Program-made: the position numbers and the translations under genes
The notes under the pieces: generated by a model
What the model was told of the DNA's origin: nothing
The model's input: only the letters and a program-made list of their open reading frames with translations
Databases searched by the model: none
In this document: positions 1 to 64,000 of the stretch, one piece after another
How positions within the stretch are numbered: the first letter of the stretch is position 1
Layout: every line of letters starts with the position of its first letter
NCBI RefSeq assembly: GCF_036924525.1
Contig: NZ_JAZHRU010000001.1
Span: forward strand, 1,703,001-1,767,000
DNA: 64,000 nucleotides
Source: Bradyrhizobium sp. AZCC 1719
GTDB taxonomy: Bacteria; Pseudomonadota; Alphaproteobacteria; Rhizobiales; Xanthobacteraceae
Direction: 5' to 3'

Positions 1-531
1 TATCTGGTCAAGCCGCTGCGCGCGGCCTCGCTCGCGGCGCGCATGACGGCCGCGCCGGAAGTGGCCGCACCGAGCCTGGATCCGGCCATCGACCCAAGCG
101 AGACGCCGGCCGCGCCGTCAGCCAAGGGCCTGTCGATCCTGGTCGCCGAGGACAATCAGATCAATGCGCTGTTGATCCGATCGCTGCTCGGCCGACTCGG
201 CCATCACGCCGTCATCACCACCGACGGCACCGAGGCGCTGGAGTCCTGGCTCTCGGCGAAATCCGCGGGTAGCCCCTACGATCTCGTCCTGATGGACATC
301 CAGATGCCGCAGCTCAACGGCATCGAAACCACCAAGCGGATTCGTACCCTCGAATCCGGCGAGCCGGGTAGCCGGACGCCGATCCTCGCGCTCACCGCCA
401 ACACGCTGGTGGAAGATCGCTACGCCTGCTTCGAAGCCGGCATGGACGGATTCTTGATCAAGCCGCTCGACCGCGAAAAACTCGCCGAGGCGCTCGCCGG
501 GCTGATCGCGTCACGGCACATTGCAGCGTGA
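1..531 (+). CDS. Hybrid sensor histidine kinase, C-terminal receiver domain (partial, 5' end outside window)
   Basis: The reading frame is open from base 1, so this is the tail of a larger protein. The first residues (YLVKPLR) look like the Lys-Pro end of one receiver domain. A short Ala/Pro-rich linker follows, then a second complete receiver domain: acidic pair in VAEDN, phospho-acceptor Asp in VLMDIQMP, Thr in ALTAN and Lys in LIKPL. Two C-terminal receivers are typical of hybrid kinases that relay phosphate to a histidine phosphotransfer protein. The kinase core and sensor lie upstream, so the signal cannot be inferred. The stop is followed by a dispersed repeat and the convergent coaA gene. 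Confidence 0.85.
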   Translation, partial: YLVKPLRAASLAARMTAAPEVAAPSLDPAIDPSETPAAPSAKGLSILVAEDNQINALLIRSLLGRLGHHAVITTDGTEALESWLSAKSAGSPYDLVLMDIQMPQLNGIETTKRIRTLESGEPGSRTPILALTANTLVEDRYACFEAGMDGFLIKPLDREKLAEALAGLIASRHIAA

Positions 532-566
532 GTGGGAGCAAAAGTCGTCACCGCGAACGCAGGGTT

Positions 567-657
567 CGTAGGGCGGGCAAAGCGAAGCGTGCCCACCACT
601 CAGGTGTCGGGGGATAGATGGTGGGCACGGCGCAAGGGCGCCTTTGCCCACCCTACG
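567..657. repeat. Dispersed inverted repeat, GTAGGGYGGGCAAAG family
   Basis: The left arm (GTAGGGCGGGCAAAGCG) and right arm (CTTTGCCCACCCTACG) are near-complementary and flank two internal GTGCCCACC / GGTGGGCAC segments. The same family recurs near 23.04 and 46.06 kb. It fills the gap between two convergent genes and could act as a bidirectional RNA hairpin. Confidence 0.7.
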
Positions 658-666
658 ACTACGACA

Positions 667-1624
667 CTACAGACGCCGCAGCGCGACGGTCTCCACGAGG
701 TGATCGGCGCGCTTTTTCAGGATCAGCGTCGCGCGCGGTCGGGTCGGCAGGATGTTGTCCTCGAGATTGGCGAGGTTGGTGCGCTCCCAGATCGCGATCG
801 CGGTCGCGGTGGCCTCCTCGTCGGAGAGCACGGCGTAGCGATGGAAGTACGATTTGGGATCGTGGAACGCGGTGTCCCTGAGCGCCAGGAAGCGCCGCAC
901 ATACCATTCGCGCAGCACCGGCTCCTCGGCGTCGATATAGACGGAGAAGTCGAAGAAATCCGACACCACGGGCACCGCCTTGCCGTCGCGCGGCAGTCGG
1001 CCGGTCTGCAGCACGTTGACGCCCTCGACGATCAAGATGTCCGGGCGATCAACCTCGATCCACTCCTTCGGCACGATGTCGTAGACCAGATGCGAGTAGA
1101 CCGGCGCGCGCACCGGCCGACGTCCGGCTTTGATGTCGGAAAGAAAGGCCAGCAGCATCGGCAGATCGTAGCTCTCGGGAAAGCCCTTCTTCTGCATCAG
1201 CCCCTGCCGCTCGAGCGTGGCATTGGGAAACAGGAAGCCGTCGGTCGTCACCAGGTCGACCTTGGGCCGGGGCGACCAGCGGGCGAGCAGCGCCTGCAAC
1301 ACGCGCGCGGTGGTCGATTTGCCGGCGGCAACCGAGCCGGCGACGCCGATGATGTAGGGGACCTTGCGGTCGCGGATACCGAGAAACTGGCGCTGCGCCC
1401 GGAAGAGCCGATCGGTCGCATCGACATAGATCGACAACAGTCGCGACAGCGGCAGGTAGATGTCCTCGACCTCCTGCAGGTCAAGGCGGTCATGCATCGA
1501 ACGCAACCGCTCGAATTCGCCCGGCTCCAGCGTCATCGGGCGTGTCGTCGCGCAACCGCGCCCACTGCTCGCGCGTGAAGATACGGTAGGGATTGTATTG
1601 CTGTTCCGGGGTGCGGATATCCAT
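667..1624 (-). CDS. coaA: Pantothenate kinase CoaA, with an apparent +1 frameshift near its start
   Basis: Type I pantothenate kinase, which phosphorylates pantothenate in the first step of CoA synthesis. The P-loop [12 protein letters not shown] is intact, followed by family sequence ([22 protein letters not shown]). The natural start is ATG at 1624 ([16 protein letters not shown]), but that frame is lost after RLRDDTP. A GGG at 1538-1540 on the + strand should be GG; removing one base restores [13 protein letters not shown]. The remaining frame has its own ATG at 1536, giving about 289 residues that still contain the P-loop but lack the N-terminal 30. It is the last gene of the leftward his operon. 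Sequencing error is the likelier cause, because CoA synthesis is essential. Confidence 0.85.
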
Positions 1625-1639
1625 GAGCTGCCCTCTCGG

Positions 1640-1963
1640 CTAGTCGCGCTTGCGCGACGCCTTCTCCTCAAGCCCGGACATCGAGGTCCGCTGCGCCAGC
1701 GCGGCTTCGACCTCCTCGAGCTTCACGCCTCGCGACTTCAACAACACCAGCAGGTGAAACAGCAGGTCAGCGCTTTCGGCAATCAGGTGGCTGCGGTCGT
1801 TCTCGACCGCCGCGATCACGGTCTCGACCGCTTCCTCGCCCAGCTTCTTGGCGCAGTGCTCCGCCCCCTTGTCGAGCAATTTGCGGGTGTAGGACGCCTC
1901 CCCTCCCGATGCGGCCCGTGCATCGATGGTGGCGGCCAGGTCATGGATCGTGAAACGCGACAT
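1640..1963 (-). CDS. hisE: Phosphoribosyl-ATP pyrophosphatase HisE
   Basis: Hydrolyses phosphoribosyl-ATP to phosphoribosyl-AMP and pyrophosphate, the second step of histidine synthesis. The 107-residue length and the signature [14 protein letters not shown] with a following [13 protein letters not shown] helix fit the stand-alone HisE (MazG-like all-alpha) family. I chose the ATG at 1963 over an upstream in-frame TTG because the family begins close to this Met. The gene lies between hisF and coaA in a leftward operon, with only 15 bp before the coaA start. HisI (cyclohydrolase) is not fused to it and is not in the window. Confidence 0.93.
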
Positions 1964-1984
1964 CAACCGAACTCAACACTCGCG

Positions 1985-2001
1985 CCCGGCCAAAGGCCGG
2001 G
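1985..2001. repeat. Short perfect hairpin in the hisF-hisE gap
   Basis: Seven-base arms CCCGGCC and GGCCGGG surround an AAA loop. The 80-bp gap holds no gene. No T-run follows on either strand, so this is more likely a REP-like or mRNA-stabilising hairpin than a terminator. Confidence 0.4.
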
Positions 2002-2046
2002 TCGCCGTCCCGGGCAAGGACTTAGCACTTTTGTGACGGGGAGTCG

Positions 2047-2823
<777 letters not shown>

Positions 2824-2834
2824 CGCAAAAACTC

Positions 2835-3575
2835 CTAGGCCGCCGCGCGCGCGGTGCGGATCAGCGTCAAAGCGGCGGCGGGATCCAGCCGCCCATCATA
2901 GAGCGCGCGGCCGGCAATGGCGCCGGCGAGCTTTTTGGCGCGCGGCTCGAGCAGCGCCTTGACGTCCTCGATGGAAGCAAACCCGCCGGATGCGATCACT
3001 GGAATTGAAATGCGGTCTGCGAGCGCAATCGTGGCATCGAGGTTGAGGCCCTTCAACAGGCCGTCGCGCGCGATGTCGGTGAAGATGATGGCGGCGACGC
3101 CGGCATCCTCGAACCGTTGCGCGATTTCGAGCGCAGTCACCTGCGAGGTCTCGGCCCAGCCTTCCACCGCAACCTTGCCGTCGCGCGCGTCGAGTCCGAC
3201 CGCGACGCGGCCGGGGAATTTTTTCGCCGCGCCCTTCACCAGTTCCGGATCGCGCACTGCCGCCGTACCGATGATGACCCGCGCAATGCCCTTGTCGAGC
3301 CAGGCTTCCACGGTCTTGAGATCGCGGATGCCGCCGCCGAGCTGCACCGGCATGGTGACCGCCTTCAGCATCGCCTCGACCGCCAGCGCGTTCATCGGCT
3401 TGCCGGCAAAGGCACCGTCGAGATCGACGACGTGGAGATATTCAAACCCTTGCTCGGCAAAAGCGCGCGCCTGCGCCGCGGGATCGAGGTTGAACACGGT
3501 CGCGCGCGCCATGTCGCCCTGCTCGAGGCGCACGCATTGGCCGTTTTTCAGGTCGACGGCAGGAAAGAGGATCAC
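2835..3575 (-). CDS. hisA: ProFAR isomerase HisA
   Basis: 1-(5-phosphoribosyl)-5-[(5-phosphoribosylamino)methylideneamino] imidazole-4-carboxamide isomerase, a TIM barrel that does the Amadori rearrangement before HisF/HisH. Conserved segments are [39 protein letters not shown] and IASGGF. The start is taken as GTG at 3575, which overlaps the hisH stop as GTGA and gives the usual (M)[10 protein letters not shown]-terminus. An in-frame GTG at 3584 would add three residues but overlaps hisH more. The overlap suggests translational coupling. Confidence 0.94.
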
Positions 3576-4222
3576 GGCTTCCACTTCAAAAAGTTCGAGA
3601 TCAGGGCCAGACCGAAACGCTGGCTCTTCTCGGGGTGAAACTGCGTGCCGATGGCGGTGTCTCGGCCTACGATCGCGGTCACCGGCCCGCCGTAGTCGGC
3701 ACGTGCCAGCACATCGGCCTCATTGGAGGCGTTGAGGTGATAGGAGTGCACGAAATAGGCATGGCGGCCCTTCGGCCCGAGCGGCAACCGCTCCAGCACC
3801 GGGTGCTCGCGGACCAGGTCGAGCGTGTTCCAGCCCATGTGCGGAATTTTCAGATTTTCCTCGCGCGGGGAAATCTTCTCGACATCGCCCTCGATCCAGT
3901 TGAAGCCGTCGGTCGTGACGTGTTCCTTGCCGCGCGTCGCCATCAACTGCATGCCGACGCAGATGCCGAAGAACGGCCGCGCCTTGGCGCGCACCGCTTC
4001 CGTCATCGCTTCCAGCATGCCGTCCACGGCGTCGAGACCCCGGCGGCAATCGGCGAAGGCGCCGACGCCGGGCAGCACGATGCGATCGGCGCGGTACACG
4101 GCGTCCGGATCCCGCGTCACCATGACCTTCTGCGGATCTTCCATGCTCCGCGAGGCGCGCTCGAAGGCCTTTGCCGCCGAGTGAAGATTGCCCGAGCCGT
4201 AATCGACGATCGCAACGGTCAT
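3572..4222 (-). CDS. hisH: Imidazole glycerol phosphate synthase glutaminase subunit HisH
   Basis: Class I glutamine amidotransferase that makes ammonia from glutamine for HisF. The 216-residue protein starts [15 protein letters not shown]. The nucleophile Cys88 is in [10 protein letters not shown], and the His-Glu pair is in TQFHPEKSQ near the C-terminus. Its ATG (4222) overlaps the stop of the DUF2628 gene by 4 bp, and its stop overlaps the hisA GTG, so three genes are tightly coupled. A longer in-frame extension upstream reads through the DUF2628 gene in another frame and is not real. Confidence 0.96.
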
Positions 4223-4752
4223 CGTGGCCCTCCCGGCTCCGGAAACAAACCGATGATTCCGCCTTGCGGCAAGGGCGGCGGCGGCTTGGAGAACGACTGG
4301 CCCGGAATGTTGCGGGTCGGCGGCGGTGCGCCGCGATCGACCGACCGTTGGTCGCTGATCAGCCCGCGCTGCCGGCCGGTCCAGCGTTCGAAGAAGCGGT
4401 GTTCGGCAGCTTCCTCGTCGTCGGCAACTACGATATCGAGCTGGCGCCATTTGCGCCGCGACAGCGTCCAGCGCCGCAGGCTGGCTGCTTCGAGGCCCAT
4501 CAGGATGGCGATCAGGACATCAACAGCGAAGATCGTGCCGCGACTAGCGCCCAGCGCCGACATCCCGAACTGCACGGCTGTCATCAGAACAATCCAGCCG
4601 ATCAGCGCCAGCCACAGCCGATGCCACAACAGCCAGATCACGCTCGCGACCGCCGCCCAGAAATGGAATCCGTCACGGACAAACACGAACTTGTCGGTCG
4701 CCGGAAGATCGGCGCCGTTGGCTACGGGGGCATGCACTGTGTAGACCGGCAT
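4219..4752 (-). CDS. DUF2628 family membrane protein within the his operon
   Basis: The 177-residue protein starts MPVYTVHAP and has hydrophobic segments near residues 30-50 ([15 protein letters not shown]...) and 50-90, followed by a basic [13 protein letters not shown] stretch and a Pro/Gly-rich tail. This layout matches the DUF2628 family of small inner-membrane proteins. No enzymatic motif is visible and the function is unknown. The gene sits 38 bp after hisB and overlaps hisH by 4 bp (ATGA), so it must be co-transcribed with histidine genes. A catalytic role in histidine synthesis is not implied. Confidence 0.85.
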
Positions 4753-4790
4753 CGAACCTCTCCGCCGCGAACGAAAACGCGAACAAGCAA

Positions 4791-5384
4791 TCAGCCGCCG
4801 AGCTGACCCTTGGTGGAAGGCACTTCACCCGCCGCGCGCGGATCGATCGCAACCGCGGCACGAAGCGCCCTCGCCAAACCCTTGAAACAGGATTCGGCGA
4901 TATGATGGCTGTTCTCGCCATATAAGGTCTCGACGTGCAAAGTCACGCCGGCGTTGATGGTGAAGGCGTTGAACCATTCGCGCACCAGCTCGGTGTCGAA
5001 CTGTCCGACCTTGTCGCGCGGAAAATCGACCTTGAACACCAGCACCGGCCGGCCCGAAATGTCGATCACGACGCGCGAGAGCGTTTCGTCCATCGGCATG
5101 TGGATCGAGGCATAACGGGTGATGCCGGCCATGGTGCCGAGCGCCTGCTTGACAGCCTGACCCAGCGCGATGCCGACATCCTCGGTGGTGTGGTGGTGGT
5201 CGACATGCAGATCACCATCCGCCTTGACCGTGATGTCGATGCGGGAATGCCGGGCTAAGAGATCAAGCATATGGTCGAAAAAGCCGATACCGGTCGAAAC
5301 CTTGGACACGCCCGTGCCATCGAGGTTCACCGCGACCTCGATGTCGGTTTCCTTGGTCTTGCGCTTGATGGACGCTGTGCGCAT
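4791..5384 (-). CDS. hisB: Imidazoleglycerol-phosphate dehydratase HisB
   Basis: Dehydrates imidazole glycerol phosphate to imidazole acetol phosphate. The 197-residue monofunctional form lacks the phosphatase domain found in enteric HisB. Metal-binding motifs are clear: [21 protein letters not shown], and the second repeat's [14 protein letters not shown] and [17 protein letters not shown]. It is the first gene of the leftward operon hisB-DUF2628-hisH-hisA-hisF-hisE-coaA. It is divergent from hslV, with a 191-bp shared upstream region in which I could not identify a convincing promoter. Confidence 0.97.
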
Positions 5385-5575
5385 GAAAACTGCTTCCCTT
5401 GGGCCGCTTGGGGCCGAAAACGCGGCCCTTTTAACAGGCGGATGTCACCTTCGCCACTGCGGGATGACGTTTAAAGGGCTGAACTTCGGCCCATGGTGAC
5501 CGGATTCGGGGGTGAAACGGCGCGATTGTAACCCCTCCCCTCAACCCCTAAATCTGACTGGAAAGAGGGCGATCC

Positions 5576-6127
5576 ATGCAAGCATCTGAAAACAACCTGC
5601 CGATCTGGCACGGCACCACGATTTTGACAGTCCGCAAGGGCGGCAAGGTGGTAATCGGCGGCGACGGCCAGGTCTCGATCGGCCAAACCGTCATCAAGGC
5701 CAACGCCAGAAAAGTCCGGAAAGTCGGCAAGGGCGACGTGATCGGCGGTTTTGCCGGGGCCACCGCCGACGCCTTTACCCTGTTCGAGCGGCTGGAGAGC
5801 AAGCTTGAGCAATATCCGGGGCAATTGACCCGAGCGGCGGTCGAACTGGCCAAGGACTGGCGAACCGACCGCTATCTGCGCCGGCTGGAGGCGATGATGA
5901 TCGTCGCCGACAAGGACGTCTCGCTGGTCCTGACCGGCACCGGCGACGTGCTGGAGCCGGAAGCGGGCGTGATGGCGATCGGCTCCGGCGGCAACTATGC
6001 CCTGGCGGCCGCCCGCGCACTTGTCGACACCGACAAGGACGCCGAAACCATCGTGCGCCGGGCACTCGATATCGCCGCCGACATCTGCGTCTACACCAAC
6101 CGCAACGTCACGATCGAAACGCTCTGA
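5576..6127 (+). CDS. hslV: ATP-dependent protease peptidase subunit HslV
   Basis: Proteasome-like threonine peptidase that forms a two-ring dodecamer under HslU unfoldase control. The 183-residue precursor carries a short propeptide ending HG before TTIL. Thr14 would be the catalytic N-terminal residue after processing. Family segments follow: [30 protein letters not shown] and [19 protein letters not shown] at 5576 follows an AGAGGG-type ribosome site. Two small genes separate it from hslU. Heat-shock (RpoH) control is expected for the family, but I found no clean RpoH promoter. Confidence 0.97.
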
Positions 6128-6140
6128 GGAGCCGCCGGTC

Positions 6141-6626
6141 ATGGCGCCGGAATATGCCTTCCGCCCGATGACTGTGGCCGACCTGCCGTTGATCCGGCAG
6201 TGGCTCGCGCGGCCGCATGTGCGCGAATGGTGGGGCGACCCCTCTGAACAATATGAACTGGTCAGCGGCGATCTCGATGAGCCGGCGATGGATCAGTTCA
6301 TCGTCTCGACGGGAAGCAACGATTTCGGCTACCTGCAGTGCTACGACCTGACGGCGTGGAATTCAGGCTTTGGCGAACATCCGCGTGGCACCCGCGGCAT
6401 CGATCAGTTCATTGGAGAGCCCGATATGGTCGGACGCGGCCATGGTTCGGCATTCATTCGCGCCTTCGTCGACGAGCGTTTGCGGAACGGCGCGCCGCGC
6501 ATTGTGACCGATCCCGATCCGGCCAATACCCGGGCCGTGCGTGCCTACGAGAAGGCGGGCTTTGAAAAAGTCGGTATGGTCGATACACCTGATGGCCCCG
6601 CTCTATTGATGGTCCGCAACGCATGA
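6141..6626 (+). CDS. GNAT family acetyltransferase (AAC(6')-like fold)
   Basis: The 161-residue protein starts [22 protein letters not shown]. Family marks are the REWWGDP segment, [24 protein letters not shown] (acetyl-CoA pyrophosphate loop, here GRGHGS) and the C-terminal [18 protein letters not shown]. The pattern resembles aminoglycoside 6'-N-acetyltransferase-like and siderophore-type GNAT proteins. The substrate cannot be assigned from sequence, and resistance should not be assumed. It lies 13 bp after hslV, and its stop overlaps the next ATG by 4 bp, so it is co-transcribed with hslV and the UPF0314 gene. Confidence 0.88.
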
Positions 6627-7228
6627 CCTCCACCAACAGTATCGAGAAAGCTCCAGTCACGCTTTCGGGCCGACACTGGATATTAATTGCAGGCGGCATC
6701 CTCGCGGCGCAAGCTGCGATCCTGTACGGGATGGGACGCCTGCCGATCTGCGCCTGCGGCTACGTCAAGCTCTGGCACGGTGTCGTGCAGAGTTCGGAAA
6801 ACTCCCAGCACATCGCCGACTGGTATTCGCTATCGCATATCCTGCACGGCTTCCTGTTCTACGGCGCGGCCTTCCTCGCGTTCCCGCGCCTGGCCTGGCA
6901 GGGCCGCCTGATACTCGCCATTCTGGTCGAAGGCGGCTGGGAACTGGTCGAGAATTCCGACTGGATCATCAACCGCTACCGCGCCGGCACGATCTCGCTG
7001 GATTACTTCGGCGATACCATCGTCAATTCGATTTCCGATATGCTCTTCATGATCGGTGGCTTCCTGCTGGCGAGGAAGCTTCCCGTGGCAGTCACCATCG
7101 CTCTTGCGATGTTGTTCGAGCTGGTGATGACGCTCCACATTCGCGACAATCTGACGCTCAACATTATCATGCTGATTCACCCCTTCGAGGCGATCAAGCT
7201 GTGGCAGGGTGGCCCGCCGATCATTTAG
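6623..7228 (+). CDS. UPF0314 / DUF2585 membrane protein
   Basis: The 201-residue protein has several hydrophobic helices (about residues 18-38, 70-90, 95-110, 135-175). Conserved-looking motifs are [49 protein letters not shown] and [15 protein letters not shown]. These identify UPF0314 (DUF2585), an uncharacterised inner-membrane family of alphaproteobacteria. The many conserved His, Glu and Asp residues in membrane-proximal positions hint at a metal or lipid site, which is inference only. The start overlaps the GNAT stop (ATGA); hslU starts 51 bp downstream. Confidence 0.9.
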
Positions 7229-7279
7229 CGGCCTCGTGCACCGCTTGCTCTCGCAACATTGGACACCTACCTAGGACCC

Positions 7280-8581
7280 ATGACCGACTTTTCTCCCCGT
7301 GAAATCGTCTCCGAACTCGACCGCTTCATCGTCGGCCAAGCCGACGCCAAGCGCGCGGTATCGATCGCGCTGCGCAATCGCTGGCGACGGCTGAAGCTAA
7401 CTGGCTCGCTTCGCGAAGAGGTGCTGCCGAAAAACATCCTGATGATCGGGCCGACCGGCGTCGGCAAAACCGAGATCGCGCGGCGGCTGGCAAAGCTCGC
7501 CGGCGCACCCTTCATCAAGGTCGAGGCCACGAAATTCACCGAGGTCGGCTATGTCGGCCGCGACGTCGAGCAAATCATCCGCGATCTCGTCGAGGTCGCG
7601 ATCGTTCAGGTGCGCGAGCGCAAGCGCAAGGACGTGCAGGCCCGCGCACAGCTCGCCGCCGAGGAGCGCGTGCTGGACGCGCTGGTCGGGCCGGCCTCCA
7701 GCCCGGCGACCCGCGATTCCTTCCGCAAGAAGCTGCGCGCTGGCGAGCTCAACGACAAGGAAATCGAGATCGAGACGCAATCCTCCGGCGGCATGCCGAT
7801 GTTCGAGATTCCGGGGATGCCCGGCGCGCAGATGGGCGCGATCTCGATCGGCGACATTTTTGGCAAACTTGGAGGGCGAACCAAAACCCGCCGGCTCACA
7901 GTCGAAGGCTCGCACGAGATTCTCGTCAACGAGGAATCCGACAAGCTGCTCGACAATGACCAACTCGTGCTGGAAGCGATCGCGGCGGTCGAGAACAACG
8001 GCATCGTGTTCCTCGACGAGATCGACAAGATCTGCGTGCGCGAAAACCGCCTCGGCGGCGACGTCTCGCGGGAGGGCGTGCAGCGCGACCTGCTGCCGCT
8101 GATCGAAGGCACCACCGTCACGACCAAGCACGGCGCGGTCAAGACCGACCACATCCTGTTCATCGCCTCCGGCGCGTTTCATATTGCCAAGCCCTCGGAT
8201 CTGTTGCCGGAATTGCAGGGCCGCCTGCCGATCCGCGTCGAGTTGGAGGCGTTGACCCGCGACGACATGCGCCGCATCCTGACCGAGCCGGAAGCGTCGC
8301 TCATCAAGCAATATGTCGCGCTGATGCAGACAGAGGGGGTGACGCTCGATATCACCGACGGCGCCATCGACGCGCTGGCTGATATCGCCGTCGCCGTCAA
8401 CTCGACGGTCGAGAACATCGGCGCGCGGCGGCTGCAGACGGTGATGGAGCGCGTGCTCGACGAGATTTCATTCGCCGCGCCGGACCGTCATGGCGAGACC
8501 ATCAAGGTCGATGCCGAATACGTGCAGAACCACATCGGCGATCTCGCCAAGAACTCGGATCTGAGCCGGTTTATTTTGTAG
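7280..8581 (+). CDS. hslU: ATP-dependent protease ATPase subunit HslU
   Basis: AAA+ unfoldase (Clp/Hsp100) that feeds substrates to HslV. The 433-residue protein starts [20 protein letters not shown]. Walker A is GPTGVGKT (residues 57-64), Walker B is [11 protein letters not shown], sensor 1 lies in [11 protein letters not shown], and the intermediate (I) domain lies between them. The C-terminus SDLSRFIL is the tail that inserts into HslV. I chose ATG 7280; an upstream in-frame TTG (7259) would add seven residues not typical of the family. It follows hslV-GNAT-UPF0314 in one rightward cluster. Confidence 0.97.
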
Positions 8582-8616
8582 CCGTCACGCGTTTTCCTGA
8601 CGCGAACTGGTGTCGA

Positions 8617-8635
8617 CCCCGGATCAAGTCCGGGG
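8617..8635. repeat. Hairpin between convergent hslU and the Smr gene
   Basis: Seven-base arms CCCCGGA and TCCGGGG flank a TCAAG loop. It lies in the 86-bp gap between two converging genes and may serve as a transcription terminator or REP-type element. No strong T-run follows. Confidence 0.4.
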
Positions 8636-8667
8636 CAGGCTTTCGATTGAAAACGCTCTAAGCGAGA

Positions 8668-9264
8668 TTAGAGACGCGCCCGTCGCACCCGCACATACAG
8701 GGCACCCTCGCCGCCATGGGCGATATGGGCTTCCTCGAAGCCGACCACCAGGGCGCGGAATTCCGGCAGCCCGAGCCATTGCGGCACCTTGCGGCGCAGC
8801 ACGCCGCGCTCGGACTCAGCACCCACCTTGCCCTTGCCGGTGATGACGAGCACGAAGCTCAGCCCGTCATGATGGGCGCGCTGCAGGAAACCGAACAGCG
8901 CGCGATGCGCGCGCGTCTGCGTCATGCCATGCAGGTCCAGCCTTGCATCGATCTCCTTGCGACCACGCGACAGATGCGACCGCTCGCGGCGGCCGATCGG
9001 CGCCAGCGGCGGTGGTTCCGGCTTTGAAGGCGCAACGATTCGCGCCGGGGCGACGTGCCTCGGTGAAGCGGCGGGTTTCGGAGCGACCTTGTGCTCGGTT
9101 TCCGCCAGAGCAGCCGACGGCTTCGAGGCGCGGTGCCGCTTGCGCAAAGGCTTGACCTGCTTGGCGACGCTCTCCCACAGCGCGCGCTCCTCTTCGCTCA
9201 GGCCGCGCTTGCGGCGCGGCGGCTCCGGCAATTCGGGAATCAACCTCGACGGCCGGCGTTTCAT
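8668..9264 (-). CDS. Smr domain-containing protein
   Basis: The 198-residue protein has a basic, Pro/Ala-rich N-terminal half (MKRRPSRL... to about residue 90) and a C-terminal Smr domain. Domain motifs are IDARLDLHGMTQTRAHRAL, VITGKGK, RGVLRRKVPQWL and the terminal AHGGEGALYVRVRR. Smr domains resemble the MutS2 C-terminus and have nuclease or nucleic-acid binding activity in studied cases; the LDLHGMT and TGKG motifs are the usual active-site region. Its ATG overlaps the mltA stop by 4 bp (ATGA), so it is translated with mltA and timA. Confidence 0.9.
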   Translation of the reverse strand: MKRRPSRLIPELPEPPRRKRGLSEEERALWESVAKQVKPLRKRHRASKPSAALAETEHKVAPKPAASPRHVAPARIVAPSKPEPPPLAPIGRRERSHLSRGRKEIDARLDLHGMTQTRAHRALFGFLQRAHHDGLSFVLVITGKGKVGAESERGVLRRKVPQWLGLPEFRALVVGFEEAHIAHGGEGALYVRVRRARL

Positions 9265-10904
9265 TGACGATGGCGATATCGGCGCAGGTGACGCGGCTGC
9301 GGCTTTGCCGAAACCGCTTCAACGTTCGGCCGCGGTTCTGGAAGCGGTACTGGCTTTGCTACGGCAGCCTGGATGGCCGGGGCTGGCGAGGGCCCGGTTG
9401 CAGACGATGTCGTCGCCTGCATCGCGGGTTTGGCGTTGGTCGCTGCCGCCGTAACATCGGACGGCTTTCCGGCATTCTTCGGATCCTTTGACGGATCGGT
9501 TTGCGGGAACAGTTTTGCGATCGTCTCCGACGGCCGCTCATCGGGCACCGGCATCTTGCGGCCGCGCGCAACCGGATCAAGGCTCTTCGGCGCCAGGATC
9601 ACGAAGCGCGCATTGTGGCGGAGGCGGCCGGACACCTTGCCGGCGTCGAGGCCGGCGCCAAAGTAAAGATCGGCGCGGGCTGGACCGACGATGGCGGAGC
9701 CGGTGTCCTGCGCAATCATCAGACGGCGAAACGGTGTCTTCGATCGCTCCGATTCGATCGGCAGTTCGCCCTCGATGAAAAACGGCGTGCCATAGACATG
9801 CAGTGATTTGTCGACCGCGATCGACCGGCCCGGCGTCAACGGCACGCCCTGGGCGCCGACCGCCTCGTCCTTGTCGGAAAGCTGCACCTCGCGGAAGAAG
9901 ACGTAGGACTTGTTCTGCCGCCGCAGCTCGTCGGCCTCGTTAGGATTCTGTTCCATCCATTCCCGGATCTTCTGCATCGACATCTGATCCTTGGGGATGA
10001 TGTTGCGTTCGATCAGGATGCGGCCGACCGGCGTATACGGAAAACCATTATGCGCATCGTAATTGATGCGAACGGTCGAGCCGTCGTCGAGGCTGACCCG
10101 CGCCGAACCCTGGATCTGCGAGAACAGCAGGTCGGTCTGGTCCTTCAGCCAGCAGATTTCGAGGCCGCGGCCGGCGATTGCGCCGTCCTCGATCTCGGCG
10201 CGATCGTAATAGGGCACCAGCTTGCGGCGGCCGATCTTGCGGAACACCTGGCCCTTGTTGGGCAAGCCGGCCGAGGCCTGCGTGGTGCCCCGGACGAACA
10301 GGTTCGAGGGTCGGCGATAGACCGGCACCTTGTAGACCTCGTTCTCCGTCCGTGAACCGTCGACGATGGGCTCGTAATAACCGGTTACAAAACCCTCGCC
10401 TTCGCCAAGTCGCGAAATACGCAAGGGAAGAAAGTGCTCCTCGAAGAAGGCCCTCGCCTTCACTCCATCTGATAGTTCGAGACCCTTGGCGATACGGCAG
10501 GGATCGCGGAGCGACATGCCGAGTGCCTTTGGATCGGCGGGCGGCTTCTGCTGCGCCGCTATCGGCCTGCAGCTTACGCGAAATGCGTTGTAGGCGGCGA
10601 GATGATCGTCCTCGCGCCAGCCCGCGATCTCGGACCAGGCGACCGGCGCATACTGGCCGCCGGTAATCTGAAACGGGAATTCGAGCGGTGGGTATGGTAG
10701 GTGCCGGACGGGCTGCGGATGCGAGGGCTTTTGCGCACGTGAATGGCGCACTGCTGCGGCATCCGACGGTGCGATCGAGCACGCCAAAGCGAGCACGCCC
10801 AGCGCAAGCCCCGCAAGGCTTCGCGCCTTAGCCCGCGCTTCCGGTGCCAACCAGCTTCCAGTTCGGATCGCGAGAGCTCGTGTCGCGGGCGAAAGTCCAG
10901 ACAT
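9261..10904 (-). CDS. mltA: Membrane-bound lytic murein transglycosylase A (MltA)
   Basis: Cleaves peptidoglycan glycan strands to 1,6-anhydro products in the periplasm. MltA-specific sequence runs from GYYEPIVDGSRT through the terminal 3D domain, with MIAQDTGSAIVGPARADLYFG holding the conserved Asp residues. A long Pro/Ala-rich tail ends the protein. The start is uncertain. ATG 10904 gives 547 residues with a hydrophobic LAGLALGVLALAC signal segment at about residue 35, but overlaps timA by about 77 bp. Later GTG/TTG starts near the signal segment are possible. The Cys in LALAC suggests a lipoprotein, although the site is not a perfect lipobox. Confidence 0.9.
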   Translation of the reverse strand: MSGLSPATRALAIRTGSWLAPEARAKARSLAGLALGVLALACSIAPSDAAAVRHSRAQKPSHPQPVRHLPYPPLEFPFQITGGQYAPVAWSEIAGWREDDHLAAYNAFRVSCRPIAAQQKPPADPKALGMSLRDPCRIAKGLELSDGVKARAFFEEHFLPLRISRLGEGEGFVTGYYEPIVDGSRTENEVYKVPVYRRPSNLFVRGTTQASAGLPNKGQVFRKIGRRKLVPYYDRAEIEDGAIAGRGLEICWLKDQTDLLFSQIQGSARVSLDDGSTVRINYDAHNGFPYTPVGRILIERNIIPKDQMSMQKIREWMEQNPNEADELRRQNKSYVFFREVQLSDKDEAVGAQGVPLTPGRSIAVDKSLHVYGTPFFIEGELPIESERSKTPFRRLMIAQDTGSAIVGPARADLYFGAGLDAGKVSGRLRHNARFVILAPKSLDPVARGRKMPVPDERPSETIAKLFPQTDPSKDPKNAGKPSDVTAAATNAKPAMQATTSSATGPSPAPAIQAAVAKPVPLPEPRPNVEAVSAKPQPRHLRRYRHRQ

Positions 10905-11529
10905 CGGTGATATCGGCGACCTTATCGGGGTTGCCATCGACAATGGCGCCGGTCTTGTCGCGTGTGACCGAAATCATCTGCGACACGAAGCGAACCGTCA
11001 GTTGCGCCGCGCGGTCGCGGGCTTCCGCATTTACCAGCTCGGCCTTGTCGATCGAAACAAACCGCGTTTCGGTTTTCTGCTCGTGCTTCTCGCGATCCTT
11101 GATCACGGCCTCGAAGCTCTCATAGACTTCGCTCGACAAGAGATCCTTCAGCGCCCGGCGGTCGCCATTGGCGAAGGCCAGCACGATCATCTCGTAGGCG
11201 CTGCGGGCGCCGGAGAGAAAGTGCCGCGGATCGAATGAGGAGTCCTGGGCGGTGATGGCGTCGAGGCCCGCGGCAAGCGGCGTGCCCGGCTCGGCAATGC
11301 CTTTCCAGCGATCGGCCGGCGCAATATCGGCATTCGGCGCCAGCGGCGTCTGATCGATGACGGTACCCGGCATGGGAACGACGTTGTTGTCCTGCGTACG
11401 CTGCACGACGTTGGGAGCGGCGCGATCATAGGGCGGACGTTCGCTCCCGGTGCGCTGTCCGAGGACGCTGCGCAGGCGCAGGAAGATAAAGACCGCCAAC
11501 GCCAGGAAGATGATGGTATAAATATCCAC
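10828..11529 (-). CDS. Tim44-domain membrane protein (TimA-like)
   Basis: About 233 residues from GTG 11529 (VDIYTIIFLALAVFIFLRLRSVLGQRTG), with one N-terminal membrane helix directly at the start, a variable Pro-rich linker, then a Tim44/MRPL45-like domain. The domain contains FLSGARSAYEMIVLAFANGDRRALKDLLS, YESFEAVIKDRE and the terminal DPNWKLVGTG. Homologues are called TimA in Caulobacter and relate to the mitochondrial import factor Tim44; a role at the inner membrane is inferred. The upstream in-frame TTG 11562 is a weaker start. Gene order timA-mltA-Smr on one side and secB-dnaQ on the other is conserved in Rhizobiales. Confidence 0.88.
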   Translation of the reverse strand: MDIYTIIFLALAVFIFLRLRSVLGQRTGSERPPYDRAAPNVVQRTQDNNVVPMPGTVIDQTPLAPNADIAPADRWKGIAEPGTPLAAGLDAITAQDSSFDPRHFLSGARSAYEMIVLAFANGDRRALKDLLSSEVYESFEAVIKDREKHEQKTETRFVSIDKAELVNAEARDRAAQLTVRFVSQMISVTRDKTGAIVDGNPDKVADITDVWTFARDTSSRDPNWKLVGTGSAG

Positions 11530-11685
11530 GTCGTATTCGCTTTCTGGTTCCAGCGCCGGCAACGGGCCCGGCGGTCGAGCGTTCCCTGGTGAGAAGCTCT
11601 CTTACGAGATTTCCCTGAGAACGGCAGAGATTACATCAACGATCGAGACTGCAGCATGTAGGCATGAAACCGCGCCCGGCCAATG

Positions 11686-11724
11686 GCGCGTTTTGGCGCG
11701 GGCTAATTGTAGCGCGTTTTGGCG
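11686..11724. repeat. 13-bp direct repeat in the timA-secB intergenic region
   Basis: GCGCGTTTTGGCG occurs at 11686-11698 and again at 11712-11724, 26 bp apart. The whole divergent gap (11530-11958, 429 bp) contains no other gene I can support and must hold promoters for timA and secB. The repeat could be a protein-binding site; no known regulator matches it. Confidence 0.4.
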
Positions 11725-11958
11725 ACGAGGGGAAACCCGATCGTGGCCGGAAATCACGCGCATTCAATTATTTACGGTACATTTTGCGCGGCTGGCGGGA
11801 CGGTGTTAGGCATATCCGCCACAATTGACGGCCGGACTGGTCTGCCGCCGCGCAGTCGTCCTTGTGGAACGAGCCGGGGCTATGATAGCCACTCGCCCGG
11901 AAAACGCATTTTCAGACGAACCCGGGCCGCGCTCGCGAGCGCTTCAGGAGAGATTTTC

Positions 11959-12447
11959 ATGACCAACGGCAACGGCGCGCCTCCCGAACAGGCCCCTCCC
12001 CAGCTCAACGTGCTGGCCCAGTACACCAAGGACCTGTCGTTCGAGAATCCGAACGCACCCTCCTCGCTGGCGCCGCAGCAGCAGCAGCCCGCGATCAACA
12101 TCCAGATCAATGTTTCGGCGAACAATCTCGCGCAAAACGAGTTCGAAGTGACGCTCTCGATCGAGGGCAAGGCTGAAAATGCCAGCAAAGTGATGTTCAG
12201 CTTCGAACTCGCCTATGCGGGCGTGTTCCGCATCCTCAACGTGCCGCAGGAGCAGCTTCATCCGCTGGTCATGATCGAATGCCCGCGGCTGTTGTTCCCG
12301 TTCGCGCGCGAGATCATCGCGACCGCGGTGCGCGACGGTGGCTTCCCGCCCTTGATGCTCGATCCCGTCGATTTTGTCGGCCTGTACCGCCAGAACATGG
12401 AACGGCAGGCTGCAGCACAGGCCGCCTCGGGCGCGAAGCCGAGCTAA
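11959..12447 (+). CDS. secB: Protein-export chaperone SecB
   Basis: Tetrameric cytosolic chaperone that keeps preproteins unfolded and hands them to SecA. The 162-residue protein has an extended Pro/Gln N-terminus, then [18 protein letters not shown] and [22 protein letters not shown]. The late region [19 protein letters not shown] and [17 protein letters not shown] is diagnostic. The ATG at 11959 is preceded by CAGGAGA at good spacing; a longer in-frame extension upstream has no family sequence. It converges with dnaQ, with only 25 bp between stops, where AGCGGC/GCCGCT arms could form a shared hairpin. Confidence 0.97.
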
Positions 12448-12472
12448 AAGGCGAGCGGCGGCTTGTTTGCCG

Positions 12473-13175
12473 CTAGACCGCTGCCGGAAGAAAATCGTTC
12501 CAGATCGGCTTGTCGCCCAACGTGGCGATGAAGGCGCGATGAGCCTCGAGGTCCGCGTCGGTGATTCGTGGCGCCAGCGGTATTTCGCGCTGCCGGCGTG
12601 GCGTATCGCCAATCCCGCTGGTAACCGTGATGCGGGTTTCCGACGCCAGGATCAGTTGCGACTGCCGCGCGCCGATCAGGTCGATATAGACCTCGGCCAA
12701 GAGCTCGGCGTCGAGCAGCGCGCCGTGCTTGGTGCGGCGGGAATTGTCTATCGCATAGCGCGAGCAGAGATCGTCCAGCCGATTCGACACGCCGGGATGC
12801 TTACGGCGCGCCAATAGCAGAGTATCGACCAGCCGTTCGCGCAGAATCGGCTGCCGCTTGATGCGATCGAGCTCGGCATTGATGAAGCTGATGTCGAACG
12901 AGGCATTGTGGATGACGAGCGGTGCGTCGCCGATAAACTCCAGGAACTCCTCGACCACTTCGGTGAACAGCGGCTTGCTGGCGAGGAACTCGGTCGACAG
13001 GCCGTGCACGGCAAAGGCTTCCGCTGGCATGTCGCGCTGCGGGATTGATGTAGCGGTGAAACGTCTGCCCCGTCGGCATGCGGTTGAAGATCTCGATGCA
13101 GCCGATTTCGACCAGCCGATCGCCGCGCAGCGGATCGAGGCCGGTGGTTTCGGTATCGAGAACGATTTCGCGCAT
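12473..13175 (-). CDS. dnaQ: DNA polymerase III epsilon subunit DnaQ, with an apparent +1 frameshift
   Basis: 3'-5' proofreading exonuclease. The N-terminal part (start ATG 13175, [21 protein letters not shown]) has the ExoI DxE motif DTETTG, and the other frame continues with [16 protein letters not shown] (ExoII) and [18 protein letters not shown] (ExoIII, HxxxxD). The two frames meet at HRYINP / [16 protein letters not shown] at 13041-13043 on the + strand appears to carry one base too many; removing it gives [12 protein letters not shown]. Loss of proofreading would make the strain a mutator, so a sequencing error is more likely. coaE starts 28 bp upstream in the same operon. Confidence 0.88.
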
Positions 13176-13203
13176 GGATGTGAGAGACCGAAGTTTCGAC
13201 GAA

Positions 13204-13803
13204 TCAGGTCCGCCGCAGCGGCATCTTAACAACCTCGGCCAGAATGTCGCGGATCCGCGCGCGCACCGGGTCCAGCCCATGCGAGGTATCCACCACGAAA
13301 TCTGCGCGCTTGCGCTTTTCGGCGTCGGGCAACTGCCGCGCCAGAATGGCGTCGAGGGCCTCTGACGTCATGGTGCCGCGCGCCAAAATTCGCTCGCGCT
13401 GGGTTTTCGGATCGGTCGTGACCACGACCACCGCATCGACGCGTTTCTCGCCGCCGGTTTCGAACAATAGCGGGATGTCCATCACGACAACCGGCGCGCC
13501 GGACCGCTCGGCCTCATCGAGGAATTTCTGGCGGGACGCGCCGAGCATTGGGTGAACGATCTGCTCGAGCTGCTTGATGGCAGCAGGGTCATGCACCACC
13601 TTGGCGGACAATTTGGCGCGATCGACCTTGCCGTCCACCGTCGTGCCGGGAAACGCGGCTTCGATCGCGGGCGCCGCCTCGCCTTCGTAGATTTTGTGAA
13701 CGGCTGCGTCGGCGTCGTAAACCGGCACGCCCGCCTCGGTAAACAGTTTTGAGGTGGTGGATTTCCCCATCCCGATCGAGCCGGTGAGTCCCAGGATCCG
13801 CAT
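13204..13803 (-). CDS. coaE: Dephospho-CoA kinase CoaE
   Basis: Phosphorylates dephospho-CoA in the last step of CoA synthesis. The 199-residue protein has P-loop [12 protein letters not shown] at residues 5-16, then [35 protein letters not shown] and [33 protein letters not shown], all family hallmarks. Start ATG 13803. It lies between maf (27 bp upstream) and dnaQ (28 bp downstream), all leftward. With coaA at 0.7-1.6 kb the window holds two steps of CoA synthesis. Confidence 0.96.
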
Positions 13804-13830
13804 CAGATCGCCGTTGCCAAAGTAGTGATT

Positions 13831-14439
13831 CTAAACATTGAGCAAACCCTCGCCGCGCAGGAACGCCAGTAGCGGCAACAGCGGCAGGCCGAGGATGGTG
13901 AAATGGTCGCCCTCGATCCGTTCGAACAAGTGCACGCCTAGCCCTTCGAGCTGATAGGCACCGACGCTGGTGGTGACCGCCTGCCCGGCCTGATCCAGAT
14001 AGGCTTCGATCTCGCTCTCGCCCAAGCGCCGCATCGTCATTCTGGCAATGTTGAGGTCGGAAAACACTAGCTTGCCGTCACGGGCAACCGCAACGGCGGA
14101 GTGCAGCTCGTGCGTCTGGCCGGCAAGCAGCCGCAATTGCTCTGCGGCCTGTGCGCGGCCGGCCGGCTTGCTGAACAGCCGGCTTGCCAAAGCCAGCGTC
14201 TGATCGGCGCCGACGACATAACGACCGGGATTTTTCGACGATACGAAACACGCTTTCTCGCGCGCCAGGAGGCCGGCGATTTCACTGGGCGCGGAAAGGC
14301 CTGAGTTCTTCTGCACGGATCGTTCGTCGATATCGGCAGGAACGGCGTCGAAGGAAATGCCGGCATTGGCAAGCAGCATTTGCCGCGCGCGGCTCTGCGA
14401 GGCGAGAATCAGCGGATGTTGTCCACGCCAAATATTCAT
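13831..14439 (-). CDS. maf: Maf family nucleotide pyrophosphatase
   Basis: The 202-residue protein has the Maf signature LILASQSRARQMLLANAGI at residues 10-28, DIDERSV, GADQTLAL with the catalytic-base Asp, and the closing YQLEGLGVHLFERIEGDHFTILGLPLLPLL. Maf proteins hydrolyse non-canonical or modified nucleoside triphosphates; the exact substrate class is not certain here. It is 10 bp after the PPSR gene. In related Rhizobiales aroE often follows maf, but here coaE follows after 27 bp. Confidence 0.94.
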   Translation of the reverse strand: MNIWRGQHPLILASQSRARQMLLANAGISFDAVPADIDERSVQKNSGLSAPSEIAGLLAREKACFVSSKNPGRYVVGADQTLALASRLFSKPAGRAQAAEQLRLLAGQTHELHSAVAVARDGKLVFSDLNIARMTMRRLGESEIEAYLDQAGQAVTTSVGAYQLEGLGVHLFERIEGDHFTILGLPLLPLLAFLRGEGLLNV

Positions 14440-14449
14440 CTTGGCTGCG

Positions 14450-15289
14450 TCATTCCGGAAGCCGCTGTCGCTGGCGATCGGTGAACAGTTTTAGCACCGC
14501 CGCCGCGGTTTCCTCGATCGAACGCCGTGTCACGTCGAGCTGCGCCCAACTGAATCTGGCGCTCAGTTTCCGGGCATAGGCTACTTCATCGGCCACCGCC
14601 TGGCGATCGATGTAATCATCATTGGGGGTATCGGCGCCCATGCTCAGCAAGCGATTTTGCCGGACCTGGATCAACCGCTCCGGTGTCGCATGAAGACTGA
14701 CGACCAATGGCTTTTTCAGCGTCTCCAGTTGGTGCGGCAGCGGAATGCCCGGGACCAGCGGCACGTTCGCTGTACGGACGCCGCGGTTGGCGAGATAGAT
14801 CGAAGTCGGCGTCTTCGAGGTGCGGGACACGCCGACGAGAACGACATCCGCCTCTTCCAGGCCTTCGACGTGCTGCCCGTCGTCATGCATCATGGTGTAG
14901 TTCAGGGCGTCGATGCGCTTGAAATATTCGGCGTTCAGAACGTGCTGGGCGCCTACCCTGCCCGTCGTCGCCGCGCCCAGATAGGCCTCGAACAACTGCA
15001 TCACCGGACCAATGATGGAGAGGCTCGGTATGTTGATGTGCCTGCACTTGGCTTCCAGCCGGGCGACCAGATCCTTTTCCAGCAACGTGAAGAGCACGAT
15101 GCCCGGTGCTTCCTCGATCTCGTCGAGCACGCGGTCGAGCTGCTTCTGGCTGCGCACCAGCGGATAGACATGTTCGACCGCCGTCACGTTGGCGTATTGC
15201 GCGGCGACCGCGCGCGCCACCGTGATCAGCGTCTCGCCGGTCGAGTCCGAGACCAGATGAAGATGAAAATAGTTGCCGGTCGTGGGCAC
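14450..15289 (-). CDS. Pyruvate, phosphate dikinase / PEP synthase regulatory protein (PPSR, DUF299)
   Basis: Bifunctional serine/threonine kinase and Pi-dependent phosphorylase that switches PPDK or PEP synthase on and off. The 279-residue protein starts at GTG (15289) as (V)[20 protein letters not shown] and carries the nucleotide loop [18 protein letters not shown]. The family also has MMHDDGQ in the middle. No ATG start is available. It opens the leftward PPSR-maf-coaE-dnaQ operon beside the candidate origin. The Rickettsia gene RP001, which borders oriC, is as I recall from the same family. Confidence 0.93.
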
Positions 15290-15734
15290 CAGAACCCCTG
15301 TGTATTCCTGTGAATCCTGTGGAGCATAACCGAGATGTCGGGCCCTGGATCGCCGCCTGCGGGAAAACCCTTGGTTTCTTCACAGGGCCTCACGCGAGGA
15401 CAAGTCCAACGTCTCGCGACAATGATAGTGAGAAGATGTGGATTTGTCTCTTCATAAGCTGACCACAAAACATCGCAAGCGATTGATGCACGTGGTGTTA
15501 TCAGGACGATCCGGTGTTTGGCCCGAATTGGTGATGGATGTGAACAAGCCTCGCAAAGAGACTGGATGGTTTTGTATGAGTCCAAATCACCGTCACTTAG
15601 ACTCAAACCTAAGATTCTAAAATTATTAGTTTAGAGAAGCGGTGCTTTGCGGATATGTCTTGCGTCCCACGCTGGCGGGGCTTCTTCGCAACGCTTGAGA
15701 AGATCGGAACGTTCCGGAGTTCAGGGCGGCTGCA
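15290..15734. other. Candidate chromosomal replication origin (oriC) between PPSR and hemJ
   Basis: This 445-bp gap has no credible ORF. It holds three degenerate DnaA boxes in one orientation, each two mismatches from TGTGGATAA: TGTGGAGCA (15318-15326), TGTGGATTT (15437-15445) and TGTGAACAA (15539-15547). CcrM-type GANTC sites lie at 15312, 15578, 15600 and 15613. An AT-rich stretch (about 15603-15636, around AAAATTATTAG) could be an unwinding element. In Agrobacterium, Sinorhizobium and Caulobacter oriC lies beside hemE in this neighbourhood, and parS-parAB is close by here. It must also hold the divergent promoters. hemE itself is absent. Confidence 0.45.
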
Positions 15735-16181
15735 ATGTACGAGTGGATCACGATCACGGCCTACCCGTGGATTAAGGCGCTGCATGTGATTGCCGTCATC
15801 TCGTGGATGGCCGGCATGCTCTATTTGCCGCGGCTGTTCGTCTACCATTGCGAAGCCGAGGTCGGATCGAAGCAGTCCGAAACCTTCAAGGTGATGGAGT
15901 GGCGCCTGCTGAAGGTGATCATCAACCCCGCAATGATCATCACCTGGCTGGCCGGGCTCTATTTGGCCTGGAGCGGACATTGGTACACGTCCGGCTGGTT
16001 TCACGCCAAACTGACGCTGGTGCTCATCCTGTCGGGCGTCCACGGCTTTTTTTCCCGCTGGGTTAAGGACTTCGTCGCCGACCGGAATACCCGAAGCCAG
16101 AAATTCTATCGTATTATCAATGAGGTACCAACCGTACTGATGATCTTTATCGTCATCCTGGTGATCGTGAAGCCGTTCTAG
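15735..16181 (+). CDS. hemJ: Protoporphyrinogen IX oxidase HemJ
   Basis: Oxidises protoporphyrinogen IX to protoporphyrin IX in haem synthesis at the inner membrane. The 148-residue protein has four hydrophobic helices and HemJ motifs: WIKALHVIAVISWMAGMLYLPRLFVYH with the essential His, then MEWRLLKVIINPAM, HAKLTLVLILSGVHGFF and KFYRIINEVPTVLMIFIVILVIVKPF. Start ATG 15735. It is the first gene right of the candidate origin and probably read toward rho. It is usually next to hemE in relatives, but hemE is not in the window. Confidence 0.93.
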   Translation: MYEWITITAYPWIKALHVIAVISWMAGMLYLPRLFVYHCEAEVGSKQSETFKVMEWRLLKVIINPAMIITWLAGLYLAWSGHWYTSGWFHAKLTLVLILSGVHGFFSRWVKDFVADRNTRSQKFYRIINEVPTVLMIFIVILVIVKPF

Positions 16182-16438
16182 GGCAGCTTTTCGTGGGTCG
16201 GTCGGTTTCTCGCCTGCTTGCGAAGCGGCGGCCGATTTTCTATATTGTCGAAATCCCACCCCACGCAGGCGGATGTGGCTGCGTTCCGGCTCCTTCATTG
16301 GACCGGCCGCCGCATCAGGTTTGAAGCCTCACCGGCGCTTTCCTTGCTTAGACCTGCGGACCTTCCATTTTTCGTGTCCGGCTTTCCCCAAAGCCAGCTT
16401 CGCACCCTTCTTAAAAGACACTCCACAGGACCACCCCA

Positions 16439-17704
16439 ATGCGGGAAATGAAACTCCAAGACCTCAAATCGAAAACGCCGGCCGAGCTCGTTACGTTCGC
16501 CGAAGAGAGCGGGGTCGAGAACGCCAGCACCATGCGCAAGCAGGAGCTGATGTTCGCCATTCTCAAGCAGCTCGCGATTCAAGAAATCGACATTATCGGC
16601 GAAGGCGTCGTCGAGGTTCTCTCCGACGGCTTCGGTTTCCTGCGCTCGCCCGACGCCAACTACCTGCCCGGCCCCGACGATATCTACGTCTCGCCCTCGC
16701 AGATCCGCCGCTTCGGACTCCGCACCGGCGACACCATCGAAGGCCACATCCGCAGCCCGAAGGAAGGCGAACGCTATTTCGCGCTGCTGAAAGTCAACAC
16801 GCTCAATTTCGAAGATCCGGAAAAGTCCAAGCACAAGGTCAATTTCGACAATTTGACGCCGCTGTTTCCGGATCAGCGCTTCCGTCTCGAGCTCGAAGAC
16901 CCGACGCGAAAAGACCTTTCCGCAAGGGTGATCGATATCGTCGCCCCGATCGGCAAGGGCCAGCGCGCGCTGATCGTGGCGCCGCCGCGCACCGGCAAAA
17001 CCGTGCTGATGCAGAACATCGCGCACTCCATCACGGCCAATCATCCGGAGTGCTATCTGATCGTGCTTCTGATCGACGAGCGTCCGGAAGAAGTCACGGA
17101 CATGCAGCGCTCGGTGAAGGGCGAGGTGGTGTCGTCCACCTTCGACGAACCGGCGGTGCGTCACGTTCAGGTCGCCGAGATGGTGATCGAGAAAGCCAAG
17201 CGCCTGGTCGAGCATGGCCGCGACGTCGTGATCCTCCTCGATTCGATCACGCGTCTCGGCCGCGCCTACAACACCGTGGTGCCGTCATCGGGCAAGGTCT
17301 TGACCGGCGGCGTCGACGCCAACGCGCTGCAGCGGCCGAAGCGATTCTTCGGCGCCGCGCGCAACATCGAAGAGGGCGGTTCGCTCACGATCATCGCTAC
17401 CGCTCTGGTCGATACCGGCAGCCGAATGGACGAAGTCATTTTCGAAGAATTCAAGGGCACCGGTAACTCCGAACTGATCCTCGACCGCAAGGTCTCGGAC
17501 AAGCGGACCTTCCCGGCGATCGACATCTCGCGCTCCGGCACACGCAAGGAAGAGCTGATCACCGATCCGCAGCTCTTGAAGAAGATGTATGTGCTGCGCC
17601 GGATCCTCAATCCGATGGGCACGATGGACGCGATCGACTTCCTGCTCGACAAGCTCCGCAACACCAAGAACAACTCCGAGTTCTTCGACTCCATGAATAC
17701 CTGA
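16439..17704 (+). CDS. rho: Transcription termination factor Rho
   Basis: Hexameric RNA helicase that ends transcripts. The 421-residue protein starts [23 protein letters not shown] and has an RNA-binding OSB fold around [39 protein letters not shown]. The ATPase domain has Walker A ([12 protein letters not shown]), Walker B ([16 protein letters not shown]), the Q-loop and R-loop region ([29 protein letters not shown]). The 257-bp region upstream (16182-16438) shows no gene and probably carries the rho leader, where autoregulation is common. A strong intrinsic terminator follows. Confidence 0.98.
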
Positions 17705-17729
17705 GCCGCCAAGCCAGGGGCTTAGGGGA

Positions 17730-17760
17730 GGGCGCCTCGCACCCGCGGGGCGCCCTTTTT
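17730..17760 (+). terminator. Rho-independent terminator after rho
   Basis: Stem GGGCGCC (17730-17736) pairs with GGCGCCC (17749-17755) and is followed directly by TTTTT. It lies 26 bp after the rho stop and would end the hemJ-rho transcript. Confidence 0.85.
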
Positions 17761-18009
17761 CTTGGTGCGGTCATCGCTGCGATGCGAATGCAGTATCGGA
17801 AAATTGGCGTTATTGATTGGTTAACCAAGTAAGTTATTGAATTTTATATTGTTTATTTCGATCTGGAGATCAGGGCAGGGAGCCTCTCCAGATTTTGCAG
17901 CATAGCTGCTGCACCTTTGCTGCAATAAGGTCGGCGGATGTCGGCCTGCGTCCTAAGATCCCGAATCGAAACTGCGTTGCCTTTTCAGGACCTCCCGCAC
18001 AAATAGGCC
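17761..18009. other. AT-rich intergenic region before mnmE with a 12-bp palindrome
   Basis: No gene is visible. The left half is unusually AT-rich for this chromosome (about 17810-17865). It contains the perfect palindrome TTGGTTAACCAA (17817-17828), and further on an imperfect inverted repeat GCAGCATAGCTGCTGC near 17896. It likely carries the mnmE promoter and could be a secondary unwinding or CtrA-type half-site region. No DnaA box was found. Confidence 0.4.
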
Positions 18010-19338
18010 ATGCATCCGCGGGACCAGACCATTTTTGCACTATCGTCGGGCCGGCCACCGAGCGCGATTGCCTTGGTGCGCGTCTCGGGTTCGCAGGCCG
18101 GGAAGCTCGTGACGGCACTAGCTGGCAAATTGCCGTCGCCGCGAATGGCCAGCCGGGCGCTCCTCCATGATGTCGGCCAGCGGCCGATCGACGATGCCGT
18201 GGTGTTGTGGTTTCCGGGTCCGGCCAGCGCGACCGGGGAAGACGTCGCGGAATTTCATGTCCATGGCGGGCGCGCGGTGTTGGACGCGTTGTTCGCTGCG
18301 CTTTCTACGTTCGAAAATGTGCGTCCGGCCGAGCCCGGCGAATTTACCCGGCGCGCCTTCGAGAACGGCAAGCTCGACCTCACCGAAGCCGAAGGACTCG
18401 ACGATCTCATTCATGCCGATACCGATCGGCAGCGGCGCCAGGCGCTGCGTCAATTGAAGGGGCTGCTTGGCGACCGAGCTCGCGACTGGCGTGCGCGGAT
18501 CATCGAAGCATCCGCCCTGATCGAGGCTGGGATCGATTTTTCGGATGAGGGCGACGTGCCGGCCGAATTGATCGCGCCGGCATTGGCGAAGGTCAAAGCG
18601 CTGTCGGCTGAGATCGAGGAAGTCCTGGCGGAGCAGGGGCGGAGTGAGCGGCTTCGCGATGGCCTCGTTGTCGCGATCGCCGGGCCGCCGAATGTCGGCA
18701 AGTCGACGCTGATGAATCAGCTCGCGCGCCGGGAGGTCGCGATCGTCTCGCCGCACGCCGGCACCACGCGCGATGTTATTGAGGTGCAGCTCAATCTCGA
18801 CGGTTATCCGGTGACCGTGATCGATACCGCTGGGATTCGCGAGACGGATGATCCGGTCGAGCAGGAGGGCGTTCGTCGCGCCCGGGCCCGGGCCGCGGAT
18901 GCGGATCTTGTGCTGTGGCTCTTCGACTCGCCGGCAGCGATTGACCACGATTGGGATGCGCCAGTTTGGAGCGTGCGAAACAAAATCGATCTGGAACAGA
19001 TAGGTCGGCCATTGGCCGATCCGTCAGGGCAGGGCGTTTTTCAGATCTCGGCGAGCCGAGGCGATGGCTTGCCCGAGCTGATCGCGGCCCTGGTTGGTTT
19101 CGCGCAAAATTACTTTGGCGGAAGCGAGGCTGGCCTGATCGGCCGAACCCGGCAGCGCTTGCTCTTGCAGGAGACCGCGGCCTCGTTACGACGCTGCGTT
19201 CAGGTAGTCGGGCAGGGCGAGGAGCTGGCGGCGGAAGAATTGCGCATGGCGGCCCATTCGCTGGGGCGGCTCTTGGGGCGCGTGGATGTCGAGCACATTC
19301 TGGACGTTATCTTCCGGGAGTTCTGTGTGGGTAAGTGA
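18010..19338 (+). CDS. mnmE: tRNA-modifying GTPase MnmE
   Basis: With MnmG, MnmE installs the 5-carboxymethylaminomethyl group on wobble uridines. The 442-residue protein starts [27 protein letters not shown], a folate-binding N-domain with FHVHGG and [20 protein letters not shown]. An inserted G domain has G1 GPPNVGKS, G2 HAGTTRD, G3 DTAGI and G4 NKID (in VRNKIDLE). The C-terminus is FCVGK, the conserved CxGK. Start ATG 18010. mnmG follows after a 131-bp spacer carrying two parS sites, so the mnmE-mnmG-rsmG-parA-parB order is conserved. Confidence 0.97.
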
Positions 19339-19354
19339 ACCTTCCCTACCATCC

Positions 19355-19370
19355 TGTTTCACGTGAAACA
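19355..19370. other. parS: parS site 1 (centromere-like ParB binding site)
   Basis: TGTTTCACGTGAAACA is a perfect 16-bp palindrome identical to the consensus parS bound by chromosomal ParB. It lies 16 bp after the mnmE stop in the mnmE-mnmG spacer, about 3.8 kb from parB. Confidence 0.95.
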
Positions 19371-19387
19371 GTTCCATGGACTTGGGA

Positions 19388-19403
19388 TGTTTCACGTGAA
19401 ACA
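19388..19403. other. parS: parS site 2
   Basis: A second perfect copy of TGTTTCACGTGAAACA. Its centre is 33 bp from site 1, about three helical turns, so two ParB dimers could load on the same DNA face. It precedes the mnmG start by 66 bp. Confidence 0.95.
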
Positions 19404-19469
19404 CCCGGCCTCAAACATCCAAGCAATTCTTTCTTCCGCGTTTTCCAACTCCGCGATAGAAGTCGCGGC

Positions 19470-21353
19470 ATGATTTTCCGAGCAGACTCCTTCGACGTCA
19501 TTGTTATTGGCGGCGGCCACGCCGGCTGTGAGGCCGCGAGTGCGGCCGCGCGGATGGGTGCTAAGACGGCCCTGGTGACCCATCGGTTTGCGACCATAGG
19601 GGCGATGTCCTGCAACCCCGCGATCGGAGGTCTCGGCAAGGGTCATCTGGTCCGCGAAGTCGATGCTCTCGATGGCCTGATGGGCCGAGTGGCGGATGCC
19701 GGCGGGATCCAGTTTCGGATGTTGAACCGCCGCAAGGGTCCGGCCGTCCGCGGACCCCGCGCCCAGGCAGATCGCAAGCTTTATGCTGCGGCCATGCAGA
19801 CGGCGATCCGGGAGACCGCCAATCTCAGCGTGATCGAAGGCGAGGCGGACGAGCTGATCGTCTCGAACGGCCGGGTCGCTGGAATTCGCTTGATCGAGGG
19901 AAGGCTGCTTTCGGCGGGCGCCGTGGTCATCACGACCGGGACCTTTTTGCGCGGGCTCATTCATCTCGGCGAGAAGAACTGGCCGGCGGGCCGGGTCGGG
20001 GAGGCGCCTGCGATGGGGCTTTCGGCCTCGTTCGAGCGCGCCGGCTTTACGCTTGGACGGCTGAAGACCGGCACGCCGCCGCGACTCGATGGCACGACCA
20101 TCGACTGGGCCACCGTTGAAATGCAGCCCGGCGACGATCCGCCTGAGCCGTTCTCGGTCATGACCGATCGGATCACGACGCCCCAGATCCAATGCGGGAT
20201 CACCCGGACGACCCCGGCGACCCACGAGGTGATCAGGGCAAATGTGCATCGCTCGCCGATGTATTCAGGGCAGATCAAGAGCAGCGGCCCGCGCTATTGT
20301 CCCTCGATCGAGGACAAGATTGTCCGGTTCGGCGATCGTGATGGCCACCAGATCTTCCTGGAGCCGGAGGGGCTCGACGACTCCACCGTCTACCCAAACG
20401 GCATCTCGACCTCGCTGCCGGAGGAAGTCCAGCTCGCGATCCTCGCGACCATCCCCGGGCTCGAACGGGTGAATATGGTTCGGCCGGGCTATGCCATCGA
20501 ATACGATCACGTCGATCCGCGCGAGTTGGAGCCGACCCTGCAGACCAAGCGCCTGCCGGGTCTCTTCCTGGCCGGGCAGATCAACGGCACGACGGGATAT
20601 GAAGAGGCGGCGGCCCAGGGAATCGTTGCCGGTCTGAACGCTGCCTTGATGGCGGGTGACGCCGATCCGATCGTATTTGATCGCGCTGACGGTTATCTCG
20701 GGGTGATGATCGACGACCTCGTGACCCGCGGGATCACGGAGCCATATCGGATGTTCACCTCGCGGGCCGAGTACCGCCTGACGCTCCGAGCCGACAACGC
20801 AGACCAGCGTCTGACCGACAAGGGCATTGCCTTGGGCTGCGTAGGACAGGCGCGTTCGCAGCGGCATCGCGACAAGATGACCGCGTTGGATGCCGCCAAG
20901 GCGTTGGCCAGGTCGCTGTCGATCACCCCCAACGAAGCCGCAAAGCATGGCTTGGCATTGAACCGGGACGGCCATCGGCGCTCGGCGTTTGAGTTGCTGG
21001 CCTACCCGGAGATCGAGTGGACTGCCCTGCGCGGCATATGGCCGGAGCTCTCGGCCATCGATCCATCGATCGCCATGCATCTCGAGATCGATGCCAAATA
21101 CGATGTCTATCTCAAGCGCCAGACCGCCGACGTCGATGCCTTCCGGCGCGACGAAGGTTTGGTCCTGACCGATATCGATTATGCCGATGTGCCCGGACTC
21201 TCCAACGAAGCGCGCGCCAAGCTCGAAGCGGCGCGGCCGCGGACAGTGGGGCAGGCGGGTCGGCTCGACGGTTTGACGCCCGCGGCGCTGGGTATTCTGG
21301 CGGCCTATCTCCGGCGCGAGGCGCGGCGCAAGAACGCGAAGGCGAGCGCTTAA
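19470..21353 (+). CDS. mnmG: tRNA uridine-5-carboxymethylaminomethyl modification enzyme MnmG (GidA)
   Basis: FAD and folate-dependent partner of MnmE. The 627-residue protein from ATG 19470 starts [23 protein letters not shown], with the FAD GxGxxG loop near residues 13-18. Later come [43 protein letters not shown], the [15 protein letters not shown] segment and the C-terminal helical domain. An in-frame extension reads up to 19335 through both parS sites (encoding VSRET twice) and is not part of the protein, because the family begins at the chosen Met. rsmG follows after 132 bp containing a third parS site. Confidence 0.97.
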
Positions 21354-21358
21354 GAATC

Positions 21359-21374
21359 TGTTTCACGTGAAACG
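21359..21374. other. parS: parS site 3 (one mismatch)
   Basis: TGTTTCACGTGAAACG keeps the 14-bp core GTTTCACGTGAAAC, with one flanking change from the perfect palindrome. It lies 6 bp after the mnmG stop. Confidence 0.9.
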
Positions 21375-21379
21375 TTGAT

Positions 21380-21457
21380 GTAGGATGGGTGGAGCGGAGC
21401 GGTACCCATCAGATGCCTCCACAAAAAAGATGGATATCGCTGCGCTCCACCATCTAC
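21380..21457. repeat. Dispersed inverted repeat, GTAGGATGGGTGGAGCG family
   Basis: The left arm GTAGGATGGGTGGAGCG and the right arm CGCTCCACCATCTAC are nearly complementary. An internal GGTACCCATC sits between them. It occupies the mnmG-rsmG gap just after parS site 3. Confidence 0.6.
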
Positions 21458-21485
21458 GATCGTTGGCTTAGCCGAGACCACCCCA

Positions 21486-22184
21486 ATGGCGAAAGCCGTC
21501 GACCAGATCCCTTCCCCAGTCCTACCATCCGACAAAGCCGCCGCCCTGGCCCTCACCCCCGTTTCACGTGAAACAGAGGTTCGGCTCGATCGCTACGTCG
21601 CTCTGCTTCTGGAGTGGCAGTCCAAGACGAATCTTGTGGCGCCATCGACGCTTCCGAATCTGTGGACCCGTCACATCTCCGATTCGTTGCAACTCCTCGA
21701 CCTGGCGCCGTCCGCAAAAATCTGGGTCGATCTCGGCAGCGGTGGAGGTTTCCCCGGCGTGGTGCTCGCTTGCGCATTGGCGGCGACGCCGGGCGCCAAC
21801 GTCCATTTGGTCGAGCGCAACGCCAAAAAGGCAGCCTTCCTGCGCGAGGCGGTCCGCGTGACATCTGCGGCTGCGATCGTGCATTTGGCAGGAATCGGGG
21901 ATATTGTGGATAGAATCGGTAGCCGCGTCGATTGCGTCACCGCGCGGGCGCTGGCTCCATTACATCAGCTTGTCGGCTTCGCGGAGCCGTTTGTGAGAGA
22001 AGGCGCAAAAGCTTTGTTTCTCAAGGGTCAAGATGTAGAGGCTGAATTGACCGAGGCTACCAAATATTGGAATATTGAACCGCGACTCCATTCCAGCCGA
22101 ACGGGCGGGCACGGCTGGATCGTCGAACTCGATCGCTTCGAGCGGCGCAATCCTTCCGCGATCACACATGGCGATCGGGCATGA
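21486..22184 (+). CDS. rsmG: 16S rRNA (guanine-527-N7)-methyltransferase RsmG (GidB)
   Basis: Methylates G527 of 16S rRNA using SAM. The 232-residue protein has a nonconserved N-terminal 30 residues, then VRLDRYVALLLEWQSKTNLVAPSTLPNLWTRHISDSLQL. The SAM loop is WVDLGSGGGFPGVVLA, followed by HLVERNAKKAAFLREAVR and DCVTARALAPLHQLVGF. Start ATG 21486. parS site 4 lies inside the coding region and encodes VSRET at about residues 27-31. Its stop overlaps the parA ATG by 4 bp (ATGA). Confidence 0.96.
   Translation: MAKAVDQIPSPVLPSDKAAALALTPVSRETEVRLDRYVALLLEWQSKTNLVAPSTLPNLWTRHISDSLQLLDLAPSAKIWVDLGSGGGFPGVVLACALAATPGANVHLVERNAKKAAFLREAVRVTSAAAIVHLAGIGDIVDRIGSRVDCVTARALAPLHQLVGFAEPFVREGAKALFLKGQDVEAELTEATKYWNIEPRLHSSRTGGHGWIVELDRFERRNPSAITHGDRA
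21560..21575. other. parS: parS site 4, inside the rsmG coding sequence
   Basis: CGTTTCACGTGAAACA keeps the 14-bp core with one flanking change. It lies in the poorly conserved N-terminal codons of rsmG, where it costs little protein function. Confidence 0.9.
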
Positions 22185-23030
22185 CCGAATTAGATGAATT
22201 ATATCAAGAGGATAGGGAGCAAACTCCGCCGCCTCATCCACGCATCCTGTCGCTCGCCAACCAGAAGGGTGGCGTCGGCAAGACTACCACAGCGATCAAT
22301 CTTGGCACCGCGCTCGCGGCGATTGGCGAGCGCGTGCTGATCGTCGACCTCGATCCGCAGGGCAACGCTTCGACTGGCCTGGGCATCGATCGCCGCAACC
22401 GCAACTGCTCGACCTACGACGTGCTGATCGGTGAAGCGCCGCTGCGCGACGCGGTGGTTGCCACCGCGGTGCCGCGCCTGCACATCGCGTCCTCGACGAT
22501 GGATCTGTCGGGCCTCGAACTCGAACTCGGCACGACGCCCCGGCCGCGCATTCCGCCTGCGCGATGCAATCGCGGCGTTGAACAAGAACGCGGCGCCGGA
22601 CACCGACTACACCTATGTGCTGATCGATTGTCCGCCGTCGCTTAATCTTCTCACCGTCAACGCGATGGCAGCGTCGGATGCGATCCTGGTGCCGCTGCAG
22701 TGCGAGTTCTTCGCGCTCGAAGGTCTGTCGCAATTGCTGCAGACAGTGGAGCAGGTGCGCTCGACGCTCAATCCGAACCTGTCGATCCACGGCATCGTGC
22801 TGACGATGTTCGACTCGCGCAACAACCTGTCGAACCAGGTGGTCGCCGACGTCAGGCAGTTCATGGGCTCCAAGGTCTACGACACCATGATCCCGCGCAA
22901 CGTCCGCATCTCCGAGGCACCGTCTTACGGCAAGCCGGTCTTGGTCTACGATCTCAAATGCGTCGGCAGCGAAGCCTATCTGAAGCTTGCAACGGAAGTG
23001 ATCCAGCGCGAGCGCGAGCTGAGGCATTAG
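22181..23030 (+). CDS. parA: Chromosome partitioning ATPase ParA, with an apparent +1 frameshift
   Basis: Deviant Walker ATPase that moves ParB-parS complexes on the nucleoid. The first frame (ATG 22181) has the Walker A LANQKGGVGKTTTAIN and VLIVDLDPQGNAS. The second frame carries VLIDCPPSLNLLTVNAM, FALEGLSQLLQT, MFDSRNNLSNQVVADVR and ISEAPSYGKPV. They join at LELELGTTP / GRAFRLRDAIAALN, where a CCCC at 22538-22541 appears to have one C too many. As written, translation would end at 22645 without the Walker B region. Given that ParA is usually required, a sequencing error is the better explanation. Confidence 0.9.
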
Positions 23031-23040
23031 TCAGGAATCG

Positions 23041-23124
23041 TAAGGTGGGCAAAGGCGTCTTCGCCGTGCCCACCTTGCCCGCGGCAAGATCATGGTGGGC
23101 ACGCTACGCTTTGCCCACCCTACC
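23041..23124. repeat. Dispersed inverted repeat, GTAGGGYGGGCAAAG family
   Basis: Arms AAGGTGGGCAAAG and CTTTGCCCACCCTAC flank internal CCGTGCCCACC / GGTGGGCACG. It fills the parA-parB gap, so the two genes are separated by about 150 bp instead of overlapping. Confidence 0.7.
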
Positions 23125-23178
23125 ATCACCGAATTCAGTTCCGGAGTAGCTTAAGTGAATCCTAGGGAGTTGGCGGCG

Positions 23179-24063
23179 ATGGCCGACGAAACGCGTTCGC
23201 GACTGGGTCGTGGTCTCGCAAGTCTGATCGGGGACGTCGGCGGCGAGGCCGCGCATGTCGAACGGCCGCGCAACCAGCGCAAGGTACCGATCGAATTTTT
23301 AAAACCAAATCCGCGCAACCCGCGCCGGACGTTTTCCGATGCCGAACTCGGCGAGCTCGCCTCCTCCGTCAAGCAGCACGGCGTGATCCAGCCGATCGTG
23401 GTGCGGCCGGTGAAGGGTGCGCAGGACCGCTATGAGATCATCGCCGGCGAACGGCGCTGGCGCGCGGCGCAGCTTGCCAGCCTGCACGAAGTGCCGATCG
23501 TTCCCATCGATGTCAGCGACAGCGACGCACTCGAGATCATGATCATCGAGAACGTGCAGCGCGAAGACCTCAACGCGATGGAAGAGGCGCAAGGCTATCA
23601 CGCGCTGGCCGACGAATTCAAACGGAGCCAGGAAGACATCGCCAAGGAAGTCGGCAAGAGCCGCAGCCACGTTGCCAACATGATGCGGCTGACAAAGCTG
23701 CCGGCGGAGGTGCAGGCCCTTATCGCGAGCGGCGAATTGTCGGCGGGACACGCCCGCGCGCTGATTAGCGTGCCCGATCCGCTGGCGGCCGCCAAGCGCA
23801 TTGTCGCCGAAGGCCTCAACGTGCGTCAGACCGAGGCGCTCGCCCACGAAGAGGGCGTACCAGAGCGCAAGCCGCAGAAGGCGCGCAGCGGTGGCGGCAA
23901 GACAAAGGATCCCGACACCATCGCGCTGGAGAAACGCGTCAGCGACGCGCTCGGCCTGACCGTGACCGTCAACCACCGCGACCCCGGCGGCACAGTCCAG
24001 ATCAGCTATCGCAATCTCGAGCAACTCGACGAGGTGATGCGGCGGCTGGAGAAGGGGAATTGA
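23179..24063 (+). CDS. parB: Chromosome partitioning protein ParB
   Basis: CTP-dependent clamp that loads at parS. The 294-residue protein from ATG 23179 starts MADETRSRLGRGLASLIGD, the basic ParA-interacting segment. The ParB/Srx domain has the CTP-binding GERRWRAAQL, and NVQREDLNAMEEAQGYHAL with a helix-turn-helix around EDIAKEVGKSRSHVANMMRL follows. The C-terminal dimer region ends VMRRLEKGN. A GTG at 23155 in frame is an alternative start adding eight residues. Four parS sites within 4 kb upstream are its expected binding sites. Confidence 0.95.
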   Translation: MADETRSRLGRGLASLIGDVGGEAAHVERPRNQRKVPIEFLKPNPRNPRRTFSDAELGELASSVKQHGVIQPIVVRPVKGAQDRYEIIAGERRWRAAQLASLHEVPIVPIDVSDSDALEIMIIENVQREDLNAMEEAQGYHALADEFKRSQEDIAKEVGKSRSHVANMMRLTKLPAEVQALIASGELSAGHARALISVPDPLAAAKRIVAEGLNVRQTEALAHEEGVPERKPQKARSGGGKTKDPDTIALEKRVSDALGLTVTVNHRDPGGTVQISYRNLEQLDEVMRRLEKGN

Positions 24064-24081
24064 TCTAGCAGGCCCCTCCAC

Positions 24082-24159
24082 ATCATTGCGAGGAACGACA
24101 GCGACGAAGCAATCCATGCTTCCGCGAGCGCGGAGAGATGGATTGCTCCGCGATGACGG
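24082..24159. repeat. Dispersed inverted repeat, TCATTGCGAGG...GAAGCAATCCATG family
   Basis: Arms contain GAAGCAATCCAT and ATGGATTGCT, with outer TCATTGCGAGG and CGATGACGG. A close copy lies at 48484-48567. It sits between the convergent parB and the hypothetical gene at 24187. Confidence 0.65.
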
Positions 24160-24186
24160 CGGGGCGACGGCGCGAAGCGGTAAGCT

Positions 24187-24543
24187 TCAACGAAACGCGG
24201 CAACGACCTCGATCGCGCCGACGATAGCTGCGTTGAAGGCCGACATTTCCTCTGCGGGGATCCAGTATTCCGAATGCGCGGAGCCACCGGCTTTCTGAAC
24301 GTCGTATTTTTCGAGGAAGTCCCGCCGGACCTCAAAACGAGTGACATAGCCAGAGCCGCTGGCCGGGACGTTCCAGTCACGGGCAATTTTCACGGCGTAT
24401 TCTTCCGAGAGCACGGGATAGAAGATCGGCTGATCCGGAAGCCGTGGCGGGAATGCACGCATTCCGCTCTCACGGATCAATTCCAATTCGGCCGGCCCAA
24501 CCGGGCGCCAAAGGGTCACGACGTCTGCCGCGTCGGCCGGCAT
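24187..24543 (-). CDS. Small hypothetical protein (ADP-ribosylation/crystallin J1-type annotation in relatives)
   Basis: The 118-residue soluble protein reads MPADAADVVTLWRPVGPAELELI, then FPPRLPDQPIFYPVLSEEYAVKIARDWN and YVTRFEVRRDFLEKYDVQKAGG. Bradyrhizobia carry similar short proteins usually labelled ADP-ribosylation/crystallin J1, although no ADP-ribosylhydrolase metal motif is seen here. The function is unknown. The ATG at 24543 lies 1 bp from the holA stop, so it is probably co-transcribed with holA. The longer in-frame extension overlaps holA and is not supported. Confidence 0.8.
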   Translation of the reverse strand: MPADAADVVTLWRPVGPAELELIRESGMRAFPPRLPDQPIFYPVLSEEYAVKIARDWNVPASGSGYVTRFEVRRDFLEKYDVQKAGGSAHSEYWIPAEEMSAFNAAIVGAIEVVAAFR

Positions 24544-24544
24544 G

Positions 24545-25573
24545 CTACCCCCTTCGCTTGGCATTCGCCGCGATCGAGAGCAGCGTGCGCAGCGCAATCG
24601 CTGACGCGAGCGAGGCCTGCTTGCGCATGTCGAGGGCGGCAGTTCCGAGCTGGTCAATGATCCCGGCAAGCCGCGCCGCGCTGAAATTGCGCAGCGCGAT
24701 TTCGACGGCACCCTTTCGCGAGAAGTGCAGGCGCGGATAGCCGCCCTCGAGCAAGGTGGAGACGGGCGTTCCCTCCGCGACCGCAAGCGCCGACTTGTGC
24801 AGCCACGCGGCTTGACGCTGCGCGGCCGAGATGATCACGCCGGGATAGGTGCCGGCGACCATCGCCTTGGCGAATTCGCTTTCGACCAAATCCGGCTTGC
24901 CGGCAAACGCGCCATCGACGATCGGGTCGAGCTTTAGCTCGGATGCATCGGAGACGACGGTCATGACGTCTTCGAGCGCTATCTCGCCCTTGCCATGGGC
25001 ATAGAGCGCAAGCTTGCGGAGCTCGTTGCGCGAGGCCTGGCGGTCGCCGCCAAGCAGCGACATCAGCACGGCGCGGGCATCCGCGGCGATGCGCAAATTG
25101 GAAGTCCGCAATTCCTCGTCGATCAATCGAGCAAGGTCGCGCTCGGTGTCGGGATAGCAGGCGATGGCGACTGCGCTCTTGGCGCGCTCGCATGCCTTGC
25201 GCAGCGGCGATTCGGGCCGCAACTCGCCGGCCTCGATCACGATGCGGCAATCCTTGATTGGCGAATCGGCCAGCGTATCGACGCCGCTGGCAAAACTGCG
25301 GGAGCCGGCGCGCACACGAATGGCACGCCGGCCGCCGAACATCGGGATCGTCATCGCCTCGTCGACCAACCGCGACGGCTCGGCCGCCAACTCGTCGCCA
25401 TCGAGCCGCACCAGCGAAAACGGATCATTGGGATCGTCGACTGCCGACGCAATCAGCGCGTCGGCGCGCTCGCGCACGAGACCGGCGTCGGGACCGTACA
25501 GCAGGATGATAGGGCGGCCGGCATCAGGCCGGGCGAGAAAAGCGTCGATGTCTTTTCCGCGGAGCGCGACCAC
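24545..25573 (-). CDS. holA: DNA polymerase III delta subunit HolA
   Basis: Clamp-loader delta subunit that opens the beta clamp. The 342-residue protein starts at GTG 25573 (VVALRGKDIDAFLARPDAG), then ILLYGPDAGLVRERADAL, MFGGRRAIRVR, ARAVLMSLLGGDRQASRNELRKLALY and the C-terminal AAQRQAAWLHKSALAVAEG. These fit the divergent alphaproteobacterial HolA. It lies downstream of lptE, separated by a dispersed repeat; leuS-lptE-holA order is conserved. Confidence 0.93.
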   Translation of the reverse strand: MVALRGKDIDAFLARPDAGRPIILLYGPDAGLVRERADALIASAVDDPNDPFSLVRLDGDELAAEPSRLVDEAMTIPMFGGRRAIRVRAGSRSFASGVDTLADSPIKDCRIVIEAGELRPESPLRKACERAKSAVAIACYPDTERDLARLIDEELRTSNLRIAADARAVLMSLLGGDRQASRNELRKLALYAHGKGEIALEDVMTVVSDASELKLDPIVDGAFAGKPDLVESEFAKAMVAGTYPGVIISAAQRQAAWLHKSALAVAEGTPVSTLLEGGYPRLHFSRKGAVEIALRNFSAARLAGIIDQLGTAALDMRKQASLASAIALRTLLSIAANAKRRG

Positions 25574-25589
25574 GACGGACCTTTCTTGA

Positions 25590-25684
25590 CGTCATTCCCG
25601 GGACACGCGTCTTCGCGTGGACCCGGAATCCAGAGCTTGCTGCGCGAGATTCCGGGTTCGTGCTTCGCACGCCCCGGAATGACG
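25590..25684. repeat. Dispersed inverted repeat, CGTCATTCCGGG family
   Basis: Outer arms CGTCATTCCCGGG and CCCCGGAATGACG flank an inner ACCCGGAATC / GATTCCGGGT pair. A sister copy is at 47089-47170. It fills most of the lptE-holA gap. Confidence 0.7.
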
Positions 25685-25689
25685 GAACA

Positions 25690-26241
25690 TCAGGTGCCGG
25701 CGTAGAAGTAGGACGCGAGCCGGGTCTGGATGTTTTCCGCGACCTCGTTGGCGGCGCGGTCCTCGGCGTCGCGGAAGGCGCGGGCGCGGGCGAAACGCTG
25801 CAACTGGCCAGGGACGTCATAGGACACGCGGGAGAACGTCGTGCCCGTCATGACCGACTTGTTGGTGGCGAGGTCGATGAGATTGTACTGCGCGTCGATG
25901 CCGTAGTTTTCGCTCGACGGCAGCGCGGTGGCCGGATCGAGCATCAGCGAAGAGCGGGTGGTGTTGAACCGCAGCACCAGCCGATGGGTCGGCGGCATGC
26001 CGGTGGCGTTGCCGTAGAGCTTGAACGCCAGCGCGTTGCGGATCTCGACCTGAATTCGGGCTTCCCGCGAGGCGTTGGCCTTGTCGACCGGCGGGATTTC
26101 CACGCCCATCAGCTTTTCGCGCAAGCCGGGCTTGCCGTCCGTACGTTCGGCATACATCGGCTGGAAACAGCCCGCTGTGAGCGCCGCCAGAGCTGCGACG
26201 GCGATGAGCCGAACGGCGATCCGGGTCCTAGCCAACGACAT
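25690..26241 (-). CDS. lptE: LPS-assembly lipoprotein LptE
   Basis: Outer-membrane lipoprotein that plugs LptD and helps insert LPS. The 183-residue precursor has a signal peptide ([15 protein letters not shown]) with lipobox Cys at about residue 25, followed by FQPMYAER. That post-lipobox sequence is typical of alphaproteobacterial LptE. The rest ([42 protein letters not shown]) fits the alpha/beta family fold. Its ATG overlaps the end of leuS by 14 bp, so it is co-transcribed and probably translationally coupled. Confidence 0.9.
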
Positions 26242-28852
26242 TCACGATCCTCATGGGAACTACGATTACCTTGCGGACGGTCTTGCCGCCGAGGGCGAGT
26301 TTTACCGCATCGAGCGCCAAAACGGCAGCCTCAATTTCCGGATTTTGGGCGACCCGTGGCACGGTAACATCACCCCGCTTCTTGCCGTTGACCTGGACCA
26401 CCAGCGTCACAGTGTCTTCAACCAGCAGATCGCGTTCGATTTGGGGCCAGTTGGCCTCCGAAATCAGCCCGGACTGCCCCAGAACCTGCCAGCACTCCTC
26501 GGCCAGATGCGGCATCATCGGTGCGAACAATTGAACCAGGATGATTGCGGCCTCCCGGACGGCCCAGGCAAGGTCCGGCGCCGGCTTGGTCTCACGACCC
26601 AGCACCTCGGCCAGCGCATTGGTGAATTCCCGGATATGAGCAAGGCAGACATTGAAATGCAGCCGCTCGATCCCGGACGAGACCTTGTCCAGTGCGCCAT
26701 GGGCTGCCTTGCGCAAGCCAAGCGCATCCGCCCCGAACGAAGCCGGCCGCGCGGCTGGGGCTATCTTGGCGATCTCGGCCGATTCGTTCACCAGCCGCCA
26801 CAGTCGCTGCACGAAGCGTGAGGCACCCTGCACGCGCTCGTCGCTCCAGATCACGTCGCGATCGGGCGGCGAGTCCGACAGCATGAACCAGCGCGCGACG
26901 TCGGCGCCGTAGGTCGCGATGATGTCGTCGGGGTCGACCGTGTTCTTTTTCGACTTCGACATCTTTTCGATCGCGCCGATCGTGACCTCTTCGCCGCTGT
27001 CGAGGAGCGCGGCCCGGCGGCCATTGCCGCCGGTCTCGACCTTCACCTCGGCCGGCGTCACATAGGTGCCGTCGGCTTTTTGGTAGGTCTCGTGCACCAC
27101 CATCCCTTGCGTGAACATGCCGGCGAACGGCTCGTCCATGCCGATGTGGCCGGTCGCCTTCATCGCGCGGGTGAAGAAGCGGCTGTAGAGCAGATGCAGG
27201 ATCGCGTGCTCGACGCCGCCGATATACTGGTCGACCGGCATCATGCGGTTGGCGACATCAGGCGTGGTCGGCGCCTTTTCGTTCCAGGGATCGGTGAAGC
27301 GCGCAAAATACCAGGACGAATCCACGAAGGTGTCCATGGTGTCGGTTTCGCGCTGGGCCTTGCCGCCGCATTTCGGGCAGGTGACGTGCTTCCAGGTCGG
27401 ATGATGGTCGAGCGCATTGCCGGGCTTGTCGAAGGTGGCGTCCTCCGGCAGCGTCACCGGCAGATCGGCGTCGGGCACCGGCACCACGTCGCATTTCGGG
27501 CAATGGATCACCGGGATCGGGCAGCCCCAATAGCGCTGGCGCGAGATGCCCCAGTCGCGCAGGCGGAAATTCACCTTGCGTTCGCCGACCGGCGCATTGC
27601 CGCGAACTTCTGCTTCCAGCCGCTTCGCCACCTCTTCCTTCGCCTGCTCGATGGTCATCCCATCGAGGAAGCGAGAATTGATCATGCGGCCCTCACCGTC
27701 ATAGGCGGTATCGCTGACAACAAAGGTTTTTGGGTCCTGGCCTTCGGGACAGACCACCGGTGTGTTGCCGAGCCCGTATTTGTTGACGAAATCGAGGTCG
27801 CGCTGGTCATGCGCCGGGCAGCCGAAAATCGCGCCCGTGCCGTATTCCATCAGCACGAAGTTGGCGACGTAAACCGGCAGCTTCCAGTTCGGATCGAACG
27901 GATGGACCGCGCGGATGCCGGTGTCAAAACCCTGCTTCTCGGCGGTATCGATGATTTCCTGCGCGGTGCCGATCCGTTTGACCTCGGCAATGAATTCCGC
28001 AAGCTTCGGGTTCTTCGCAGCCGCGGCCTGCGCCAGCGGATGGTCCGCTGCAATCGCCATGAATTTCGCGCCGAACAGCGTGTCATGTCGCGTGGTGAAG
28101 ACTTTCAGCTCGGATTCGCCCGTCGGCGTTGTGGCCGGATCGAGCGCGAAACGCACCAGCATGCCTTCGCTGCGCCCGATCCAATTGCGCTGCATCAGCC
28201 GCACCTTGTCCGGCCAGCGATCCAGCCCATCCAGCGCGTCCAGCAGTTCCTGCGAGTACTTCGTGATCTTGAAGACCCACTGGTTCATTTCGCGCTGCTC
28301 GACGACGGCGCCCGAGCGCCAGCCGCGGCCGTCGATCACTTGCTCGTTGGCGAGCACGGTCATGTCGACCGGATCCCAGTTGATCTTGCGCTTCTCGCGC
28401 TCGGCCAGTCCCGCGCGCAAGAAGTCCAGGAACATCTTCTGCTGATGCTTGTAGTAGCTGGGGTCGCAGGTCGCGAATTCGCGCGACCAGTCGAGCGACA
28501 GCCCGATCGACCGCAACTGCTTCCTCATCGCGGCGATATTGTCGTAGGTCCAGGCCTTAGGCGCGACCTTGCGCTCGATCGCGGCATTCTCGGCCGGCAG
28601 CCCGAAGGCGTCCCAGCCCATCGGGTGCAGCACGTTGAAACCCTTGGCGCGCATGAAGCGGGCCAGCACGTCGCCCAGCGTGTAGTTCCGGACATGCCCG
28701 ATATGGATGCGCCCGGACGGGTAGGGGAACATCTCGAGCACGTAGTATTTCGGCCGCGGATCGTCGTTTTTCGAGGCGAAGATCGCCTTTTCGTCCCACT
28801 GGCGTTGCCAGCGCGGCTCGGAATCACGGGCGTTGTAACGTTCGGAGGTCAT
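26228..28852 (-). CDS. leuS: Leucyl-tRNA synthetase
   Basis: Class I synthetase charging tRNA-Leu. Full-length 874 residues: N-terminal catalytic domain with [19 protein letters not shown] (HIGH motif) near residues 42-60, a CP1 editing domain, the zinc-ribbon-like CPKCDVVPV and CPKCGGKA, and [18 protein letters not shown] (KMSKS). The C-terminal anticodon and tail domains end [24 protein letters not shown]. Start ATG 28852. lptE and holA follow in the same direction. A 132-bp gap to the upstream diguanylate cyclase gene holds its promoter. Confidence 0.98.
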
Positions 28853-28984
28853 GGAATCGCAGGGCTTTTTGTGGATTCGGGTCCCGTCCAGAGGACGGCG
28901 GACTAGGCCACAAAAGCGGCTGCGGGGTCAACGGGTTGGGACAGCGGGGAGGGGGCGTTCTAGCCGATGGCGTGGAGCGTCCGC

Positions 28985-30676
28985 TCACCCCGCCATCGCG
29001 ATCCCCGCCTCGTCCACCAGCTTTGCAAAGCCGTGCTCGACCACGGTATTTCGCCCGCGGTGTTTGGCGGCGTAGAGGGCGGCGTCCGCCGCCTCGATCA
29101 GCTCGCCGGGGGTTTGAGCGTCGTTCGGAAGCGTCGCGGCGACGCCGACGCTGACGGTGACGGTGCGGTGGCTGGAGGTGATGTGCGGCAGGCCGAGGCC
29201 TTGAACGGTGGCGCGCACGGTTTCGCCGATCTCGAGTGCTTTCTGCGGGCTGGTGTTCGGCAGCAGCAGGCAGAATTCTTCGCCGCCATAGCGGCCGGCA
29301 AAACCCAGATTGTCGGCGGCGATGCCGGCCAGCGCTTCGCCGATCCGGGTGAGGCAGGCGTCGCCTTCCGGGTGGCCATAGGTGTCGTTGTAGAGCTTGA
29401 AATGATCGACATCGATCATCAGCAGCGACAGCTCGCTAGAATACTGCTGCGCCTTCATCCATTCGAAATCGAGCCGGCTCTGGAAGCCGCGTCGGTTGGC
29501 GAGGCCGGAGAGCATGTCGATCGAGGCCATCACGGTGAGCCGGTCGTTGGTGGCAACGAGCTCGCGTTCGCGCTGGCTGAGTTGCGCTGCCATCGCGTTG
29601 AAGGCGCGGGCCAGTGGCATGAATTCCGACGGCAGGCGGCTGTGCGAGACGCGGGCCGACCAGTCGCCTTCGCCGAATCGCCTGGCCATGCCGGTCATGA
29701 CTTCGATCGGGTTGATGATGAGCTTTTCCGCGCCGATCAACGCGCCGAGCAGCACGAACAGGCAGACTAGTCCGAGCTGCAGATAGGCGGTGCGGATATC
29801 GCGGTTGATCGCCGTCGTGATTTTGGCCTCGTCGATGCTGACGATCAGGCGGGACTGCGTGCCGGGAATGCGCGCGAAACTGATCGCGCGTTGCGACCCG
29901 TCGGCTGCAGTGAAGGAAAGCGAACCCATCGGGGTGTCGGAAACGAGTGCCTTGTGAGCGATGGCCGTCAGCAGCGGCACATTGTTGAGCGGCTTGCCAA
30001 TCATGCTGGCCTCGTCCGCCGGCGCGGCCAGCACGACGCCGGCGCCGTCGACCAGCAGCGCCGAAATGCCCGGCCGTCCGCCGAACTTGGCCATGATCTT
30101 CGACATCCAGTCGAGATTGATGCCGGCGACCACCACGGCGTCTTCTTCCGGATTGATTGCGGCTACTGGATAGGCCGCCATCAGGATCGGTCTGTTGCTT
30201 ACCCTGGCGAACAGATAGTCGCTGAAAACGAAGTCGCGGGTCTGTTGTGCCTTTCGGAAATAGTCACGGTCGCCGATGTTGAGGCCGACCAGCATGTTCA
30301 GCGTCGAGCACTGCACCACGCCTTCCTTGCTGACGATCATGATGCTGCGGATCCAGGGCAGGTTGGTCGGCAGGCTGGCGCGCAGGATTTCGCAACTGCG
30401 CCCGATGCCGCTGGAGGCGCGGATATAGGCAGCCGATTTCAGCATGGCTTCGACCGAGGAGACGACCTCGCGCTGGGTCTCCGCGGTGTGCAGCGTAATG
30501 TTGGCGTATTCCTCCGAAGCCATCGCGATCTGCTTGGCGCGCGCGTCTTCGAGCGAACGGACCCGTTCCAGCATCAAGGGCGCCACCAGCATCACGGCGA
30601 GCAGCGCAAGCCGCGCCCGGATTCCCAGAAGCTTCTTGAGTTTGACCCGATTGCGCTTGAAAGTAACGCCAGCCAT
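28985..30676 (-). CDS. Diguanylate cyclase with periplasmic Cache-type sensor (GGDEF)
   Basis: The 563-residue protein has an N-terminal membrane helix (about residues 18-36), a periplasmic sensor of about 250 residues resembling a Cache fold (IGDRDYFRKAQQTRDFVFSDY, then DGAGVVLAAPADE), a second helix (about 298-316), a HAMP-like linker (INPIEVMTGMARRFGEGDW) and a GGDEF domain. The active-site motif is GGEEF at 464-468. No RxxD inhibitory site lies five residues before it. It should make cyclic di-GMP in response to an extracytoplasmic ligand. ATG 30676 is preferred over GTG 30688, which adds four residues. Confidence 0.93.
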   Translation of the reverse strand: MAGVTFKRNRVKLKKLLGIRARLALLAVMLVAPLMLERVRSLEDARAKQIAMASEEYANITLHTAETQREVVSSVEAMLKSAAYIRASSGIGRSCEILRASLPTNLPWIRSIMIVSKEGVVQCSTLNMLVGLNIGDRDYFRKAQQTRDFVFSDYLFARVSNRPILMAAYPVAAINPEEDAVVVAGINLDWMSKIMAKFGGRPGISALLVDGAGVVLAAPADEASMIGKPLNNVPLLTAIAHKALVSDTPMGSLSFTAADGSQRAISFARIPGTQSRLIVSIDEAKITTAINRDIRTAYLQLGLVCLFVLLGALIGAEKLIINPIEVMTGMARRFGEGDWSARVSHSRLPSEFMPLARAFNAMAAQLSQRERELVATNDRLTVMASIDMLSGLANRRGFQSRLDFEWMKAQQYSSELSLLMIDVDHFKLYNDTYGHPEGDACLTRIGEALAGIAADNLGFAGRYGGEEFCLLLPNTSPQKALEIGETVRATVQGLGLPHITSSHRTVTVSVGVAATLPNDAQTPGELIEAADAALYAAKHRGRNTVVEHGFAKLVDEAGIAMAG

Positions 30677-30793
30677 CCTGCCCCCCACACGGCAAGGTAG
30701 TGTGAAGGGTTCAAGAAGCCTTTCCCGAACTTGGTAAAATTAGAGGAAATGCCGTAAAATTCTCGGCCGAAATCAGGATATGACGCGAGAGAG

Positions 30794-31471
30794 ATGCCGA
30801 CATCGCTAACCAAGTCTTTACCAAATGGTCTTGCGCAGGTGGAGCAAGAGATCGCGCGCGCCTGCAAGGAGGCGCGCCGTGAGCGCGCATCGGTGACGCT
30901 GATCGCGGTGTCGAAGACATTCGACGCCACAGCCATTTCGCCTGTCCTCGATGCCGGGCAGCGCGTGTTCGGCGAAAACCGCGTGCAGGAGGCCAAAGCG
31001 AAATGGCCGCCGCTGGTGTCGGCCTATCCCGGAACTGCATTGCACCTGATCGGGCCGCTGCAATCCAACAAGGCGAAGGAGGCCGTCGCGCTGTTCGATG
31101 CCATCCACTCGGTCGACCGACCCAGCATCTGCGAAGCGCTCGCCAAGGAAATCAATTCGCAGAACAAGCGTCCGGAATTGTTCGTTCAGATCAACACCGG
31201 CGAGGAACCGCAGAAGGCCGGCATCGCGCCCGGCGAGGCAGATGCTTTTATTGCGAGCTGCCGCGACAAATACGGCCTGGTCATTTCCGGCTTGATGTGC
31301 ATTCCGCCGGTCAACGAGGCGCCGGCGCCGCATTTCGCGTTGACCGCCAAGATCGCCGCGCGCAACGGGCTGAAAAATCTGTCGATGGGCATGAGCGCCG
31401 ATTTTGCAGTCGCGATCCAGATGGGTGCGACGCATGTGCGTGTGGGGTCCGCAATTTTCGGGGCGCGATAA
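30794..31471 (+). CDS. YggS family pyridoxal-phosphate homeostasis protein
   Basis: The 225-residue alanine-racemase-fold protein binds PLP and helps control its free pool. Family motifs: TLIAVSKTFDATAISPVLDAGQRVFGENRVQEAK with the PLP Lys in AVSK, LHLIGPLQSNKAKEAV, and the phosphate-binding NLSMGMSADFAVAIQMGATHVRVGSAIFG. Start ATG 30794. It stands alone with a repeat downstream; its left neighbour is the divergent diguanylate cyclase. Promoter signals for the two must lie in the 117-bp gap. Confidence 0.96.
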   Translation: MPTSLTKSLPNGLAQVEQEIARACKEARRERASVTLIAVSKTFDATAISPVLDAGQRVFGENRVQEAKAKWPPLVSAYPGTALHLIGPLQSNKAKEAVALFDAIHSVDRPSICEALAKEINSQNKRPELFVQINTGEEPQKAGIAPGEADAFIASCRDKYGLVISGLMCIPPVNEAPAPHFALTAKIAARNGLKNLSMGMSADFAVAIQMGATHVRVGSAIFGAR

Positions 31472-31482
31472 AAGTCTGTGCC

Positions 31483-31601
31483 GTCGTCCCTGCGAACGCA
31501 GGACCATACGCCGCCGCGGCTTATCAGTCAGGCGATGGAATAGTTACCTTCCGTACCAACGAGCGATGGTGGTTATGGGTCCCTGCCTTCGCAGGGACGA
31601 C
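31483..31601. repeat. Dispersed inverted repeat, GTCGTCCCTGCGAACGCAGG family
   Basis: Left arm GTCGTCCCTGCGAACGCAGG and right arm CCTGCCTTCGCAGGGACGAC are complementary with few changes over 20 bp, with ACCATACGCCGCCGCGGC inside. A related, more degraded copy lies near 34441-34581. It separates yggS from the converging hydratase gene. Confidence 0.7.
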
Positions 31602-31619
31602 ATCGATTGTGAGCAACGC

Positions 31620-32405
31620 TTATTCGAACCCCACCGACACCTTACCCAGCGCGCCGAAATCGACAGCGCAAAAATCGCCTGACTGAATCGGCAGCGGTGC
31701 ATGACAGGTGCCGGTGGTGATGACGCGGCCGGCTTTCAGCGTCACGCCAAGCTGGCGCAGTTCGTTGGCGAGCCAGGTCAGCGCAATGCGGGGATCGCCC
31801 AATACGTTCTTGCCGTGGCCAACGAACTGCTGGCCGCGCATCGTGACAACCGGCCGTTCCTCGACGAGGTCCATTGAACGCCAGTCGGCGGTTGCCGCCG
31901 GCCCCAACACGAACAGATGCGCGCAAGCGTTGTCGGCGATGATCTGGGCTGCGCCAGCGGTAACGAAATTCTCAAACCGCGAATCCGGAATTTCGATGGC
32001 CGGATGCAGCGTGTCGACCGCATCGAGAACCTGCTGCATTGTATAGGGCGTGGAGCGCGCCGGCAGATCCACGCGCATGCGAAAGGCGAATTCGGGTTCG
32101 GCGACGCGCATTTCGTTGCCTGCCATCGAAGCCGTTCCGCCGTCGGGGATGATGGTTTCGGCCAGAATGCGCCCAGCCATCGGGCCGTCGACGTTGATGT
32201 GCTTTTGTCCGGCCTCGCTGGTGGCCGCGATCTTCCAGCCGAACAAGCTATCGGACGAGTATTTTTCGAGTCCCGCCTGGATCGCGTAGGCCTCAATGCG
32301 GTCGCGCGGCCGCAGCGATTCGTCGAGGCCGGAAAATTTGGTGCCGGCGCGCCAGTGGTCGTGCAGGATCTTTGACGCGGCCGTTATTGCGTTGCTATCG
32401 AGCAT
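31620..32405 (-). CDS. 2-keto-4-pentenoate hydratase / fumarylacetoacetate hydrolase-superfamily protein
   Basis: The 261-residue protein begins MLDSNAITAASKILHDHW. It shows the MhpD/HpaH-type pattern: YAIQAGLEKYSSDSLFGWKIAATS, the acidic metal-binding set in VAEPEFAFRM and DTLHPAIEIPDSRF, and a C-terminal LGDPRIALTWLANELRQLGVTLKAG and VDFGALGKVSVGFE. It probably hydrates 2-keto-4-pentenoate-type products of aromatic degradation, but no meta-cleavage genes are adjacent and the substrate is open. The L,D-transpeptidase gene lies just upstream with 16 bp between them. Confidence 0.87.
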   Translation of the reverse strand: MLDSNAITAASKILHDHWRAGTKFSGLDESLRPRDRIEAYAIQAGLEKYSSDSLFGWKIAATSEAGQKHINVDGPMAGRILAETIIPDGGTASMAGNEMRVAEPEFAFRMRVDLPARSTPYTMQQVLDAVDTLHPAIEIPDSRFENFVTAGAAQIIADNACAHLFVLGPAATADWRSMDLVEERPVVTMRGQQFVGHGKNVLGDPRIALTWLANELRQLGVTLKAGRVITTGTCHAPLPIQSGDFCAVDFGALGKVSVGFE

Positions 32406-32421
32406 TGCTTTTGCTTCCCCA

Positions 32422-32991
32422 TCAGCCGATCATGATTTTCGTCTGCGGACCCATTCGCCGCAACAGCCGCAGCATGGCGGATTTCGTCATCGAGACGCAT
32501 CCCGCCGTGGGCGAGAAATTGGTTCGCGCCAGATGCAGGAACACGGCGCTGCCGCGGCCGGCAATTCGCGGCGTGCTGTTGTGATCGATTTCGACGATGA
32601 AGTCGTAGAGGTGATCCTCGCGCGTCAGCCGGTCACCAGCCTGATCCCGGACCAGGCGGATTGGCTGGTTATAACGGCGGTCCTGCGGGTCCTCGCACCA
32701 GGCATCTTCGGGCCGGATCGGCCGGACCGGCAGATAGGTCCGCGGTCGGGGATGGCGGTCGGCGCGCCACCACAATTGCAGCGGATGATAGGTGCCTCGC
32801 GGAGTGCCGCCGTCGCCCTCCCGCTTGTTAGCGAGGATGCCGCCGCGGCCAAGTGCCACCGGCACGGTCCAGCCGTCCGCCGTCAGCCAGCCCCGGCAGG
32901 GGTCGCCGGCGGCCCTGTGGACCCGGATTGCCGTCAGCGGCCGATCACGCGCACCTGTCTGATAAGTGATTGAAATGGCGTTGCTTTCCAT
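32422..32991 (-). CDS. L,D-transpeptidase (YkuD) family protein
   Basis: From ATG 32991 (MESNAISITYQTGARDRPLTAIRV) it is 189 residues. The catalytic region is VFLHLARTNFSPTAGCVSM, an HxxR...SxxGCV pattern with His and the Cys nucleophile. Upstream are GDGGTPRGTYHPLQLWWR and RIVR-like contacts. No signal peptide is obvious at this start, which suggests a cytoplasmic location or an upstream unmarked start; an in-frame extension to 33066 also lacks one. Family members make peptidoglycan 3-3 cross-links or attach lipoproteins. It is divergent from the response regulator gene (268 bp between). Confidence 0.88.
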   Translation of the reverse strand: MESNAISITYQTGARDRPLTAIRVHRAAGDPCRGWLTADGWTVPVALGRGGILANKREGDGGTPRGTYHPLQLWWRADRHPRPRTYLPVRPIRPEDAWCEDPQDRRYNQPIRLVRDQAGDRLTREDHLYDFIVEIDHNSTPRIAGRGSAVFLHLARTNFSPTAGCVSMTKSAMLRLLRRMGPQTKIMIG

Positions 32992-33259
32992 GCCAATGCC
33001 CGAATCCTGGGTTGCTTGCCCTGCTGCAGTTGCTCTATTTGGCGGCATTACAGGACATTCATCCAAACGCGCCTCAAATTTGGGATAGACTGCGGTTCGG
33101 CTTGTGAAACTGTAACAATCTCCTACCTCAATGCGAATCAGTGCCTGATAACCCGGCTTGCTTGTGAAGTTTGCCCGCGAATCAGGTTGTTATCGACCAA
33201 GACCCGGCTTGAGACGCTCTCGCTTGTGTCCGCCGCCTGCCTCAAGAGGATCGTATCCT

Positions 33260-33946
33260 ATGCCCAATGCCCGCAAGATCCTGATCGTGGATGACGACAC
33301 CGATCTGCGCGATACGTTGGTGGAGCAATTGTCGCTGCATGAGGAATTCGAGGCCTCCGCAGTCGATACCGGCGCCAAGGGCGCCAGCGCCGCCAAAGCC
33401 AATTCGCCCGATCTGGTGCTGATGGATGTCGGCCTGCCGGATACGGATGGAAGGGAGGTCGTGCGCAGCCTTCGCAAGGGCGGCTTCAAGGCGCCAATTA
33501 TCATGCTCACTGGCCACGACACCGACTCGGATACCATTTTGGGGCTCGAATCGGGTGCCAACGACTACGTCGCCAAGCCGTTCAGGTTTGCCGTCCTGCT
33601 CGCCCGAATCAGGGCGCAGCTCCGCCAGCACGAGGCCAGCGAAGACGCGGTATTCTCCGTCGGCCCTTACAGTTTCCGGCCCGGCTCCAAGATGCTGACC
33701 GCCGCCAACGCCAGAAAGGTGCGGCTGACCGAGAAGGAAACCGCGATCCTGCGCTTCCTGTATCGCGCCGGCCAATTGCCGGTGTCGCGCGAGACGCTGC
33801 TGCAGGAAGTCTGGGGCTACAATTCCGGCGTTACCACGCACACGCTGGAAACGCATATCTACCGTCTCAGACAGAAGATTGAGAAAGATGCGGCCAACCC
33901 GGAAATCCTGGTGACGGAAGCCGGTGGCTACAAACTGGTACCGTGA
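33260..33946 (+). CDS. OmpR-family response regulator
   Basis: 228 residues with an N-terminal receiver (MPNARKILIVDDDTDLRDTL; phospho-acceptor Asp56 in VLMDVGLPD; Thr84 in MLTGHD; Lys106 in VAKPF) and a C-terminal winged-helix domain (VRLTEKETAILRFLYRAG, LLQEVWGYNSGVTTHTLETHIYRLRQKIEKD, ILVTEAGGYKLV). ATG 33260 is chosen over an in-frame extension upstream because the receiver begins here. No cognate kinase is adjacent, so it is an orphan regulator. A cNMP-binding protein gene follows 51 bp downstream and could be in the same operon. Confidence 0.94.
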   Translation: MPNARKILIVDDDTDLRDTLVEQLSLHEEFEASAVDTGAKGASAAKANSPDLVLMDVGLPDTDGREVVRSLRKGGFKAPIIMLTGHDTDSDTILGLESGANDYVAKPFRFAVLLARIRAQLRQHEASEDAVFSVGPYSFRPGSKMLTAANARKVRLTEKETAILRFLYRAGQLPVSRETLLQEVWGYNSGVTTHTLETHIYRLRQKIEKDAANPEILVTEAGGYKLVP

Positions 33947-33997
33947 TACGATTCGCAGCCACGATTGGTAGTTTTCGCGCATCCCGGTCAACGGTCC

Positions 33998-34438
33998 ATG
34001 TCGATCGACGATGATGTAGCCCTGCTTGAGCGGGTCCCGACATTACGCCTGTTGGGAACGACGGCGCTGCGCATGCTGGCAATCGGTTCGGAGCAGCGCG
34101 ATTTCTCATCTGGCGATTATCTGTTCAATGCGGGCGACGACGCGGATGCAGGCTACATCGTTCAGCGCGGTTCGTTCCGCGTCGAAGACGGCGGTGCTGA
34201 AGTCGTTGCGGGCCCGGGGGCCCTGATCGGCGAATTGGCGCTGATCGTGGCCATGAAACGACCGTCCAGCGCGGTCGCGCTTGATCATTCCTCGGTCATC
34301 CGGGTGTCACGCAGCCTGTTTCAGCGCGTGCTCGAAAGTGATCCCGCCGCGGCGCGCCGCTTGCGCGACGAACTCGCCACCCGCACCAGCCAGCTCGCCA
34401 GCGACATTCTGATGGCGGGCGCGAAACTGAGTATTTGA
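33998..34438 (+). CDS. Cyclic nucleotide-binding domain protein
   Basis: 146 residues from ATG 33998 (MSIDDDVALLERVPTLRLLGTTALRML). It has a single Crp-type beta-roll: FSSGDYLFNAGDDADAGYIVQRGSFRVED and PGALIGELALIVAMKRPSSAVAL, where the phosphate-binding cassette keeps GELAL and a following R/S. No helix-turn-helix or enzyme domain follows. It might act as a regulator of a partner or bind a membrane target. Its position after an orphan response regulator suggests shared control. Confidence 0.88.
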   Translation: MSIDDDVALLERVPTLRLLGTTALRMLAIGSEQRDFSSGDYLFNAGDDADAGYIVQRGSFRVEDGGAEVVAGPGALIGELALIVAMKRPSSAVALDHSSVIRVSRSLFQRVLESDPAAARRLRDELATRTSQLASDILMAGAKLSI

Positions 34439-34440
34439 GC

Positions 34441-34581
34441 TCCGTCGCCCCGGACAAGCGTGCAGAAGGAGCGCTATCCTGGACCCATACGCCGCGGCCT
34501 CACAATTTGCCCCTGGGGCCAGCGGCCTCTTCACCAACTGAAGCCTGTGGTTATGGGCCCTGCGGTTCGCAGGGGCGACGA
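34441..34581. repeat. Degraded copy of the 31.5-kb dispersed repeat family
   Basis: Outer arms CCGTCGCCCCGG and GCAGGGGCGACG plus an internal ACCCATACGCCGCGGC relate it to the repeat at 31483-31601. It fills the gap between two convergent genes and holds no ORF. Confidence 0.5.
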
Positions 34582-34586
34582 AGAAC

Positions 34587-35402
34587 CTACACCTCCAGCG
34601 TCACCGTGACAGGAACGTGGTCCGATGGTCGCTCCCAGCCGCGGGCATCGCGGGTGATCCTGAAATCGCTGACAGCGTCCTTCAGCGCGCGGGAGACCCA
34701 GATGTGGTCGAGCCGACGGCCACGGTCGCCGACCGTCCAGTCGGCGGCGCGGTAGCTCCACCACGTATAGACCTTTTCCGAAAGCGGGATCCGCTCGCGC
34801 GCGACGTCGAACCATTCGCCATGGGCCTGCGCGGCCAGGAGCTTTTCGCATTCGATCGGCGTGTGCGAGACGACCTTCAGAAGCTGCTTGTGCGACCACA
34901 CGTCGTTTTCATGTGGTGCAACGTTGAGGTCGCCGACCAGGATATGCCGGTCGTCGCCGCGCGGGTGCAGCGGCTCGCAGGCCTTCATCTCGTCGAGAAA
35001 TTTCAGCTTGTGATCAAACTTCGGATTGAGCGCGGGATCGGGAATGTCGCCGCCGGCCGGAACGTAGAAATTGTGCAGCACCAGTGGCTTTGCAAGCTGG
35101 GCCTTCTCGCCGAAAGCCACCGAAATATGCCGCGAATCGATCTTTTCGCAGAAGGTTCTGATATCGGTGGTGTCGAAGGGAAGTTTCGAGATGATGGCGA
35201 CGCCGTGATAGCCCTTCTGCCCGTTCAGTGCGACATGCTCATAGCCAAGACGCTTGAACCGCTTCAGCGGAAAAGCGTCGTCGATGCATTTGGTTTCCTG
35301 CAGGCACAGCACATCCGGTCGCGCCGATTTGAGGAATTTGGCGACGATATCGATGCGTAGGCGCACCGAATTGATATTCCACGTTGTCAGGGAAAAACGC
35401 AT
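34587..35402 (-). CDS. xthA: Exodeoxyribonuclease III (AP endonuclease)
   Basis: 271-residue base-excision repair enzyme of the Mg-dependent endonuclease/exonuclease/phosphatase fold. MRFSLTTWNINSVRLR starts the fold; motifs LCLQETKCID (catalytic Glu), HNFYVPAGGD, LVGDLNVAPHENDVW (Asp-Asn pair) and the end RRLDHIWVS / RPSDHVPVTVTLE (Asp-His) are complete. Start ATG 35402. lolA lies upstream, 73 bp from this start, same strand. Confidence 0.96.
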   Translation of the reverse strand: MRFSLTTWNINSVRLRIDIVAKFLKSARPDVLCLQETKCIDDAFPLKRFKRLGYEHVALNGQKGYHGVAIISKLPFDTTDIRTFCEKIDSRHISVAFGEKAQLAKPLVLHNFYVPAGGDIPDPALNPKFDHKLKFLDEMKACEPLHPRGDDRHILVGDLNVAPHENDVWSHKQLLKVVSHTPIECEKLLAAQAHGEWFDVARERIPLSEKVYTWWSYRAADWTVGDRGRRLDHIWVSRALKDAVSDFRITRDARGWERPSDHVPVTVTLEV

Positions 35403-35475
35403 GGGAGCCGTGTCTTACCACGGTTCATGACGCGCATTTCCTCCTCTCCACAGAAAGAATGGAGGAAAGCGACGC

Positions 35476-36282
35476 TCAGTTCGCTGGAGTGAAGTAGTTG
35501 GTGAAGTCGATTTTGAACAGGCCGGGATCGACCTTCTTGGACGAGTCCAGATTGTAGACCGCAACCGTGGTGTCGTAACCTTGCGGGTCGGTCACCGTCC
35601 ATTGCTTGAGCTGGCCGTCCTTGACGCCAACCATCAGCATCAGCCGGCTGGTGCCAATCAGGGCCTGCTTCTCCTCGATGGTGACGCTGATGTAGACGTC
35701 ATCGGCCGTGACGCTGACGACATTGGTGTCCTTCAACAGATCGATCCGGTCCGACAGCAGGAAACGCAGCGGCGTTTGCGACAGCGGATAGATGTCCTGG
35801 GTGGCGAGCTTGCGATCGCGCACGGCCAGCGATGAACCGTCGGCGATAATCGCGATCGGACTCGGGTCGTCATATTCGAAACGTACCTTGCCCGGCTTCT
35901 GGATGTAGAAATCGCCCTTGGTCCTGCTGCCGTCGGGGCCGACCTGGACGAAATTTCCGACCAGCGTCTGCAGCGACGATAGATATGAACTCACCCGCGC
36001 AGCCTGCGCCTTCTGGTTGGCATCGAACGTCGCAAAAACATTGGCCGGGACATTACGGCGCGGGTCCGGAAGCACCGGATTCGGCGGCGCCTGGGTCGCG
36101 CCGGTGGTCATCGGAACCTTGTCCTGTGCGCTCATCTGCACATTGCCGTCGCGGGCCTTGGGCGCGGGCTTCGGAACCGGCACGGTCTGCGAGAGAGCCG
36201 ATGTCGCGAAGCCAGCGATGGATGTGGCGATCAAAAGGGCCAGTCCGGAGCGCAGCCCGCGATGGGTGGGTTGTTGTGTCAT
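35476..36282 (-). CDS. lolA: Outer-membrane lipoprotein carrier protein LolA
   Basis: The periplasmic chaperone carries lipoproteins from LolCDE to the outer membrane. The 268-residue precursor has a signal peptide (LRSGLALLIATSIAGFATSALS, cleavage about residue 31), a Pro-rich spacer, then a LolA core starting at about residue 85 (AARVSSYLSSLQTLVGNFVQVGPDGSRTKGDFYIQKPGKVRFEYD). The core ends with VDPGLFKIDFTNYFTPAN. The N-terminal spacer is longer than in E. coli LolA. It lies downstream of ftsK (121 bp), as in many alphaproteobacteria. Confidence 0.92.
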   Translation of the reverse strand: MTQQPTHRGLRSGLALLIATSIAGFATSALSQTVPVPKPAPKARDGNVQMSAQDKVPMTTGATQAPPNPVLPDPRRNVPANVFATFDANQKAQAARVSSYLSSLQTLVGNFVQVGPDGSRTKGDFYIQKPGKVRFEYDDPSPIAIIADGSSLAVRDRKLATQDIYPLSQTPLRFLLSDRIDLLKDTNVVSVTADDVYISVTIEEKQALIGTSRLMLMVGVKDGQLKQWTVTDPQGYDTTVAVYNLDSSKKVDPGLFKIDFTNYFTPAN

Positions 36283-36402
36283 CAGATATTTCGGATCTCT
36301 ATTCGACGAGGCATCCCGCTGCCGGCCAGTTTATCGCGCTTTCGACCAAAGGAGATATCGTTTTTCCGTGAAAATCGTTGCGCCGAATCCACGTTCGGCG
36401 CA

Positions 36403-38850
<2,448 letters not shown>

Positions 38851-38863
38851 TGGGGCCCTGCGA

Positions 38864-40090
38864 CTAATCCAGAATTTCGACCAGCCGGTGCAATGCCTCG
38901 GCCGTTGATTCACTATCGGAGACCAGCGCCAGGCGGATGTAGCCTGCGCCGGGATTGAAGCCGTCAGGCTGCAGCCGCGACAGATAGCTGCCCGGGATCA
39001 CGCGGACGCCCGCATCGCGATAGAATTTCACCGCCGCCGCTTCGTCGCCACCGCGTTCGGATACGTCGAGCCAGACGCAAAAGCCGCCCGCCGGCCGCAC
39101 ATAGCCGTAGCGGCTGCCGAGAATCTGGTCGGCAAGATCGAATTTGATGCGATAAAGCCTGCGGTTTTCTTCGACGTGGGTCTCGTCGCTATAGGCGGCG
39201 ACTGCGACGTGTTGCAGCGGCACCGGCACTTGCGGCGCCGCGACATTGCGAAACTCGTGGAAGGCAGCGAGGAACTTGCCATCCCCGGCGGCAAAGCCGA
39301 CGCGCATGCCGGGCAGATTGGAGCGCTTCGACAGCGACTGGAACGCAACGACGTTGGTGAAATCAGGCCCGGCGCATTCCAAGGCGCTGCCCGGCGCCTG
39401 CCTGGTGTAGATCTCCGAATAGCACTCGTCGCTCAGGATCATGAAGCCGTAGCGGTCGGCGAGGGTCTTCAGCCGTGTGAAGTAATCGCGCGAGGCGACG
39501 GCGCCTTGCGGATTGGCGGGCGAGGCAATGAACATCGCGACGGTTCGGGCCAGCGTCGCCTCGTCGAGCGTATCGAGATCCGGCAGGAATCCGTTGGCGC
39601 GCGTGGTCGGCAGGTAGATCAGTTCGCAACCAGCGGCCCGGGCGCCTGCGCCATAGGCCGGATAGAACGGGTTGGGCATCAGGATCGCGGGCCTGCCCTT
39701 GCGCGGGCCAACATAGCGAGCGGCAGTGATCGCCGCGAAAAACAGCCCTTCCCGGCTGCCGTTCAGCACCAGGATTTCGCTCTCGGGGTCGATCGGGCGG
39801 TGGAGCTGGAACCGGGTCGAAAGCCAGTTGGCGGCGGCGCGTCGGAACGGCTCGATGCCCTTGGCAAGCGGATAGCGGCCGAACTCAGCAATGTGTTTCG
39901 CCAGGACCGGCCCGACGAAGTCGGGCACCGGGTGCTGCGGTTCGCCGAGGGACAGCGTAATCAATGGCTTGGCCGGCTGGTAGGGCGCCAGCAGCTCGGT
40001 CGTACGCAAGAACGGCGAGCGTTCGGCCTGACCGGCAGGGGTTGCACTGCCAGCGCCCTGCGCCACGCCGGAAGAGGCGGTCATTGCCAT
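38864..40090 (-). CDS. Class I/II PLP aminotransferase, DapC-like
   Basis: About 408 residues from ATG 40090 ([14 protein letters not shown]...). The core has [68 protein letters not shown] and the PLP-Lys segment [17 protein letters not shown]. This [10 protein letters not shown] motif is typical of succinyldiaminopimelate aminotransferase (DapC) in lysine and cell-wall synthesis, so that role is likely but not proven. The C-terminus includes [16 protein letters not shown] and RLALVSDSE. ftsK follows 13 bp downstream. The start could instead be a second ATG two codons later. Confidence 0.88.
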
Positions 40091-40217
40091 GTCTGAAACG
40101 CCAGCACTTTCAAAAGCGGTCAAAGGACTTAAGCGAGCCCCGGAAACCCACAAACCACCATAGATACGGCGAGGTTAAGACGCGATTAACCATCGGCTGG
40201 TCTGGACAATTTGCAGA

Positions 40218-40245
40218 GTATTACCATATTTTGAGCGGGTATTAC
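40218..40245. promoter_or_regulatory. Direct repeat GTATTAC x2 upstream of vapB (possible operator)
   Basis: GTATTAC occurs at 40218-40224 and 40239-40245, 21 bp apart (two helical turns). The repeat ends 16 bp before the vapB start. Toxin-antitoxin pairs are usually autorepressed at such repeats. No matching element from a known VapB was available to compare. Confidence 0.4.
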
Positions 40246-40261
40246 TTCCGGGAGTTCTGCC

Positions 40262-40498
40262 ATGGCGACGACAGTTACGAGCAAGGGCCAGGTGACCATT
40301 CCGAAACGTGTCCGCGACTATTTGGGGATTCAGCCTGGCAGCCAGGTGGATTTCCGCCGCAGCGCCGATGGTGGTGTGGTGATCGAAAAAGCCGATGGGC
40401 CTCGGCCGCCTAGCAGGTTTGCCAAAGCGCGAGGGTCGGCTGGGCCAGGCATGACGACCGACGAGCTGATGGCTCTCTTGCGTGGCGAACCGGAATGA
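40262..40498 (+). CDS. vapB: AbrB/MazE-type antitoxin (VapB-like)
   Basis: 78 residues: MATTVTSKGQVTIPKRVRDYLGIQPGSQVDFRR is a complete SpoVT/AbrB swapped-hairpin DNA-binding domain. The C-terminal part (GPGMTTDELMALLRGEPE) is the predicted toxin-binding tail. It should neutralise the PIN toxin encoded next and repress the pair. Its stop overlaps the toxin start by 4 bp (ATGA). The pair is inserted between the DapC-like gene and the ammonium transporter genes. Confidence 0.92.
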   Translation: MATTVTSKGQVTIPKRVRDYLGIQPGSQVDFRRSADGGVVIEKADGPRPPSRFAKARGSAGPGMTTDELMALLRGEPE

Positions 40499-40905
40499 CG
40501 CTCGTCGATTCGAACGTCCTCCTGGATGTCGTCACCGACGGTGAAATATGGGCGGACTGGTCGCAACAACGGCTTGAGCAAGCGGCCTCGTCCGGGCCGC
40601 TTATCATCAATGATATCATCTACGCCGAGATATCGACGCGCTACGCCACGGTCGAGGGCGTGGACGCGATGCTCCGCAATTTGGGCATCGAACTGGCGGC
40701 GATCCCGCGCACCGCGCTCTTCCTCGCGGGCAAGGCTTATCTGCGGTATCGCGGCTCCGGGGACCTTCGCACCGGCGTGCTGGCGGACTTCTTCATTGGC
40801 GCTCACGCCGCTGTCGAACAGCTACCTCTGCTGACACGCGATGCAAGGCGTTATCGAACCTATTTCCCGACGGTCGAACTGATCGCGCCGGAACGGGAAC
40901 AATAG
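40495..40905 (+). CDS. vapC: PIN-domain toxin VapC
   Basis: 136 residues with the acidic PIN active site: Asp5 in MTLVDSNVLLDVV, Glu in NDIIYAEIS, Asp in VLADFFIGAHA and Asp in LLTRDARRYRTYFP. VapC proteins are ribonucleases that cut tRNA or rRNA; the target here is unknown. All catalytic residues are present, so the gene looks intact. It is translationally coupled to vapB and converges with amtB; a terminator on the opposite strand lies just after it. Confidence 0.93.
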   Translation: MTLVDSNVLLDVVTDGEIWADWSQQRLEQAASSGPLIINDIIYAEISTRYATVEGVDAMLRNLGIELAAIPRTALFLAGKAYLRYRGSGDLRTGVLADFFIGAHAAVEQLPLLTRDARRYRTYFPTVELIAPEREQ

Positions 40906-40910
40906 CGGAG

Positions 40911-40949
40911 CATAAAAAGAAAGGGGCTCCAGCTTGCGCTGGAGCCCCT
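40911..40949 (-). terminator. Rho-independent terminator for the amtB transcript
   Basis: A perfect 12-bp stem (AGGGGCTCCAGC at 40922-40933 with GCTGGAGCCCCT at 40938-40949) and a 4-base loop are followed on the minus strand by TTCTTTTTAT. It lies about 80 bp after the amtB stop and faces that gene's transcript. Confidence 0.85.
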
Positions 40950-41029
40950 CAACGGTCAGGGCATTGCCGGGTATGTGCCCGAACCGGAGTTGTGGATGCG
41001 ACCCTTTAGGAGATCGTACCCGGGAGAGC

Positions 41030-42472
41030 TTACATGTTGTAGGCGCGCTCGGTGTGCTCGGTGACGTCGAGGCCTTCACGCTCGGTCTCGACGTTGACAC
41101 GCAGCCCGACGATGACATCGACGACCTTGAACAGGATCGCCGAGCCGATGCCGGACCACACCAGCGTGGTGCAGACGCCCCAGAGCTGCGAGGTCATCTG
41201 CGCGACGAAGTCGTAGTCCGCGATCTTGCCGGCGACGTAATCCATGACGCCAGTGCCGCCGAGTGCGGGATTCACCAGGATGCCGGTGCCGATCGCGCCG
41301 ACGATGCCGCCGACGCAGTGGACGCCGAACACGTCAAGCGAGTCGTCATAGCCGAGCGAGTTCTTCACCACAGTACAGAAGAACAGACAGACGACGCCGA
41401 CCACGAGGCCAAGCACGAGCGCACCCATCGGACCCGCAAAGCCGGCCGCAGGCGTGACCGCTACAAGGCCCGCCACTGCGCCCGACAACGCGCCGAGCAC
41501 GGAAGGGTGGCCTTTGACGATCCATTCCGCGAACATCCAGGACATCGCCGCCGCTGCGGTCGCAACGAAGGAGTTGGTCATGGCGAGCGCGGCACCGCCG
41601 GAGGCTTCGAGGTTCGATCCGGCGTTGAAGCCGAACCAGCCGACCCAAAGCAGCGAAGCGCCGATCATGGTCATGGTGAGGGAATGCGGAGCCATCAGCT
41701 CCTTGCCGTAGCCGACGCGCTTGCCGATCAGGAGCGCACCGACCAGACCGGCGATGCCGGCGTTGATGTGCACCACGGTGCCGCCCGCGAAGTCGATAGC
41801 GCCTTTCTTGAAGATCCAGCCGGCGTCGGCATTGATCTCGTCGAGCTTGGCCTGCGCCGCAGTTTTCGCCGCACCGTCAGTCGCCGCGGCAAGAGCCTTG
41901 GCTGCATCCGTGATCAGGTCCGGTCCGGGCCAATACCAAACCATATGCGCGATCGGGAGATAGATCAGCGTGACCCAGAGCGGGACGAACAGGGCGACCG
42001 CCGCGAACTTCATGCGTTCGGCGAAGGCGCCGACGATGAGGGCGGGGGTTATCGCCGCAAACGTCATCTGGAAGCAGATGTAGATGAGCTCGCTGATGTT
42101 GGCGTCGACACTGAAGGTCGCCGCTTTCGAATCCGTCGTCACGCCCATCAGGAAGGCCTTGGAGAAGCCGCCGATGAAGTCGGAACCGCCGGTGAAGGCG
42201 AGGCTGTAGCCGTAGAGCGCCCAGAGCAGGACAACGATGCAGACGGTATAGAAAACCTGCATCAGCACCGAGAGCATGTTCTTGGCACGGACGAGACCGC
42301 CATAGAACAGCGCCAGACCCGGAATCGTCATCAACAGCACCAGCACTGTCGACGTCAGCATCCAGGCGTTGTCTCCCTTGTTGACGGTCGGCTCGGCGTA
42401 GGCAGCGGTCGCGGCGAACAGGCCGACTGCGAGGGCCGCCAGTCCCGCGCTATAGGGACGTTTAAACGTCAT
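41030..42472 (-). CDS. amtB: Ammonium transporter AmtB (copy 1)
   Basis: 480 residues: a cleavable signal-type N-terminus (AGLAALAVGLFAATAAYA) followed by eleven predicted membrane helices. Family motifs: DNAWMLTSTVLVLLMTIPGLALFYGGLVR, MVWYWP, AGIAGLVGALLIGKR and LDVFGVHCVGGIVGAIGTGI, with the pore twin-His in FGVHCVGG and the conserved His in VVHINAG. It imports ammonium and is gated by a PII protein. glnK lies 37 bp upstream and a strong terminator about 80 bp downstream. Confidence 0.96.
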   Translation of the reverse strand: MTFKRPYSAGLAALAVGLFAATAAYAEPTVNKGDNAWMLTSTVLVLLMTIPGLALFYGGLVRAKNMLSVLMQVFYTVCIVVLLWALYGYSLAFTGGSDFIGGFSKAFLMGVTTDSKAATFSVDANISELIYICFQMTFAAITPALIVGAFAERMKFAAVALFVPLWVTLIYLPIAHMVWYWPGPDLITDAAKALAAATDGAAKTAAQAKLDEINADAGWIFKKGAIDFAGGTVVHINAGIAGLVGALLIGKRVGYGKELMAPHSLTMTMIGASLLWVGWFGFNAGSNLEASGGAALAMTNSFVATAAAAMSWMFAEWIVKGHPSVLGALSGAVAGLVAVTPAAGFAGPMGALVLGLVVGVVCLFFCTVVKNSLGYDDSLDVFGVHCVGGIVGAIGTGILVNPALGGTGVMDYVAGKIADYDFVAQMTSQLWGVCTTLVWSGIGSAILFKVVDVIVGLRVNVETEREGLDVTEHTERAYNM

Positions 42473-42509
42473 TTGGTTTTACTCCTGAGTGTAAGGTTTG
42501 TGCGCGAAA

Positions 42510-42848
42510 TCAGAGGGCCGCGGCATCTGCCTCGCCGGTGCGGATGCGTACCGCATGGTCGAGGTTGATGACGAAGATCTTGCCGTCGCCGATCTGTCCG
42601 GTCTTGGCAGCCGATGTGATGGCGTCGATGGTCTTGTCGACCTGGTCCGACGCTACCGCGACTTCGATCTTGATCTTGGGCAAGAAGCTCACGGCGTATT
42701 CGGCGCCACGATAGATTTCCGTATGGCCCTTCTGGCGGCCATAGCCTTTGACTTCCGTCACCGTGAGACCGTGAACGCCAATGGCGGTCAGGGCGTCCCG
42801 GACTTCTTCGAGTTTGAATGGCTTGATGATCGCCATAACAATTTTCAT
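42510..42848 (-). CDS. glnK: PII signal protein GlnK (copy 1)
   Basis: The 112-residue trimeric sensor of 2-oxoglutarate and ATP/ADP begins [20 protein letters not shown]. The T-loop has Tyr51 (uridylylation site) within [12 protein letters not shown], and the PII signature [23 protein letters not shown] follows. It directly precedes amtB, whose channel it blocks. A sigma-54-type promoter lies about 105 bp upstream, indicating NtrC/RpoN control under nitrogen limitation. The sequence is close to the second glnK at 44.6 kb. Confidence 0.96.
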   Translation of the reverse strand: MKIVMAIIKPFKLEEVRDALTAIGVHGLTVTEVKGYGRQKGHTEIYRGAEYAVSFLPKIKIEVAVASDQVDKTIDAITSAAKTGQIGDGKIFVINLDHAVRIRTGEADAAAL

Positions 42849-42952
42849 GGGTCTTGGTCCCCGCTTGGGCCCGGGTCAGGCGGACCGGGCGTCTCGACTG
42901 AGGTTCACCACGCGGAGATGTTCACTACGCGGGCACAGCCGGGACCCTTAGA

Positions 42953-42968
42953 ATCAAATGCCGTGCCA
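42953..42968 (-). promoter_or_regulatory. Sigma-54 (RpoN) type promoter for glnK-amtB copy 1
   Basis: On the minus strand the sequence reads TGGCACGGCATTTGAT, close to the consensus TGGCAC-N5-TTGCW: the -24 element is perfect and the -12 element differs by one base. It lies 105 bp upstream of the glnK start. Gap 42849-43155 contains no gene. Confidence 0.7.
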
Positions 42969-43155
42969 GATCGGGATCGTTCCCTAACAGACTATGAATC
43001 CGGACCTTTTCGCCCTCTGCGAGAATTGCATCTTCCCGCGCCATTCGGTCGCGCCCAAAGCGTAGTCAGTCCTGCTCAAAACATGGGCAGGGCCTGATGG
43101 CCGACGCAAATCGTGCTCAGCAGCAGGGCAAGAAAACGGTAATCCGGTGGGTGGC

Positions 43156-44463
43156 CTATTGCAGGGCTTCGCCGTGCTGCGAGATGTCGAGGCCTTCCAG
43201 CTCCTGCTGCAGCGATACCCGCAGGGGCGCGAACACGCCCACCAGCTTGAGCAGGATAAAGGTAATGCCGCCAGACCAGACGAGGGTAACCGCGACGCCA
43301 TAGAGCTGGGTCAGTACCTGCTGAGCATTGCCCTCGATCAGGCCGGCAGTGCCCCCGATCGCGTTCACCGCGAAGACGCCGGCGAGCAATGTGCCGGTCA
43401 ATCCCCCGATGCCATGAACGCCGAACACGTCGAGCGAGTCGTCATATTTGAAACGCTGCTTGAGCCAGGTGCAGGCCCAGAAGCAGAGCGTTCCCGCGAC
43501 GACGCCGATGACGATGCCGTGCCACGGCGCGACGAATCCTGACGCCGGCGTGATCGTGCCGAGGCCCGCGATCGCGCCCGAGATCATGCCGAGTACCGAT
43601 GGTTTGCGCCGGGTCGCCCATTCGATCGCGGCCCAGGTCAGCGCGCCGGCGCAGGCGGCCAGGTGCGTCGCGGTGATCGCCATGATGGCGCGCGAGTTCG
43701 CGGCCAGCGCCGATCCGCCGTTGAAGCCGAACCAGCCGACCCACAACAATCCGGTGCCGATCACGGCCAGCGAGAGGTCGAACGGCGCGAGGTTCTCGCT
43801 GCCATAGCCGTGACGCCGGCCCATCACCATCGCGGCAACCAGTCCGCCGACACCGGCGGAAAGATGCACGACGAGGCCGCCGGCGAAATCCAGCACGCCC
43901 ATGGTGGCAAGGAATCCGCCGCCCCAGACCCAATGTGCGAGCGGCACATAGACGAACATGAACCAGCCGACCGAGAACAAGAGATAGGCTGAAAACCGCA
44001 TCCGGTCCGCGACCGCGCCCGCCACCAGCGCCACCGTGATGATCGCAAACGTCATTTGGTACAGCATGAAAAGCGCTTCCGGAATCGTCTTCGCCGCCGG
44101 ATTGACGCTCTCCATCGTCATGCCGATCAGAAACCAGCGATCGAGCGTTCCGATCCAGGCGCCATCGCCGACAAAGGCCAGCGAATAGCCGAAGGCCACC
44201 CAGAGAATCGAGATGATCGCGACGGCGGCGAGGCTTTGCGCCATGGTCGCCAGCACGTTCTTCTTGCGCACCATGCCGGAATAGAACAGGGCCAGGCCCG
44301 GTATCGTCATCATCAGCACCAGCGCGGTGGCGACGATCATCCACGCGGTGTCGGCGGCGTTGATGGTGGACGTCTCGGCCTGAGCCGGCGTGACGAGTGC
44401 GAAGCTCGCCGCAAGAATAATGAGCGCAGCATTGCCTGCTGCACGATACGATGGTGCCCCCAT
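43156..44463 (-). CDS. amtB: Ammonium transporter AmtB (copy 2)
   Basis: 435 residues with a signal-type N-terminus (LIILAASFALVTPAQA) and eleven membrane helices. It shares with copy 1 AWMIVATALVLMMTIPGLALFYSGMVRKKNVL, VVHLSAGVGGLVAAMVMGRR and the pore segment YDDSLDVFGVHGIGGLTGTLLAGVF, but is clearly diverged. The twin-His and pore Phe positions are present. Its GlnK partner lies 91 bp upstream. It is the second of two same-strand glnK-amtB modules, which suggests separate affinity or expression ranges. Confidence 0.95.
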   Translation of the reverse strand: MGAPSYRAAGNAALIILAASFALVTPAQAETSTINAADTAWMIVATALVLMMTIPGLALFYSGMVRKKNVLATMAQSLAAVAIISILWVAFGYSLAFVGDGAWIGTLDRWFLIGMTMESVNPAAKTIPEALFMLYQMTFAIITVALVAGAVADRMRFSAYLLFSVGWFMFVYVPLAHWVWGGGFLATMGVLDFAGGLVVHLSAGVGGLVAAMVMGRRHGYGSENLAPFDLSLAVIGTGLLWVGWFGFNGGSALAANSRAIMAITATHLAACAGALTWAAIEWATRRKPSVLGMISGAIAGLGTITPASGFVAPWHGIVIGVVAGTLCFWACTWLKQRFKYDDSLDVFGVHGIGGLTGTLLAGVFAVNAIGGTAGLIEGNAQQVLTQLYGVAVTLVWSGGITFILLKLVGVFAPLRVSLQQELEGLDISQHGEALQ

Positions 44464-44554
44464 AAAAATCCCCCGGCCTGTTGTCGTTTCGTTGCCGCTT
44501 CCTGGCTTCGCGCGTTCAGCGTCGTTGCCGCCGCGCCTTGAATTCCGTGATGTC

Positions 44555-45088
<534 letters not shown>

Positions 45089-45142
45089 TCACCCCCAGCC
45101 GCCCGCCGGCTACCTCCATTTTCCACGGCTCAAGGAAATAAA

Positions 45143-46030
45143 ATGTCGAACCGATCGTGGTTTTATGCAGCCAACGGACAGCAACAGGGTCCTTATCCGG
45201 AGTCCCAGCTTCGCGACCTCATCACCCGCGGCATGGTCGGGGCGGATACGCTGGTATGGACCGAGGGAATGTCGGGCTGGCAGCGGGCAGGAGAGATTCC
45301 GGGGATGATACCCGGCGGATCAGGTCCGCCCGCGTTCGCGCAACCCGGTGGCCCATCTACGGCTGCAGCCGGAGGTTACGGCGGCGGTGCGCTATCGATC
45401 GATGTCGGGCTGTGGGAACTCCTCGGGCGCAGCCTGTTATTCGTCATCGGCATGGTGCTGGTGATTCCGGCGCCCTGGGTTGCGACCTGGTTCTATCGCT
45501 GGATCTTTTCCCGGCTCTACGTGCCGGGCCGGCCGAACCTTGCTTTCACCGGCCAGCCCCTCGACATCTGGTACGTCTTCATCGCCATCGGCATTTTGAC
45601 CTATGTGGGCTCGGCCGACCTCTATTACCTGCAATACCTCTCGATCCCGATTCAGGCCGTGCTGGCCTGGATGGTCATTCGCTGGATCGCTTCCAACCTG
45701 AGCTCCAACGACCAGCCGCTTCCGATCGCCTTCAACGGCAGCGCGTTGGGTTATGTCGGCTGGCATGTGCTGTTGTATGTATCCTTCATTACCATCGTCG
45801 GCTGGGCCTGGGTGGTCACGGCCTGGATGCGCTGGATCTGCCGCAACATCGACGGCACACAGCGCGAAGTCATCTTCACCGCGTCCGGACTGGAAGTGCT
45901 GTGGCGAACCATCGTGTTCGTGATCGCCTGCATCTTCATCATTCCGATCCCGTGGATGCTGGCCTGGTACGCTCGCTGGTACGCGTCGCAATTCGCGCTG
46001 GCCGAGCGCGGAACGCTGGCGAACGCGTAA
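45143..46030 (+). CDS. GYF_2 domain plus DUF898 multipass membrane protein
   Basis: The 295-residue protein has an N-terminal GYF_2-type domain (RSWFYAANGQQQGPYPESQLRDLITRGMVGADTLVWTEGMSGWQRAGEIPGM, about residues 3-55) and a Gly/Pro linker. The rest is a DUF898-like membrane region with about six hydrophobic helices and repeated WVATWFYRWIFSRL / WVVTAWMRWICRNI / WMLAWYARWYASQF motifs. GYF_2 domains bind peptides or proteins at the membrane; the function is unknown. Start ATG 45143 follows AAGGA. Confidence 0.87.
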   Translation: MSNRSWFYAANGQQQGPYPESQLRDLITRGMVGADTLVWTEGMSGWQRAGEIPGMIPGGSGPPAFAQPGGPSTAAAGGYGGGALSIDVGLWELLGRSLLFVIGMVLVIPAPWVATWFYRWIFSRLYVPGRPNLAFTGQPLDIWYVFIAIGILTYVGSADLYYLQYLSIPIQAVLAWMVIRWIASNLSSNDQPLPIAFNGSALGYVGWHVLLYVSFITIVGWAWVVTAWMRWICRNIDGTQREVIFTASGLEVLWRTIVFVIACIFIIPIPWMLAWYARWYASQFALAERGTLANA

Positions 46031-46057
46031 GAGGTCGCGCTGCCGTTAGCGTGGAAT

Positions 46058-46192
46058 TTGTAGGGTGGGCAAAGGCGCAATTGCGCAGTGCCCACCATCC
46101 CCATTCTCACGCGCATTTCGCGATGGTGGGCACGCGGAGCCTGTCATCGGGCGCGCATTCGCGCGACCCGTTGGCTTTTGCCCACCCTACAA
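46058..46192. repeat. Dispersed inverted repeat, GTAGGGYGGGCAAAG family (long copy)
   Basis: Outer arms TTGTAGGGTGGGCAAAG and CTTTTGCCCACCCTACAA are complementary, with GTGCCCACCAT and ATGGTGGGCAC inside and a GCGCGCATTCGCGCG insertion. It fills the gap between two convergent genes. Confidence 0.75.
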
Positions 46193-46200
46193 GGTGTGAC

Positions 46201-47061
46201 TCACTTGCGCTGGCGGACCGAGCCTTCCTGGGCGACCGACGCCACCAGCGTGCCGTCAGGCTTGAAGATCAGGCCGCGGGTCAATCCGCGGCCGTCCTGC
46301 GCGCTCGGCGAATCCTGCGCGTAAAGCAGCCATTCGTCGGCGCGGAACGGCCGGTGAAACCACATCGCGTGGTCGAGGCTCGCCGGCATCATGCGCTTGT
46401 CGAACAGCGTGCGGCCGTAGCGCGCCATCACCGCGTCAAGCAGTGAGAAATCCGACGCATAGGCCAGCGCGCACATGTGCAGCGCCGGATCGTCGGGCAG
46501 CTTGGCCGCGGTGCGGATCCAGACATGGATGCGCCCGTCGTCGATCTTCTGGCCGAAATAGCGGCCGAGCTCGACCGGGCGCAGTTCGATCGGCCGGTCG
46601 GATTCGTAGTAGCGGCGGATGAATTCCGGCATCTCCCGGAACATCGGCTGCTTTGCCACTTCCTCGGCGGTGAGTTTCTCCGGAGGCGGCACGTCCGGCA
46701 TCTTGTCCTGATGGTCGAAAGCGCCTTCCTCCTCGGCATGAAAAGAAACCATGATGGAGAAGATCGCATTGCCGTGCTGGATCGCGGTGACGCGCCGTGT
46801 CGAATAGCTCTTGCCGTCGCGCAGCCGTTCGACCTCGTAGATGATCGGAATCTGCGGATCGCCGGGCAGGATGAAATAGCAATGGATCGAATGCGGCAGG
46901 CGGCCTTCGACAGTGCGGCATGCCGCGACCATGGCCTGCCCGATCACCTGTCCGCCGAACACCCGCTGCCAACTCGTCTTCGGGCTGTTGCCGCGGAACA
47001 GGTTCACCTCGAGCGGCTCCAGATCGAGGATGGAAATCAGGTCAATCAGGCCTTTGGACAT
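46201..47061 (-). CDS. tesB: Acyl-CoA thioesterase II TesB
   Basis: Double hotdog thioesterase that hydrolyses medium and long acyl-CoAs. From ATG 47061 (MSKGLIDLISILDLEPLEVNLFRG) the length is 286 residues, equal to E. coli TesB. Features are QRVFGGQVIGQAMVAACRTVEGRLPHSIHCYFILPGDP, RRVTAIQHGNAIFSIMVSFH, and C-terminal SLDHAMWFHRPFRADEWLLYAQDSPSAQDGRGLTRG, with the conserved Asp, Thr and Gln-bearing segments. An upstream in-frame start (47094) would add 11 residues. Confidence 0.95.
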   Translation of the reverse strand: MSKGLIDLISILDLEPLEVNLFRGNSPKTSWQRVFGGQVIGQAMVAACRTVEGRLPHSIHCYFILPGDPQIPIIYEVERLRDGKSYSTRRVTAIQHGNAIFSIMVSFHAEEEGAFDHQDKMPDVPPPEKLTAEEVAKQPMFREMPEFIRRYYESDRPIELRPVELGRYFGQKIDDGRIHVWIRTAAKLPDDPALHMCALAYASDFSLLDAVMARYGRTLFDKRMMPASLDHAMWFHRPFRADEWLLYAQDSPSAQDGRGLTRGLIFKPDGTLVASVAQEGSVRQRK

Positions 47062-47088
47062 GGTGGTGCGCTTTCGGTCGGATTCCTG

Positions 47089-47170
47089 CGTCATTCCGGG
47101 CTGGTCCGAAGGACCAGACCCGGAATCTCGAGATTCCGGGTTCGATACTGCGTATCGCCCCGGAATGACG
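47089..47170. repeat. Dispersed inverted repeat, CGTCATTCCGGG family
   Basis: Outer arms CGTCATTCCGGG and CCCCGGAATGACG flank GACCCGGAATC / GATTCCGGGTTC. It is the second copy of the repeat at 25590-25684. It lies upstream of tesB, before the divergent hydroxylase gene. Confidence 0.7.
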
Positions 47171-47254
47171 GCTTAGCCTTGTTTATGGCCCTGTTTCGCC
47201 CAGCTATTATCAGGTAGCAAGTCTGGTCTGAGGGCGTAACCGGGTACGGATCGC

Positions 47255-48472
47255 ATGGCGACACAGCGAAGTATTGTCATTTGCGGCGGCGCCTTTGCCG
47301 GGCTGGCGCTCGCGTTGGCGCTCCGCCAGGCCCTTGGCGCGGAGATTCCCGTCGTCGTCGCCGATCCTGCGCTCGGGGTGCGGCCGAGCCGCGACCCACG
47401 CGCGACCGCCATTGTGGCCGCCTGCCGGCGGCTTTTCGAGACGCTCGGCGTCTGGAATCAGGTGTCGGATTCGCAAGCCATCCTCGACATGGTCGTTACC
47501 GATTCCCGGTTGGATGACGCGACACGTCCGGTATTCCTGACGTTTGCGGGAGATGTCGAACCCGGCGAGCCATTTGCCCACATGGTCGAGAATTGCCGCC
47601 TGATCGACGCGCTGGTCGAGCGCGCCGAGGCCGATGGCATCGATCTCCGGGCCACGGCGGTATCGACCTACGATTCACGTTCCGATGGCGTCACCGTGAC
47701 GCTCGCCGACGGCGCTGTCATCGAGGCAAGCCTGCTGGTCGCCGCCGACGGCGCGCGCTCGAGACTGCGCGAGCGCGCCGGCATTGCCACCAATGGCTGG
47801 GACTACGATCAAGCCGGCATCGTGGTCACCGTCGGCCATGAGCGGGATCATCACGGCCGCGCCGAAGAGCATTTTCTCCCGGCGGGTCCGTTCGCAATCC
47901 TGCCGCTGAGTGGAAAGCGCTCGTCGCTGGTGTGGACCGAGAGCCGCACCGAGGCCGCACGCATTACCACGCTCGGCGAAGCCGAATTCCACGATGAGCT
48001 CGAGAAGCGTTTCGGGCTGCACCTCGGCGAGATCAAGGCGCTCGACAAGCCGCGCGCGTTTCCGCTCGGCTATTTCGTTGCGCGCTCATTCATCGCCGAG
48101 CGGCTGGCGCTGGTCGGCGACGCCGCGCATGTGATTCATCCGATCGCAGGGCAGGGGCTGAATATGGGCCTGAAGGACGTCGCGGCGTTGGCCGAAGTCG
48201 TGGTCGACGCGGCCCGGCTCGGCATTGATCCCGGGCAGGCCGATGTACTCGACCGCTACCAGCGCTGGCGGCGGTTCGACACCATGGCGATGGGCGTTGC
48301 GACCAACTCGCTGAATTTTCTGTTCTCGAACGAATCGACGCTGCTGCGCACCGTGCGGGATATCGGCCTCGGCCTCGTCGATCGCGCGCCGCCGCTGAAG
48401 AACTTGTTCATCCGCCAGGCGGCGGGATTGTCGGGCGAGGTGCCGCGGCTGTTGAAGGGCGAGGCGCTGTAG
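47255..48472 (+). CDS. UbiH/UbiF/VisC/COQ6-type FAD-dependent hydroxylase
   Basis: 405 residues. The N-terminal FAD loop is VICGGAFAGLALALAL (here GGxFAGLAL, close to the usual GxGxxG), then VAADGARSRLRERAGI (DG fingerprint) and RLALVGDAAHVIHPIAGQGLNMGLKDVAALAE, the GD motif diagnostic for ubiquinone-ring hydroxylases. It probably does one of the three hydroxylations in ubiquinone synthesis; which position is not clear from sequence. ATG 47255; tesB is divergent. Confidence 0.9.
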   Translation: MATQRSIVICGGAFAGLALALALRQALGAEIPVVVADPALGVRPSRDPRATAIVAACRRLFETLGVWNQVSDSQAILDMVVTDSRLDDATRPVFLTFAGDVEPGEPFAHMVENCRLIDALVERAEADGIDLRATAVSTYDSRSDGVTVTLADGAVIEASLLVAADGARSRLRERAGIATNGWDYDQAGIVVTVGHERDHHGRAEEHFLPAGPFAILPLSGKRSSLVWTESRTEAARITTLGEAEFHDELEKRFGLHLGEIKALDKPRAFPLGYFVARSFIAERLALVGDAAHVIHPIAGQGLNMGLKDVAALAEVVVDAARLGIDPGQADVLDRYQRWRRFDTMAMGVATNSLNFLFSNESTLLRTVRDIGLGLVDRAPPLKNLFIRQAAGLSGEVPRLLKGEAL

Positions 48473-48483
48473 CTGCTAGCCGT

Positions 48484-48567
48484 CGTCATTGCGAGGAGCG
48501 AAGCGACGAAGCAATCCATGCAGCAACAAGCGGAGAGATGGATTGCTTCGCTTCGCTCGCAATGACG
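48484..48567. repeat. Dispersed inverted repeat, TCATTGCGAGG...GAAGCAATCCATG family
   Basis: Arms CGTCATTGCGAGGAGCGAAG and CTTCGCTCGCAATGACG are complementary, with GAAGCAATCCATG/ATGGATTGCTTC inside. It matches the copy at 24082-24159 and occupies the gap between two convergent genes. Confidence 0.7.
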
Positions 48568-48588
48568 TGGAGAGGGCAGCGCTTACCC

Positions 48589-48783
48589 TCACTCGATCTT
48601 CCGCGCCTCTTCCGGCAGCATGATCGGGATGCCGTCGCGGATCGGATAGGCGAGCTTGGCGGAACGCGAAATCAATTCCTGCCGGCTCGAATCGAATTCG
48701 AGCGGACCCTTGGTCACCGGACAGACCAGGATCTCCAGCAACTTTGGATCGACGGTGCCGAGGCGTTCGGGCGGGGCTGTCAT
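48589..48783 (-). CDS. Trm112 family / UPF0434 small protein
   Basis: The 64-residue protein reads [33 protein letters not shown] then [28 protein letters not shown]. Trm112-type proteins usually carry zinc-binding Cys pairs; only the one Cys in [13 protein letters not shown] is seen, as in many bacterial UPF0434 members. Eukaryotic Trm112 activates methyltransferases; the bacterial role is unknown. It lies just downstream of the TetR gene (50 bp) on the same strand. Confidence 0.88.
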
Positions 48784-48833
48784 TTACTCTCTCCAGATAG
48801 GCGTAGTCCCCTAGCATACCAAATCGCGAGGTG

Positions 48834-49370
48834 TCATGACGCTGACATCCTTACCAATTCGTCCACCACGGCCTGTTGTCGTGCCTTCGGCAATGGCTGA
48901 TCCGACAGCGCAAAGCCGAGAAACGCCCAATACAGGATTTGCGCCCGGGCGCGGGCCACATCCGTCGACAATCCGGATTGCGTCAAAAGACCTTCGACAT
49001 AGCCGAGCCGGCGCCGGTCGATCGCCTGCACGGCGGCGCGGGCGGCGGGTTCGACGCTCGCCCAGGTGCGGACCGCCCGTTCCAGCATCAGCCGTTCGCC
49101 GAACACGCGGCGCAGCAGCAGCGCGAGCGGGTTCTCGTCCTTCGAGGCCGCCTCGACATTGGCGATGATCTGCTCGGCCGCGACCTCATGCCAGCGCGCG
49201 AGGATGGCGGCATGGAACGCGCCGATATCGGCGAAATGCCAATAGAAGCTGCCGCGCGACACTCCCATCGTCTTGGCCAAAGGCTCCGCCTTCAGCGCGG
49301 TGAAGCCACGGGTTGCCAACGTCTTCAGGCCCTGATCGAGCCAGTCCTTTGCCGATAGTTGATCGTTCAT
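48834..49370 (-). CDS. TetR/AcrR family transcriptional regulator
   Basis: 178 residues from ATG 49370 (MNDQLSAKDWLDQGLKTLATRGFTALK). The N-terminal helix-turn-helix is PLAKTMGVSRGSFYWHFADIGAFHAAIL at about residues 32-60. The C-terminal ligand-binding half (FGERLMLERAVRTWASVEPAARAAVQAIDRRR) is unlike well-known subgroups, so the ligand is unknown. The gene is divergent from a small membrane protein gene. Two palindromes CCATACA-N4-TGTATKG in the 95-bp spacer are the likely operators. Confidence 0.93.
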   Translation of the reverse strand: MNDQLSAKDWLDQGLKTLATRGFTALKAEPLAKTMGVSRGSFYWHFADIGAFHAAILARWHEVAAEQIIANVEAASKDENPLALLLRRVFGERLMLERAVRTWASVEPAARAAVQAIDRRRLGYVEGLLTQSGLSTDVARARAQILYWAFLGFALSDQPLPKARQQAVVDELVRMSAS

Positions 49371-49392
49371 GCCGGGTTCCGCGATCTTGCCA

Positions 49393-49410
49393 CCATACAC
49401 CACTGTATTG
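49393..49410. promoter_or_regulatory. TetR operator-like palindrome 1
   Basis: CCATACA-CCAC-TGTATTG has arms CCATACA and TGTATTG that match the consensus CCATACA-N4-TGTATGG with one change. It overlaps a TTGACA-type -35 (49408-49413) for the rightward gene, so binding would block transcription. Confidence 0.7.
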
Positions 49411-49436
49411 ACAGGCGCCAGAATGCAGGCGCATAA

Positions 49437-49454
49437 CCATACAGCAGTGTATGG
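49437..49454. promoter_or_regulatory. TetR operator-like palindrome 2
   Basis: CCATACA-GCAG-TGTATGG is a perfect palindrome with 7-base arms around a 4-base centre, 44 bp from palindrome 1. It overlaps the -10 region and the 5' end of the rightward transcript. The two sites are about four helical turns apart. Confidence 0.75.
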
Positions 49455-49465
49455 AGACGTTATCG

Positions 49466-49816
49466 ATGCGCGATCTCATTTTGCAATGCGCCGGCGTCGC
49501 CGGCATAGCGGTGGCCCTGATCCATGGCGTGCTCGGGGAAACCAAGGTGTTCGCCAAGGCGACCATCCAGCCCGAAAGCCTGCGCACCCTCATCCGCCTG
49601 GTATGGCAGGCGGGTACGGTGGCCTGGATCGGCGGCGGCGTGCTGCTGATTGCCGCGCCCTCGTTTGGATCGGAGAGCGCGCGGCACTGGATCGTCGCAA
49701 CGATCGTCGTGGTCTACGCCTTTGCCGCCGCCGCCAATGCGTGGTGGTCGCGCGGCCGCGGCTTCGGTTGGAAAGCCCTCGGCGCCGTCGTCGTGCTCGC
49801 GGTGGCCGGGTATTAA
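49466..49816 (+). CDS. Small multipass membrane protein under the TetR regulator
   Basis: 116 residues from ATG 49466 (MRDLILQCAGVAGIAVALIHGVLGETKVF). It has hydrophobic segments near residues 5-25, 45-65 and 75-115, with TLIRLVWQAGTVAWIGGGVLLIA and FAAAANAWWSRG between. No family is certain. GGAG 9 bp before the ATG supports this start over an earlier in-frame ATG (49451) that sits in the operator. The divergent TetR gene and palindromes suggest it responds to the TetR ligand. Confidence 0.85.
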   Translation: MRDLILQCAGVAGIAVALIHGVLGETKVFAKATIQPESLRTLIRLVWQAGTVAWIGGGVLLIAAPSFGSESARHWIVATIVVVYAFAAAANAWWSRGRGFGWKALGAVVVLAVAGY

Positions 49817-49828
49817 TTAGCTAGAGGC

Positions 49829-50503
49829 TTACTGCAGCCCGGTGTCGCCGCTGGTACCCTTCTTGGCGAGGTCCATTTCGGTCACCGCGATCAGGATCTC
49901 GGCGCGGGTTTTCAGGTCCGGCGCCTCCAGCATCGCCTGTTTCTCAGCAGGACCATACGGCGACATCATCGCGAGCGCGTTGACCAGCGCCTCGTTCGGA
50001 GCGCTCTCGATGCCTTCCCAATCCACCTTCAGATTGTTGGCTTTTAGGAAATCGTTCAGCACGTCGAGCAACGCCGTGCGGTCGACTTCCTCCTCGCCCT
50101 TGCGCGCGACGAAATCGTCGGCATAGGGGAAGAAGTCCACCTGGCATTGCCGGTACGCGGTCAGTGCTGCGATTTCCTCGACCACCTTGAAGCGGGCGAC
50201 CCCGGTCAATTCGAGGATGTAGCGGCCATCGCCGGATTCGGCGAGCTGGGTAATGCGGCCGACGCAGCCGACCTGGAACAGCACCGGCCTTGCCTCGTCC
50301 TTGGTATGGGAAATATCCGGCTGGATCATCCCGATCAGCCGGTGGCCGTCGCGCAGCGCGTCGTCCACCATCGCCAGATAGCGCGGCTCGAAAATATTGA
50401 GCGGCATCTGGCCGCGCGGCAGCAACAGCGCGCCCGGCAACGGAAATACCGGAATGATTTCGGGAAGCTCGCCGGGTCCGCGGTATTCGGCATTGATCGG
50501 CAT
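49829..50503 (-). CDS. Lon N-terminal substrate-binding domain protein (LON_substr_bdg)
   Basis: 224 residues: IIPVFPLPGALLLPRGQMPLNIFEPRYLAMVDDAL is the beta-strand signature of the Lon protease N-domain, followed by GTGRITQLAESGDGRYILELTGVARFKV-type sequence (GCVGRITQLAESGDGRY). No AAA+ or protease domain follows, so it is a stand-alone Lon-N protein. Such proteins are common in alphaproteobacteria with unknown roles. It lies 73 bp downstream of the thioredoxin gene. Confidence 0.93.
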   Translation of the reverse strand: MPINAEYRGPGELPEIIPVFPLPGALLLPRGQMPLNIFEPRYLAMVDDALRDGHRLIGMIQPDISHTKDEARPVLFQVGCVGRITQLAESGDGRYILELTGVARFKVVEEIAALTAYRQCQVDFFPYADDFVARKGEEEVDRTALLDVLNDFLKANNLKVDWEGIESAPNEALVNALAMMSPYGPAEKQAMLEAPDLKTRAEILIAVTEMDLAKKGTSGDTGLQ

Positions 50504-50576
50504 CTGCAGTCCCGGTCAGTTGGTTGGTTCGGTGGGTGTTCTCTTCACAAAACCATGTCCCGCGCGTGTGGACGTC

Positions 50577-51500
50577 CTACGAGAAAAGGATCGTCGACAG
50601 CCGCTTGCGTCCCTCGACGGTCGCTTCGTCGGTGCCGCCCCACGCCTCGAAGAACTGCACGAGCTGCTTGCGCGCGCCGTCGTCGTTCCACTTCCGATCG
50701 CGCTTGACGATTTCCAGCAATTGGTTGGTCGCCTCGTTGCGCTTGCCGAGCGCATTGAGCGCCGTCGCCAGGTCGAATCGCGCCTGATGGTCGAGCGGGT
50801 TTGCGGCGACCTTTTGTTCGAGCTCGGTCACCGGGCCGACCGACTGGGCCTGCTCGGCAAGATCGATCGAGGCCTGCACCGCCTTGACGGCGGCGTCGTT
50901 GCGCTTCGATTCCGGCACCATCGCAAGCGTCTGCTTGGCTTGTTCGACGGCACCCGTCGTCACGTAGCACTTCGCCAGTCCCGCCAGGGCGGCGATATTT
51001 GTGGCATCGAAACCGAGTATCTCGGCATAGATCTGCGCTGCGGCGGCCGGATCGCCTTCCGCCAGCACGGCCTCAGCCTCCTTCAGGATCTCCGCAATGT
51101 TCGGCTCACCCGGCGCCGTCATGCCCTTGGTGAGCTTGTCGATGAATGCGTTGACCTGGCTCTCCGGCACCGCGCCCATGAAACCGTCGGCGGGTTGGCC
51201 GCCCACGAACGCAATCACCGCCGGGATCGACTGAATGCCCATCTGGCCCGGAATGGCCGGATGCTCGTCGATATTCATCTTGACCAGTTTGACCTTACCC
51301 TTGGCGGCCCGAACCGCCTTTTCCAGCACCGGCGTGAGCTGACGGCAGGGGCCGCACCAGGGCGCCCAGAAGTCGATCAGCACCGGCTGGCGCTTCGATT
51401 CCTCGATGACATCCTTCACGAAGGTCTGGGTGGTCGTCTCCTTGATCAGATCGGGTACTGCCTGCGGTGCCGGGCCGCCGCCCTGCTCAACTATCGTCAC
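50577..51500 (-). CDS. YbbN-type thioredoxin with C-terminal TPR-like domain (co-chaperone)
   Basis: From GTG 51500 (VTIVEQGGGPAPQAVPDLIKET) it is 307 residues. The N-terminal thioredoxin domain has WAPWCGPCRQLTPVLEKAV (active-site WCGPC), and the C-terminal half has tandem TPR-like repeats (ILKEAEAVLAEGDPAAAAQIYAEILGFDATNIAALAGLAKCYVTTG). This architecture matches YbbN/CnoX, which links redox and chaperone functions. GAGG precedes the GTG. Starts further upstream lie in low-quality extension. Confidence 0.92.
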   Translation of the reverse strand: MTIVEQGGGPAPQAVPDLIKETTTQTFVKDVIEESKRQPVLIDFWAPWCGPCRQLTPVLEKAVRAAKGKVKLVKMNIDEHPAIPGQMGIQSIPAVIAFVGGQPADGFMGAVPESQVNAFIDKLTKGMTAPGEPNIAEILKEAEAVLAEGDPAAAAQIYAEILGFDATNIAALAGLAKCYVTTGAVEQAKQTLAMVPESKRNDAAVKAVQASIDLAEQAQSVGPVTELEQKVAANPLDHQARFDLATALNALGKRNEATNQLLEIVKRDRKWNDDGARKQLVQFFEAWGGTDEATVEGRKRLSTILFS

Positions 51501-51964
51501 GGTATCCTCGCCTGATGTCTCGAGAAGGAACGCAGAATATCGGCTGCGGGTCCGGCTGCTTCTAGCACGGTCCGGAACCAAGTTCTCGTTCGCTAGATGG
51601 CGGCTTGGCCGCAAAAATCAATCGGTCCAGGCTTCGCCGCCTTCAAGCTGTGCTGACCATGGGACATTCCGCGAATGAAGGGTGCAACCGCCACTCCGGC
51701 CGGCGTTCCCAACCGTCCGAATGGCCCCAGGGCTCGCGGCCCGCGAATCGGGCTATCGCGCTGGCAGATGATTCAGGGTTCCCGGCGATGGCACGAGGCC
51801 CGATAAATTCCATTTTGCCGTTGTTTCGGACGGATTCGAGCCTATTTGGTCAAAGAAATCGGATTATCCGGAAAAGCTTCGGACCGTGCGCGGACTGTTG
51901 CATTCGCAGCCCGCATTTGGCATAGGTCTGCCGTTGACGGCGAGCGATCGCCGCCATCTCGGAT
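51501..51964. other. Gene-free region upstream of tRNA-Gly
   Basis: 464 bp with no ORF I can support; it contains the divergent promoter of the thioredoxin gene and the tRNA promoter. GC is lower around 51820-51880. I see no duplicated tRNA end, integrase or other mobile-element sign. Confidence 0.5.
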
Positions 51965-52039
<75 letters not shown>

Positions 52040-52075
52040 GATTTTCTCTATGGCAAAGCACTAGATCCAACGACA

Positions 52076-52098
52076 GGCCGCCATTTGGCGGCCTTTCG
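52076..52098 (+). terminator. Terminator after tRNA-Gly
   Basis: Stem GGCCGCC (52076-52082) and GGCGGCC (52087-52093) with loop ATTT, followed by TTTCG. It lies 37 bp after the tRNA. Confidence 0.75.
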
Positions 52099-52155
52099 TT
52101 TACCGCCGGCAACGGGTGCGCTCCGGCGGCGGCATCCTTACTTCTGACGGGTCGC

Positions 52156-54795
52156 TCACCTCGGGATGCGATAGACCCAGATCCTGGCCTTGCCTGAGTT
52201 CACGCCGCCAAACAGGCCGGGGAAAACGCCGCTGACCGGCTGGTTCAGATAGACGAACAACTGCCCGTCGCGGGTAGCCCTGAATCTCTCGTCAAGGCGG
52301 CCGTTCGCTGGCTCGCCATCAATGAAGTTCTCCTCATTGCCGGTCTCGCCGTAGCGGAGGATAACGTGGCCAAAGGGCCGGTCGAGTGTTCGCTTGAGCG
52401 GGTAAGCTGCCGCCAGCAAAGCGAATCGGCCCAGTGGAACGGTCGGATCGGTTGCACCGTTCTTCTTCCAGTTGGGCAGGAACGCACGGAGCGGCATTCC
52501 GCCGGGGCTCGAAGGCGCGCCGAGAAACGACCAGTCGCCATCCTTTTCCAGAACGAACTGATAATGTCCGCGCCTCTCGAGCATGACGCCCACGGGTGTG
52601 CAAAGGTCGGCGGTGTTGAATGCAGCCAAGTCGACCCCTCGGCACGCCGCCGACGTGCAGGTGCCAGGGAAGCTGCCGTCGGGCGCGCGCTTGCACAGCT
52701 TCATATCATCGGGGTCGCACACCTCCAGCGTGATTGGCTTTTCCGCCGGCTGGCAGAAGTGGCCAAGGCTGTCGCGAATGTTGAAAAGATAGTGGCTGGC
52801 GAAAGCGATGCCGCCGACCAGGAGGAAAACCGCAAAGAATGCAGGCGCGACCTTGAGTTTGATGTTGGTGAGCAATCGCCGGTAGGCGTCCTTCAGTCTG
52901 AAGCGCGCGATCGTCCTGTCGGGGAGCAACATGGTGACCAGGACGGCAAAGGCGAAGAACTGGAAATAGGGGTGGGTGATCCGGTCGATGAAGGTCTGCG
53001 GCGAGGCAGACAGCTTTGGCAAGCTGTAGCCGGTCCAACCCGGTAGCGGATAGAGCGCGACAAAGAGCAGGCCAGCCAGCACCACCATTTGCGATGTGTT
53101 GAGGCCGAGCCTTGGTTTGGATTCGCTCCGGTGTAAATCGACCTTTGCAAGGCTCACCCGCCACGCGCGGCGCATCTGATCGGTGATCCGGTCCTTAAGG
53201 CTGGCGCTCAACCATAGCAGCAGCGCGACAAGACTGGCGCAAAGCACAAACCAGAGCGGCTCCCTCGCATAGGCGTTGATCCAGCGTGAGGCAGCGCCCG
53301 GCAAGGCGAGTCCGACCATCCGAATGAGATCGGAAAGCGGTCGCAGGGGCGTGGTGAATTCGGCGGCGGCCGGCGCGGTGGATGTAAGCGGATAGGTCAG
53401 CAAATAGAGCGACGCGATGACGGTCAGGAAATAGATGATGCGTCGCCGCCAGATCGAACTTCCGACGACGTGCTCCTGGGTGAGCTCGCGCTGACGGGCG
53501 GAGGCCAGGCTCTCATATTTCGGTCTGCCCGGCGGGACGGTCAGCTTGTCCGGGGTGACGATCCTCTCGTCGTAGGTCAATATTTCATAGACCGGTGGCA
53601 GTGCGACCGGCGCATAAAGATGCGCATCGACGGAGATCCGGTCGAATACGCTTTCGTGGATCTTCGGCATTGCGATCTTCACGCAATCGCGCTTGTCGTC
53701 GGAAAATTTCGTATCCGACAGCGCGGTCACGCTCCGTGGCCCGTAGCGGTAGTAGCCGCCGAGCCCGTTGCGGGAATCGTAGATGCGGCCGTCCTTGTCC
53801 TGGGTCGACTGCACCCGCGCAAACGCGTCGGGATCGGCGCCCGGCGCCGCCTTCAAGGCAAGGCCGCGGCTGCGCGCCTCTGACAACATCCAGGTCAGCG
53901 ACACATGGGCGAGCGAGTCGTCCGGATATCCGCCGCCGACATTGGAATGCGCGCCGGCGAACCAGACCTGTGTGATCCGTTCCGAACTGGTCTTCCGGGT
54001 ACCGGGGACAACGGTCTCCGGACTCTCGTCCCACAGCAGCGGATGAAACGTCGTGCGCTCATCGTCGAGCGAGAGCGCATGGCAGGCCTTGCGCACCAGT
54101 GGATGAAGCTGCCGGTCCGGCAGTTCGAGCGGCCAGAGATAGCGGCTGACGCCGCGGGTCATTTCGTCGATGGGCAGGCCGTAGGCGGCGACGGTATCCC
54201 AAAGGCCGAGGAAGGCGATGTGATCGACCGGGCGCTCGTTCTTGTCGTGCTTGGCTGATACGAACAGGTTGCGCAGCTTTCGAAATGCCCATTCGATTTG
54301 AAACTGCGATTTGAACGTCTCTGCCCGGTGCGCGCGATAGGCCGCGGCGACCTTTCGATCGAGCTCTTCTTCGGTCTGGTATTTCACCAGGCCCTGTTCG
54401 CAGATCAGCCCGTTCACCACGCGGATGGTGAAGGCCCCCCGGCTGAACCCGAATGCAAAGATGTCGTCGCTCTGCCAGGGACCGTATCTCTCCTCGCGAC
54501 CCTCGACCTTCGCAGCGGCAGCCTCGAGCGCCAGATAGTCCAGATGCGAGCGATAGTTGCGGCAGGCAAATTTGTAGATATCAAGCACGTTCCGCTTCAG
54601 GCCGAAGCCGAAAGCGCCGCCCAGGATCGCAAACGGCTTGAAGGACGAGGTGCCGACCCCGTCGTCGTAGAACGCAATCTGTTGCGAACTCGTCAGATCA
54701 AGCGATTCAAACACACGCCAGACATTCGTCCGCCAGACTTTGCCGGCGGAATTGCCGGTGCCGTCCGAGAGCAGAATGATCCGCTTGTTGGCCAT
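52156..54795 (-). CDS. DUF2235 alpha/beta-hydrolase domain protein with C-terminal membrane helices
   Basis: The 879-residue protein starts MANKRIILLSDGTGNSAGKVWRTNVWRVFE. The DUF2235 domain (about residues 1-430) has an early DGTGN strand-loop and nucleophile elbow AFGFSRGAF (Ser118). About five hydrophobic segments follow between residues 445 and 680, then a soluble C-terminal region of about 200 residues. DUF2235 relatives include type VI effectors, but no T6SS genes are nearby, and the membrane segments argue for a resident membrane enzyme. Substrate unknown. Transcription is toward the tRNA. Confidence 0.88.
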   Translation of the reverse strand: MANKRIILLSDGTGNSAGKVWRTNVWRVFESLDLTSSQQIAFYDDGVGTSSFKPFAILGGAFGFGLKRNVLDIYKFACRNYRSHLDYLALEAAAAKVEGREERYGPWQSDDIFAFGFSRGAFTIRVVNGLICEQGLVKYQTEEELDRKVAAAYRAHRAETFKSQFQIEWAFRKLRNLFVSAKHDKNERPVDHIAFLGLWDTVAAYGLPIDEMTRGVSRYLWPLELPDRQLHPLVRKACHALSLDDERTTFHPLLWDESPETVVPGTRKTSSERITQVWFAGAHSNVGGGYPDDSLAHVSLTWMLSEARSRGLALKAAPGADPDAFARVQSTQDKDGRIYDSRNGLGGYYRYGPRSVTALSDTKFSDDKRDCVKIAMPKIHESVFDRISVDAHLYAPVALPPVYEILTYDERIVTPDKLTVPPGRPKYESLASARQRELTQEHVVGSSIWRRRIIYFLTVIASLYLLTYPLTSTAPAAAEFTTPLRPLSDLIRMVGLALPGAASRWINAYAREPLWFVLCASLVALLLWLSASLKDRITDQMRRAWRVSLAKVDLHRSESKPRLGLNTSQMVVLAGLLFVALYPLPGWTGYSLPKLSASPQTFIDRITHPYFQFFAFAVLVTMLLPDRTIARFRLKDAYRRLLTNIKLKVAPAFFAVFLLVGGIAFASHYLFNIRDSLGHFCQPAEKPITLEVCDPDDMKLCKRAPDGSFPGTCTSAACRGVDLAAFNTADLCTPVGVMLERRGHYQFVLEKDGDWSFLGAPSSPGGMPLRAFLPNWKKNGATDPTVPLGRFALLAAAYPLKRTLDRPFGHVILRYGETGNEENFIDGEPANGRLDERFRATRDGQLFVYLNQPVSGVFPGLFGGVNSGKARIWVYRIPR

Positions 54796-55213
54796 ACGGA
54801 CGCTCGCTCAAACCCGGCGAGGGGAGACTGACGTTGATGGGTATGCCGAATGGTTTTCTCAGGGTTTGATCCACTCCTGTATGAAATGGACCACAATTGC
54901 GTTGTTCGTTTATCAATCGGTGACAGCGCAAGCGGTCCGCTTGATGTGGAACGCCGCCCACTCATGCGCCTTGCGCGCGTTAGCTCGACGCGGTTATTGC
55001 GATGCAGCGGCGCAAGAGCGGATTGAACGTGCGGCTTGCCAATCCGTCTCACAATTTGCCTCGCGTGTGCTGAACCGCGTGGCGTGCGCTTCTCTCCGGC
55101 ACCGGATGTGCTACCATTTTTCGGTCTGCCACACTTCACCAGACCATATTCGTCTCTCGAAAGTTCAAAATAATAACAGGCGCGGCCCATCCGGCTGCAT
55201 AGGGAGTGACGCG
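54796..55213. other. Divergent intergenic region, no gene seen
   Basis: 418 bp between divergent DUF2235 and dehydrogenase genes. In-frame extensions of the rightward gene into it have no family sequence. Promoters for both genes should lie here, and I could not assign boxes with confidence. Confidence 0.5.
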
Positions 55214-56476
55214 ATGAAATCGGCTTTCAATCGATCTATTGTTGCGCTCGCAGCAATCCTTGTTGTTGCGGGGGCCAGCCAGGCTCCTGCGCAACAGAAG
55301 GCCCTGAAGAAATACGAGTCCGGTACCAAGGACTTCTGGAATAATCCGCCGCCAGACTGGTTCCTCGGCGATGAGACCGAACAACAAAAGGGCCTCGCTC
55401 CGCCGTCAGGGCCGCCGACCGGCGCCTCGGACGCAGAACTGGCGGCGCTGATGAAGAAGATCAAGCTGCCCGACGGCTTCAAGATCGAAGTTTATGCGTC
55501 TAACGTGTTGTCCGCGCGGCAGATGGCGTGGGGCGACAAGGGCACGCTGTTCGTCGGTTCGTTCGAACTCGGCAATGTCTATGCGATCAAGGACAATGGC
55601 GGCAAGAAAGAAGTCAAGACCATTCTCAAGGGCCTCAAGATGCCGACCGGCCTCGCCTTTCTCGATGGCGCGCTTTACGTCGTCGCGGTCGACAAGCTGA
55701 TCAAATACGAAAACGCCGAGGCCAATCTCGACAACCTCGGCGCCGGCAAGGTGGTGTATGACGACATGCCGTCCTACATCGCTCATGGTTGGAAATATAT
55801 CACCGTCGACAAGGATGGCTGGTTCTACCTGCCGTTCGGTCCTCCCTTCAACATCGGCATTCCGCCGACCAGCGTTTCGCAGGTCCGCCGCGTCGATCCC
55901 AAGACCGGCAACGCCGAAATCTGGGCGCTCGGCGTCCGCAACAGCGTCGGCGGCGACATCGATCCACGCAGCGGGCGATACTGGTTTACCGAGAACGCCC
56001 GCGACTGGGTCAGTGACGACATGCCGAGCGACAAGCTGAACATGATCTCCAGGATCGGCGAGCATTTCGGCTATCCCTATTGCCACCAGGGCGACATGCC
56101 GGACCCGAAATTCGCGATGGGCCACAAGTGTTCGGAATTCACGCCGCCCGTCGTCAATCTGGGCGCGCACGTCGCGCCGCTCGGCATGAAGTTCTATACC
56201 GGCGATCAATTCCCGGCCGAGTACAAGAACAACATCCTGATCGCCGAGCATGGCTCCTGGAATAGGCACAAATACCAGGGCGCCCGGATCAAGCGCGTCA
56301 TCGTCGATGCCGACGGCAAGAACGCCAAATCGGAGATCTTTGCCTCTGGCTGGCTCGAAGGCGACCAGGGCTACCTCGGCCGGCCGAACGATATCTTGCT
56401 GGACAAGGACGGTTCGATCCTCGTGGCCGACGACTGGGCCGGTGCGATCTACCGCATCAGCTACACCAAGAAGTAG
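55214..56476 (+). CDS. PQQ-type sugar (sorbosone-like) dehydrogenase
   Basis: 420 residues from ATG 55214. The signal peptide is MKSAFNRSIVALAAILVVAGASQAPAQ (cleavage about residue 27). A six-bladed beta-propeller domain follows: LPDGFKIEVYASNVLSARQMAWGDKGTLFVGS, MPTGLAFLDGALYVV, AHGWKYITVDKDGWFYLPFG, ALGVRNSVGGDIDP, HVAPLGMKFYTG and RPNDILLDKDGSILVADDWAGAIYRI. Members oxidise soluble sugars or aldehydes via PQQ; substrate unproven. A diheme cytochrome c starts 90 bp downstream and is its likely electron acceptor. Confidence 0.9.
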   Translation: MKSAFNRSIVALAAILVVAGASQAPAQQKALKKYESGTKDFWNNPPPDWFLGDETEQQKGLAPPSGPPTGASDAELAALMKKIKLPDGFKIEVYASNVLSARQMAWGDKGTLFVGSFELGNVYAIKDNGGKKEVKTILKGLKMPTGLAFLDGALYVVAVDKLIKYENAEANLDNLGAGKVVYDDMPSYIAHGWKYITVDKDGWFYLPFGPPFNIGIPPTSVSQVRRVDPKTGNAEIWALGVRNSVGGDIDPRSGRYWFTENARDWVSDDMPSDKLNMISRIGEHFGYPYCHQGDMPDPKFAMGHKCSEFTPPVVNLGAHVAPLGMKFYTGDQFPAEYKNNILIAEHGSWNRHKYQGARIKRVIVDADGKNAKSEIFASGWLEGDQGYLGRPNDILLDKDGSILVADDWAGAIYRISYTKK

Positions 56477-56565
56477 GATTTGAGCTGGCGGAGGCTGCGG
56501 TTTGCCCTGGAGAACGGGTGGCCGCAGCCTTTGCTGTTTGATGCACAGGGCGGAGAGTAGTCGAA

Positions 56566-57147
56566 ATGCGAAGTGCATTGATGGGGTCGCTGCTGGCGCT
56601 TGTGATTTGCGTGCCGCTCGCCCGCGCCGCTGATATCGCGGCCGGCAAGGCGAAAGCCGAGCTGTGCGTCGGTTGTCATGGCGAGGGCGGCATTTCGCAG
56701 ATCGAGAACACTCCCTCGCTGGCGGCGCAGCCCGATCAATTCATCCAGTGGCAGCTCGTGTTCTTTCGTGCCGGCACCCGCAAAAACGAGCAGATGCAGC
56801 CGATCGTCGAACAGCTCAATAATGAGGATATTCGCAACCTCGGCGCCTACTACGCCTCGCTCGAACCGCCGAAGGCATCAAAGCCTGACGACAATCCCGA
56901 TTTGTCGAAGAAGGGAGAGCAGGCGGCCGTCGGCCGGCGCTGCGCGTCATGCCACACCGATAGCTACGCCGGCACCAAGGGGGTCGCCCGCGTCGCCGGC
57001 CAGCGCGAGGAATACCTGGTCAAGGCGCTGCGCGAGTACAAATCGGGAGTGCGATCCGGCGGCGCGATGGCTGCGATGACGGATGTCGCCTATTCCCTCA
57101 GCGAGGAAGAGATCGAGGCACTCGCGCATTATCTTGCGCATCTCTGA
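56566..57147 (+). CDS. Diheme cytochrome c (c4-like)
   Basis: 193 residues with signal peptide MRSALMGSLLALVICVPLARA. Haem sites are CVGCH (about residue 35) and CASCH (about residue 126), each with a later Met candidate, giving the two-domain layout of cytochrome c4/c552 types. It should accept electrons from the dehydrogenase encoded upstream and pass them to a terminal oxidase. The panE gene converges 14 bp away. Confidence 0.93.
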   Translation: MRSALMGSLLALVICVPLARAADIAAGKAKAELCVGCHGEGGISQIENTPSLAAQPDQFIQWQLVFFRAGTRKNEQMQPIVEQLNNEDIRNLGAYYASLEPPKASKPDDNPDLSKKGEQAAVGRRCASCHTDSYAGTKGVARVAGQREEYLVKALREYKSGVRSGGAMAAMTDVAYSLSEEEIEALAHYLAHL

Positions 57148-57160
57148 GTGGCTACGGGGA

Positions 57161-58081
57161 CTACCCCTGCTGCTTCTCATATGCCTTCAGATGCGTATAG
57201 GCGATGCGCAGCTTCGGCACCGGAATCTTCGCCGCGTCGGCGCGTGCTACGAGATCGCCGATCACATGATCGGCTTCCACCGGCAGTCCCGCCTTGATAT
57301 CGCGGAACATCGAGGCGGTCATCGGCGAGCCCTCGGTGGTCAACAAGCCACTGGTACGCTGGAAGAACGGTCCCGTCGGCTCGTAGCCCGACGCCTTTGC
57401 AATCGCGCTGCATTCATCGAGCATGCCGAGCAGAAAATCCTTTCCGCCGGCCACCGCCAGGATGTTGCCGACAGAGGTGCGCATCAGGCAGGTGGAGGCT
57501 GCGAGCGAAGCAAGGAAAACCCACTTCTCCCACATATCCTGCATGACGTGTTCGCTGGCCACGGCACCGAACTTGCCGCTGTCGAACACTTTTGCGATCG
57601 CACGCACCCGCTCCGACATCGAGCCGTCGCGTTCGCCAAAATTAAGCGACTGCATCGGCGCTAGCTGGACCACCTCGCGGGCCTCGTTGAGCGTCACCGC
57701 GATCGCGCAGAGACCGCCGAGCACGCGGTCGGCGCCGAATTTCTTGTCCAGGACCTTGAGGTGCAGCATGCCGTTGAGCAGCGGGATGATTGCGGTTGTC
57801 GGCCCGACCGCAGGTGCAAAAGATTTGATCGCATCCTCGAGGTCGAACGCCTTGCAGCTCAACAGCACGACGTCGAATGTCTCGGTGAGCTTGTCGGCCT
57901 GTACTGTCGGCGGGTTCGCGAGCGTCACGTCACCGGTGGGGCTCCTGATGATGAGACCTGCGCTTGCGAGTTCCGAAGCGCGCTTCGGCCGGACCAGGAA
58001 CGTCACATCGTTTCCTGCCTGAAGCAGCCTGCCGCCGAAATAGCCGCCGATGGCGCCGGCCCCGACCACGAGAATACGCAT
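57161..58081 (-). CDS. panE: 2-dehydropantoate 2-reductase family protein
   Basis: 306 residues starting MRILVVGAGAIGGYFGGRLLQAGNDVTFLVR, the NADPH-binding GxGxxG loop. The middle has LLSCKAFDLEDAIK and IIPLLNGMLHLKVL, and the C-terminal all-alpha domain holds the catalytic Lys in MQDMWEKWVFLASLAAST and the GSPMTASMFRDIKAGLPVEADHVIGDLV block. It reduces ketopantoate in pantothenate synthesis; paralogues may have other substrates, so panE is probable. A repeat separates it from the next gene. Confidence 0.9.
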   Translation of the reverse strand: MRILVVGAGAIGGYFGGRLLQAGNDVTFLVRPKRASELASAGLIIRSPTGDVTLANPPTVQADKLTETFDVVLLSCKAFDLEDAIKSFAPAVGPTTAIIPLLNGMLHLKVLDKKFGADRVLGGLCAIAVTLNEAREVVQLAPMQSLNFGERDGSMSERVRAIAKVFDSGKFGAVASEHVMQDMWEKWVFLASLAASTCLMRTSVGNILAVAGGKDFLLGMLDECSAIAKASGYEPTGPFFQRTSGLLTTEGSPMTASMFRDIKAGLPVEADHVIGDLVARADAAKIPVPKLRIAYTHLKAYEKQQG

Positions 58082-58114
58082 GGATCAACTTTCCTTATTG
58101 TTGATTTTGGAACG

Positions 58115-58200
58115 GCGAATAGCGAGTAGCGAATGGCGAGTAGGAAGATGCCGGCTGCAATCTACTCCCAACTATTCGCTATTCGCTACTCACCATTCGC
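58115..58200. repeat. Inverted repeat GCGAATAGCGAGTAG...CTACTCACCATTCGC
   Basis: The left arm (GCGAATAGCGAGTAGCGAAT, 58115-58134) and right arm (ATTCGCTATTCGCTACTCAC, within 58163-58200) are imperfect complements, each with internally repeated GCGAATAGC units. It lies in the panE upstream gap. The origin is unknown. Confidence 0.6.
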
Positions 58201-58229
58201 TTGCCTACCATGTGGTCTGATCTGGGCAG

Positions 58230-58835
58230 CTACTTTCCCGAAATCATTTCCTCGACTTCGCGAAGTTGCTCCTTGCCGAAGAACATTTCCTTGCCGACGA
58301 AGAACGTCGGCGAGCCGAACGCGCCACGGTCGACCGCGTTTTGCGTATTCTCGATCAGCCTGGCCTTTACATCCGCATCCTGCGATCGCGCCAGCAGCTT
58401 GGCAGCATCCAGGCCGGACGAGGTCAGCGCCTTGGCAGCGACTTCGGGATCATCCATCTTCTTTGGCTCGATCCACATGTGGTGGAAGGCAGCATCGACA
58501 TATTTCTCGAACACGCCCTCGAACTGGGCTGCCACCGCCGCGCGCATCAGGTTCAGCGTGTTGACCGGGAAGAATGGGTTCCAGACGTAGGGCTTGACCC
58601 CAAAGCGCTTCACGAAGCGTTCGGTTTCCAGCGCGTGGAATTCGCGCTTGTTCTTGATGCCGGCGAGCGTTTCGGCGGGCGACTTGTTGTTGGTGGCCTT
58701 GAAGATGCCGCCGAGCAGGATCGGCACATATTCGAACTTCACGCCGGAGCGTTTTTCGATCGCCGGAATCGCTTCATGGCTGAGGAAGGCGTTTGGGCTG
58801 CCGAAATCGAACAGGAATTGCGGATTTGAGCTCAC
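58230..58835 (-). CDS. DsbA-family protein, 2-hydroxychromene-2-carboxylate isomerase-like
   Basis: 201 residues from GTG 58835 (VSSNPQFLFDFGSPNAFLSHEAIPAIEKRSG), with GGAG 7 bp upstream. The kappa-class GST/DsbA fold shows FDFGSPNAFLSH (in place of CxxC), the PFFPVNTLNLMRAA segment, and AVDRGAFGSPTFFVGKEMFFGKEQLREVEEMI. This is the HCCA isomerase group, so the Ser/Phe-for-Cys site is expected. Its physiological substrate is unknown. The DUF2239 gene lies 37 bp upstream. Confidence 0.88.
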   Translation of the reverse strand: MSSNPQFLFDFGSPNAFLSHEAIPAIEKRSGVKFEYVPILLGGIFKATNNKSPAETLAGIKNKREFHALETERFVKRFGVKPYVWNPFFPVNTLNLMRAAVAAQFEGVFEKYVDAAFHHMWIEPKKMDDPEVAAKALTSSGLDAAKLLARSQDADVKARLIENTQNAVDRGAFGSPTFFVGKEMFFGKEQLREVEEMISGK

Positions 58836-58872
58836 GGCAGTCTCCTTATGTTTTGGCGCATTGCGATCGCGC

Positions 58873-59484
58873 CTATGGCTCGGCGCGATCGCTAAAGGCG
58901 AGCTTGACGACGTGGTCGCGGATATCGTCGGGCCAGCCGGCGACGAGAACAACGAAGCGCCGCCGGTCATCGGCGAACAACGCCCGCGAGGCTTCCTCGA
59001 AGCCGGCGAGATTGCCGGCCATCACCGACATGAAGCGATAGGCGGCGTCCCTTGCCGCGCGGGCGCGATCCGCATCGCCATTGGCGCTGCGCGCCTCGTC
59101 GACGAGCTTGCGCAACGCCACCGACGCGCCGCCGGGCTGCGCCCCGAGCCATTCCCAATGGCGCGGCAACAGCGTCACCTCGCGCGCGACCACGCCGAGC
59201 TTGGGCCGTCCCCGTCCGCGCGGCCCAGTCGTCGCAGCAGCCTCATCGGCTTCGACTTCCGGAGACGAGGCCGGTTGCGGCAGGCGGGCAACAACGTCGC
59301 CCTCGGTCCCGCGAAGGTCGAGATCGATCGGCTGGCCGGTCGCGTCGTTGAATATGATGATAGGCAGCACGGCAGGCCTGCGGGAAGCCTGCATGACCGC
59401 CAGCGCGACCTCGGCGAGCGGGCCGGCCGCCAGGCGTTGCGGGCCGATGAAGGCTGTGAACAGGGGGCGAGACGTGTCGGCCAT
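58873..59484 (-). CDS. DUF2239 family protein
   Basis: 203 residues: MADTSRPLFTAFIGPQRLAAGPLAEVAL, then LPIIIFNDATGQPIDLDLRGTEGDVVARL, a Gly/Arg-rich RGRGRPKLGVVAREVTLLPRHWEWLGAQPGGASVALRKLVDEARS and MSVMAGNLAGFEEASRALFADDRRRF. The family is DUF2239, with unknown function. The RGRPKLGVVAREVTLLPRHWEWL part resembles a small helix-turn-helix or DNA-binding loop but is not proven. An inverted repeat lies between this gene and the divergent GST gene. Confidence 0.85.
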   Translation of the reverse strand: MADTSRPLFTAFIGPQRLAAGPLAEVALAVMQASRRPAVLPIIIFNDATGQPIDLDLRGTEGDVVARLPQPASSPEVEADEAAATTGPRGRGRPKLGVVAREVTLLPRHWEWLGAQPGGASVALRKLVDEARSANGDADRARAARDAAYRFMSVMAGNLAGFEEASRALFADDRRRFVVLVAGWPDDIRDHVVKLAFSDRAEP

Positions 59485-59514
59485 TGGAGATTCTCTGGAT
59501 TTTCGGTGCGCTAT

Positions 59515-59558
59515 ATTTACCCGGATAAATTTCGGATGTCAATATCCCCCGGGTAAAT
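59515..59558. promoter_or_regulatory. Inverted repeat ATTTACCCGG / CCGGGTAAAT in the DUF2239-GST gap
   Basis: The arms at 59515-59524 and 59549-59558 are perfect 10-bp complements, 24 bp apart. The left arm is also part of a 14-bp pseudo-palindrome TTTACCC-GGATAAA (59516-59529). This is a good candidate operator for the DUF2239 gene, which it precedes by about 30 bp. The regulator is unknown. Confidence 0.55.
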
Positions 59559-59636
59559 TATGACCTGGCTCAAGGTCGTCTCGACTTTCCATCCCCCGGC
59601 TGGCACCAACGCCACGCCAACTCCAGGGGGGACGCC

Positions 59637-60302
59637 ATGCTGACGGTTCATCATCTCAACAATTCACGCTCCCAGCGCGTGCTCTGGCTTCTCGAAGAGC
59701 TTGGCCTCGCTTACGAGATCGTCCGCTATCAACGCCAACCGGACATGCGCGCGCCCAAGGAACTGCGCGCCATTCACCCGCTCGGCAAATCGCCCGTCAT
59801 CACCGACAACGGCAATACGATCGCCGAGTCCGGCGCGATCTGTGAATACATCGTTGGCACCTATGGCAATGGCCGCCTGATCCCGCCGCCGAACACGCCG
59901 GAGCGGCTGCGCTACACCTATTGGCTGCACTATGCCGAAGGCTCCGCGATGTCGCCGCTGCTTTTGAAGCTGCTGTTCACGCTGATGCCGAAGCGTGCGC
60001 CTGCGCTGCTGCGGCCGCTGGTGCGCAAGGTCTCCAACACGGCGCTGACCACCCTGGTCAATCCGCAGCTCAAGCAGCACATGGATTACTGGGAGAGCGA
60101 GCTCGGCAAGAGCGAATGGTTCGCCGGCAATGAATTCACCGCCGCCGATATCCAGATGAGCTTTCCCCTGGAAGCCGCCGCGGCGCGCGGCGGGCTCGAG
60201 CAGGGCCATCCCAAAGCGATGGCGTTTCTCGAACGCATCCACGCGCGGCCGGCCTATGCGCGCGCGCTGGAGAAGGGCGGGCCGTATGTGGTCGGGCGTT
60301 GA
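59637..60302 (+). CDS. Glutathione S-transferase
   Basis: 221 residues: N-terminal thioredoxin-like domain (MLTVHHLNNSRSQRVLWLLEELGLAYEIVRYQR, SRSQRVLWLLEEL as the glutathione-binding region), IHPLGKSPVITDNGNTIAESGAICEYIV (cis-Pro, Glu-Ser motif), then an all-alpha C-terminal domain with TAADIQMSFPLEA. It conjugates or reduces with glutathione; substrate unknown. ATG 59637 follows AGGGGGG. Confidence 0.94.
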   Translation: MLTVHHLNNSRSQRVLWLLEELGLAYEIVRYQRQPDMRAPKELRAIHPLGKSPVITDNGNTIAESGAICEYIVGTYGNGRLIPPPNTPERLRYTYWLHYAEGSAMSPLLLKLLFTLMPKRAPALLRPLVRKVSNTALTTLVNPQLKQHMDYWESELGKSEWFAGNEFTAADIQMSFPLEAAAARGGLEQGHPKAMAFLERIHARPAYARALEKGGPYVVGR

Positions 60303-60335
60303 CATCTCCTCCGTCATTGCTGTCGGTGTTCATCT

Positions 60336-61232
60336 CTAGCGCGACGTCTGCGTGGCGCCGACCGAGGGCAGCGCCTGCACGGTGACGCCGGGCGGCGGCA
60401 CGTCGTCGTCGGGGACGAAGAAATCCGACATCAGCGGCACGGAGGGATCGACGCGGTAGCGCTCGAAATCCCTGACGCCGGAGGCGTACAGCACCTTGTC
60501 GTCGATGCAGAACTGTCCGGTGAATTCCCGCGCCGGCCTGGTCAGGATCGCGTGCGCGGCGTCGCCCATGATCTCGGGCGTGCGGCTGGCGCGCATCATC
60601 GCCTCGCCGCCGAGCAGGTTGCCGACCGCGGCAGTGGCGATGGTGGTGCGCGGCCATAGCGCGTTGACAGCGACGCCGGCGGATTTCAACTCACCCGAAA
60701 AGCCCAGCACGCACATGCTCATGCCGAACTTCGCCATCGTATAGGCGGTGGAATGCTCGAACCATTTCGTCTTCATGTCGAGCGGCGGCGACAGCATCAG
60801 TATGTGCGGGTTTTCCGCCTTCTTCAGATGCGGAATGCAGTATTTCGACACCATGAACGTTCCGCGGGTGTTGATGCCCAACATCAGGTCGAACCGCTTC
60901 ATGTCGGTTGCTTGCGAGGTGGTCAGGCTGATGGCGCTGGCGTTGTTGACGCAGATATCGATGCCGCCGAATTCGGCGACGGTCTGCTCGACCGCCGCGA
61001 TCACCTGCGCCTCGTCGCGGATGTCGCACAGCACCGGCAGCGCCTTGCCGCCGGCGGCGCGAATTTCTTCCGCCGCGGTGTAGATCGTGCCCTTGAGTTT
61101 CGGATGCGGCTCGGCGGTCTTCGCCGCAATCGCGACATTGGCGCCGTCACGCGCGGCGCGAAGCGCAATCGCCAGCCCAATGCCGCGACTGGCGCCGGAG
61201 ATGAACAACGTCTTGCCTATGAGGGATGTCAT
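60336..61232 (-). CDS. SDR-family oxidoreductase (HSDL2-like)
   Basis: 298 residues starting MTSLIGKTLFISGASRGIGLAIALRAARDGANVAIAAKTAEPH, the NAD-binding TGxxxGIG motif (here SGASRGIG). The active site lies in NNASAISLTTSQATDMKRFDLMLGINTRGTFMVSKYCIPHL and AYTMAKFGMSMCVLG, giving YxxxK. The sequence lacks a sterol carrier domain found in some HSDL2 proteins. Substrate unknown, lipid or steroid-like. The GST gene converges toward it. Confidence 0.92.
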   Translation of the reverse strand: MTSLIGKTLFISGASRGIGLAIALRAARDGANVAIAAKTAEPHPKLKGTIYTAAEEIRAAGGKALPVLCDIRDEAQVIAAVEQTVAEFGGIDICVNNASAISLTTSQATDMKRFDLMLGINTRGTFMVSKYCIPHLKKAENPHILMLSPPLDMKTKWFEHSTAYTMAKFGMSMCVLGFSGELKSAGVAVNALWPRTTIATAAVGNLLGGEAMMRASRTPEIMGDAAHAILTRPAREFTGQFCIDDKVLYASGVRDFERYRVDPSVPLMSDFFVPDDDVPPPGVTVQALPSVGATQTSR

Positions 61233-61270
61233 GACGAGAACCTCCAGTTATGGACGCACGAACGAACGGC

Positions 61271-61461
61271 TCCCTCCCCCCTTGCGGGGGAGGGTTGGGG
61301 AGAGGGGTACGCCACGGGCGCTGACGGCAGACATACTCGATCCTGCGTCAACGACCCTCGCTAAGCGATCGGCGAAGCCGAGAGCCTTGTCCGTGCGATG
61401 CGTCGAACAGTCGAGCAAGTGGCACCCCTCTCCCTAACCCTCCCCCGCAAGGGGGGAGGGA
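61271..61461. repeat. Large inverted repeat with GC-rich hairpin arms
   Basis: The left arm (61271-61313) and right arm (61421-61461) are complementary over about 41 bp with few mismatches; each contains TCCCTCCCCCCTTGCGGGGG or its complement as an inner hairpin. A 107-bp unpaired centre has no gene. It fills most of the 303-bp gap before ggt and looks like a dispersed non-autonomous element. Confidence 0.65.
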
Positions 61462-61535
61462 ACCCATCCGCTAGTGCGTCCCTTACAAACCTGCGTCCCT
61501 TACGAGTGCGCGGCTTCATTATCCAACTGCTACGC

Positions 61536-63275
61536 TTACTGCCCCACCGCCGCCGCCCCTCTCGTGCGCGGATCGGGGGCGCCGAGCAGGCCAGTGGGCG
61601 TGACGGCGATCGAATTGGCCGAGGTCTGGCCGAGCGGCTCGATCACCTGATGGCCCTTCTCCTTTAGCGCATCCAGCGTTTCCTGCGGGAAGCCGCGCTC
61701 CACGCGCACCACATCCGGCATCCATTGATGGTGCAGCCGGGGTGCGGCCACGGCGGTGGCGACGTCCATCTTGTAATCGAGCACGTTGACCACGACCTGC
61801 AGCACGGCTGAAATGATGCGGCTGCCGCCCGGCGAACCCGTCACCAGCACCGGCTTGCCGTCCTTCAGCACGATGGTGGGCGACATCGACGACAGCGGCC
61901 GTTTGCCCGGGCCTGGCAAATTGGCTTCGAAGCCGACCAGGCCGAACGCGTTCGCCGCGCCGGGTGCTGCGGTGAAGTCGTCGAGTTCGTTGTTGAGCAG
62001 CACGCCGGTGCCATCGGCGACGAGGCCGACGCCATAGGAAAAATTCAGCGTATAGGTGTTGCTGACGGCATTACCGCGGGCGTCGACGACGGAATAATGC
62101 GTGGTATTGCTGCCCTCGCGCGGCAGGCTCACGGATAACGCCTCGGCGGGCGTAGCGCGCGCAAGGTCGATGCTGGCGCGTTGCTTTGCCGCGTAATCCT
62201 TCGCGATCAGGATACTCGCCGGCGCATTGACGAAGGCGGGATCGCCGAGATAGCGCGCCCGGTCGGCGTAAGCGCGCTTCATGGCTTCGATCATGACATG
62301 CAACGAGGGCGCCGAGCCCTGCTTCATGTCCGCCATCGCAAACCCTTCGAGAATGTTCAGCGCTTCCAGTAGCACCGTGCCGCCGGACGAGGGCAGCGGC
62401 ATCGACACGATCTCATAGCCGCGATAACTGCCGCGCACGGGACTGCGGATCACCGCCTCATAGGATTTGAGATCGTCCGCCGTCATGATGCCGCCGGCAT
62501 CGCGGACGGCTTTTGCCAGCCGTTCGGCGACCGGGCCCTGGTAAAATCCACGCGGTCCCTGCTCGGCAATCGCCGACAGCGTTGCCGCGAGATCGGCCTG
62601 AACCAGACGGTCGCCCTCTCGCAGCGCCGTGCCGTCGTCACGGGAGAACGCCTTGGCCGAGTTCGGCCAGCGTGCCATCCGGCGATACATGTCCGGCAGC
62701 GTGTCGGCGGTGTCGTCGGCGATCACGAAACCGTCTCGTGCGAGCTCGATGGCGGGCTTGAGGATTTGCGCGAGCGTGAAGCGGCCGGAGCCGTATTTCT
62801 CCAGCGCCAGTGCCAGTCCGGCCACCGTGCCGGGCACGCCGATACCAAGCGCGGAATTGCGCGACTTGTCGGTATCGGGCTTGCCGTCCGATCCCAGAAA
62901 GATATCGCGCGTGGTCGCGGCCGGTGCGGTCTCGCGATAGTCGATGGCGACGTCTTCATTGCGCTCGGCCGAATGGATCACCATGAAGCCGCCGCCGCCG
63001 ATGTTCCCGGCGCGCGGATAGGTGACGGCAAGCGCAAAGCCGGTGGCGACCGCGGCATCAACCGCGTTGCCGCCTTGCCGGAGAATGTCGGCGCCGACTT
63101 CCGCCGCGATCCTTTCCTGGGCGACCACCATGCCGTGTTCGGCTGCAATGGAACGAACGGCGGAGAGGTCCGGCGAATAAAAGCGGCGTTCCTGCGCAAA
63201 GGCGGTCGCACCGCAGGCAAATGCCAACACGATTGCGGCAATCGCCTTGCGCCGAGTGATTTGAAAGATTGTCAT
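61536..63275 (-). CDS. ggt: Gamma-glutamyltransferase (Ggt)
   Basis: 579 residues from ATG 63275. The signal sequence is about MTIFQITRRKAIAAIVLAFACGATAFA. The proenzyme core has GGNAVDAAVATGFALAVTYPRAGNIGGGGFMVIH and DYRETAP, and the autocleavage/catalytic Thr lies in REGSNTTHYSVVDARGNAVS. Downstream are SMSPTIVLKDGKPVLVTGSPGGSRIISAV, the oxyanion/substrate loop. It hydrolyses or transpeptidates gamma-glutamyl bonds (glutathione) in the periplasm. Confidence 0.95.
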   Translation of the reverse strand: MTIFQITRRKAIAAIVLAFACGATAFAQERRFYSPDLSAVRSIAAEHGMVVAQERIAAEVGADILRQGGNAVDAAVATGFALAVTYPRAGNIGGGGFMVIHSAERNEDVAIDYRETAPAATTRDIFLGSDGKPDTDKSRNSALGIGVPGTVAGLALALEKYGSGRFTLAQILKPAIELARDGFVIADDTADTLPDMYRRMARWPNSAKAFSRDDGTALREGDRLVQADLAATLSAIAEQGPRGFYQGPVAERLAKAVRDAGGIMTADDLKSYEAVIRSPVRGSYRGYEIVSMPLPSSGGTVLLEALNILEGFAMADMKQGSAPSLHVMIEAMKRAYADRARYLGDPAFVNAPASILIAKDYAAKQRASIDLARATPAEALSVSLPREGSNTTHYSVVDARGNAVSNTYTLNFSYGVGLVADGTGVLLNNELDDFTAAPGAANAFGLVGFEANLPGPGKRPLSSMSPTIVLKDGKPVLVTGSPGGSRIISAVLQVVVNVLDYKMDVATAVAAPRLHHQWMPDVVRVERGFPQETLDALKEKGHQVIEPLGQTSANSIAVTPTGLLGAPDPRTRGAAAVGQ

Positions 63276-63403
63276 CGAAAATCCGCCGCAGTTTGAGCCT
63301 GTGTGGCGCGTGGGCAACAGCGCCAGCGTTGGTGACGCATGCTATATGGGTTCGGTTTCGGCACGCAAAACGCTTCACGAGACTTTTGAAGGAAATATCC
63401 GGC

Positions 63404-64000
63404 ATGGCGGTGATCGCTTCCGAGGCAGTTGGCGCCGAGATTCTGCAGGCATATCCGCGCCGCGCCGCCGTCGTGAGCTGGATCTTCTTCGATTGGGCCG
63501 CGCAGCCTTATTTCACGCTGATCACCACGTTTGTCTTCGCGCCCTACTTCGCGGGCTTCGTCGCGCCGGATCCGGCGAGGGGGCAGGCGCTGTGGGGATT
63601 CGCCACCGCCGCCGCCGGCCTGGTGATCGCGCTGCTGTCGCCGGTGCTGGGTGCCATCGCCGACGCCAGCGGCCGCCGCAAGCCGTGGATCGCCGGCTTC
63701 GGGTCGCTTTTGGTGATCGGCTCCTGCCTGATGTGGTTCGGAAAGCCGGGCGACCCCAGCGTCATCCCGCCACTGCTGTTGGCCTATGCGATTGCGAGCA
63801 TCGGTGTCGAATTCGCCACCGTCTTCAACAATGCGATGATGCCGACGCTGGTGCCGCCGGACAGAATCGGGCGGTTGTCCGGCACCGGATGGGCGACCGG
63901 CTATATCGGCGGTATCCTCAGCCTCATCCTCGTGCTCGGCTTTCTGGCGGCCAGTCCCGAGACCGGGCGTACACTGTTCGGCCTGGCACCGTTGTTCGGT
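63404..64000 (+). CDS. MFS / UMF1-type transporter, N-terminal part (partial, runs off the window)
   Basis: The frame is open from ATG 63404 to the window end (199 codons so far). It starts MAVIASEAVGAEILQAYPRRAAVVSWIFFDWAAQPYFTLITTF and has several hydrophobic helices with an LGAIADASGRRKPWIAGFG cytoplasmic loop, the motif-A region of MFS permeases. FDWAAQPYFTLI and the following GFATAAAGLVIALLSPVLG match the UMF1/Atg22-like MFS group. Substrate unknown. It is divergent from ggt (128 bp). Confidence 0.85.
   Translation, partial: MAVIASEAVGAEILQAYPRRAAVVSWIFFDWAAQPYFTLITTFVFAPYFAGFVAPDPARGQALWGFATAAAGLVIALLSPVLGAIADASGRRKPWIAGFGSLLVIGSCLMWFGKPGDPSVIPPLLLAYAIASIGVEFATVFNNAMMPTLVPPDRIGRLSGTGWATGYIGGILSLILVLGFLAASPETGRTLFGLAPLFG

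Follow-up and report, generated by a model that had tools for sequence, protein, structure and literature searches.

The four 16-bp palindromes around mnmG in Bradyrhizobium sp. AZCC 1719 very probably form a chromosomal parS cluster, a centromere that adjoins the replication origin and is not itself oriC. They lie in a window of 64 kb, which covers bases 1,703,001-1,767,000 of the single-contig genome (NZ_JAZHRU010000001.1, 7,200,329 bases). The sites, their confinement in the genome, their conservation, the match to ParB, and the turn of the GC skew were obtained directly. The cluster is an ordinary textbook parS cluster in a new host, and no paper on parS in Bradyrhizobium was found in the open-licence literature.

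The parS sites and the partition genes

The sites consist of a 16-bp palindrome with the GTTTCACGTGAAAC core, as is expected of a chromosomal ParABS parS cluster. The 14-bp core is perfect at all four, and all lie inside 2.2 kb, 0.6 kb upstream of parAB (Table 1). Sites 1 and 2 are 33 bp apart from centre to centre, with 17 bp between the 16-mers. The positions and bases agree with the preliminary description, which gave two perfect copies 33 bp apart and two with one outer change within 2.2 kb. The same description had the sites flanking mnmG, which is right, with one of them (site 4) in the coding sequence of rsmG.

Table 1. Positions in the window of the parS sites, the neighbouring genes, and the candidate origin.
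Feature	Position	Strand	Remarks
ppsR	14450..15289	-	left flank of proposed oriC
ppsR-hemJ gap	15290..15734	none	candidate oriC (inferred)
hemJ	15735..16181	+	right flank of proposed oriC
mnmE	18010..19338	+	
parS site 1	19355..19370	none	perfect 16-mer; mnmE-mnmG gap
parS site 2	19388..19403	none	perfect 16-mer; mnmE-mnmG gap
mnmG (gidA)	19470..21353	+	start set at ATG; in-frame GTG further upstream
parS site 3	21359..21374	none	perfect 14-bp core, last base of 16-mer G; directly 3' of the mnmG stop codon, mnmG-rsmG gap
rsmG (gidB)	21486..22184	+	
parS site 4	21560..21575	none	perfect 14-bp core, first base of 16-mer C; in frame within rsmG
parA	22181..23030	+	one-base frameshift near 22538-22550 in the record
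parB	23155..24063	+	three ParB domains: ParB_N, HTH_ParB, ParB_C

A search of the window for the 16-mer with up to three mismatches returns these four sites and no more, against an expectation of 0.11 from dinucleotide shuffles, none of which (0/100) reaches four. Across the 7.2-Mb genome, the 14-bp core occurs four times exactly, never with one mismatch, and at five places with two mismatches. A reversed-pattern control in the same genome gives no exact copy and four places with up to two mismatches. All exact cores of the Bradyrhizobium sp. AZCC 1719 genome are confined to the origin region. The preliminary description had identified the sites as parS and the locus as the partition centre; the first identification is supported, and so is the second, with all four exact cores of the genome at this locus. 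The genome-wide motif scan that it had proposed finds no equal sites elsewhere in the genome. The two-mismatch, parS-like place in hemJ (15998-16011) lies within coding sequence and is taken as a chance match.

Among named genomes, the closest ParB is that of Bradyrhizobium murdochi WSM 1741, with 99% identity. The best relative by sequence in the PDB is Caulobacter ParB (6t1f), with an alignment over 247 residues, through which the four specificity positions, those that tell parS binding from NBS binding, were mapped. These positions read RMKG, and the same residues are present in 79 of 80 relatives, with RMRG in the remaining one. At the order level, where ParB was parsed at 13 of 20 loci, R is first in all 13 and G is last in the 12 in which that position could be read. 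R173 and G201, which make up RxxG, are shared by every extant ParB orthologue, and K or R occurs at position 184 in about 28% of ParBs (PMC7383237). The locus has the components of a ParABS parS cluster, namely a ParB with the parS-specific RxxG and nearby parAB genes, of which parA is frameshifted in the record.

ParB loads at parS as a CTP clamp (PMC7053999). By analogy with its homologues, ParB from the adjoining gene would load at each parS as a CTP-dependent clamp and slide onto the flanking DNA, so that a single partition complex covers a few kb. ParA would then move this complex, and the origin region would be segregated first. In Caulobacter, ParB spreading around a single site reaches no further than about 2 kb, and the clustering of sites is believed to increase the density of ParB near ori (PMC5815017). 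With four sites in 2.2 kb, a single continuous ParB domain may extend from mnmE to parB.

The cluster is conserved well beyond this strain. Within the genus, 144 of 146 genomes contain exact cores, including all 137 of good quality, and the reversed control occurs in 1 of 146. Most Bradyrhizobium genomes contain 3 to 6 exact cores, and a few contain 1 or 2. The family has the exact core in 61/61 genomes and the order in 131 of 149, with 18 genomes lacking it. At least one exact site occurs at 79 of 80 named Bradyrhizobium loci; four of the 80 lack mnmE at contig ends, and the single site-less locus is 8.2 kb long. All 324 exact sites of these loci fall into three intervals, the two gaps on either side of mnmG and rsmG itself; of the 80 loci, 76 have such a site in the mnmE-mnmG gap, 75 in the mnmG-rsmG gap, and 47 inside rsmG. 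In each of twenty order-level loci from 13 families, drawn from the 131 positives among the places listed, a site lies somewhere from the mnmE start to the rsmG end, with parA and parB after it. The half-box spacing within each site is constant. Some genomes have a wider arrangement: one of the five exact cores of a Bradyrhizobium genome (G132) is on a different contig, in a family genome (G210) three cores are separated by 8.2 and 9.5 kb, and an order-level genome (G286) has three extra exact cores on other contigs. The genus offers a test set in which parS number and spacing drift while the sites stay in place with respect to mnmG and rsmG.

The codons of rsmG at site 4 were compared in the 78 of 79 relatives that could be anchored. 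GTT (74), TCA (72), and GAA (74) hardly vary, the middle codon reads CGT in 48 relatives and CAT in 22, and the third base of the following codon is variable. This codon pattern points to a putative constraint on the DNA, and not on the protein alone.

The replication origin and other readings of the locus

The cumulative GC skew, computed from 40 evenly spaced 20-kb stretches, has its floor between 1.6 and 2.0 Mb and its top near 5.4-5.6 Mb, and KOPS-like octamers switch strand near the same places. Dense sampling (517 kb, with one 3-kb gap) gives a minimum at window position 8985. As the GC skew turns here, the window is the origin region, which bears out the placement at the replication origin in the preliminary description. 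The minimum cannot separate the proposed oriC, 6 kb distant, from parS, 10 kb distant, and the skew within the window is too flat to serve as an arbiter between parS and the ppsR-hemJ gap. The dnaA gene is 219 kb away, and hemE, at 0.31 Mb, is 1.4 Mb distant.

Judging from its sequence features, the ppsR-hemJ gap, about 3.6 kb upstream of parS, is likely to contain oriC. To the left of the parS cluster, ppsR is on the minus strand, and hemJ, rho, and mnmE are on the plus strand, so gene direction splits at this gap. The lowest-GC 450-bp stretch of the 64 kb begins at 15251 and overlaps the gap. DnaA-box-like sites, defined by up to two mismatches to TTATCCACA, number five in the gap, against 1.15 in shuffles (five or more in 0.65% of 2000) and a window-wide mean of 0.46 per stretch of the same length. 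DnaA boxes with at most one mismatch are at chance level in the window (4 against an expectation of 4.03), and local enrichment at two mismatches was used for this reason. The DnaA of Bradyrhizobium sp. AZCC 1719 has the motif GGRDHTTV, which presumably pairs with TTATCCACA-type boxes.

The same enrichment is found in relatives. The ppsR-hemJ gap of 73 relatives contains 11.15 DnaA-box-like sites per kb against 2.45 in shuffled sequence (one shuffle each), with at least three sites in 72 of the 73; near-perfect boxes are about as frequent as in shuffles (0.15 against 0.12 per kb). Between mnmE and mnmG, 76 relatives have 0.63 DnaA-box-like sites per kb against 1.96 in shuffled sequence. Among the 20 order-level loci, 12 hold ppsR and its neighbour, and the 5' side of ppsR there contains 56 box-like sites against 9.8 in shuffles (maximum 18 in 100), including 16 within one mismatch. 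Eighteen order-level mnmE-mnmG gaps contain 11 box-like sites against 12.7 in shuffles. The ppsR-hemJ gap combines a DnaA-box-like cluster, low GC, divergent flanking genes, and retention in relatives, and near-perfect boxes (at most one mismatch) are absent from the gap of the window. An AT-rich 14-mer of the gap was rejected as an origin marker, being present in 13 of 73 relatives and at none of the 20 order-level loci with up to two mismatches.

The palindromes have a different published reading. Ori-Finder (2008) proposes TGTTTCACG as the DnaA box of Bradyrhizobiaceae, on the basis that the predicted oriCs adjoin gidA and all contain the same palindrome (PMC2275245). The reading was applied to Oligotropha carboxidovorans OM5, with an origin of 150 nt and four 'tgtttcacg' DnaA boxes (PMC3091675), the pattern expected of two parS sites. 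The main text of the 2022 Ori-Finder update mentions neither the motif nor the genus, and no correction of the reading was among the top-ranked matches listed in the open-licence literature. Applied here, each palindrome would be a pair of DnaA boxes specific to the family, and oriC itself would lie beside mnmG, which agrees with the position of the sites near the skew turn and with a dnaA gene that is not at the origin. However, the 16-mer is the parS bound by Hyphomonas ParB in EMSA (PMC6650430), parAB adjoin it, and ParB reads RMKG. The DnaA keeps its GGRDHTTV motif, TTATCCACA-like sites are over-represented in the ppsR-hemJ gap and under-represented between mnmE and mnmG, and the half-box spacing is fixed within the site, as a dimeric palindrome reader needs. 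The palindromes have no DnaA-box cluster of the type that this DnaA, judged by its motif, would presumably bind. On this evidence, a DnaA-box origin beside mnmG is very improbable, and parS is the preferred identity of the palindromes. A centromere palindrome has then been used as a DnaA box in origin software, and the published Bradyrhizobiaceae oriC positions may be centromeres, some kb off.

Two further alternatives concern the way in which the parS cluster works. The preliminary description placed the sites on one helical face and suggested cooperative ParB loading, and this part did not stand, as the spacing drifts between species with no phase preference. The distance of 33 bp corresponds to 3.14 turns at 10.5 bp, and the pooled spacings, which are not independent, depart weakly from uniformity (n 52, p 0.003), but their mean phase is 3.9 bp off. 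The 45 first pairs less than 70 bp apart, from the window and 80 relatives, have spacings of 25 to 59 bp, and the 23 distinct spacings below 70 bp are without a 10.5-bp phase (R 0.21, p 0.35). It is thus extremely unlikely that the four sites are a helically phased array from which ParB is loaded cooperatively on one DNA face. The other alternative is that parA is truly broken, as the frame in the record would have it. The sites would then serve only to load ParB and SMC, or the loss of ParA would be compensated by another ATPase (one of two MipZ) or by ribosomal frameshifting. A genome search for the Pfam family of parA gives the two parA pieces as best matches and the next at 60.9 bits, and two full-length MipZ genes are present in the genome. 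Against this, parA is in one frame in 80/80 relatives, both halves are 97-100% identical to the frame of the nearest relative, and the frame is lost at a short C run within GC-rich DNA, a likely place for a sequencing error. When six relatives were surveyed by stop-to-stop ORFs, many spurious frames came up, and pairwise alignment with two relatives was clearer. A broken parA is therefore improbable, and an error of the record at the C run is the likeliest explanation.

Dispersed parS repeats in a sister genus

Outside the window, dispersed parS sites in a sister genus of the same family (g82) are a surprising and unexplained lead. Both genomes of this genus that were compared, G290 and G347, consist of draft contigs. 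G290 (5.3 Mb, 98% complete, 4% contamination) contains 57 exact parS sites, against 1 to 5 in 60 other family genomes. Twelve of them are on one contig beside parAB, one at rsmG and the other eleven between mnmE and mnmG. On this contig, both parA parts are in one frame, and the four ParB positions read R-T-K-G. The 45 further exact sites are on other contigs, and contigs of 134 and 89 kb with just one site each argue for wide dispersal. The stretches with dispersed sites have a GC of 0.62-0.70, like the parAB contig with 0.66. G347 contains 41 exact cores, 13 on one contig and 28 on others.

At the sites examined, dispersed parS is mostly at the head of a non-coding repeat of about 110 bp. 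In G290, 34 of the 45 dispersed sites were examined; 31 have a conserved tail of about 100 bp (29 well conserved), and three are without it. The 31 tailed elements comprise 29 between predicted genes and two that overlap greedy ORF calls, and the preceding gene is co-oriented in 21. A BLAST search with the repeat consensus finds at least 21 copies in G290 and at least 21 in G347. The search in 39 other relatives finds no copy, only two 21-base matches that cover parS itself. Among the places listed, exact parS is at the BLAST match, or beside it in one case, in 21/21 for G347 and in at least 19 of 21 for G290. Six of nine G347 places examined are common to G290, with flanks 90-99% identical and one without the tail. 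As these places were picked by exact parS in both genomes, they indicate a shared position, which is not by itself a constraint on the core.

Other roles of the repeat were considered. A coding reading was rejected, since some copies have an in-frame stop. An RNA role is not supported; of the 15 pairs in the folded consensus, none shows compensatory changes. Rfam gives no match over the repeat at gathering score in 10 stretches, and one sub-threshold match (L200, 30.1 against 59.8 bits) ends at the repeat. The exact 34-base repeat pattern is in no viral contig searched, and no paper on dispersed parS repeats was found in the open-licence literature.

The chances are about even that the parS sites of G290 and G347 form a genome-wide ParB-loading network, like the dispersed Noc sites of Bacillus or a spread-out centromere. 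Such a network runs against the rule that chromosomal parS is near ori, and it does not apply to Bradyrhizobium sp. AZCC 1719, in which all exact cores are at the origin. Extra parS sites far from the native cluster are viewed as harmful in Caulobacter (PMC5815017). If ParB binds the dispersed repeats, this view would be challenged, and chromosome-wide ParB roles would become testable in an alphaproteobacterium.

Comparison with known systems

The Ori-Finder 'TGTTTCACG' boxes are the identical palindrome beside gidA (mnmG). They were read as DnaA boxes and oriC (PMC2275245), whereas the present evidence says parS.

The Noc-NBS system likewise comprises a ParB-family protein and a related palindrome. 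In contrast, NBS departs from parS at positions 1 and 6, (PMC7383237), and the ParB of Bradyrhizobium sp. AZCC 1719 carries R and G at the switching positions in place of Q and R. The locus does not belong to the Noc-NBS type, as the parS core is present and ParB reads RMKG rather than the QKKR type.

Hyphomonas neptunium has perfect parS upstream of parAB near a hemE-side origin, and its ParB binds the same 16-mer in EMSA (PMC6650430). It differs in having two sites and hemE at the origin, whereas the hemE of Bradyrhizobium sp. AZCC 1719 is 1.4 Mb away.

Caulobacter crescentus has clustered parS about 8 kb from ori, with the five strongest sites within 5 kb, and several of its parS sites are in essential or costly genes (PMC5815017). 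Bradyrhizobium sp. AZCC 1719 resembles it in this clustering near the origin, but packs four sites into 2.2 kb, each with a perfect 14-bp core, and its candidate oriC is 3.6 kb away.

Exact parS sites in the sister genus and other genomes

Two genomes of a sister genus contain 57 (G290) and 41 (G347) exact parS sites, which in each comprise a clustered and a dispersed set. At most of the dispersed sites examined in these genomes, parS heads a non-coding repeat of about 110 bp. The parS positions are common to both genomes at six of the nine places examined. Exact cores apart from the main cluster also occur on three contigs (C2, C5, and C7) of the order-level genome G286 and on contig C165 of the Bradyrhizobium genome G132, and contig C2 of the family-level genome G210 carries exact cores spaced 8–10 kb.

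Stretches and features covered by the analysis
Feature	Location	Remark
parAB contig of G290	L187	
Further G290 stretches with parS	L172–L186, L188–L206	
G347 stretches with parS	L208, L212–L220	
Regions set against the predictions of PMC2275245 and PMC3091675	window 15290–15734 and 19355–21575	
parA	window 22181–23030	one-base frameshift in this record
sRNA BjrC68	window 40914–40995	Rfam match, 101.4 bits
tRNA	window 51965–52036	Rfam match
hemE	C1 313,797–314,801	
MipZ genes	C1 4,847,613–4,848,401 and 907,186–907,974	

Variation at the rsmG site and in parA

At the centre of the rsmG parS site, CAT replaces CGT in 22 of 78 relatives (for example, the stretches L042, L045, and L053), and the remainder of the core is often intact. 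The CAT-centred sites look as if one half-site had been lost and the other retained. The parA gene, frameshifted in this record, is a single frame in all 80 relatives.

hemE, MipZ, and published origin predictions

The single contig of the strain's own genome, C1, has two full-length MipZ genes, scoring 398 and 317 bits. Among 60 genomes of the genus, 16 contain a second match to MipZ that exceeds 250 bits. On the same contig, hemE lies 1.4 Mb from the origin. It was not found in any of the 80 Bradyrhizobium stretches. At the level of the order, 11 of the 12 loci that keep ppsR at its position have hemE adjoining it. Two papers that predict origins in the Bradyrhizobiaceae take the parS palindrome for DnaA boxes (PMC2275245, PMC3091675).
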